From NCBI GenBank assembly GCA_013695435.1, contig JACDAM010000226.1, positions 1 through 38,018 of the forward strand: a stretch of DNA of 38,018 nt, read 5' to 3'. The stretch is from Burkholderiales bacterium (GTDB taxonomy: Bacteria; Pseudomonadota; Gammaproteobacteria; Burkholderiales; JACMKV01). Within the stretch, counting starts at the first letter, position 1, and each line of letters begins with the position of its first letter. Shown in pieces: positions 1 to 38,018 of this stretch. The notes beneath the pieces are model-generated. The model ran no database searches. It was given only the letters and a program-made list of their open reading frames with translations, and had not been told where the DNA came from. The position numbers and the translations under genes are program-made.

Positions 1-1
1 T

Positions 2-1831
2 CAGGACGATGTCGACGCAAGCGACGCCGCAACTGCATCAGGCGGCGCCGGCGATGGCGCATCGGAGCCCGAACCGCTGCGCCGCTACTTGCGCTGCAAC
101 GATGCGGCGGTCACGCCGGCGCTGAACGAATGGCTGCATGACGTTTACGTTGTTCCGGATACCTCGAGCGCGCTTCCATTGCGCGCCGAACTGCCGCCTG
201 GCGCTAGTCTGGTCACTCGCGAAGGCGCGATTTTCGATCGCCACAGCGTCAGTTTTCACGCGCCCGATTCCGAATTGCACGGCGTTCTGTCACGCAAGTC
301 CGAGATCGAGCAGCTTAGCGTCCGCGTGCAGGATGAAACGGTTGCGTTTGAGCGCGCGAAGCGCGCGGTTGCCGAAGCCGAGCGCGAGGTTGACCAGCAG
401 CGCGATGCGATTAGCGCGGGACAGGCGAGCATCGATGGTCTACAGCGCTCAACCCACGATATGCAGCTCGCCATCCTCAAACTGTCGGAACTTTCCGGCA
501 GCGCCGCGCGCCGTACCGCCCAAATCGCGCAAGAGTTGGAAGAGACAGCAGTGCAAAGCGCGCTTGAGGCGGAACAGTACGAAGCGGCGCAACATCAACT
601 TTTCACCCACCAGCATCAGCTGGAAGCTCTTTCCGGGCAGTTGCCCATTGCCAGACAGCGTTTTGACGAAACCGAGCAAGCGCTGGCTGGACAACGCGAA
701 CGGACCCATCGAGCCCAGCGCGAAGCGCAGGAGCAGGCTTTTAACCTCAAGACTTGCTCTAACAAAATCACTGAACTGGAAGAATCCATTCAGGCAGTGA
801 CGGTCAATATCGAACGGATTTCGGCGAACCTTGTGCTGCTATCGGATGAGCGCCACGACGTCGACGAAGCCGGTTTGCTAGACGCGCTGCAACAAGCGCT
901 TGCGGCGCGCAGCGAAAAGGAACATGCGCTTAGTCTTGCCCGTGCGGCGCTGCAGGAAGCCGAGCAGCAGCTCGATCACACTTCGCAAGAGCGGCTCGCG
1001 TGCGAACAAAAGCTGCCGCCGTTGCGCGACCGCATTCAGGATTGGCGCCTCAAGGAGCAGGAAGCGCGGCTGACCGCCGAGCAGTTCGCGTGCGAACTCG
1101 CTGATGCGGGCGCGGACGAAATCGAACTGGCTGCCATGCAGGAAAAAGGTGTGAAATCCGGCGCGCTGCAAACCCGGCTTGCAGAGCTCGGCATAGCGAT
1201 TAGCGCGCTGGGCGCGGTTAACCTCGCGGCCTTCGACGAACTGAAAAACGCCGGTGAGCGCAAGACTTACCTCGATTCGCAGGCGCAGGATCTCGAACAG
1301 GCGATGGCCACGCTGGAAAACGCGATCCGCCGCATCGACCGCGAAACGCGCGAGCGCTTGCAGGAAACCTTCGATCAGGTGAATCGACAGTTCGGCGAGA
1401 TGTTTCCGGCTTTGTTCGGCGGGGGTCACGCGCAACTGATTCTGAATGGCGAAGAAATTCTCGATAGCGGCTTGCAAGTCGTCGCGAAACCGCCGGGCAA
1501 GAAGAATGCCTCTATCCATCTGTTGTCGGGCGGCGAAAAGGCGCTGACTGCGTTATCCCTGGTGTTTTCCCTGTTTCAGTTGAATCCGGCGCCGTTCTGC
1601 CTGCTCGACGAGGTCGATGCGCCGCTCGACGACACCAATACCGAACGCTTCTGCGAGCTGGTCAGGAAAATGGCGCAACAAACGCATTTCCTGTTCGTCA
1701 GCCACAACAAAATCACCATGCAGATGGCGCATCAACTGATAGGCGTGACCATGCAGGAGCTGGGTGTATCGCGCATCGTATCGGTCGACGTCGAAGAGGC
1801 AATGAAAATGCAGGAACAGGCCATTGCATGA
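2..1831 (+). CDS. smc: Chromosome segregation ATPase SMC, C-terminal part (5' end outside window)
   Basis: This is the 3' part of a structural-maintenance-of-chromosomes gene; the frame is open from base 2, so the true start lies upstream of the window. About 610 codons are visible. The first ~80 residues look like the end of the hinge ([13 protein letters not shown] and following). A long Glu/Gln/Ala-rich coiled-coil arm follows to about base 1330, then the C-terminal ATPase half-head. The ABC signature [14 protein letters not shown] (about 1520-1560), the Walker B/D-loop [13 protein letters not shown] (about 1594-1632) and the switch histidine in FLFVSHNK (about 1690) are intact, so the head should be functional. 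SMC forms a ring ATPase with ScpA/ScpB that compacts and segregates the nucleoid. It is followed 51 bp later by zipA, a pairing common in betaproteobacteria. The family assignment is secure. Confidence 0.96.
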
Positions 1832-1882
1832 CTGGCCTGCCAGCCGCCAACCACGACCGACATCGACAGGACGGAGACCGTC

Positions 1883-3181
1883 ATGAGTGATCTGCAGATT
1901 GGACTGGTCCTGATCGGCCTGCTCGCGGTTGCAGCGGTCTTCGCATTCAACCGGATTCAGGAAAAAAAATACCGGCAACGCGCCGAACGCGCCTTCAACC
2001 AGCAACATGCCGACGTGCTGCTGGAGCCGCAGGATGGCGCCGCAGCGGGCGGCGACGATTCGGGCTATCCAGTGCGCCGAGTTGCCCGCGCAGGCCGCGG
2101 GGAGCGCATCGAGCCGCAATTCAGGGTTATTGCCGACGTCGCTGCAACGCCGGACGAAGAAAATCCGCCGGCGCCGGATGACGAGAGCACGCGTGGCACC
2201 GAACCGGAGCGGGCCGGCGATGACAAGGCCGCGCCCGAAGTGCGTGCAATGCCGGTTGCTTCAGCGCGCGAGGCCGCACCAGCGCGCGTTGCCACCGGTT
2301 TGGCGACAGCCACGCCGCCGTTGCGCGCCGCAGAAAAACTTGTGTCGCCGGAATCGACCATCGACTATGTCGCCGAGGTCGAGGCGCTCCAGCCGATTGC
2401 CGCGGCCAAGGTTGCCGAACTCAGTCGCAAGCTAGCCGAAGCCGGAAAACCCGTTCACTGCTCGGTTTTCAACCCGCGCTCGGCGGCTTGGGAAATTGGC
2501 CTGTTCGATACCGCCGGTAGCGGCGTGGGCAATGGTGCTGCGCGCTATACGAAATTCCGCTGTGCGATTCAGCTTGCGGATCGCCAGGGCGCGGTTTCGG
2601 AAGCGCAATTACGTATGTTCCGCGCCGCGGTGACGGATTTCGCTTCGCAGAATCGCGCGAGTTTCGAATGTCCGCCGGTGCAGCCGGCGCTGAGCGCGGC
2701 GCGCCGGCTCGATCGGTTTTGCGTCGAGGCCGATATCGCGATAGGCATCAACGTGCTCGCCGAGCAGAAGCCTTTTTCGGGGACAAAGATACGCGCGCTT
2801 GCGGAAGCCGCCGGCATGAAGCTTGAGCAGGATGGCGCTTTTCATATGCCGAGCGAGCACGGCGCAACGCTTTTCACATTGACGAACCGCGATTCTGCGC
2901 CGTTTTTTCCCGAACAGATCAGGAACATGACAACGCAGGGGTTGACCTTGCTGCTCGATGTGCCGCGCGTCGCTGCCGGCAACCGGGTATTCAATCAGAT
3001 GATCCAACTCGGCCGCAGCCTGGCCGCGACGCTCGAAGGCAAACTGGTCGACGATAATCGCCGCGCATTGAACGAATCGGAATTCGAAGCGATACGACAC
3101 CAGATAACGACAGTGCTCGCGGCCATGGATGCGCAAAAAATCAGCGCCGGCAGCCCGGAAGCGCTGCGGCTTTTTTCGTGA
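1883..3181 (+). CDS. zipA: Cell division protein ZipA
   Basis: A protein of 432 aa with the ZipA plan. There is one N-terminal membrane segment (about residues 5-21, IGLVLIGLLAVAAVFAF) and then a basic patch (NRIQEKKYRQRAERAF). A low-complexity Ala/Pro/Glu/Arg-rich linker runs to about residue 150. A folded C-terminal domain (about 190-425) contains the ZipA FtsZ-binding region, including HMPSEHGATLFTLTNR and TLLLDVPRV. ZipA anchors FtsZ filaments to the inner membrane and helps recruit later division proteins. The ATG at 1883 is preceded by GGAG in 'acggagaccgtcatg'. The last codons (3146-3176) also form a GC-rich hairpin followed by six T, listed separately. ligA follows 45 bp downstream. 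The linker is family-typical and not conserved, so the assignment rests on the two ends plus the smc-zipA-ligA order. Confidence 0.92.
   Translation: MSDLQIGLVLIGLLAVAAVFAFNRIQEKKYRQRAERAFNQQHADVLLEPQDGAAAGGDDSGYPVRRVARAGRGERIEPQFRVIADVAATPDEENPPAPDDESTRGTEPERAGDDKAAPEVRAMPVASAREAAPARVATGLATATPPLRAAEKLVSPESTIDYVAEVEALQPIAAAKVAELSRKLAEAGKPVHCSVFNPRSAAWEIGLFDTAGSGVGNGAARYTKFRCAIQLADRQGAVSEAQLRMFRAAVTDFASQNRASFECPPVQPALSAARRLDRFCVEADIAIGINVLAEQKPFSGTKIRALAEAAGMKLEQDGAFHMPSEHGATLFTLTNRDSAPFFPEQIRNMTTQGLTLLLDVPRVAAGNRVFNQMIQLGRSLAATLEGKLVDDNRRALNESEFEAIRHQITTVLAAMDAQKISAGSPEALRLFS
3146..3176 (+). terminator. Intrinsic-terminator-like hairpin inside the 3' end of zipA
   Basis: The arm gccggcagc (3146-3154) pairs with gctgcggc (3163-3170) with one bulged base and an 8-nt loop. 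Six T follow at 3171-3176. The zipA stop codon TGA (3179-3181) comes three bases after the T-run, so the structure lies entirely in coding sequence. It could end or attenuate transcription between zipA and ligA. The T-run is short and no activity is shown. Confidence 0.5.
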
Positions 3182-6234
<3,053 letters not shown>

Positions 6235-6298
6235 GCTCCGCGCCGGCATGCGCCGCTGATCCGCATGTGTTATCCGAATTCTCCGGCCATGCCGCTTA

Positions 6299-6856
6299 AT
6301 GCTTAGCGCCGACGAGGCGAGGCGCCTGCTGGCTTCCGCCGATCAGATTTATTCCGCGGCGGAAGTAACGCAAGCGGTGGGCAGGCTGGCCAATGAAATC
6401 GCCGATAGACTGGCTAGCCACCTGCCGCTGGTTCTGAGCGTCATGGGCGGCAGCGTCGTGTTTACCGGACAGCTCCTGCCGCTACTCAACTTTCCGCTGG
6501 ATTTCGACTACATCCACGTCTCGCGCTACGGCGATTCCACCGAGGGCGGCGCGATCCACTGGAAAGTCGGTCCGCGCGATATCGTCGCCGACCGCGTCGT
6601 GCTGGTGCTCGACGACATTCTCGATGAAGGGCAAACGCTGGCCGCGGTGCGCAGCCGCATCCTGCAAGCTGGCGCGCGGGAATTCTACAGCGCCGTATTC
6701 GCGGATAAGGACATCGGACGCAGCAAGCCGATTCAGGCGGATTTTGTCGGCCTGAGCGTGCCCGACCGCTTCGTGTTCGGCTTCGGCATGGACGTCAATG
6801 GCGCCTGGCGCAATCTGCCTGCGATCTATGCCTTGCCATCGAATCACAGGCCGTGA
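6299..6856 (+). CDS. Hypoxanthine(-guanine) phosphoribosyltransferase
   Basis: A 185-aa type I phosphoribosyltransferase. The PRPP-binding loop is VVLVLDDILDEGQTLAAV (about residues 100-117), and VMGGSVVFTGQLLPLL near residue 46 fits the first PRPP loop. It would salvage hypoxanthine or guanine with PRPP to give IMP or GMP. The ATG at 6299 has no strong Shine-Dalgarno and no other ATG or GTG occurs in frame before the upstream stop at 6257, so this start is the only simple choice. The next gene begins on its stop codon (TGATG). The order with a methylthioinosine/adenosine phosphorylase suggests a purine-salvage unit. Exact base preference (hpt, gpt or xanthine type) cannot be read from the sequence. 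Confidence 0.87.
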   Translation: MLSADEARRLLASADQIYSAAEVTQAVGRLANEIADRLASHLPLVLSVMGGSVVFTGQLLPLLNFPLDFDYIHVSRYGDSTEGGAIHWKVGPRDIVADRVVLVLDDILDEGQTLAAVRSRILQAGAREFYSAVFADKDIGRSKPIQADFVGLSVPDRFVFGFGMDVNGAWRNLPAIYALPSNHRP

Positions 6857-7602
6857 TGCTCGCAATCATCGCCGGCTCCGGTCTCACCAAACTCGCCAAT
6901 CTGGAATTGACCAGCCGGCAAGTCATCCGCACCCCCTATGGCGAACCGTCGGGTGCGCTGACGTTCGGCAAGATCGGCGGCCATGACGTGGTTTTCCTGG
7001 CGCGCCACGGCTATGGTCATACCATACCGCCGCATCTCGTCAATTACCGCGCCAATATCTGGGCTTTGCACGCGCAAAAAGTCTCGGGCGTGATTTCGCT
7101 GGCTTCGGTCGGCGGCATACGCGACGATCTGGAACCCGGAACCCTGCTGATCCCGGATCAGATCATCGATTACACCTGGGGCCGCAAATCGACTTTTTTC
7201 GACGGGACGGATAAAGCCGTCACCCACATCGATTTCACGCTGCCGTATTGCGGGAAACTGCGCAGCCGATGCCTGGCTGCCGCGCAAAAAGCCGGGCAGC
7301 CGGTGATAGACGGCGGCGTTTACGCGGCGACACAGGGGCCGCGGCTGGAAACGGCGGCCGAGATCGATCGTCTGGCCAGGGATGGCGCCGATATCGTCGG
7401 CATGACCGGCATGCCGGAAGCAGCGCTGGCGCGCGAGATCGGCCTGTCGTACGCGGCCATTGCCGTCGTCGCAAATTATGCCGCGGGCCGCAAGGCTTCC
7501 ATGGAACGCGTCAAGCTCGACGCGATCTATGCTGTATTACAGGAATCGTTGAGCAAGGTAAAAAGCGTGCTCGACCGGATGGTCGCGGCCAGTGGCGATT
7601 AG
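6856..7602 (+). CDS. S-methyl-5'-thioinosine/thioadenosine phosphorylase (PNP family)
   Basis: A protein of 248 aa from ATG 6856, or 249 aa from the adjacent GTG 6853. It belongs to the trimeric purine-nucleoside/methylthioadenosine phosphorylase family. The phosphate-binding start IIAGSGL, the RHGYGHTIPPH loop, the GGVYAATQGPRLETAAEI segment and the substrate region GMTGMPEAALARE are all present. The enzyme cleaves methylthio-nucleosides to methylthioribose-1-phosphate and the base. In proteobacteria with this gene order the substrate is often methylthioinosine, whose released hypoxanthine would feed the phosphoribosyltransferase just upstream. The ATG overlaps the upstream TGA by one base, and the def gene starts 11 bp before its stop. 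Methylthioinosine versus methylthioadenosine specificity is not settled. Confidence 0.88.
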   Translation: MLAIIAGSGLTKLANLELTSRQVIRTPYGEPSGALTFGKIGGHDVVFLARHGYGHTIPPHLVNYRANIWALHAQKVSGVISLASVGGIRDDLEPGTLLIPDQIIDYTWGRKSTFFDGTDKAVTHIDFTLPYCGKLRSRCLAAAQKAGQPVIDGGVYAATQGPRLETAAEIDRLARDGADIVGMTGMPEAALAREIGLSYAAIAVVANYAAGRKASMERVKLDAIYAVLQESLSKVKSVLDRMVAASGD

Positions 7603-8143
7603 GCCCATACTCAGGATGGGCGATCCGCGCTTGCTGGGAAAAGCGCGCCCGGTCGCCGCGTTCAACACCGCTGAACTCGATGCACTGGTCGCGGACATGC
7701 GCGACACCATGCTGAACGCTGACGGCGCCGGTCTCGCGGCACCCCAAATCGGCATTGGTTTGCAGGTCATGATCTTCGGTGTAGAGCACAATCCGCGTTA
7801 TCCGGACGCTGAACCCGTGCCCTATACCGTGCTGATCAACCCGACAATAGAGCCAATCGGCGAAGAAACCGACGAGATGTGGGAGGGATGTCTCAGCATT
7901 CCCGACATGCGCGGGCTGGTCAGGCGGCACTCACGGTTGCATTATCGCGGTTACGACGCGCAGGGCACGCTGCTGGATCGCTGTGTCGAGGGCTTCCATG
8001 CGCGGGTGGTCCAGCACGAATACGATCACCTGCAGGGCATACTTTTTCCGATGCGGATCCCGGACTTGCGTTTCTTCGGTTTCACGGACGCGTTGTTCTC
8101 GGCGCAGCCCGCTGTCGATGAGCCTGCCGACAACGGGATTTAG
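7592..8143 (+). CDS. def: Peptide deformylase
   Basis: A protein of 183 aa starting at GTG 7592 inside the end of the phosphorylase gene. The three hallmark motifs are intact: GAGLAAPQIG (motif 1), EGCLSIP (motif 2, metal-binding Cys) and QHEYDHLQG (motif 3, HExxH metal/catalytic residues). It removes the N-formyl group from nascent proteins. The C-terminus is extended relative to the shortest deformylases. Because it sits in a salvage operon and not beside fmt, it may be a second deformylase of the genome; this is inferred from context only. The protein starts MAIRPILRMGDPRLL, a normal deformylase N-terminus, which supports the GTG. Confidence 0.96.
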   Translation: MAIRPILRMGDPRLLGKARPVAAFNTAELDALVADMRDTMLNADGAGLAAPQIGIGLQVMIFGVEHNPRYPDAEPVPYTVLINPTIEPIGEETDEMWEGCLSIPDMRGLVRRHSRLHYRGYDAQGTLLDRCVEGFHARVVQHEYDHLQGILFPMRIPDLRFFGFTDALFSAQPAVDEPADNGI

Positions 8144-8214
8144 TTTTGTTTTGTTGACTGCGTTATCCCGAAGTAGCAAGATTTCATTAAATGAAATGGC
8201 GCTGAATTGATATC

Positions 8215-8559
8215 GTGCTGGATACGCTGATTCAGGAACCGCTTGCGGCAGCTTTGCTGGTCGGGTTGTTGGCGCTGGCCGGAGCGGGCGCGTTGGTGAT
8301 ACGGCGCTGGCTTTCGGAACACGGCGCTCGCGCCGAAAGAAAATCCTTGCAGCAGATTTCCGAATTGCGCGAGCAGGTGCAAAGTCTGCAAGCCGATGTC
8401 AAGCATCTGAAGCGGAACCAGCACGCGACGACACCGTATGGTCAAGCCATCCTGATGGCGCAGCAGGGCCTCGATGCGCGGGAGGTGGCGGCCGTCTGCG
8501 GCTTGTCTCGCGGTGAAGCCGAATTGATCGTGGCGTTGTACAAGACGCACTACTCGTAA
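8215..8559 (+). CDS. DUF2802-like single-pass membrane protein
   Basis: A protein of 114 aa from GTG 8215. It has an N-terminal hydrophobic helix (about residues 10-29, LAAALLVGLLALAGAGALVI) and a charged heptad-like stretch (about 42-66, RKSLQQISELREQVQSLQADV). A compact C-terminal part (about 73-114) contains a helix-turn-helix-like sequence (DAREVAAVCGLSRGEAELI). This resembles the uncharacterised DUF2802 family, whose C-terminal half looks like a degenerate HTH. No function is known to me. It is 71 bp after def and converges with glnD. A membrane-tethered regulator or adaptor is conceivable but unproven. Confidence 0.72.
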   Translation: MLDTLIQEPLAAALLVGLLALAGAGALVIRRWLSEHGARAERKSLQQISELREQVQSLQADVKHLKRNQHATTPYGQAILMAQQGLDAREVAAVCGLSRGEAELIVALYKTHYS

Positions 8560-8664
8560 ATGGCTAGTATCGGGCGAATGGCCGGTTTTCGCGCCGGCGG
8601 TTCGATTAAGTGCGCGCTTGGCTTGATCGTCCGTTTCTAAAATCTTCCGATCTCAAGCCCGCTC

Positions 8665-11250
8665 TCAAGCCTTGAGCTGATCCAGCAAAGCCTGTTTCAG
8701 GCGCAATAGCCGATCTGCATCCTGCAGATGGCTTCCGGTAATCAAAAAAATATCCTCAGCGCGCTGGCCTAGCGTGTTGATGCGCGCCGTATGCACGCTG
8801 ACATCAAACTCGGCCAATGTGCGGGCTACCCGCGAGAGCAGCCCGGGGCGGTCGGCGGCAACCAGCGACAACACCTGATACTCGCGCTTTTCGTGCGGTT
8901 CGATCGATACTTGCGGAGCCATCGGGAAATGTTTGACTTGCCGGCTCAGGCGCGGATTGACGGGCGGCGGCAACGGCCCCAAATCAGCCAGACGCTCAGC
9001 CAGTTCGTGCTCGACATACGCGATCAGGTCACGGTAGTGCGCGGGCTTTTGCGCCGCGTCGAGCACTTGAAAACTATCGAGCGCGTAGCCGTGTTGCGTC
9101 GTGTAAATCCTGGCTTCGACGATGTTGTAGTTGATTCTCTCGAAAAAAACACAGATGCGCGCGAACAGCCTTTTGCGGTCCGGCGCATAAATCATCACCT
9201 GCAAACCCTCGCCGATTGGCGACAAGCGCGCCTTGACGATTGCCCTCGCCGGCCGCACACGGTAGTGCAGCAGCCGCGTATGCCAGGCGATTTCCTGGGC
9301 CTCGTGGCGGAGGAAGTAGCTCGTATCGAGCTCGCGCCAGAAAGCGATGTGCGCATCATCCGAGAATCCGTACAGGCGGAGCTTGGCGAGAGCGTCCGCT
9401 TGTCGGGCTGCCACCTCGCTATCGACAGTGGCGACGCTGCCGCTGAAATGGCGCCGGGTCGCCTGAAACAGGTTTTCGAGAAGCTTCGCCTTCCAGGCAT
9501 TCCAGACTTTCGGACTGGTGCCTCGTATATCCGCGACAGTCAGCAGATACAGTGCGACAAGGTGACGATCGTCGCCAACACGCCCCGCGAACGCGGCGAT
9601 CGCCTCGGGGTCGGACAGATCGCTTTTCTGCGCTGTCGCCGACATCACGAGATGATTTTGCACCAGCCATTCGACCAGCGCGGTATCGGCGGCAGCAAGG
9701 CCGTGGTCCAGGCAAAAGCGCCGCGCGTCCACCGCGCCCAGCGCCGAATGATCGCCACCTCGGCCTTTCGCAATATCGTGAAATAACGCGGCCAGGTACA
9801 GCGTTTCAGGGCGTTCGAAGGCGGCGATCAGCCGGCTCGCCAACGGGTATTCGTGCTTGAAATCCGCAATCGCGAAACGCTGCAAATTGCGCACGACCTT
9901 GAGGATGTGCTCGTCAACCGTGTAGACATGAAACAGGTCGTGCTGCATCTGCCCGACGACGCGGCCGAACGCCGGAATATAACGGCCGAGAATGCCGTAC
10001 TGATGCATGCGCCGCAGCTCGCGGGTAATGCGGGCGGGCTGGCGCAGAATGTCCAGGAACAGCGCCCGATTTAGCGGGTCCCTGCAGAAAGCCTTATCGA
10101 TCCGGCGCCTTGCCCGCCACAATGCGCGCAGGGTCGCAGCACTCATCCCTTGCAGCCTCGGGTGCTGCTGCAGCAGTAAAAAACTTTCCAGAATGGCTCT
10201 GGGCTGATCCTCGAATAATTGCTCGTCGCGCGCCTCGAGCAGATCGTTGCGTGCGAGGAAGCGGCTATTGATCGCCCGCGGCTCGCTCTCGGCCGCCGGG
10301 AAAATGCGCGCCCGCAGATTTTGCAGCATGATCGTAGTGATCTGGCTGACCGATTTCGCGACGCGATAATAACTCTGCATCAGTTGTTCGCTGGCAAGCC
10401 GCGTAGGCCTGTCGCGGAAACCGAGTTCGGCGGCTAGGGCTGTCTGGTAATCGAATAGCAGCCGATCTTCGCGCCGCCCGGCGAGGTAGTGGAGGTGTAT
10501 GCGCAGATTCTGCAGCAGTTGCAGGTCGCGCTTCAGTTGCTGCGCCTCGGCGCCGGTGATGATGGCTTCGCGGACCAGGTCTTGCCAATTGCTGCCGAGG
10601 TTTGCCGACCGGCTGATCCACAGGATGTTCTGCAGATCGCGCAATCCGCCCGGGCTTTCCTTGACGTTCGGTTCGAGGTTATAGGCGCTGTCCTGGAAAC
10701 GCGCATGGCGCAGTTGCTGCTCGCGAAGTTTTTTGGCGAAAAAATCCCGCGGCTCTATGGCCTGCGCGATGGCCTGCGTGAACTTTTGAAAAAGCGCCGA
10801 GTCGCCGCATAGCGGGCGCGCTTCGAGAAGATTGGTTAGCACGGTGACATCCGCGGCGGCCTGCTCGAGGCTCTGGGCGATAGTGCGCACGGAGTGGCCG
10901 ACTTCGAGACCCAGATCCCACAACTCGCCGACCAGGGCTTCAAGCCTGCGTTTCAGATCGTCATCGGCCGCTTGCGGCAGCAATATCAGCAAGTCGACGT
11001 CCGACCTGGGAAATAATTCGCCGCGACCATAACCGCCGACTGCCAGCAACGCGGCGGAGCCTGGCATCGCCAGGCGTTGCCAGGCGAGTTTGAGATGTCT
11101 ATCGACCAGCGCGCTGTGCGAATGCAGCAGACGGGTTGCCGAGCCATTCCGCCGATAGCGCACCCGCAGACTGGCGCGCTGCTGCGCAATGTCCTTTTTG
11201 CGGTCGCTTGCGGCAGAGCGGGCAGGTTTGCCCGAAATCGGCTGCAGCAT
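8665..11250 (-). CDS. glnD: [Protein-PII] uridylyltransferase / uridylyl-removing enzyme GlnD
   Basis: A protein of 861 aa, normal for GlnD. It senses glutamine and adds or removes UMP on PII proteins, setting glutamine synthetase activity and Ntr gene expression. The nucleotidyltransferase domain carries GGYGRGELFPRSDVDLL, with metal-binding Asp84 and Asp86. The PII-uridylyltransferase region follows, and the HD domain (LFHDIAKGRGGDHS) provides uridylyl-removing activity. Two C-terminal ACT domains (about 670-750 and 785-861) sense glutamine. The ATG is 4 bp downstream of the map stop, so the pair is one minus-strand transcript. Its presence is relevant to the sigma54-type promoter upstream of aorA, although nothing here links the two directly. 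Confidence 0.97.
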   Translation of the reverse strand: MLQPISGKPARSAASDRKKDIAQQRASLRVRYRRNGSATRLLHSHSALVDRHLKLAWQRLAMPGSAALLAVGGYGRGELFPRSDVDLLILLPQAADDDLKRRLEALVGELWDLGLEVGHSVRTIAQSLEQAAADVTVLTNLLEARPLCGDSALFQKFTQAIAQAIEPRDFFAKKLREQQLRHARFQDSAYNLEPNVKESPGGLRDLQNILWISRSANLGSNWQDLVREAIITGAEAQQLKRDLQLLQNLRIHLHYLAGRREDRLLFDYQTALAAELGFRDRPTRLASEQLMQSYYRVAKSVSQITTIMLQNLRARIFPAAESEPRAINSRFLARNDLLEARDEQLFEDQPRAILESFLLLQQHPRLQGMSAATLRALWRARRRIDKAFCRDPLNRALFLDILRQPARITRELRRMHQYGILGRYIPAFGRVVGQMQHDLFHVYTVDEHILKVVRNLQRFAIADFKHEYPLASRLIAAFERPETLYLAALFHDIAKGRGGDHSALGAVDARRFCLDHGLAAADTALVEWLVQNHLVMSATAQKSDLSDPEAIAAFAGRVGDDRHLVALYLLTVADIRGTSPKVWNAWKAKLLENLFQATRRHFSGSVATVDSEVAARQADALAKLRLYGFSDDAHIAFWRELDTSYFLRHEAQEIAWHTRLLHYRVRPARAIVKARLSPIGEGLQVMIYAPDRKRLFARICVFFERINYNIVEARIYTTQHGYALDSFQVLDAAQKPAHYRDLIAYVEHELAERLADLGPLPPPVNPRLSRQVKHFPMAPQVSIEPHEKREYQVLSLVAADRPGLLSRVARTLAEFDVSVHTARINTLGQRAEDIFLITGSHLQDADRLLRLKQALLDQLKA

Positions 11251-11254
11251 GCGG

Positions 11255-12064
11255 CTACAAAGCCAGGCGAGACACCGAAAGTGGCGGCGGCGCGGCGACC
11301 GACAGCGTCAGCACTTCATGCCCGGTTTCGGTCACCAGCACCGTATGCTCCCACTGCGCCGACAAACTGTGGTCCTTGGTGACGATGGTCCAGCCATCGG
11401 CCAGTTGACGGATGCCGGCTTTACCCGCGTTGATCATGGGTTCGATGGTGAATGTCATTCCTGGCGTCAGCCGTGTACCCGTGCCCTGCTTGCCGTAGTG
11501 CAGCACTTGCGGGTCTTCGTGAAACAAGCGGCCTATGCCATGTCCGCAGAACTCGCGCACGACCGAAAAGCCGTGGCGTTCGGCATGGCTTTGAATCGCG
11601 TAGCCGATATCGCCGAGCGCCGCCCCGTTTTTCACGGCAGCGATGCCGCGCCACAAACATTCGTGGGTGATGTCGCACAATCGCCTGGCTTGAATCGACG
11701 GCTCGCCGATGTAGAACATGCGGCTGGTATCGCCGTGATAGCCATCCTTGATTACGGTGATATCGATATTGAGGACGTCGCCCGACTTGAGCTTTTTCTC
11801 ACCCGGCACGCCATGGCAGACGACATGGTTGACCGATGTGCAAATCGAGCGCGGATACGGCTTGTAGCCGGGCGGCGCATAATTCAATGGCGCCGGTATC
11901 GTGCCCTGCACATCGACCATGTAATCGTGGCAAACGCGGTCGATCTCGTCGGTCGTTACGCCGGGCTTCAGATAAGGCGCCACATGATCGAGCACTTCAG
12001 CCGCAAGCCGTCCGGCGATGCGCATTTTTTTGATTTCGTCGGCGGTTTTGATCGTAGGCGGCAT
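11255..12064 (-). CDS. map: Methionine aminopeptidase, type I
   Basis: A 269-aa dinuclear-metal aminopeptidase that removes N-terminal Met after deformylation. Visible landmarks are VNHVVCHGVPGEKKLKSGD, the metal ligands in DVLNIDITVIKDGYHGDTSRMF (two Asp), GHGIGRLFHEDPQVLH (His), and TFTIEPMI (Glu) with a final Glu near the C-terminus. It begins at ATG 12064, opposite rpsB, and is followed by glnD with a 4-bp gap. The map/rpsB divergence is a standard arrangement in proteobacteria. Confidence 0.97.
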   Translation of the reverse strand: MPPTIKTADEIKKMRIAGRLAAEVLDHVAPYLKPGVTTDEIDRVCHDYMVDVQGTIPAPLNYAPPGYKPYPRSICTSVNHVVCHGVPGEKKLKSGDVLNIDITVIKDGYHGDTSRMFYIGEPSIQARRLCDITHECLWRGIAAVKNGAALGDIGYAIQSHAERHGFSVVREFCGHGIGRLFHEDPQVLHYGKQGTGTRLTPGMTFTIEPMINAGKAGIRQLADGWTIVTKDHSLSAQWEHTVLVTETGHEVLTLSVAAPPPLSVSRLAL

Positions 12065-12231
12065 GACGACGGTCGATAAAAGACTGAAATGAAAAGCGTA
12101 TCAGAATAGTGGAATGACCCGGGCGGCGCAATTCGCGCCAGACCTCGATCTTCCTGCCTTCATCGCGACAGGGGCGGCCGGCAATAGCAGGCGTTTTCGT
12201 CGGCGAACGCGGCGCTCCGCTCGCATCCGGC

Positions 12232-12261
12232 TTGAGCGGCGTTTTGGCGCGATGCTATACT
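12232..12261 (+). promoter_or_regulatory. Sigma70-type promoter for the rpsB operon
   Basis: A -35-like TTGAGC (12232-12237) is separated by 18 bp from TATACT (12256-12261). The -10 box is preceded by TG at 12253-12254 (extended -10). Transcription would start near 12268, giving an untranslated leader of about 210 nt before rpsB. It is the best sigma70 match I found in the window. Confidence 0.65.
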
Positions 12262-12267
12262 CCCGGG

Positions 12268-12480
12268 CTAGTTTATCGGCGATTGACTCGCTCCGCTGCC
12301 GCTTCCCGCTCCGGCGGGGAAGCTTCGCGTTCGATTGTCGTCGCAAACTAAATCCACACACCTGCCTCATTGGGGTGCGCGCTAACCGGGCTGCGCTAAG
12401 CGGCTGCACCAAGCGGCTGTACAAGCAGCCGCAGCAAGCGCGTTTCCGGCAGGTGGAGGCTTAACCCTAGAGGAGAAATC
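12268..12480 (+). promoter_or_regulatory. Structured rpsB leader (candidate S2 autoregulatory region)
   Basis: The predicted 5' leader contains a 7-bp hairpin, gcttccc (12301-12307) with gggaagc (12317-12323). Further on, cagccgc (12426-12432) can pair with either of two identical upstream copies of gcggctg (12400-12406 or 12413-12419), so two helices are mutually exclusive. The rpsB Shine-Dalgarno GAGGAG (12470-12475) lies 37 nt after that arm. Ribosomal-protein S2 leaders with autoregulation are known in proteobacteria. I cannot confirm that this one matches a known class. Confidence 0.45.
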
Positions 12481-13218
12481 GTGTCGACAACCATGCGGCA
12501 AATGCTGGAAGCTGGCGTCCATTTCGGACACCAGACGCGTTACTGGAACCCCAAGATGGCCCCGTATATCTTCGGCCATCGCAATAAAATCCATATCATC
12601 AATCTCGAACAGTCGCTGGCCATGTACAACGAGGCGACGAAGTATGTGCGTCAGCTTGCGGCCAACAAGGGCACGATCCTGTTCGTCGGCACCAAACGAC
12701 AGGCGCGCGAAATCATCCGCGAAGAGGCGTCGCGCTGCGGTTCGCCGTATGTCGATTATCGCTGGCTCGGCGGCATGCTGACCAACTACAAAACGGTCAA
12801 ACTGTCGGTCAAGCGTCTGCGCGATATGCAAGCCATGGTCGCGGACGGTTCGCTGGAAAAGCTGACCAAAAAAGAAGGGCTCGAATTCCAGCGCGAACTG
12901 GATAAGCTCGAACGCAGCCTCGGCGGCATCAAGGACATGGATACGCTACCCGATGCGCTGTTCGTCATCGATGTCGGTTATCAGAAAGGCGCGATCACCG
13001 AAGCTGTGAAACTGAAGGTGCCGGTGGTAGCGGTCGTCGATACCAATCACACGCCCGACGGCGTCGACTACATGATTCCGGGCAACGACGATTCGAGCCG
13101 CGCCATCCGCCTGTACGCGCGCGGCATCGCCGATGCAGTGCTCGAAGGGCGCTCGCAGATCATCAGCGAAATCGTCGATGATGAATTTGTCGAAGTCGAC
13201 GATCAGGCAAGCGCCTAG
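12481..13218 (+). CDS. rpsB: 30S ribosomal protein S2
   Basis: A protein of 245 aa. S2 is a primary-to-late assembling small-subunit protein. The N-terminus [22 protein letters not shown] is the classical S2 signature, followed by [12 protein letters not shown] and [11 protein letters not shown]. The second S2 signature ([19 protein letters not shown]) is also present. The start is GTG 12481 with Shine-Dalgarno GAGGAG five bases upstream. The in-frame ATG at 12493 would cut the usual N-terminal residues, so GTG is preferred. It is the first gene of the rpsB-tsf-pyrH-frr run. Confidence 0.98.
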
Positions 13219-13249
13219 AACTAGCAATTCAAAAACAGCAGGAGCAGGC

Positions 13250-14128
13250 ATGGCGGAAGTTAGCGCGAGCATGGTGAAAGATCTGCGCGAGGCGACCGGC
13301 CTCGGCATGATGGAATGCAAGAAGGCTCTGGTCGAATCCCACGGTGACATGCAGGCGGCCGAGCAATTGCTACGCATCAAAAGCGGCGCCAAGGCCGGCA
13401 AGGTAGCGGGACGCATCGCCGCCGAAGGGCGTGTCGCAGCTTTTGTCGCTGTCGACCGTCGCAGCGGTGCGCTGGTCGAGGTCAATTGCGAGACCGATTT
13501 CGTTGCCAAGGACGAGAGTTTTGCGGGTTTCGCGCAATCGGTTGCCGAAGCAATCGCCGATAGCGATCCATCCGATGTTGGCGCGCTCGCCGACGTCCCG
13601 CTGTCGTCTGGCGAATCCGTCGAAGCGGTGCGCAAGGCGCTGATTGCGAAGCTGGGTGAAAACATCAGCGTGCGCCGCTTTGTGCGTCTGGAGACCGAAG
13701 GCCGGCTCGCCGTCTATCTGCATGGCGCGAAAATCGGCGTACTGGTCGACTACCATGGCGGCGACGAGAACCTGGGCAAGGATATCGCGATGCATATCGC
13801 GGCGATGAAACCGGTTTGCGTCGCCAGGGAAGACGTTCCGGCCGATCTGCTTGCCAGCGAGCGCGCGATTTATACCGCGCAAGCCGCGGATAGCGGCAAG
13901 CCGGCCGCGATTCTCGAAAAAATGGTCGACGGCCGCATCGCAAAATATCTGGCGGAAGTGACCCTTCTGGAGCAACCTTTCGTCAAAGATGGCGAGCGCA
14001 CCGTGCAGCATTTGCTCAAGGCCAGCGATGCGTGCGTCAACAGGTTCCAGATGTTCGTCGTCGGTCAGGGAATCGAGAAGAAAGCCAACGATTTCGTCGC
14101 GGAAGTCATCTCCCAGGCGAAAGGCTAG
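13250..14128 (+). CDS. tsf: Translation elongation factor Ts
   Basis: A protein of 292 aa that catalyses nucleotide exchange on EF-Tu. The N-terminal UBA-like segment ([20 protein letters not shown]) and the conserved core [12 protein letters not shown] are present, followed by the dimerisation/core domains ([17 protein letters not shown]). ATG 13250 has AGGAG at 13240-13244, which fixes the start. The open frame continues upstream into rpsB, but that part is out of frame with S2 and not coding. It lies 31 bp after rpsB. Confidence 0.98.
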
Positions 14129-14130
14129 CG

Positions 14131-14862
14131 ATGCTGGTCGCCACTCCAGTCACGACGGCTTACAAGCGCATCATGCTGAAGATCAGCGGTGAAGCGCTGA
14201 TGGGCGCGGACAGCTACGGCATCAACCGCGCCACTATCGAACGCATCGTTGCCGAAATCGCCGAAGTCGTCGGGCTCGGCGTCGAGGTCGGCATCGTCAT
14301 CGGCGGCGGCAATATCTTTCGCGGCGTAGCTCTCGGCGCGGCCGGCATGGACCGGGCGACTGCCGATTACATGGGCATGCTCGCAACACTCATGAATGCG
14401 CTCGCCTTGCAGGACGCGATGCGCCGCGTGAACCTGGTCAGCCGCGTGCAGTCGGCGCTGCGGATCGATCAGGTCGCCGAACCGTATATTCGCGGAAAGG
14501 CGATTCGCTATCTCGAAGAGGGCAGGGTGGTCATTTTCGCCGCCGGCACCGGCAATCCTTTTTTTACGACCGACACGGCCGCCGCATTACGCGGCATGGA
14601 AATGAACGTCGACGTCGTGATCAAAGCGACCAAGGTCGACGGTGTCTACACCGCTGATCCGAAAACCAACCCGGATGCTACGCGCTACCGGCGCTTGAGT
14701 TTCGACGAAGCGATCGAAAAAAAATTGCAAGTGATGGACGCCACGGCGTTGACCTTGTGCCGCGATCAAAAACTGCCGATCAGCGTGTTCAATATTTCCA
14801 AGCCGCGGGCATTGAAGCGGGTGGTCATGGGCGAAGACGAAGGCACACTGGTGCATTGCTGA
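14131..14862 (+). CDS. pyrH: UMP kinase
   Basis: A 243-aa bacterial-type hexameric UMP kinase of the amino-acid-kinase fold, phosphorylating UMP to UDP. Visible motifs are [13 protein letters not shown] (P-loop substitute), [43 protein letters not shown] and [17 protein letters not shown] 14131 lies two bases after the tsf stop. The N-terminus carries a short extra leader ([11 protein letters not shown]) before the fold. A tsf-pyrH-frr order is standard. Confidence 0.98.
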
Positions 14863-14875
14863 AAGGGGCCGAACG

Positions 14876-15433
14876 ATGATCGCAGACGTCAAGAAATCCG
14901 CCGAACAGAAAATGCAGAAATCGCTCGAGGCGCTGAAGACCGATCTGGGCAAAGTACGCACCGGGCGCGCACACACCGGCATTCTCGATCACGTAACGGT
15001 CGATTATTACGGCACGCCGACGCCGATCACCCAGGTCGCCAACGTCAACCTGCTCGACGCGCGCACCATCAGCGTCACGCCATGGGAAAAAAAAATGGGC
15101 GCGGCAATCGAAAAAGCGATTCGCGAATCGGATCTCGGGCTCAACCCGTCCACGGTCGGCGAAATTGTTCGTGTTCCCATGCCGGCCCTGACCGAGGAGC
15201 GGCGCCGCGATTTGATCAAGGTCGTGCGCCATGAAGCCGAAAATGCGCGGGTCGCGGTGCGCAACATCCGCCGCGACGCGAACGCCGGGCTCAAGGAGAT
15301 GCTGAAGGAAAAGGCCGTTGCCGAAGACGCCGAACGGCGCGCCGAAGAAGACATCCAGAAGCTGACCGATCGCTATATCGCCGAAATCGATAAAGCGCTG
15401 CAGTCGAAAGAAGCCGACCTGCTCGCGGTCTAG
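14876..15433 (+). CDS. frr: Ribosome recycling factor
   Basis: A protein of 185 aa, exactly the family length. RRF with EF-G splits post-termination ribosomes. The helical domain ([19 protein letters not shown]), [19 protein letters not shown], the domain II beta segment ([17 protein letters not shown]) and the long C-terminal helix ([18 protein letters not shown]) are all present. It starts at ATG 14876, with AAGGGG upstream, 13 bp after pyrH. Confidence 0.98.
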
Positions 15434-15461
15434 ATCAGTCGTTGTTTTCAGTCCCACGATA

Positions 15462-16289
15462 ATGAGCGCGCATCCGAGTTCAACAGTCGTCATCCCGCAA
15501 ACTTCCGGGGTACCCCGCCATATCGCGATCATCATGGACGGCAACGGCCGCTGGGCAAAGCAGCGATTTCTGCCGCGTATCGCTGGTCACCGGCGCGGTA
15601 TCGAAACCGTGCGCGCCACCATCAAGACCTGCATAAAACGCGAGATCGGCTATCTGACCCTATTCGCGTTCAGCAGCGAAAACTGGCGGCGTCCGGAAGA
15701 CGAAGTCGTGTTTCTGATGGAGTTATTCGTGCGCGCGCTCGAGCAAGAGGTCGCCAAGCTGCACGAGAATGGCATTTGCTTCAAGGTTGTCGGGGATATG
15801 TCGGCGTTCGATCCCTCGCTTGTCGAATTGATCCACGATGCGGAACAACTGACCGCGCGCAATACAAGGCTCGTTCTGACCATTGCCGCCAATTATGGCG
15901 GGCGCTGGGACGTGATGCAGGCGATCAATCGCTTGCGCAAAGCACATCCGCACGCACATGAAGATCTGACCGAGCTTGACCTCGCGCCGTATCTATCGAT
16001 GCATTACGCGCCGGAGCCCGACCTTTTCGTCCGTACCGGCGGCGAGTCGCGCATCAGCAACTTTCTGCTCTGGCAGCTTGCCTACACAGAACTGTATTTC
16101 ACCGATACGTTGTGGCCGGATTTCGACGCGGCTGCGCTCGATTGCGCAATCAGCGCCTATCGCCACCGCGAACGCCGTTTCGGACGAACCGGCGATCAAT
16201 TGCGGCAAAACGTTTCGCATTCCCGCGTCACCCCGTCAACCATTCCCGAAAAAACATCGCGCCGCCTCCCGCACAAACAAAATGTTTAA
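15462..16289 (+). CDS. uppS: Undecaprenyl diphosphate synthase (cis-prenyltransferase)
   Basis: A protein of 275 aa. It extends farnesyl-PP with isopentenyl-PP to C55-PP, the lipid carrier for peptidoglycan and other glycans. Motifs are [15 protein letters not shown] with the catalytic Asp, [21 protein letters not shown], and [15 protein letters not shown]. The last ~25 residues ([17 protein letters not shown]) exceed the normal ~250-aa enzyme and overlap the cdsA start by 8 bp. I regard them as an unconserved tail. Confidence 0.97.
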
Positions 16290-17106
16290 AAAACGGCTGG
16301 CGACGGCAGCCGTTCTTCTCGTTATATCTCTTGCCGCGCTGTTTTATTTTCCACACGGTTTCTGGCTGGCGTTCGTGTTTGTTCTGGTCGGAATCAGCGC
16401 ATGGGAATGGGCGGGATTAGCCGCTTACTCGGGCCCGGTTAAAGTCGCGTACGCGTTAGCGGTACCGGCTCTTTGCGTGGCGGCGGCGCAGGGGCTGGCG
16501 CCACTGCAGGCTTCGGTCAAGCTCATGCCATTTGCGCTGGCCTCGCTGTTTTGGGCATTGATCGCGCCGCTCTGGCTCGGGCGCAAGTGGCAAACGCGCC
16601 AGCCGCTGGTCCTGGCTTTAACCGGTCTGCTGCTTCTGGTTCCCTTCGGGCTCGGTCTGATCGCGTTGCGCGCGATCAGTCCGGTATTGCTGCTGCAGGT
16701 GCTGGGCGTCGTCTGGGTTGCGGATAGCGCCGCCTATTTCGCCGGACGCCGGCTCGGCAGATACAAGCTTGCACCCAGCATCAGCCCAGGCAAGACCTGG
16801 GAGGGCGCAGTCGGGGGCGTGATTGCGGTCGCTTTGTACGGAGTGATCTGGCTTGCCAGCGAATACTTTGTCGGCAGTCCGATGCGCGGGCCCGCCGGCC
16901 TTTTCGAACTGACCGCGATGCTGCTGCTGGTGCCGGCCAGCATCGTCGGCGATCTTTTTGAATCGTGGATGAAGCGCCTGGCGGCAGTCAAGGACAGCGG
17001 TGTGCTGTTGCCGGGCCACGGTGGCCTGCTCGACCGCATCGATGGCCTCACCGCCGCTGTACCCGTGGCCGCGTTCGCCATTCTCTATCTGCGCGCGTTG
17101 CCGTAG
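16282..17106 (+). CDS. cdsA: Phosphatidate cytidylyltransferase
   Basis: A 274-aa integral membrane enzyme making CDP-diacylglycerol from CTP and phosphatidate, the branch point of phospholipid synthesis. Several hydrophobic helices cover most of the protein. The C-terminal CDS signature is visible in [19 protein letters not shown], preceded by [10 protein letters not shown] and [12 protein letters not shown] chose ATG 16282 ([10 protein letters not shown]), which overlaps uppS by 8 bp. The longer open frame upstream is inside uppS and gives no membrane character. Confidence 0.96.
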
Positions 17107-17114
17107 CCCGACCG

Positions 17115-18293
17115 ATGAAACGGGAAGCGATTGCCATCCTTGGCGCAACCGGCAGCATCGGCGTCAGTACGCTGGCTGTGATCGAGCGTCATCCCGATAA
17201 ATTCGAGATCATCGCGCTGACCGCGCATTCGCAGGTGCCGCGCCTGTTCGAGCAATGCCAGCGCTTTGCGCCTCGCTATGCCGTCATGCTCGATATCGTC
17301 GCGGCCGGGCAATTGCGCGGTCTCGTCAAGCAGGCCAACCTCCGTTGCGAGGTCCTGCACGGCGCTGATGCACTGGAGCAGATCGCCGCCCTCGGCGAAG
17401 TCGATACCGTCATGGCCGCCATCGTCGGCGCAGCAGGTTTGCGTTCGGTACTCGCCGCGGCGCGCGCCGGAAAGAAAATCCTGCTGGCGAACAAGGAAGC
17501 GCTGGTGATGGCCGGCGCCTTGTTGGTCGAAACCGTGCGCGCCAATAAGGCAAAGCTGTTGCCGATCGACAGCGAGCATAACGCGATTTTTCAGGCCTTG
17601 CCTCATGACTTCGCCGGCGATCTCGCCGCCGCCGGTGTGCGCCGCATTCTGTTGACGGCATCGGGCGGGCCGTTCCGGCTGACACCGGCGCATGAACTTG
17701 AGCGCGTAACGCCCGATGAGGCTTGCGCGCATCCGAACTGGGTGATGGGGCGCAAAATTTCGGTCGACTCTGCGACCATGATGAACAAAGGCCTCGAAGT
17801 CATCGAAGCGCGCTGGCTGTTCAATGCCGCGCCCGGACAGATCGAGGTCGTGATTCATCCGCAAAGCATCGTCCATTCGCTGGTCGAATACATCGACGGT
17901 TCGCTGATAGCGCAACTCGGCAACCCGGACATGCGTACGCCGATCGCCCATGCTCTGGGTTTTCCTAAACGCATATCGGCAGGCGTTGCGCCGCTCGATC
18001 TGTTCAAGACAGCGCTCGAATTCAGCGCGCCCGACCCGGTTCGCTTTCCGTGCCTGAACCTGGCATATCAAAGCTTGCAAACAGGCGGCTCGGCGCCGGC
18101 CATTCTGAATGCAGCCAACGAGGTCGCCGTGGCCGGTTTTCTCGACGGTCGTCTCGGCTTCACGCGGATTCCGCACCTGATCGAAGGGGTGCTGAATGAG
18201 GTCGAAAGCAGCCCGCTGACGATGCTCGACGACGCGCTGCACGCGGATTCGCGCGCTCGCGATGCGGCACGGCAATGGATCGCACGCTGCTGA
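17115..18293 (+). CDS. dxr: 1-deoxy-D-xylulose 5-phosphate reductoisomerase
   Basis: A protein of 392 aa of the non-mevalonate isoprenoid pathway, converting DXP to MEP with NADPH. The N-terminal nucleotide-binding loop is ILGATGSIG, followed by [12 protein letters not shown]. The metal-binding region is [14 protein letters not shown]. The flexible-loop and substrate motifs are TASGGPFR and [19 protein letters not shown]. The start ATG 17115 is 8 bp after the cdsA stop. It supplies isopentenyl-PP used by UppS two genes upstream. Confidence 0.98.
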
Positions 18294-18422
18294 TCGATCG
18301 CGCCCAAGGAACTAAACTTATGCGCTGCCGGCCAAGGCTGGCGCGCTGCTCGATAACAGCATCGCTGCCGAAATGTCGGAAAGCGATTGCACCGATCGCT
18401 AACAGCCTGTGAGTACATAGCT

Positions 18423-19787
18423 ATGCAATTCCTCTTGACCATTGCCGCTTTCATCGTCGCGCTCAGTCTGCTGGTTGTGATCCACGAACTCGGCCACTAC
18501 CTTGTTGCGCGCGTCTGTAATGTGAAAGTGCTGCGCTTTTCGCTCGGCTTCGGCAAACGGCTTGCGTCGATTCGACGCGGCTCCGACCAGACCGAATGGT
18601 CGCTGGCGGCGATTCCACTCGGCGGTTACGTGAAGATGCTCGACGAGCGCGAAGGCGAAGTCGCGGAAGCCGATTTGCCTCGCGCTTTCAACCGGCAGAC
18701 GGTAGGGCGCCGCTTCGCGATTGTCATCGCCGGGCCGACCGCGAATCTGTTGCTAGCAGTCTTTTTTTATTGGCTTCTGTTCGTCAGCGGCGTGCCCGGT
18801 CTGAAACCGGTGATCGCCGCGCCCGCTGCGCAAACACCCGCTGCCATCGCCGGATTCAACGCTGGAGATATGCCGGTTTCCATCGCTGGCGAGCGCGTCG
18901 ATACCTGGCAGGATGTGCGCTGGCAGTTGATGCGATCCGGTGTCGGGCAGGCTCAGGTCAGCATCGAAGTTGTCGATGCCAATCAGCGAATCGTCGAACG
19001 CGATCTCGATGTCTCCGGGATCAGCCCCGATGATCTTGACGCCGATTTTCTGGCGAAGCTGGGCTTCACGCGCCTGCAGCCCGAATTGCCGCCGGTTATC
19101 GGTGAGGTGGTTGCAGGCGGGGCAGCCGCGGCCGGCGGTTTACAGAAGGGCGACCGTATTGTTGCGATCAGCGGGAAACCGGTTGCCCAGTGGTCCGAAG
19201 TGGTCGCTGCCGTACGCGCCAACCCGGAACGCGCGCTGCAGGTGCAGATCGATCGCGGCGGAACCGGAATGACGCTGACCCTGACGCCGCAATCTGTCAG
19301 TGAAAACGGCGCCGGCATTGGACGCATCGGCGCAGCGCCCCAGCTCGATCAGGACGTGATGAAGAGCCTGATGACCGAGGTGCGCTACGGGCCGTTCGAG
19401 AGCCTCGGCAAAGCGGTGGCGAAAACCTGGGACACCTCGGTTTTCACGCTGCAGATGCTCGGCAAAATGGTCATGGGACAGGTCTCGCTCAAAAACATCA
19501 GCGGACCCATCACCATCGCCGATTATGCCGGTCAGTCGGCGCAGGTCGGCTGGATCGCTTACGTTGGATTTCTGGCGCTGATCAGCATCAGCCTCGCCGT
19601 CCTGAATCTGCTGCCGATTCCTTTATTGGATGGCGGACATTTAATGTATTATATCGTCGAAATTATTACCGGCAGCCCGGTGTCGGAGAAGGTCATGGAA
19701 ATCGGGCAACAACTCGGCATGGCGCTGCTTTTCACCCTGATGGCGCTCGCCATATACAACGATATCAATCGGCTGATCGGCGGCTAA
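18423..19787 (+). CDS. rseP: RIP zinc metalloprotease RseP (site-2 protease)
   Basis: A 454-aa inner-membrane protease. The first helix carries zinc site His21-Glu22-x-x-His25 (VVIHELGHYLVARV), and the last helices carry the third ligand in NLLPIPLLDGGHLMYY. Two PDZ domains lie between (about 115-205 and 205-290, for example EVVAGGAAAAGGLQKGDRI). It cleaves anti-sigma factor RseA after DegS, and remnant signal peptides. ATG 18423 gives the correct short N-terminus; the upstream codons are unlike the family. A 129-bp gap separates it from dxr, in which I see no convincing promoter. Confidence 0.97.
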   Translation: MQFLLTIAAFIVALSLLVVIHELGHYLVARVCNVKVLRFSLGFGKRLASIRRGSDQTEWSLAAIPLGGYVKMLDEREGEVAEADLPRAFNRQTVGRRFAIVIAGPTANLLLAVFFYWLLFVSGVPGLKPVIAAPAAQTPAAIAGFNAGDMPVSIAGERVDTWQDVRWQLMRSGVGQAQVSIEVVDANQRIVERDLDVSGISPDDLDADFLAKLGFTRLQPELPPVIGEVVAGGAAAAGGLQKGDRIVAISGKPVAQWSEVVAAVRANPERALQVQIDRGGTGMTLTLTPQSVSENGAGIGRIGAAPQLDQDVMKSLMTEVRYGPFESLGKAVAKTWDTSVFTLQMLGKMVMGQVSLKNISGPITIADYAGQSAQVGWIAYVGFLALISISLAVLNLLPIPLLDGGHLMYYIVEIITGSPVSEKVMEIGQQLGMALLFTLMALAIYNDINRLIGG

Positions 19788-19843
19788 ATGCCGGCCCATG
19801 GCGGTCCAGCGGATCGGCTGATACTCGATACAACTCATATCGG

Positions 19844-22132
19844 ATGCGGATGAACAGATTACGGCTGGCGTTCTTCGTTTTTTTTTCATCGCTCAGTTTC
19901 AGCACAAGTTTCAACGCCCAGGCAATCGAACCGTTCATCGTCAAGGACATTCGCGTCGAAGGCATACAGCGCACCGAAGCGGGCACCGTATTCAGCTACC
20001 TGCCGATCAAGGTCGGCGACACAATCGATGACGAGAAGGCCGCGGCCGCGATCAAATCGCTGTATGCGACCGGCTTCTTCAAGGATGTGCGGCTGGAAGC
20101 GGAAAACGGCATTCTGCTGGTCATGGTGCAGGAGCGGCCGGCGATCGCTTCCGTCGAAATCACCGGCAACAAGGAATTCGAAACCGAACAGTTGAAGACC
20201 GGTCTGAAGCAGGTCGGCCTGGCCGAATCGCGCATTTTCGACAAAGCGTTGCTCGACCGCGCCGAACAGGAGCTGAAGCGCCAATACATCAGCCGCGGCA
20301 GATATGGCGCCAGTGTCACGACGACGACGACTCCGCTCGAACGCAATCGTGTCGCCATCAATTTCGCGATCAACGAAGGCGATGTCGCGAAGATCCGCCA
20401 GATCAACATCATCGGCAACAAGGTCTTCGGCGAAAAAGAACTGCGCGATGTTTTCATCTTGCGAACGCCCGGGCTTTTTACCTGGTTCACTGATAATGAC
20501 CAGTATTCGAAGCAGAAGCTGTCCGCCGATCTTGAAAACCTGCGCTCGTATTACCTGAATCGCGGCTATCTCGAGTTTGCGATCGATTCGACCCAGGTTT
20601 CGATCACGCCGGACAAGAAGGATATCTATATCACCGTCAACGTTTCGGAAGGACCGAAATACACGGTAGCGGACGTCAAGCTGGCCGGCGAGCTTTTGGT
20701 GCCCGAAGAAGAATTGCGCAAACTGATCAAGCTCGAACCCGGCGAAGTGTTTTCGCGTCAGCTCCTGACCGAATCGACCAAACTGATCAGCGATCGTCTC
20801 GGCGACGACGGTTACGCTTTCGCCAACGTCAACGCCGCGCCCGAAGTCGACAAAACCAACCAGCAGGTTTCGTTTACGTTTTTCGTCGATCCCGGGCGTC
20901 GTGTTTATGTCCGGCGCATCAACGTCTCCGGCAATACACGCACGCGCGACGAGGTGATCCGGCGTGAATTGCGGCAATTGGAAAGCGGCTGGTACTCGGC
21001 CGAGAAACTGAATCGCTCGAAACAGCGCGTCGACAAGCTCGGCTTCTTTTCCGAGGTCAACGTCGAGACGCCGGCGGTGCCGGCGACGACCGATCAGGTC
21101 GATATCAATCTGAGCGTGGTCGAACGGCCGACTGGGAACATTCTGCTCGGCGCCGGCGTCTCGAGCTCGGATGGTCTGATTCTGAGCGGCTCGATCGCGC
21201 AAAACAACGTGTTCGGTTCCGGCAACCAGTTATCGTTGCAAGTAAATAGCGGCCGCATCAACTCGGTCTATTCCATCTCCTACACGAACCCGTATTACAC
21301 GGTCGACGGTATCAGCCGCGGCTTCGATATTTACCGGCGCGACGTTGATCCGACTTCGCTGTCGGTCGGCAGCTTCCGCACATCGACGCTTGGCGGCGGC
21401 GTTCGTTTCGGCGTGCCGATTTCCGAGCGCGATACGGTGAATTACGGCCTCGCGTACGAACGCACCGAGCTCGATGTCTTCGCCGACAGCCCGCAGCGTT
21501 TCAAGGATTTCGTGACCACGTTTGGCAACGACAATTCGACCTTGCTCGGCAGCATCGGGTTTACCCGCGATGGCCGCGACAGTCTGATTTACCCGACCAG
21601 CGGCTCGCTGCAGCGGATTTCGACGGAAATCGGTTTGCCGGGCGCCGATCTCAAGTACTACAAGCTGTCGTATCAACATCAGAAATATTTTCCGCTGAGC
21701 CGGACGTTTACGTTGCTGCTGAACGGCGAACTCGGTGCGGGCGGCGGCTATGGCGACACGCCCTTGCCGTTTTTCAAAAACTTTTTCGCCGGCGGCAATA
21801 ACTCGGTGCGTGGTTACGACACGAGTTCGCTCGGCCCGCGCGATAACAACGGCGACGCGCTCGGGGGTCGTTACCGGATCGTCGGCAACGCCGAACTGCT
21901 GTTTCCGTTCCCCGGCGTGACCGATGACAAATCCTTGCGTATGAGCACGTTCGTGGATGCCGGCACCGTCGATGACAGCTTCAGCTTTTCGGAATTGCGC
22001 TATTCGGTCGGCATCGCCGTCGCCTGGGTTTCGCCGGTCGGCCCGCTGAAAGTCAGCATTGCCCAGCCGATCAACGACGAGCCGGGCGACGAGGTGCAGC
22101 GTTTTCAATTCGTTTTCGGCACGGCATTCTAA
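19844..22132 (+). CDS. bamA: Outer-membrane protein assembly factor BamA
   Basis: A 762-aa Omp85 protein that inserts beta-barrel proteins in the outer membrane. A signal peptide (LRLAFFVFFSSLSFSTSFNA, cleaved near residues 25-28) precedes five POTRA domains, the first beginning at FIVKDIRVEG. A 16-strand barrel occupies about 420-762, with the diagnostic loop-6 motif VRGYDTSSLGPRD and a terminal aromatic residue (FQFVFGTAF). Either ATG 19844 or ATG 19850 could start it; both keep the signal peptide. The rseP-bamA-skp-lpxD-fabZ-lpxA-lpxB order is the classical envelope cluster. Confidence 0.98.
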   Translation: MRMNRLRLAFFVFFSSLSFSTSFNAQAIEPFIVKDIRVEGIQRTEAGTVFSYLPIKVGDTIDDEKAAAAIKSLYATGFFKDVRLEAENGILLVMVQERPAIASVEITGNKEFETEQLKTGLKQVGLAESRIFDKALLDRAEQELKRQYISRGRYGASVTTTTTPLERNRVAINFAINEGDVAKIRQINIIGNKVFGEKELRDVFILRTPGLFTWFTDNDQYSKQKLSADLENLRSYYLNRGYLEFAIDSTQVSITPDKKDIYITVNVSEGPKYTVADVKLAGELLVPEEELRKLIKLEPGEVFSRQLLTESTKLISDRLGDDGYAFANVNAAPEVDKTNQQVSFTFFVDPGRRVYVRRINVSGNTRTRDEVIRRELRQLESGWYSAEKLNRSKQRVDKLGFFSEVNVETPAVPATTDQVDINLSVVERPTGNILLGAGVSSSDGLILSGSIAQNNVFGSGNQLSLQVNSGRINSVYSISYTNPYYTVDGISRGFDIYRRDVDPTSLSVGSFRTSTLGGGVRFGVPISERDTVNYGLAYERTELDVFADSPQRFKDFVTTFGNDNSTLLGSIGFTRDGRDSLIYPTSGSLQRISTEIGLPGADLKYYKLSYQHQKYFPLSRTFTLLLNGELGAGGGYGDTPLPFFKNFFAGGNNSVRGYDTSSLGPRDNNGDALGGRYRIVGNAELLFPFPGVTDDKSLRMSTFVDAGTVDDSFSFSELRYSVGIAVAWVSPVGPLKVSIAQPINDEPGDEVQRFQFVFGTAF

Positions 22133-22178
22133 TTCGATCAGAACGGATATTCGAGTCGGCAGTTAACAGGAGGTTACC

Positions 22179-22691
22179 TTGAAACAGATTTTTTCTACGT
22201 TCGCAGTAATGGCACTGCTGGCCGGCGGCCCGGCTGCAACGACGGTTTACGCAGCCGACGCCAAGGTCGGTTTCGTGAACACCGAGCGCGTATTCCGCGA
22301 AGCGGCGCCGGCGGTCAAAGCGCTGAAAAAGCTCGAGAAGGAATTCGCCGCACGCGAACAGGAGCTGCAGAAAATGGCGAAACAGACCAAGGACCTGCAG
22401 GCCGCGCTCGAAAAAGAATCGGTAACGATGTCGGAAAGCGAGCGCCGCAACAAGGAGCAGGATCTGGCGCGCATCAACCGCGATTTCCAGCGCCTGCAAC
22501 GCGAGTTTCGGGAGGACCTGAATCTGCGCAAGAACGAGGAGTTGGCATCCGTGCTCGAGCGTGCGAACAAAGTCATCCAGACTATCGCCGAAGCCGAGCA
22601 ATTCGACCTGATCCTGCAGGAAGCGGTCTACAAAAGCTCGCGCATCGACATCACCGACAAGGTCATCAAGGCGCTCGGCGGCGAAAAATAA
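22179..22691 (+). CDS. skp: Periplasmic chaperone Skp/OmpH family
   Basis: A 170-aa protein with a signal peptide ([17 protein letters not shown]..., Ala-x-Ala site near VYAADA) and then [15 protein letters not shown], the typical Skp beginning. A long charged coiled coil (about 55-135) forms the jellyfish tentacles. Skp holds unfolded outer-membrane proteins for BamA, encoded directly upstream. The start codon is TTG 22179, decided by a near-perfect Shine-Dalgarno AGGAGGT (22168-22174) four bases before it. The next ATG at 22209 would delete most of the signal peptide. Confidence 0.94.
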
Positions 22692-22753
22692 ACGGTAGCG
22701 TCAGCACGAGGATCTCGTTCTCGCTCGCGATTTTGTGTTCGCAGCTTACCACT

Positions 22754-23788
22754 ATGCCTAAAGGCTGGCGCCTGGCTGAACTGGTCGAACGCTTCGGCGG
22801 GCGCGCGATCGGCGAGGCCGATATCATGCAAGTCGCGCCGATCGAACGTGCCGGCAGCGCGGAACTGACGTTCGTCACCCACCCGCGTTACCGCAAGGAA
22901 CTCGAGCACACGAAAGCGGCTGCAGTCATTCTGAACGAGGCGCTGCAGGATGCGACGGTGTTGCCGCGTATCGTGTGCGCCAATCCGGCAGCTTACTTCG
23001 CGCACGTCGCCGCGTTGTTCAATCCCGAGCCCGCGGCGCGACCCGGCATCGACCCGAGCGCGGTTTTGCATCCCACGGCCATGGTCGCTGCTTCCGCGCA
23101 GGTTGGCGCGCACGTTTATATCGGCGCCGATGTCACGGTTGGCGAACATGCGGTCATCGAGGCCGGCTGCGTGATCGGGGATCGCGCCGTCCTGGGCGCC
23201 GGTATTCGTCTTTATCCTAACGTCACGGTTTATCACGGGTGCCACATCGGCGCGCGTGCGATTCTGCACTCGGGTGTAGTGATTGGCGCCGACGGCTTCG
23301 GCCTCGCCCTCGAGGATGGCCGCTGGCTGAAGATCCCGCAAATCGGCCGCGTCGTGATCGGCGCCGACGTCGAAATAGGGGCCAATACCACGGTCGATCG
23401 CGGCGCGATGGACGACACCGTCATCGGCGAAGGCGTCAAACTCGACAACCAGATCCAGATCGGGCACAACGTCCGCATCGGCGCCCATACCGCGATTGCC
23501 GCATGCACGGGCATCGCCGGCAGCACGACGATTGGACGCCAATGCCAGATCGGCGGCGCGGTCCGTATTATCGGTCATCTGAACATCGCGGATCGCACGG
23601 AAATCTCGGCAGCCTGCGTCATCACCAAATCGATCGATGTCGCCGGTGTCTATGCCGGCTTTTATCCGTTCGAAGCGCATCGCGACTGGCTGAAAAACGC
23701 CGCGCATCTGCGCCATCTGAACGAGCTGGTCAAACGAATTCGCGAACTCGAAAGCCGCGTCGACCATTTGCAAGGCGGACAAAAATGA
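22754..23788 (+). CDS. lpxD: UDP-3-O-(3-hydroxyacyl)glucosamine N-acyltransferase
   Basis: A protein of 344 aa from ATG 22754; the in-frame TTG at 22733 would add seven residues and seems less likely. It performs the third step of lipid A synthesis. The N-terminal uridine-binding domain ([20 protein letters not shown]) is followed by a left-handed beta-helix of isoleucine-patch hexapeptides. The catalytic His lies in [12 protein letters not shown]. The C-terminal helix ([18 protein letters not shown]) fits the family. It overlaps fabZ by ATGA. Confidence 0.97.
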
Positions 23789-24228
23789 GCGAGATGAATA
23801 TTCACGAAATTCTCGAGTATTTGCCGCATCGTTATCCGATCCTGCTCGTCGATCGCGTGCTCGAATGCGAGCCGGGGAAGCACATCATGGCCTTGAAAAA
23901 CGTCAGCATCAACGAACCTTTTTTCGTTGGCCATTTTCCGCATCATCCGGTCATGCCGGGCGTGCTCGTGATCGAAGCGCTCGCCCAGGCCGCCGCCATC
24001 CTGTCGTTCCGCACGGCCGGGGTGAAGCCCGACGACAAATCCGTGTATTACTTCGTCGGCATCGACAAGGCGCGTTTCAAAAAACCGGTCAGTCCCGGCG
24101 ATCAACTGCATCTGCACGTGGAAAGCCTGTGCAATAAACGCGGCCTGATGAAGTTTCGGGCGCGCGCAGAAGTCGCCGGTATGCTGGTCGCCGAAGCTGA
24201 ACTGCTGTGCACGGTGCGGAGCCTGTAG
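23785..24228 (+). CDS. fabZ: 3-hydroxyacyl-[acyl-carrier-protein] dehydratase FabZ
   Basis: A 147-aa hot-dog-fold dehydratase of fatty-acid elongation. Catalytic His50 is in [11 protein letters not shown] and Glu64 in [10 protein letters not shown]. The start ATG 23785 overlaps the lpxD stop by 4 bp; ATG 23794 is a slightly shorter alternative. The far longer open frame upstream is a non-coding frame of lpxD. FabZ competes with the LpxA/LpxD enzymes for 3-hydroxyacyl-ACP, which explains its place between them. Confidence 0.97.
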
Positions 24229-25016
24229 TGGGCCGCGAGGGCGACCTCATCCATGAGACCGCGATTGTCCAGCCTGGCGCGCGGCTTGACGACGATGTCG
24301 AGATTGGCGCTTATACGCTGATTGGCGAACATGTCGCGATCGGTCGTGGCACGCGCATTGGCGCCCACGCGGTGGTCACTGGTCATACGCGCATCGGTCG
24401 TAACAATCGCATTTACCATTTTGTATCGCTCGGCGAAGCGCCGCAGGACAAGAAGTACGCAGGCGAACCGACAGGTCTCGAAATCGGCGACGGCAACACG
24501 ATCCGCGAGTTCTGCACGTTCAACCGGGGCACGGCTCAAGACATCGGCATAACCCGCCTTGGCGACGACAACTGGATCATGGCTTATGTGCATCTGGCGC
24601 ACGATTGCCAGATCGGCAGCCACACGATTTTCGCCAATAACGCGCAGATCGCCGGCCACGTGCGCGTCGGTGATTATGCGGTTCTCGGCGCGTTTACCGC
24701 GGTTCATCAGTTTTGCCGCATCGGCGCGCATTCTATTACCGCGATGGGAAGCATCGTGCTGCAGGATGTCCCGCCGTATGTAACGGCCGCCGGCAACACG
24801 GCCGAACCGCGCGGCATCAACGCCGAAGGCTTGAAGCGGCGCGGTTTCGACAGCGAGACCATCAGACGCATCAAGCAGGCGTTCAAAACGCTGTACCGAT
24901 CGGAACTGAGTCTGGAACAGGCGAAGCAAGCGCTTTCGGCACAACTCGCCGATGCGCCCGAACTCGACATCCTGCTGGAGTTTCTGGCTGATTCGAAACG
25001 CGGCATCGTTCGTTAG
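24228..25016 (+). CDS. lpxA: UDP-N-acetylglucosamine O-acyltransferase
   Basis: A protein of 262 aa from GTG 24228, the same length as the Escherichia coli enzyme. The start shares one base with the fabZ stop (TAGTG). An earlier GTG at 24207 would overlap fabZ by 22 bp and add an unsupported tail. It catalyses the first, reversible step of lipid A synthesis. The hexapeptide beta-helix starts at [12 protein letters not shown]. The catalytic His is in HLAHDCQIG, and the C-terminal helical part contains [12 protein letters not shown]. Confidence 0.97.
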
Positions 25017-25037
25017 TTCCGTTAGCGAGAACGATCC

Positions 25038-26192
25038 GTGAACGCTTCGGCTCCCCTGTGCATTGCCCTGGTAGCCGGCGAAGCATCCGGCGATCTGCTC
25101 GGCAGCCATTTGATGTCGGTGTTGGGTAAACATCTGCCCAACGTCCGGTTCATCGGCATAGGCGGGCCAAAAATGCAGGCCGCGGGCCAGCAGATTCTGT
25201 TTCCCATGGAAAAGCTGGCGGTGCGCGGTTATGTCGAAGTGCTGCGGCACTATCTGGAAATTATCGGCATCCGCCGCAAGCTGCTCGCGCTTTTGCTGGC
25301 CGAGCCGCCGGATATTTTTATCGGCATCGACGCGCCGGATTTCAACCTCGATCTCGAGCTAGCCTTGAAGGCGAGGGGAATTACGACCGTACACTATGTG
25401 AGCCCCTCGATTTGGGCCTGGCGGTTCGAGCGCATCGACAAAATTAAGCAGGCGGTGACGAAGATGCTCGTCCTGTTCCCGTTCGAAGCGCCGCTGTACG
25501 AGCGCGCCGGCGTGCCGGTCAGTTATGTCGGCCATCCGCTTGCCGACATGCTGCCGGAGAATCCGGACCGCAACGCTGCGCGCGCCGAGCTTGGCGTGGC
25601 GGCCGATGCGATTGTCATCGCGCTGCTGCCTGGGAGCCGTCAATCCGAGCTGCGCGCACTGGCCGATGTATTTATCAGGACCGCGCAAAGCGTGGCGAAC
25701 CGGAAATCCGGCGTGCACTTTCTGGTCCCGCTAGCAAGCGAGGAAACCCGCGATTTATTCGCACGCGCGATGCAGCGTCGTGACACTGCGAATCTTCATC
25801 TGAGCGTACTCGAAGAGCAGGCGCACCAGGCGATGATCGCGGCGGACGTCGTGCTGGTCGCATCTGGCACCGCGACATTGGAAGCCGCATTGCTGAAGCG
25901 CCCGATGGTGATCGCGTATAAAATGCCTGCGATCAGTTGGTGGATCATGCGGCGCAAGGCCTATTTGCCCTACGCCGGGTTGCCGAATATCCTGTGCCAG
26001 GAATTTGTCGTGCCGGAATTCTTGCAGCAGCACGCGACGCCGTATAACCTGAGCCGCGCACTGCTGGATCTACTGAACGACGAAGGCGCACGAAGCCGCA
26101 TCGCGCGGAAATTTTCGGAACTGCATGGCATATTGCGGCAGAATACCGCGCACAAAGCGGCGGAAGCGATTCTGCCGCTGCTGCGGATATAA
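25038..26192 (+). CDS. lpxB: Lipid-A-disaccharide synthase
   Basis: A 384-aa GT19 glycosyltransferase. It joins UDP-2,3-diacylglucosamine and lipid X, a membrane-peripheral step of lipid A assembly. Landmarks are ALVAGEASGDLLGSHLM at the N-terminus, GIGGPKMQAAG, YVSPSIWAWRFERIDKIK, and the nucleotide-binding half with LLPGSRQSELRAL and ASGTATLEAALLKRPMVIAYK. It starts at GTG 25038, 21 bp after lpxA. Confidence 0.97.
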   Translation: MNASAPLCIALVAGEASGDLLGSHLMSVLGKHLPNVRFIGIGGPKMQAAGQQILFPMEKLAVRGYVEVLRHYLEIIGIRRKLLALLLAEPPDIFIGIDAPDFNLDLELALKARGITTVHYVSPSIWAWRFERIDKIKQAVTKMLVLFPFEAPLYERAGVPVSYVGHPLADMLPENPDRNAARAELGVAADAIVIALLPGSRQSELRALADVFIRTAQSVANRKSGVHFLVPLASEETRDLFARAMQRRDTANLHLSVLEEQAHQAMIAADVVLVASGTATLEAALLKRPMVIAYKMPAISWWIMRRKAYLPYAGLPNILCQEFVVPEFLQQHATPYNLSRALLDLLNDEGARSRIARKFSELHGILRQNTAHKAAEAILPLLRI

Positions 26193-26228
26193 CCCCGGTT
26201 ACGGACAGGCGAAATTTCTGAGACGCCG

Positions 26229-26840
26229 ATGATCGTTCACCGTTATTTGAACCTGTTGTGCGGCGTCGACGAAGCCGGCCGCGGCCCATTGGCCGGACCG
26301 GTTTTTGCCGCTTGCGTCGTGCTGCATCCTGCGCGAAAAATCGATGGGCTCGCCGATTCCAAAATTTTGAGCGAGCCCCATCGTGAGCGCCTGGCGATCG
26401 AGATCAAGTTGCATGCCCTGGCATGGGCGATCGCCGCGGCAACGGTCGAAGAAATCGACAGCATCAATATTCTTCGCGCCAGCCTGCTTGCCATGAAGCG
26501 CGCAATCGCGCAGATTCCGGTGCTGCCCGCCGAAGTCTGCGTCGATGGTCTGCATTGCCCGGAAATCCTGTTTCCGTCGCGGGCGATCGTCAAAGGCGAT
26601 GCTTGCGTGCCGCAGATTTCGGCGGCGTCGATACTTGCCAAAACAGGCCGCGATGCCGTGATGCGCGCAATGCATATTCGCTATCCGCGGTATGGCTTCG
26701 ATCAGCACAAGGGATACGCCACGCATGAACATTTGGCGGCTTTGCGCGCGAACGGCGTCTGCGCCATTCATCGTCGAAGCTTTGCGCCGGTGCGTGAGCT
26801 TCTTTTTCCAACGCCGCGTTCGACCGAGCTGCCTTTCTAG
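26229..26840 (+). CDS. rnhB: Ribonuclease HII
   Basis: A protein of 203 aa. It nicks RNA in RNA-DNA hybrids and removes single misincorporated ribonucleotides. The active-site start [15 protein letters not shown] contains Asp14 and Glu15. [26 protein letters not shown] and [13 protein letters not shown] supply the remaining acidic and family motifs. It starts at ATG 26229, 36 bp after lpxB, and ends the envelope cluster. A CopD-like gene starts two bases after its stop. Confidence 0.97.
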
Positions 26841-26842
26841 TC

Positions 26843-27304
26843 ATGTTCTTGCAAATCGCGCTTTCCGTGCATCTGTTCGGCGCCGTGATCTGGGTCGGCG
26901 GCATGTTCTTCGCTTATTTTGCCCTGCGACCGGCAGCGGGAAAGACTTTGGCGCCGCCGCTGCGCCTGCCGCTGTGGGCGGCGACATTACAACGCTTCTT
27001 TGCCTGGGTATCCCTGGCTATCGTCCTGATCCTGGCAAGCGGGATCGCGATGATTATGCTGCTTGGCGGCTTTGGCGCGGTCGGGATTCACGTGCACGCG
27101 ATGCTGGCTATCGGCGTTGTCATGATGGCGGTGTTTGCCCATGTCTACTTTGCGCCTTTCAAAAAACTGCGCCGCAATGTAGAAGCGCAGGATTGGCAAG
27201 CGGGCGGCGACGCGCTGGCGCAGATACGTAAACTCGTCGCGCTCAATCTGGCTTTGGGGTTTTTGACAATCGCAGTTGCGACGCTGGGTTCGGCGACGCC
27301 CTAG
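26843..27304 (+). CDS. CopD-like four-helix inner-membrane protein
   Basis: A 153-aa hydrophobic protein with four predicted transmembrane helices (about residues 4-24, 50-75, 82-102 and 130-149). Helix 1 carries the HLFGAVIWVGGMFF pattern and helix 3 begins with HVHAML. These His-bearing helices resemble the CopD (PF05425-like) or DUF2269-type membrane domain, whose members may bind copper or heme. Substrate and role are unknown. It follows rnhB by 2 bp, probably co-transcribed. Its TAG stop shares the palindrome CTAG (27301-27304) with the stop of the opposing senB. Confidence 0.68.
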   Translation: MFLQIALSVHLFGAVIWVGGMFFAYFALRPAAGKTLAPPLRLPLWAATLQRFFAWVSLAIVLILASGIAMIMLLGGFGAVGIHVHAMLAIGVVMMAVFAHVYFAPFKKLRRNVEAQDWQAGGDALAQIRKLVALNLALGFLTIAVATLGSATP

Positions 27305-28248
27305 CCGAATTCGGCGATCAGTCGTTTCAGTGCGGCGCGTTCTCGTGCTGGAGTAACCAGCGATCGCCGCGCGCTGCCTTGTTTCTGCAGCAGCCGATAA
27401 AACCCGGCGTCGAACTCTACCCGTTCCAGCAGGGTGGCCAGGGCGCGCGCATCTTCGAGCGGAAAATACCCGGCGTAATGGCTGCCCAGCATGCCGATGT
27501 TGCCGGGAATGCGCGATGCGATGACCGGCACCCGGGCCGTCAGCGCTTCGGTGACTACGTTCGCGCCGCCTTCCATGCGCGAGCTGATAACAAGTACCCG
27601 CGCCCGCGCCAGGATGCGGCGCGCAGCCCAATGCGGCAGCTCGCCGAGCCAGCGGTAGCGCGGCTCGCTGCGCATGAATTGTTTCGCTTCGTCCGCGAAC
27701 GAAGCGGATAAGGCCCCGCCGATATGCGTGACAAGAATTCGACTTTCGTCGGTCAGGTAGCGCAAAGCAAGCGCTGCCCGGAACGGATCTTTCTCCTCGC
27801 GCAAATGGCCGCTGACGCAAATTTCGAAGCTGCGCTGTAAAGGTTTGGGCGCGGTTATCGGCCTGGTCGACTGATAGATGATGCGGGTTTTGTCGCGCAA
27901 AGCGGGCGTGAGCTCTCGCCCGCCCTGGTCTTGCAGCACGATCAACCGGGTAGCAAGCCGCAGCGATTGGCGTGCCTTCTCGTCGGTGCGAATATCGCGA
28001 TAGAGGTCGGTCCCGGTCAGCACAACGACCAACGCCCGTTCCGGAAACGCCATGGCGAATTCGCTGATTGAAGCATGGCTTTTGCGCGCGTGCAGCGCAA
28101 TCATCAGATCGGCCGTGCGTCGATCCCAGCAGGTTTGCACGGCTACGCGATGCCCGGCTTCGCGCAGGAATCCGGCCCAGCGATTCGCGGTCGCGCGATT
28201 GCCGAGCCGCGAGCGAGCGCCAGCCGGTGTAATCAAGACAATTTTCAA
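27301..28248 (-). CDS. senB: Putative selenosugar synthase SenB (TIGR04348-type glycosyltransferase)
   Basis: A 315-aa GT-B glycosyltransferase. The N-terminus KIVLITPAGARSRLGNRATA, the segment IALHARKSHASI, and VVLTGTDLYRDIRTDEKA are what I recognise as the TIGR04348 family, now known as SenB. The C-terminal donor half has RMEGGANVVTEAL and VIASRIPGNIGML. In the Variovorax paradoxus pathway SenB makes a selenosugar from a UDP-sugar and selenophosphate, and SenA then couples the selenium to hercynine. The divergent gene at 28555 is an EgtB-type protein, which strongly supports this reading. No selD/senC homologue lies in the window, so selenophosphate must come from elsewhere. The ATG 28248 has no clear Shine-Dalgarno. 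A general sugar transferase is the alternative. Confidence 0.83.
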   Translation of the reverse strand: MKIVLITPAGARSRLGNRATANRWAGFLREAGHRVAVQTCWDRRTADLMIALHARKSHASISEFAMAFPERALVVVLTGTDLYRDIRTDEKARQSLRLATRLIVLQDQGGRELTPALRDKTRIIYQSTRPITAPKPLQRSFEICVSGHLREEKDPFRAALALRYLTDESRILVTHIGGALSASFADEAKQFMRSEPRYRWLGELPHWAARRILARARVLVISSRMEGGANVVTEALTARVPVIASRIPGNIGMLGSHYAGYFPLEDARALATLLERVEFDAGFYRLLQKQGSARRSLVTPARERAALKRLIAEFG

Positions 28249-28270
28249 TGAAAACGAATCGGCTTAAACT

Positions 28271-28466
28271 AGGGCCTGTTTACACTCATTCCATGCGCCC
28301 GTCTCTCCCTCGCCCCTTTGGGTTATCCCCCAGAAAGTCCGCATGCGGCGTTGCGGCTCCTTGCGAGGCAATAAGCATCGCTTCATCGCCGCGCCTTGCC
28401 TGCGGACTTTCTAGGGCAGACGCGCATGGAAATGAGGCACGCATGGAGTGAGTGTAAACAGGCCCT
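28271..28466. repeat. 196-bp palindromic repeat (copy A) in the senB-senA intergenic region
   Basis: The ends 28271-28296 and 28441-28466 are inverted repeats matching at 25 of 26 positions (outer motif agggcctgtttacactca). A second inverted pair lies inside: agaaagtccgca (28332-28343) with tgcggactttct (28401-28412). The element can thus fold into a long interrupted hairpin. I see no transposase gene and no clear target-site duplication. Copy B (37628-37896) has the same outer motif and layout. Short open frames on both strands here are products of the repeat and I do not call them genes. Confidence 0.8.
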
Positions 28467-28554
28467 GATGACAGTAAGCTGCACCGAAGCAACCGCGCCA
28501 CGAAGCAGCGGCATCGCAATGATCGCCGGACTATAGCAGAACCGCACCCCGCTT

Positions 28555-29862
28555 ATGGACAGGCCTGACAGCGACTATCTCAAACGGATTTTGCATGATG
28601 GCGCCGCGCGCATCGTCGACATGATCGCGGATTTCGACGGACACCAACTGCTAGGCCCGCGGCTTCCGACCGTCAATCCGCCGTTGTGGGAGCTAGGACA
28701 CCTGGCGTGGTTTACCGAACGCTGGTGCCTGCGCCATCGCGGCCGCGATGGGTTGGCGCCAGCGCTGATCGCAAATGCCGACGCCTTGTACGACTCTGCG
28801 GCGGTCGCGCACGCTACGCGCTGGGATTTGCCGCTACTCGATATAGACAAAACGCGAAATTATTTATCCTCCGTCATCGAGCGCGTAAGTGAGCGCCTCG
28901 ACAACAACGATGTCGCGCATGATCTGCCGTACTTCGCGCAACTCGCTACCTACCATCAGGACATGCATGTCGAGGCATTTTTCTACACGCGGCAAACGCT
29001 CGGCTATACGAGACCACCGTTGCCTGTAAAACCTTGCCGCAAAGCCGGCGCATTCCCGGGCGATGTCGAGGTGGCCGGGGGGAATTTTCTGCTCGGCGCG
29101 GCGCCGGTCGATGGCTTCGTTTTCGATAACGAGAAATGGGCGCATGAAATCGTTCTCGAACCGTTTTCGATCGCCCGCGCTCCGGTTTCCAACGCCGAAT
29201 ATCTGGCTTTTGTCGAAGACGGCGGTTACGCGCGCCGTGAATGCTGGTCGGCGGAAGGTTGGGAATGGCGCGGCAGGATGAACGCGATATCGCCGGTTTA
29301 CTGGATTCACTGCGACGGTGCGTGGATGCATCGGGTGTTCGACGAAGTGCTCGCGCTGAATCCCGACGCGCCCGTGTTATTCGTCAACTGGTATGAAGCC
29401 GATGCCTGGTGCCGCTGGGCTGGTCGGCGTTTACCGGGCGAAGCGGAGTGGGAGAGGGCGGCCGCCGGTGCAATGGAGCCTGCCGCGAGCAAGCGCCGCT
29501 ATCCATGGGGCGATGAAACCCCGAATGACATGCACGCCAATTTCGACGGCATGACGGATGGATGCGCGGACGTTGCCGCGTTCGCCGCGGGCGATAGCGA
29601 AGCCGGTTGCCGCCAGATGCTCGGCAACGTCTGGGAATGGACGGCGGACTGGTTTGCGCCCTATCCGGGTTTTGTGCGCGACCCTTACAAGGAATATTCG
29701 GAACCATGGTTCGGAAATCACAAGGTCCTGCGCGGCGGCTCCTTCGCGACGCGTTCGCGTCTGATCCGCAACACCTGGCGCAATTTTTATACACCCGATC
29801 GGCGCGACGTGCTGGCTGGTTTTCGCGCATGCGCGCCCGTAATCCGCAGCCGAGCGGCTTGA
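28555..29862 (+). CDS. senA: Putative selenoneine synthase SenA (EgtB-like non-heme iron enzyme)
   Basis: A 435-aa two-domain protein. The N-terminal DinB-like bundle carries His49 (WELGHLAWF) and His134/His138 (YHQDMH), which match the three iron ligands of EgtB sulfoxide synthases. The C-terminal FGE-sulfatase/C-type-lectin domain (about 165-435) shows WCRWAGRRLPGEAEWERAA, GNVWEWTADWF and VLRGGSF. EgtB enzymes form the C-S bond of ergothioneine; SenA is the paralogue forming a C-Se bond between hercynine and a selenosugar. I choose SenA because of the divergent senB. Without that neighbour I would call it EgtB. No egtD or egtC is in the window. ATG 28555 lacks an obvious Shine-Dalgarno. The upstream 88 bp to repeat A hold only a weak TATAGC (28532-28537). 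Confidence 0.82.
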   Translation: MDRPDSDYLKRILHDGAARIVDMIADFDGHQLLGPRLPTVNPPLWELGHLAWFTERWCLRHRGRDGLAPALIANADALYDSAAVAHATRWDLPLLDIDKTRNYLSSVIERVSERLDNNDVAHDLPYFAQLATYHQDMHVEAFFYTRQTLGYTRPPLPVKPCRKAGAFPGDVEVAGGNFLLGAAPVDGFVFDNEKWAHEIVLEPFSIARAPVSNAEYLAFVEDGGYARRECWSAEGWEWRGRMNAISPVYWIHCDGAWMHRVFDEVLALNPDAPVLFVNWYEADAWCRWAGRRLPGEAEWERAAAGAMEPAASKRRYPWGDETPNDMHANFDGMTDGCADVAAFAAGDSEAGCRQMLGNVWEWTADWFAPYPGFVRDPYKEYSEPWFGNHKVLRGGSFATRSRLIRNTWRNFYTPDRRDVLAGFRACAPVIRSRAA

Positions 29863-29864
29863 TT

Positions 29865-29956
29865 TGTCATTCCCGGGCAACACGGAAAATCCAAGGCATA
29901 GACATGCCGGATTTTCGGATCGCGCCGGCGAGGCCGCACGCGCATCCGGAATGACA
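29865..29956. repeat. 92-bp palindromic intergenic repeat after senA
   Basis: The ends are inverted copies of tgtcattccgg (left 29865-29876 with one extra c, right 29946-29956). Inside, cggaaaatcc...ggcat and atgccggattttcgg form a second stem around 29880-29917. The outer motif resembles the 'GTCATTCC' type of dispersed repeats common in proteobacteria. It fills the whole gap between senA and the methyltransferase and may act as a terminator. It differs from repeats A and B. Confidence 0.7.
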
Positions 29957-29972
29957 TCTTTTGATGCGCTCG

Positions 29973-30764
29973 ATGAAGCGCATTAGCTCGCGCACCAATC
30001 CGTTTTTCAAAAACCTGCTCAAACTTGCGCATTCTTCGCGCGAGCGCAGAAAGTCGAACCTCACGCTGCTCGATGGCGTGCATCTGATTGCGGCCTATCG
30101 CGAACACATCGGCGCGCCGCGGAGCTGGATCGTCTGCGACAGCGGCGCGGACAACAGCGAAATCAAGCTGATGCTCGATGAAGCGCGACCGCTCGAAGTG
30201 TTCGTGCTTGCCAATGGGCTGTTCGCGGAAATATCGTCCGTCACGCCCGATGTTGGCATCGTTGCGCTTATTCCCACGCCTGCGCCGGTTGCGCCAAGAT
30301 CCGATGCCGATTTCTGCATTCTCCTCGACGGCATCCAGGATCCCGGCAATCTCGGTTCTATCCTGCGCTCCGCCGCCGCGGCAGGCGTCAGCGATGTCAT
30401 GTTATCGAAGCAATGCGCATTTGCGTGGTCGCCGCGTGTGCTGCGCGCGGGAATGGGCGCGCATTTCATGTTGAAGCTGCACGAACACGCCGATTTGCTC
30501 GATTACGTTGTCCGCTATGATGGGAAGATAGTCGCGACGTGCGCCCGCGCGGAACAAACGATTTTCGAGATCGACCTGAAAGGCAAGCTTGCTCTGCTGA
30601 TCGGCAACGAAGGGGCGGGAATTTCCGACGCGCTGCTGCGAATCGCAAGCCAGCGCGTCGCGATTCCAATGCCCGGTAAAACCGATTCGCTGAATGCCGC
30701 AGCGGCTGCCGCGGTTTGTTTGTTCGAGCGGGTGCGGCAAACGAGAAAACAGCAGTCTGGGTGA
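29973..30764 (+). CDS. SpoU/TrmH-family RNA 2'-O-methyltransferase
   Basis: A 263-aa SPOUT methyltransferase. An N-terminal substrate-binding domain (RISSRTNPFFKNLLKLA, LLDGVHLIAAY) precedes the knotted SAM-binding domain. The three SpoU motifs are visible: LLDGIQDPGNLGSILRSA, LLIGNEGAGIS, and IPMPGKTDSLNAAAAAAV. It should ribose-methylate an rRNA or tRNA; the RlmB/TrmH subfamily cannot be fixed by eye. ATG 29973 gives the usual family start; TTG 29961 and ATG 29964 are alternatives. In many betaproteobacteria a gene of this type sits directly behind rnhB. If so here, copD, senB and senA were inserted between them, which is inference. Confidence 0.9.
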   Translation: MKRISSRTNPFFKNLLKLAHSSRERRKSNLTLLDGVHLIAAYREHIGAPRSWIVCDSGADNSEIKLMLDEARPLEVFVLANGLFAEISSVTPDVGIVALIPTPAPVAPRSDADFCILLDGIQDPGNLGSILRSAAAAGVSDVMLSKQCAFAWSPRVLRAGMGAHFMLKLHEHADLLDYVVRYDGKIVATCARAEQTIFEIDLKGKLALLIGNEGAGISDALLRIASQRVAIPMPGKTDSLNAAAAAAVCLFERVRQTRKQQSG

Positions 30765-30787
30765 AGTGACACTAACCTGGGCTTGCG

Positions 30788-30832
30788 GCCGAGACCCGAT
30801 TGCGGGTTCCAATCGGGTGTCTGCTGCTCGGC
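30788..30832. terminator. Stable two-part hairpin between convergent genes
   Basis: The inner stem acccgattg (30794-30802) pairs with caatcgggt (30810-30818), loop of 7. The outer stem gccgag (30788-30793) pairs with ctcggc (30827-30832) with an 8-nt one-sided bulge. It lies in the 138-bp gap between the methyltransferase (plus) and moeA (minus). There is no T-run on either side, so it would be a weak or factor-assisted terminator, or a repeat relic. Confidence 0.4.
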
Positions 30833-30902
30833 TCCCACAATGCTCGAGTGCCCGCTCTCCAGGATGGAACGCGTGGGTGTCGTATTTGTTTATCCAGTTG
30901 GA

Positions 30903-32168
30903 TCAAACGAGCCCTTCAAGTACCTGCACCTCTACCATTTCGCCCGCCGCGACTTTTCCCTGCGCCACCGGCAGAACGATGAAGCAATTCGCCTCGCTCA
31001 TCGAACGCAGAATCCCCGAGCCCTGTTCGCCGCTCGCAAGCACTGTCCATTCGCCATTCGCGTCTTGTGATAAAAATCCGCGTTGAAACTCGGTGCGGCC
31101 GGGCGCTTTCTTGAGATCGCTGGCGCAACGCACCTTAAGCAGCGGCAAGGGGGGGGCGGGATCGCGGCCCATGAGCACGAGCAGCGCGTCGCGGACGAAT
31201 TGGTAAAACGTGACCATTACTGAAACCGGATTGCCCGGCAGACCGAAGAAATGCGCGCTACCGATTTTGCCGTAGGCGAGCGGGCGGCCGGGTTTCATCG
31301 CAATTTTCCAGAAAACCACTTCGCCCAGACGATCGAGTAGTTCCTTGACGAAATCGGCTTCGCCGACCGACACGCCACCGCTGGTGATGACGACATCGGC
31401 CATCGCGGCCGCATCGCTGAAAGCTTTTTCGAGCAGCGCCGGGTCATCGCCAACGACGCCCATGTCGATGGTTTCGACGCCGAGGCGATTCAGCATGCCC
31501 CAGATCGTGTAGCGGTTGCTGTCATAAATCTGGCCTTCTTCGAGCTGACTGCCTATCGTTCGCAGTTCGTCGCCGGTCGAAAAAAAAGCCACACGCAGTC
31601 GCCGGTAGACGGTAAGTTCGGCGACGCCGAGTGATGCGATCAGGCCGAGTTCGGCGGGCCGGATCAAGGCTCCGGGGCCGAGAGCCGTTTGCCCCTTGCG
31701 CAAATCTTCACCTGCGCGGCGGAGATTCTGGCCACGGCGATGGCCGCTACCGAACGTGACACGATCGCCTTCGGCTTCGGCATGTTCTTGCATGACGATG
31801 GTATCCGCACCCGCCGGAACCACCGCGCCGGTCATGATACGCACGGCTTGGTTCTCCCGAAGATCGTCACGGAATGGAACGCCCGCGTAAGCCGTGCCTG
31901 CAATTTTCAGAATCGTCTCGCCATTGGCATTCAGATCCGAAAAACGTAGGGCATAGCCGTCCATCGCCGAATTGTCGTGCGCCGGAACATCGACCGGCGA
32001 AATGACCGGCGCCGCCAGAACGCGGCCGAGTGCTGTGCGCAGGGCAAGTTGTTCAGTGCCGGCGACCGGATTCAGGAACTCGCGAATCAGCGCGCGCGCC
32101 TTATCGACCGGCAACGAGTTCGGGTCGTAATCGTCAGCGCAGCTCAAATCCCGGATTGGTTGTTTCAT
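30903..32168 (-). CDS. moeA: Molybdopterin molybdenumtransferase MoeA
   Basis: A 421-aa MoeA. It inserts molybdate or tungstate into adenylylated molybdopterin. The N-terminal part has DVPAHDNSAMDGYALR. The MoCF-binding domain has FSTGDEL, DSNRYTIWGML and VVITSGGVSVGEADFVKELL. KPGRPLAYGKI and [17 protein letters not shown] are typical, and the C-terminal beta domain is complete. Because it stands opposite an aor operon encoding a probable tungsten enzyme and a MoaD-like carrier, it may be the metal-insertion enzyme used for that cofactor. Mo versus W preference cannot be read from the sequence. Its 3' end converges with the rRNA methyltransferase. Confidence 0.95.
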   Translation of the reverse strand: MKQPIRDLSCADDYDPNSLPVDKARALIREFLNPVAGTEQLALRTALGRVLAAPVISPVDVPAHDNSAMDGYALRFSDLNANGETILKIAGTAYAGVPFRDDLRENQAVRIMTGAVVPAGADTIVMQEHAEAEGDRVTFGSGHRRGQNLRRAGEDLRKGQTALGPGALIRPAELGLIASLGVAELTVYRRLRVAFFSTGDELRTIGSQLEEGQIYDSNRYTIWGMLNRLGVETIDMGVVGDDPALLEKAFSDAAAMADVVITSGGVSVGEADFVKELLDRLGEVVFWKIAMKPGRPLAYGKIGSAHFFGLPGNPVSVMVTFYQFVRDALLVLMGRDPAPPLPLLKVRCASDLKKAPGRTEFQRGFLSQDANGEWTVLASGEQGSGILRSMSEANCFIVLPVAQGKVAAGEMVEVQVLEGLV

Positions 32169-32311
32169 CGGATTGCCTGTTTTCGAAAATCAAGATTCTA
32201 GCGGAACGGCGAGCCGCGCCAAAAAAAACAAAGGGATGCGCTGCCAGAGCAGCGGTCATCCCTTCGCGAGTGATGAAGCAGATACACGCTGCGTCGGAGC
32301 AGCGGAAGAAA

Positions 32312-32715
32312 CTAGGGCGCGCGGTAACCGATGCCGTGTTTATTGTAGATGCGCTTGACGGTGCCGTCGGCGAGCATTTGCCGCATGCCTTTTTCGAGGG
32401 CGGCAGCGAGTTCGGTGTTGTCGTCCTTGACTGCGAGGCCAAGTTTCCAGCCCTGTATAGCGAGACCCGCATTGGAACCTGGCTAACTTTGTAGCCATCT
32501 TTCGCCGAGCCCAGGCTCGCATCGAGCTCGGAACGCGGCGCCATCACAGCCGCGACCTCGCCGTTGCGCAAGGCTTTTACGGCAAGGGCAGGGCTGCGGA
32601 AATGCACGACATTGCTGCGCAACCTGCCGCTAAAGGCTTAAAGCAAATATATATCGGAGACCGTTTCCAGTTCGACGCCGATTTTTCCTTGGCGAAGATC
32701 TCGAGATTGGGAAGC
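32312..32715 (-). pseudogene. Decayed solute-binding protein gene (SBP family 3, amino-acid ABC type)
   Basis: Reading the minus strand, fragments of a periplasmic family-3 solute-binding protein appear. First is LRQGKIGVELETVSDIYLL, then an in-frame TAA (32638-32640). The same frame continues as AFSGRLRSNVVHF, VKALRNGEVAAVMAPRSELD and GYKVSQVP. Near 32471 the frame shifts. The neighbouring frame then gives AGLAIQGWKLGLAVKDD, ELAAALEKGMRQMLADG, VKRIYNKHGIGYRAP and a stop at 32312-32314. The N-terminal signal peptide and first lobe are missing. One stop, one frameshift and a 5' deletion mean it is not functional as read. It fills most of the gap between moeA and the aor promoter, with no permease or ATPase gene beside it. 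Confidence 0.8.
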
Positions 32716-32738
32716 GTCGGAATGCTTTAATCAGGCGA

Positions 32739-32754
32739 TGGCATGGTACTTGCG
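32739..32754 (+). promoter_or_regulatory. Sigma54 (RpoN) -24/-12 promoter candidate for the aor operon
   Basis: The sequence tggcatggtacttgcg has GG at 32740-32741 and GC at 32752-32753 with exactly 10 bases between them. It fits the consensus TGGCAYGN4TTGC through the TTGC at its 3' side. Transcription should start around 32765, giving a ~64-nt leader to aorA. An activator of the bEBP type would be required; none is encoded in the window, and I did not identify its binding sites in the upstream pseudogene. Confidence 0.6.
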
Positions 32755-32828
32755 CGGGCGATGGAGGATAATATGCACCGCAAGTCATAGTTCGCCACAA
32801 GTTCGTCTGAAATTACCAAGGAGGAGTC

Positions 32829-33320
32829 ATGCAGAGGGCGCTACATTTAAACCCGGATAAATGCACGGGTTGCCTGCAATGTGAAATGGCCTGTTCTTTC
32901 GAAAACGAAGGCGTGTTCAATACCGCGAAATCGCGCATCAAGGTTTTTGAGTTTCACCATTACGGCCGCAAAGTTCCCTACACCTGTACCCAGTGCGAGG
33001 AAGCGTGGTGCATGCACGCGTGCCCGGTCGAGGCGATCAAGATCGATGCGACAACCGGCGCCAAGTTCGTGCTCGACGACATCTGTGTCGGCTGCAAGGT
33101 CTGTACGATTGCGTGCCCGTTCGGCACCATCAACTACAATCACGATACCGGCAAGGCGCAGAAATGCGATTTGTGCTTCGGCAATCCGGCGTGCGCTGAA
33201 GCGTGCCCGACCGGCGCCATCACTTACATCGATTCCGACTGGACCGGCCTCGAGCGCATGCAGGCGTACGCTGCCAAATCCGATAACGAGGGCGTTGGCG
33301 CCCAGCCCGCACAGGCTTGA
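32829..33320 (+). CDS. aorA: Aldehyde oxidoreductase iron-sulfur subunit AorA
   Basis: A 163-aa ferredoxin-like protein with 16 cysteines in four clusters of four: Cys12/15/18/22, Cys53/56/61/65, Cys86/89/92/96 and Cys113/116/122/126, each followed by Pro or a typical residue. This predicts four [4Fe-4S] clusters in a polyferredoxin chain. The size (~17 kDa) and position before an AOR catalytic subunit match AorA of the Aromatoleum aromaticum tungsten aldehyde oxidoreductase, where AorA passes electrons between the catalytic and FAD subunits and can polymerise. The start ATG 32829 has an ideal Shine-Dalgarno AAGGAGG (32818-32824). The last ~25 residues are Ala/Gln-rich and probably flexible. 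Confidence 0.88.
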   Translation: MQRALHLNPDKCTGCLQCEMACSFENEGVFNTAKSRIKVFEFHHYGRKVPYTCTQCEEAWCMHACPVEAIKIDATTGAKFVLDDICVGCKVCTIACPFGTINYNHDTGKAQKCDLCFGNPACAEACPTGAITYIDSDWTGLERMQAYAAKSDNEGVGAQPAQA

Positions 33321-33335
33321 ATCGAGGAGAACATC

Positions 33336-35183
33336 ATGGCATGGCATAAACAAGTATTACGCGTGAATCTGACCGATGGCACCTGCAAGGCCGAGCCGCT
33401 GAACATGCAATGGGCACAGGATTACCTCGGCCAGCGCGGCCTCGCCAGTAAATATCTGATCGAGGAAATCGATCCCAAAATCGATGCGCTGTCGCCGCAG
33501 AACAAGATCATTTATGCGACCGGCCCGTTGACCGGCACCATGGCGTCGACCGGCGGCCGCTACTCGGTGATTACCAAGAGTCCGTTGACCGGCACCATCG
33601 CGTGCTCGAATTCCGGCGGCTACTTCGGCGCGGAACTGCGTTTTGCCGGCTGGGACATGATCATCGTCGAAGGCAAAGCCGCCAAGCCGGTGTATCTGCA
33701 TATCGAAAATGAAAAGGTCGAACTGCTGCCGGCCGATGCACTCTGGGGCAAAACCGTTTGGGAGACCGAACCCTGGATCAAGAAAAAACATCAGGACCCG
33801 CTGACGCGCGTGACTTCGATCGGCCGCGCCGGCGAAAACCAGGTGCTGTACGCGGCGATCGTCAACGATCTGCATCGCGCCGCCGGACGTTCGGGCGTGG
33901 GTGCTGTGATGGGCGCGAAGAACCTCAAAGCGATCGCGGTGCGCGGCACGAAAGGCGTGACCAATATCGCCAATCCGAAAGAATTCATGAAAGCCACGTT
34001 CGCCGGCAAGAAGATCCTCGCCGATAACGCTGTCACCGGCCAGGGCCTGCCGAAATATGGCACGCAAGTGCTGATGAACGTGATCAACGAGATCGGCGCT
34101 TCGCCGACGCGCAATCACCGCGACGTGCAATTCGAAGGCGCTTCCAAGATTTCGGGTGAGGCGATGCACGAGATACGCGCGACCGACGGCAAGGCGAATC
34201 TGGTAACGAATCAGGCGTGCTTCGGCTGCACCATCGCGTGCGGCCGCATTTCAAAAATCGACGAGACGCATTTCTCGGTGCAGAACAAGCCCGAGTACTG
34301 GGGCGCATCCGGCGGGCTCGAATACGAAGCGGCCTGGGCGCTCGGTAATGCCAACGGCGTTGACGACATCGAGGCGCTGACATTCGCCAACTTCCTCTGC
34401 AACGAAGACGGTTTCGATCCGATTTCGTTTGGCGCGACGGTCGGCGCAGCAATGGAGTTGTTCGAGATGGGCGTGATCACCGAAAAAGATACCGGCATTG
34501 CAGCGCCATTCGGCTCGGCTGAAGCGCTTTGCAAATTCGCCGAATGGACAGCGCGCGGTGAAGGCTTCGGCAAGATACTCGCGCTGGGCTCGAAGCGCAT
34601 GTGCGAAAAATACGGCCACCCGGAATTGTCGATGACCGTGAAAGGCCAGGAGTTTCCGGCTTACGATGCGCGCGGCATTCAGGGCATGGGCCTGGCGTAT
34701 GCGACCGCGAATCGCGGCGCATGCCACCTGCGCGGTTACACGGTTGCATCGGAAGTGCTCGGCATTCCGGTCAAGACCGATCCGCTGGTCAGCGACGGCA
34801 AGGCTGAGCTGACGAAGGCGTTTCAGGACGCCACCGCGGTCGTCGATTCAGCCGGGATTTGCGTGTTCACGACCTTCGCCTGGACCTTGAACGACATCCA
34901 GCCGCAGTTGCAGGCGGCATGTGAAGGCGACTGGTCGATGGACAAATTGAACCTGATGGGCGAACGCATCTGGAACATGGAGCGCGAATTTAACAACGCC
35001 GCCGGGTTCACCGAGAAGGACGACACGCTGCCGAAACGGCTGTTGACCGAAGGGGCGAAAACCGGTCCCGCCAAAGGCAAAGTCAACGAGCTCTCGAAAA
35101 TGCTGCCGGAATACTACAAAGTCCGCGGCTGGACGCCGGAAGGCAAGCCGACCCCGGAAACGCGTCAGCGGCTCGGGCTTTAA
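33336..35183 (+). CDS. aorB: Tungsten-dependent aldehyde:ferredoxin oxidoreductase catalytic subunit AorB
   Basis: A 615-aa AOR-family catalytic subunit oxidising aldehydes to carboxylic acids on a bis-metallopterin tungsten centre. The [4Fe-4S] ligands are Cys295, Cys298 and Cys302 (CFGCTIAC), with Cys509 (AGICVF) as the fourth. The pterin-binding regions SIGRAGEN, AAGRSGVGAVMGAKNLKAI and DARGIQGMGLAYATANRGA are intact. There is no signal peptide, so it should be cytoplasmic. Size and neighbours match the mesophilic AorABC type, not the archaeal stand-alone enzyme. The substrate cannot be deduced. GAGGAG seven bases before ATG 33336 supports the start; aorA ends 15 bp upstream. Confidence 0.93.
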   Translation: MAWHKQVLRVNLTDGTCKAEPLNMQWAQDYLGQRGLASKYLIEEIDPKIDALSPQNKIIYATGPLTGTMASTGGRYSVITKSPLTGTIACSNSGGYFGAELRFAGWDMIIVEGKAAKPVYLHIENEKVELLPADALWGKTVWETEPWIKKKHQDPLTRVTSIGRAGENQVLYAAIVNDLHRAAGRSGVGAVMGAKNLKAIAVRGTKGVTNIANPKEFMKATFAGKKILADNAVTGQGLPKYGTQVLMNVINEIGASPTRNHRDVQFEGASKISGEAMHEIRATDGKANLVTNQACFGCTIACGRISKIDETHFSVQNKPEYWGASGGLEYEAAWALGNANGVDDIEALTFANFLCNEDGFDPISFGATVGAAMELFEMGVITEKDTGIAAPFGSAEALCKFAEWTARGEGFGKILALGSKRMCEKYGHPELSMTVKGQEFPAYDARGIQGMGLAYATANRGACHLRGYTVASEVLGIPVKTDPLVSDGKAELTKAFQDATAVVDSAGICVFTTFAWTLNDIQPQLQAACEGDWSMDKLNLMGERIWNMEREFNNAAGFTEKDDTLPKRLLTEGAKTGPAKGKVNELSKMLPEYYKVRGWTPEGKPTPETRQRLGL

Positions 35184-35201
35184 CCGACCGGATCAGTTAA
35201 G

Positions 35202-35223
35202 CCTTCCCCTTGACGGGGGAAGG
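35202..35223. terminator. GC-rich palindrome in the aorB-aorC gap
   Basis: ccttcccc (35202-35209) pairs with ggggaagg (35216-35223) around a 6-nt loop, 18 bp after the aorB stop. It has the look of a widespread 'ccttcccc-ttgac-ggggaagg' proteobacterial repeat followed by ggttgggattggg. With no T-run it is a poor terminator but could protect the 3' end of aorAB mRNA or lower aorC expression. Confidence 0.5.
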
Positions 35224-35330
35224 TTGGGATTGGGTGTGCCCCCGAAGCGCTTCGCGTGTTGCTCCACAGCAGGCATCCGTTTCTACTCGAACCGATATAC
35301 CAATCGTCCATAGCATTCCGAGGCTTAAAC

Positions 35331-36611
35331 ATGAACCACGTCATCATCGGCAACGGGCCAACCGGCATCATCGCGGCCGAAACCCTGCGCAAGGAAGATC
35401 CTCAATGCACGATCACAGTGATCGGCGATGAGCCCGAGCTGCCGTATTCGCGCATGGCGATTCCCTATTATCTGATTGGCGGCATCGACGAACGCGGGTT
35501 GCATTTGCGCAAGGATGAACAGCATTTCCGCAATCTCAAAATCGATCTGATCGATCTACCGGCCACGCGCGTCGATGCGGGCAAGCGCCAAGTGTTATTG
35601 AAGGATGGCCAGAAGCTCGATTACGACAAGCTCCTGATCGCGACAGGTTCGAAACCTGCAAGTGCGCCGATTCCGGGTATCGATCTGCCGGGCGTCCATA
35701 GTTGCTGGACCCTGGATGACGCTCGGCACATCGCAAAGATCGCCAAGCCTGGCGCACGCGTCGTGCAAATGGGCGCCGGCTTCATCGGCTGCATCATTCT
35801 TGAAGCGCTGGCGTCGCGCGGCGTCGAGTTGACGGTTATCGAAATGGGCAACCGCATGGTGCCGCGCATGATGACTGACGGAGCCGGCTCCCTGATCAAG
35901 AAATGGTGCGAGAAAAAAGGTGTCAAGGTTTACACCGCGACCAAAGTTACGGCGATCGAGAAAGCCGAACCGAAGGCGCAGGCTGGCGGTCCGTTGCGAG
36001 TGAAGCTCGATAACGGCAAAGTGCTCGACGCCGATCTCGTCATCAGCGCAACCGGCGTGCGGCCGAACATCGAGTTTCTCAAGGGCACGGGCATCAAAAC
36101 GGAGGCTGGTGTGCTGGTCGATGCCGACATGCAAACGAATATCCCGGGCATCTATGCGGCGGGCGATGTCGCGCAGGCCACCGAATTCAACACCGGCCAC
36201 CGCATCGTCAATGCAATCCAACCGAATGCGGCCGATCAGGCATTGGTTGCCGCGCGCAATATGGCCGGCAAAACCACGCGATCGCAGGGCACGATGGCGA
36301 TCAACGTGCTCGACACAATGGGCCTGATTTCGTCCTCGTTCGGGCAATGGATGGGTGTCGAAGGCGGCGATCACGCCGAACTGACGGATGCGGAAAATTT
36401 CCGCTACCTGCGGCTTGAATTCAAGGATGACGTTTTGATCGGGGCGACTTCCCTCGGCTTGACCGAACATGTCGGCGTCATCCGCGGGCTGATTCAAAGC
36501 CGACTCCATCTGCGCGAGTGGAAAGAGCTGCTGATGCAGGATCCGACGCGCTTTGTCGACGCTTACATCGCACGTTCGCAAGGCAGCGAGGAACTCGCAG
36601 CCCGGCCGTAG
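35331..36611 (+). CDS. aorC: FAD-dependent NAD(P)H oxidoreductase subunit AorC
   Basis: A 426-aa pyridine-nucleotide-disulfide-oxidoreductase fold. The first dinucleotide motif is VIIGNGPTGIIAAETL. The second, for NAD(P)H, is VVQMGAGFIGCIILEAL. The FAD closing motif is IPGIYAAGDVAQA. A C-terminal dimer-like domain follows (about 330-426). In the A. aromaticum enzyme the ~46-kDa AorC links aldehyde oxidation to NAD+ reduction through AorA; size and order agree. I choose ATG 35331 with GAGG at 35320-35323, since the earlier frame from 35256 runs through the palindrome region and lacks family residues. A 147-bp gap separates it from aorB. Confidence 0.88.
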   Translation: MNHVIIGNGPTGIIAAETLRKEDPQCTITVIGDEPELPYSRMAIPYYLIGGIDERGLHLRKDEQHFRNLKIDLIDLPATRVDAGKRQVLLKDGQKLDYDKLLIATGSKPASAPIPGIDLPGVHSCWTLDDARHIAKIAKPGARVVQMGAGFIGCIILEALASRGVELTVIEMGNRMVPRMMTDGAGSLIKKWCEKKGVKVYTATKVTAIEKAEPKAQAGGPLRVKLDNGKVLDADLVISATGVRPNIEFLKGTGIKTEAGVLVDADMQTNIPGIYAAGDVAQATEFNTGHRIVNAIQPNAADQALVAARNMAGKTTRSQGTMAINVLDTMGLISSSFGQWMGVEGGDHAELTDAENFRYLRLEFKDDVLIGATSLGLTEHVGVIRGLIQSRLHLREWKELLMQDPTRFVDAYIARSQGSEELAARP

Positions 36612-36634
36612 CTGGCTCGTGTTACGCTGCACCC

Positions 36635-36886
36635 ATGAAAATCAAGTTGAAGTTGTTCGCCACGCTGACCGATTATCTGCCGCAGCCCGCCAAAAAAAAT
36701 GAGATAGAGATTGAGGTCGCGGCAAATGCGACGGTCGGTTCGGTCATCGAGCGGTATAATCTGCCGCCGAAGCTAGTGCATCTCGTTCTCGTCAACGGCC
36801 TGTATATTTATCCGCACGACCGCACTACCCAGAATTTGAACGAGGGCGACGCGCTCGCGATCTGGCCGCCGATTGCAGGCGGTTAG
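36635..36886 (+). CDS. MoaD/ThiS-like sulfur-carrier protein of the aor operon
   Basis: An 83-aa ubiquitin-fold protein (KIKLKLFATLTDYLP at the start) that ends in Gly-Gly (PPIAGG). The C-terminal Gly-Gly is the thiocarboxylate site used to deliver sulfur to the metallopterin dithiolene. Its position 23 bp after aorC suggests a dedicated MoaD for the tungsten cofactor of AorB, probably serving beside a housekeeping moaD. The ATG at 36635 has no strong Shine-Dalgarno. The longer frame starting at 36518 lies inside aorC. Whether it acts in W-cofactor, Mo-cofactor or thiamine synthesis is inferred from context. Confidence 0.87.
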   Translation: MKIKLKLFATLTDYLPQPAKKNEIEIEVAANATVGSVIERYNLPPKLVHLVLVNGLYIYPHDRTTQNLNEGDALAIWPPIAGG

Positions 36887-36955
36887 ACGGTAGCACACCA
36901 GCCCATCTCCTGGTTCGGCACATCAGGTGTATCGCATCCATCAAATCGACGAATA

Positions 36956-37597
36956 ATGCCCGCGGTTTTGGTGATCAATCCGAAAGGCGGCTCCGGTAAA
37001 ACAACGCTGGCGACCAATCTCGCAGGTTACTTCGCGTCGAGCAACGAATCGGTAACGCTGTGGGATCTCGACCGTCAGCGTTCGGCGCTGAACTGGCTCG
37101 ACATCAGGCCTTTGGCATTGCCGGCGATCCGGCAGCTCACGGCGAACGAGGAAGACGCGCCCAAACCGCGGAATCAACACGAATGGCTGGTCCTCGATTC
37201 CCCGGCCGGGATACACGGCAAACGTTTGACGCAAATGCTGCGGCTGGTCGACAAAGTCATCGTACCGGTGCAGCCTTCGGTGTTCGACATGGCGGCGGCG
37301 CGGGATTTTTTCGAGGTACTGCGGGAAGAGAAAGTCATCCGCAAGCACAAGGCTTTTGTCGCGATCGTCGGCACGCGTGCCGACCCGCGCACGCGTGCCG
37401 CCACCACCCTGGCTGCATTTCTCGAACAATTCGATCTGCCGGTTTTAACGCATTTGCGCGATACGCAAATCTACGCGAACGCGGCGTTTACCGGCCGCTG
37501 TCTGTTCGACTTGCCGATCTGGCTTAACGAGCGCGACGCTGAACAATGGCAACCGCTTATTGCGTGGGTGCGCGAACAGCCGACGGTTTCCGCTTGA
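36956..37597 (+). CDS. Orphan ParA/MinD-family ATPase
   Basis: A 213-aa P-loop ATPase with the deviant Walker A motif NPKGGSGKTTLATNL, a Walker A' region WDLDRQRSALNWL, and the Walker B-like LVLDSPAG. It ends in a short helical region. It lacks a ParB neighbour, an N-terminal HTH and the CxxC of Mrp/Nbp35 iron-sulfur carriers (only one Cys is seen). Such small ParA proteins can position protein complexes on the nucleoid. It is 69 bp after the MoaD-like gene, so co-transcription with aor is possible but not shown. What it moves is unknown. Confidence 0.85.
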   Translation: MPAVLVINPKGGSGKTTLATNLAGYFASSNESVTLWDLDRQRSALNWLDIRPLALPAIRQLTANEEDAPKPRNQHEWLVLDSPAGIHGKRLTQMLRLVDKVIVPVQPSVFDMAAARDFFEVLREEKVIRKHKAFVAIVGTRADPRTRAATTLAAFLEQFDLPVLTHLRDTQIYANAAFTGRCLFDLPIWLNERDAEQWQPLIAWVREQPTVSA

Positions 37598-37627
37598 CGC
37601 CGAAACTGCCCGTTCGAGCTTGTCTTT

Positions 37628-37896
37628 AGGGCCTGCTCACACATAAATCATGCCCCGCTTTGCCCCCAAACCGGGATGATCACGCGAAGCGGGACCCTCG
37701 TGAAGGGCCATTCCCTTCACAAGGGTCCGCGACAAAGTGAGCGCCCGGTTTGGGGTAACCCGTAGGGCTTTGGTCTGGCGGGCGCGCTGCCGCGTTGGCC
37801 GTCGCTTGCAGGGAACGGCCCTGCGGTGCGCCGTCCGCCTCGCATCGCATCCCGCGAGACCAAAGCGCGGGGCATGATTTAGGTGTGACAAGCCCT
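37628..37896. repeat. 269-bp palindromic repeat (copy B) after the ParA gene
   Basis: The ends are imperfect inverted repeats: 37628-37662 begins agggcctgctcacacataaa, and 37861-37896 read backwards begins agggcttgtcacacctaaa. An inner perfect-to-near-perfect stem surrounds 37700-37730 (gacccTcgtgaaggg against cccttcacaagggtc). A third pairing is ctttggtct (37768-37776) with agaccaaag (37857-37865). The outer motif and layout match copy A at 28271-28466. This accounts for most of the 380-bp gap before the next gene. I see no transposase. Confidence 0.75.
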
Positions 37897-37977
37897 GGCC
37901 ACGAAGTGCCCCCCATAAACCGATTCGTGGCAAAATGTCGCATCGGTTGTACCCTGAAATCTCCTTAAAGGATGCCA

Positions 37978-38018
37978 ATGGCTAAACCCAACTACGCGTT
38001 CGCGAAACGTCAGAAAGA
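37978..38018 (+). CDS. Start of a small basic protein (cut by the window end)
   Basis: Thirteen complete codons are visible after ATG 37978 (MAKPNYAFAKRQK), preceded by AAAGG at 37967-37971. An alternative ATG at 37972 adds two residues. The beginning resembles short lysine-rich conserved hypothetical proteins of betaproteobacteria. Function is unknown and the 3' end lies outside. Confidence 0.6.
   Translation, partial: MAKPNYAFAKRQK

Follow-up and report, generated by a model that had tools for sequence, protein, structure and literature searches.

Sigma-54 control of aor through the regulator AorR, with TGT-N10-12-ACA sites, has been predicted for nine Clostridiales species (BMC Genomics 2019, PMC6615313). 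AorR is an enhancer-binding protein (EBP) with a Fis-type HTH, its sites consist of inverted TGT and ACA halves 10-12 bp apart, as in the sigma-54 relatives described below, and the sigma-54 promoter lies directly before the aldehyde oxidoreductase gene, as does the box analyzed here; the Clostridium target is aor-moaD, predicted for alcohol synthesis, and not an aorABC operon (PMC6615313). Aromatoleum aromaticum EbN1 possesses an aorABCDE operon (PMC6365974), and that report contains no promoter analysis. The same gene order (aorA-aorB-aorC-moaD-like) and enzyme type are found in the stretch of DNA analyzed here, 38,018 nucleotides of a Burkholderiales genome (contig JACDAM010000226.1; hereafter the window), where the 4Fe-4S, AFOR and FAD subunit genes of an aorABC tungsten aldehyde oxidoreductase operon follow one another in order (Table 1).

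Table 1. Features of the aor locus in the window and of the DNA upstream of it.
Feature	Position	Strand	Remarks
moeA	30903..32168	-	With the solute-binding-protein gene, common to the sister genome; fixes synteny
Relic of family-3 solute-binding protein gene (PedG/XoxJ-like)	32313..32726	-	88% DNA identity to sister genome G026
Interval equivalent to the upstream activating sequence (UAS) of box-bearing orthologues	32617..32698	.	Relic coding sequence here; UAS absent
aorA leader/promoter segment	32727..32828	+	Without counterpart in the sister contig; starts at the putative deletion/rearrangement junction
Sigma-54 -24/-12 type element TGGCATGGTACTTGCG	32739..32754	+	GG 32740-41, GC 32752-53; orthologue boxes similarly placed
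aorA Shine-Dalgarno AGGAGG	32819..32824	+	4 nt before ATG
aorA, four-cluster ferredoxin subunit	32829..33320	+	
aorB, tungsten aldehyde oxidoreductase subunit	33336..35183	+	AFOR_N, AFOR_C
aorC, FAD/NAD subunit	35331..36611	+	
MoaD/ThiS-like gene (aorD/E-like)	36635..36886	+	

Elsewhere in the window, the selenoneine biosynthesis genes for SenB (27301-28248, - strand) and SenA (28555-29862, + strand) both exceed NCBIfam cut-offs, and a long inverted-repeat element lies between them. Two elements at 28272-28466 and 37632-37898, each bearing long terminal inverted repeats (GGGCCTGTTTACACTCATTCCATGCG... and GGGCCTGCTCACACATAAATCATGCCCC...), resemble short mobile elements.

The original prediction placed a near-consensus sigma-54 promoter before aorA, and its sequence claim is borne out: TGGCATGGTACTTGCG fits TGGCAYGN4TTGC exactly on the + strand, with 10 bases between GG and GC. 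Against TGGCAYGN4TTGCW it matches 11 of 12 positions, the sole mismatch being the final W, here G. Its close upstream placement also stands, with a measured gap to the aorA ATG of 74 nt instead of the 75 bp first given, and the Shine-Dalgarno sequence, described earlier as ideal, is strong but somewhat close to the start codon. Transcription from the box would be predicted to start near 32765.

No other site in the 38-kb window comes within one mismatch of the consensus. The 2.97-Mb genome contains 10 exact matches including this one, whereas Markov models built on the window predict 4.4-7.7 per genome, 0.06-0.1 per window and 1.5-2.6e-4 in 200 bp of one strand. The number of exact sites thus barely exceeds chance, but their placement is clearly non-random: about five of the ten are sense-oriented and no more than ~110 bp before an ORF, compared with 0.2-0.5 expected (~10x chance). 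As named by reading their translations, these ORFs are HDOD-type, hemerythrin-like, MFS-type, small exported and aorA. Sites with at most one mismatch number 136 genome-wide, versus 77 for a reversed control pattern, and an exact search of viral contigs for the box gave no match. These numbers bear on a first rival explanation, that the sigma-54 likeness is a functionless chance match and aorA is read from a sigma-70-type promoter in 32727-32820. The near-chance genome total fits this explanation, and GATAAT/TATGCA at 32767-32777 resembles a TATGCA that some orthologues have ~55-75 bp ahead of aorA; yet the probability of an exact match is only ~2e-4 per upstream region, the exact sites are strongly concentrated before genes, and a simple sigma-70 scan found no + strand promoter before aorA.

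Comparison with orthologous promoters provided further evidence. aorB loci were gathered from order-level genomes and GTDB contigs, aorA was located, and 90 distinct upstream regions were compared. With the window excluded, seven boxes scored at least 11/12, against a mean of 0.2 in shuffled sequences (maximum 2 in 300 rounds) and none on the reverse strand or in aorA coding DNA. At a score of at least 10 there were nine in ~89 regions versus a shuffled mean of 2.1, but the same two controls reached 8 and 9, respectively, so that only the class scoring at least 11 stands clearly above background by the box alone. Orthologue boxes are found between -77 and -128 relative to aorA, apart from a single one at -173; the window box, at -90, falls inside the main range, which argues against a chance match. 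A TGT-N10-12-ACA motif 20-125 bp above the box, whose definition was drawn from the very relatives used for the count, occurs at seven of the nine loci scoring at least 10, compared with 6 of 80 others (Fisher p = 8e-6). In the sigma-54 relatives the UAS is TGT-N11-ACA, 40-105 bp above the box; L161 has a UAS besides its box, and L121 and L160 have degenerate versions.

Four loci (L082, L086, L121 and L156) encode a full-length AcoR-type EBP within ~4.5 kb, as do some loci without a strict box. Their gene order is divergent EBP, c-type cytochrome, family-3 solute-binding protein, box and aorABC, with one extra gene in L156; by domain and neighborhood, we assign the cytochrome to PedF and the solute-binding protein to PedG/XoxJ, which assist PQQ alcohol dehydrogenases as accessory proteins (PMC12997753). 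The aor-linked regulators of the relatives are AcoR/DhaR-like (GAF-AAA+-HTH_8) and sit with PQQ alcohol dehydrogenase accessory genes, and an alcohol or aldehyde would therefore be a likelier signal for sigma-54 aor loci than the nitrogen state or aromatic compound proposed originally, for which we found no support. L160 and L161 both have a box but lack an AcoR-type EBP within ~7 kb, so a neighboring EBP is not a requirement, and both fall within the 18-row clade of the window in the AorB tree (support 98). The nearest orthologues by AorB (L158, L159/L076 and the gammaproteobacterial L102, L117, L111 and L137) have no box, and Azoarcus/Thauera aor loci have weak boxes at best. Conservation of the motif before aorA orthologues, which the original prediction had named as a check and whose absence it took as a refutation, is thus seen in a minority of the other regions and is lacking in those closest to the window. 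Taken as promoter predictions, these comparisons point to sigma-54 promoters before aorA as a real but infrequent arrangement, and they support sigma-54 control of some aor operons.

Two other features were observed upstream of orthologous aorA genes. A similar ORF of ~740 aa, which reads like a TonB-dependent receptor and might take up metal for the enzyme, lies directly before aorA and its sigma-54 box in L157, L160 and L161. The Methyloversatilis-type loci L077, L078, L079 and L093, which have an adjacent AcoR-type EBP, share a perfect palindrome, TGTCCAGNNNCTGGACA, at about -181 to -186 before aorA, and no -24/-12 box is recognizable in them.

A different arrangement was found at ~29 aor loci, mostly from Comamonadaceae and related Burkholderiales. 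Here a divergent regulator of ~380 residues, encoded ~0.06-1.3 kb before aorA (for example, in L103, L105, L107, L116, L123 and L141), lacks an AAA+ domain; its sequence can be aligned with two parts of the AcoR-type EBP, the N-terminal sensor region and the C-terminal HTH_8. A TGTYTCA-N3-TGAGAAT-type operator is present in 26 of these 29 loci, mostly 143-155 bp before aorA, with a close variant in the other three; a second conserved palindrome, CTAGGGNTNNCCCT, lies further down. The TGTYTCA-N3-TGAGAAT operator was found in 0 of 16 sigma-54 or EBP loci tested. The regulator looks like an EBP that lost its motor and now acts as an ordinary DNA-binding regulator. We tentatively suggest, with some doubt, that bacterial aor operons have repeatedly switched among three control states: an AcoR-type EBP with UAS and box; the motorless regulator, in which the AcoR-like sensor and HTH_8 would be kept, the AAA+ domain lost, the operator fixed near -145 and the box absent; and, in the genome of the window, a box amputated from its enhancer and activator through deletion. 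If true, one target gene would bear the traces of several routes by which enhancer-dependent control was lost. No sigma-54 box was found in the ~30 loci without the AAA+ domain which, like the boxless nearest orthologues and the lack of a UAS in the window, would fit a chance match; with the evidence from position and placement on the other side, we consider a chance match unlikely.

The enhancer half of the promoter, expected 40-250 bp upstream, appears to be missing before the box, although one of unrecognized sequence may exist. A search with known patterns detected no TGT-N10-12-ACA, NtrC-type or NorR-type activator site within 600 bp upstream of the box and no FhlA-like or IHF pattern near it, and all matches to the operator in the aorA upstream region stay below 9/12. 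Exact GNAACANNTGTTNC occurs once in the genome, in unrelated surroundings, and solitary UAS-like sites in this genome (G000) and in the sister genome G026 were dismissed because their surroundings are likewise unrelated. When the sigma-54 leaders of the relatives were aligned with the window leader, no homology was seen except at the box and the aorA start.

Comparison with G026 revealed what occupies this DNA instead. The alignment of the window with sister contigs L175/L177 stops at 32726, only 13 bp above the box, and the UAS-equivalent interval is therefore relic coding sequence; both assemblies are fragmented and the sister is a metagenome bin, so this junction could be a misassembly. The relic is 5'-truncated and, compared with its intact counterpart in the sister (L177 2078-2956, SBP_bac_3), has lost a single nucleotide at two places. 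In G026 the order is moeA, intact solute-binding protein, cytochrome c and a divergent AcoR-type regulator, of which the first 59 codons are present at a contig end; this 59-residue start has no match in G000. We rejected an ordinary amino-acid transporter as the identity of the upstream gene remnant, since its intact homologue is linked to the cytochrome c and AcoR-type regulator genes. L177 also has a sigma-54-like box, GGGCACCCTATTTGCT, at 3388-3403 (- strand) before the cytochrome c gene, divergent from the regulator. On L178 (1-190), the sister aorB has no aorA directly upstream, possibly an assembly effect of the contig end; the rest of the G026 assembly yielded no aorA either. The family of the window (two genomes in all) and the nearest family (three, two with aor) yielded no further aorA upstream regions.

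A mechanism is proposed in which the window box is a genuine sigma-54 promoter box that was severed from its enhancer and activator gene by deletion or rearrangement, a reading to which we give about even weight. In the relatives, opening of the sigma-54 closed complex would fall to an AcoR/AorR-type EBP bound at the TGT-N11-ACA UAS, and aor is coupled with a PQQ alcohol dehydrogenase module of the periplasm. In the lineage of the window, which we infer once had a UAS at its aor promoter, a deletion or rearrangement with its scar at 32726/32727 would have put what remains of the PedG/XoxJ-like gene, its decaying 3' portion, in place of the UAS region, with loss of the cytochrome c and EBP genes in the same event. 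Binding of sigma-54 polymerase to the box probably persists, but the box would now be poorly activated: sigma-54 holoenzyme sits inactive at many sites (PMC4591121) and activator-independent sigma-54 transcription is rare in vivo (PMC4551910), and an enhancerless box is thus expected to be weak. For any present activity an EBP would have to act in trans, and the operon may be transcribed weakly or from another promoter. The box, the relic, the intact genes of the sister, the lack of a UAS and the absence of the sister EBP start from the genome are the observed parts of this reading. Against it stand the boxless nearest orthologues and the ancestry at the locus itself, which is unseen because the region upstream of the sister aorA is not in the G026 assembly.

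Activation in trans could also mean that the promoter works fully, driven by the regulator L010 or an NtrC-like regulator from a distant or unrecognized enhancer or from solution. The genome does have the necessary machinery, with a single rpoN gene (G000:C55, E 3e-64) and ~12 strong Sigma54_activat matches, corresponding to ~12 EBPs (AAA+, GAFTGA) that include NtrC, a PrsR-type PEP-CTERM response regulator, and GlrR-like and NorR-like proteins. The window gene list contains no EBP gene near aor; the EBPs of the genome are encoded on other contigs. Its only AcoR/DhaR-like GAF-AAA+-HTH_8 EBP, L010 (L155 3781-5760, - strand), is ~41-46% identical to the aor-linked EBPs of the relatives; retention of this protein and of a xoxF-type alcohol dehydrogenase gene, and the lack of an adjacent EBP in L160/L161, are consistent with activation in trans. 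L010 adjoins a formaldehyde-activating-type gene and, by reading of translations, tetrahydromethanopterin-related C1 genes rather than aor. The absence of AcoR-, NtrC- and NorR-type sites and of an operator match reaching 9/12, and the single copy of GNAACANNTGTTNC in unrelated surroundings, weigh against a fully working promoter, which we judge unlikely. Given its C1 neighbors, L010 may regulate C1 or alcohol oxidation. Counting the severed promoter and the trans-activated promoter together, the box is probably a true sigma-54 element. The original claim of RpoN control through an enhancer-binding activator is therefore upheld in part: rpoN, the EBPs and the combination of box, UAS and EBP in several orthologous lineages agree with it, but upstream activator sites and a nearby EBP gene are missing here.

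Set against the AorR-type regulon of Clostridium, the window thus has neither a linked Fis-HTH EBP nor a TGT-N10-12-ACA UAS before aor. Control by an enhancer cannot be claimed from a near-perfect -24/-12 box alone; comparison allows the remaining half of the promoter to be checked, and here it appears to be missing. The Pseudomonas ped/exa PQQ alcohol dehydrogenase clusters contain a PedF-like cytochrome c and a PedG-like solute-binding protein, as found upstream of aor in the relatives, but use AgmR/PedR-type LuxR regulators in place of AcoR-type EBPs and have no aor (PMC12997753); the PedG-like part of this module survives as the relic in the window. The tie between sigma-54 aor loci and PQQ alcohol dehydrogenase modules again suggests an alcohol or aldehyde signal. 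As far as the literature consulted shows, the proteobacterial sigma-54 aor cases are new members of the kind predicted in Clostridium, and they extend sigma-54/EBP control of tungsten aldehyde oxidoreductase, as a prediction, to proteobacterial aorABC operons.
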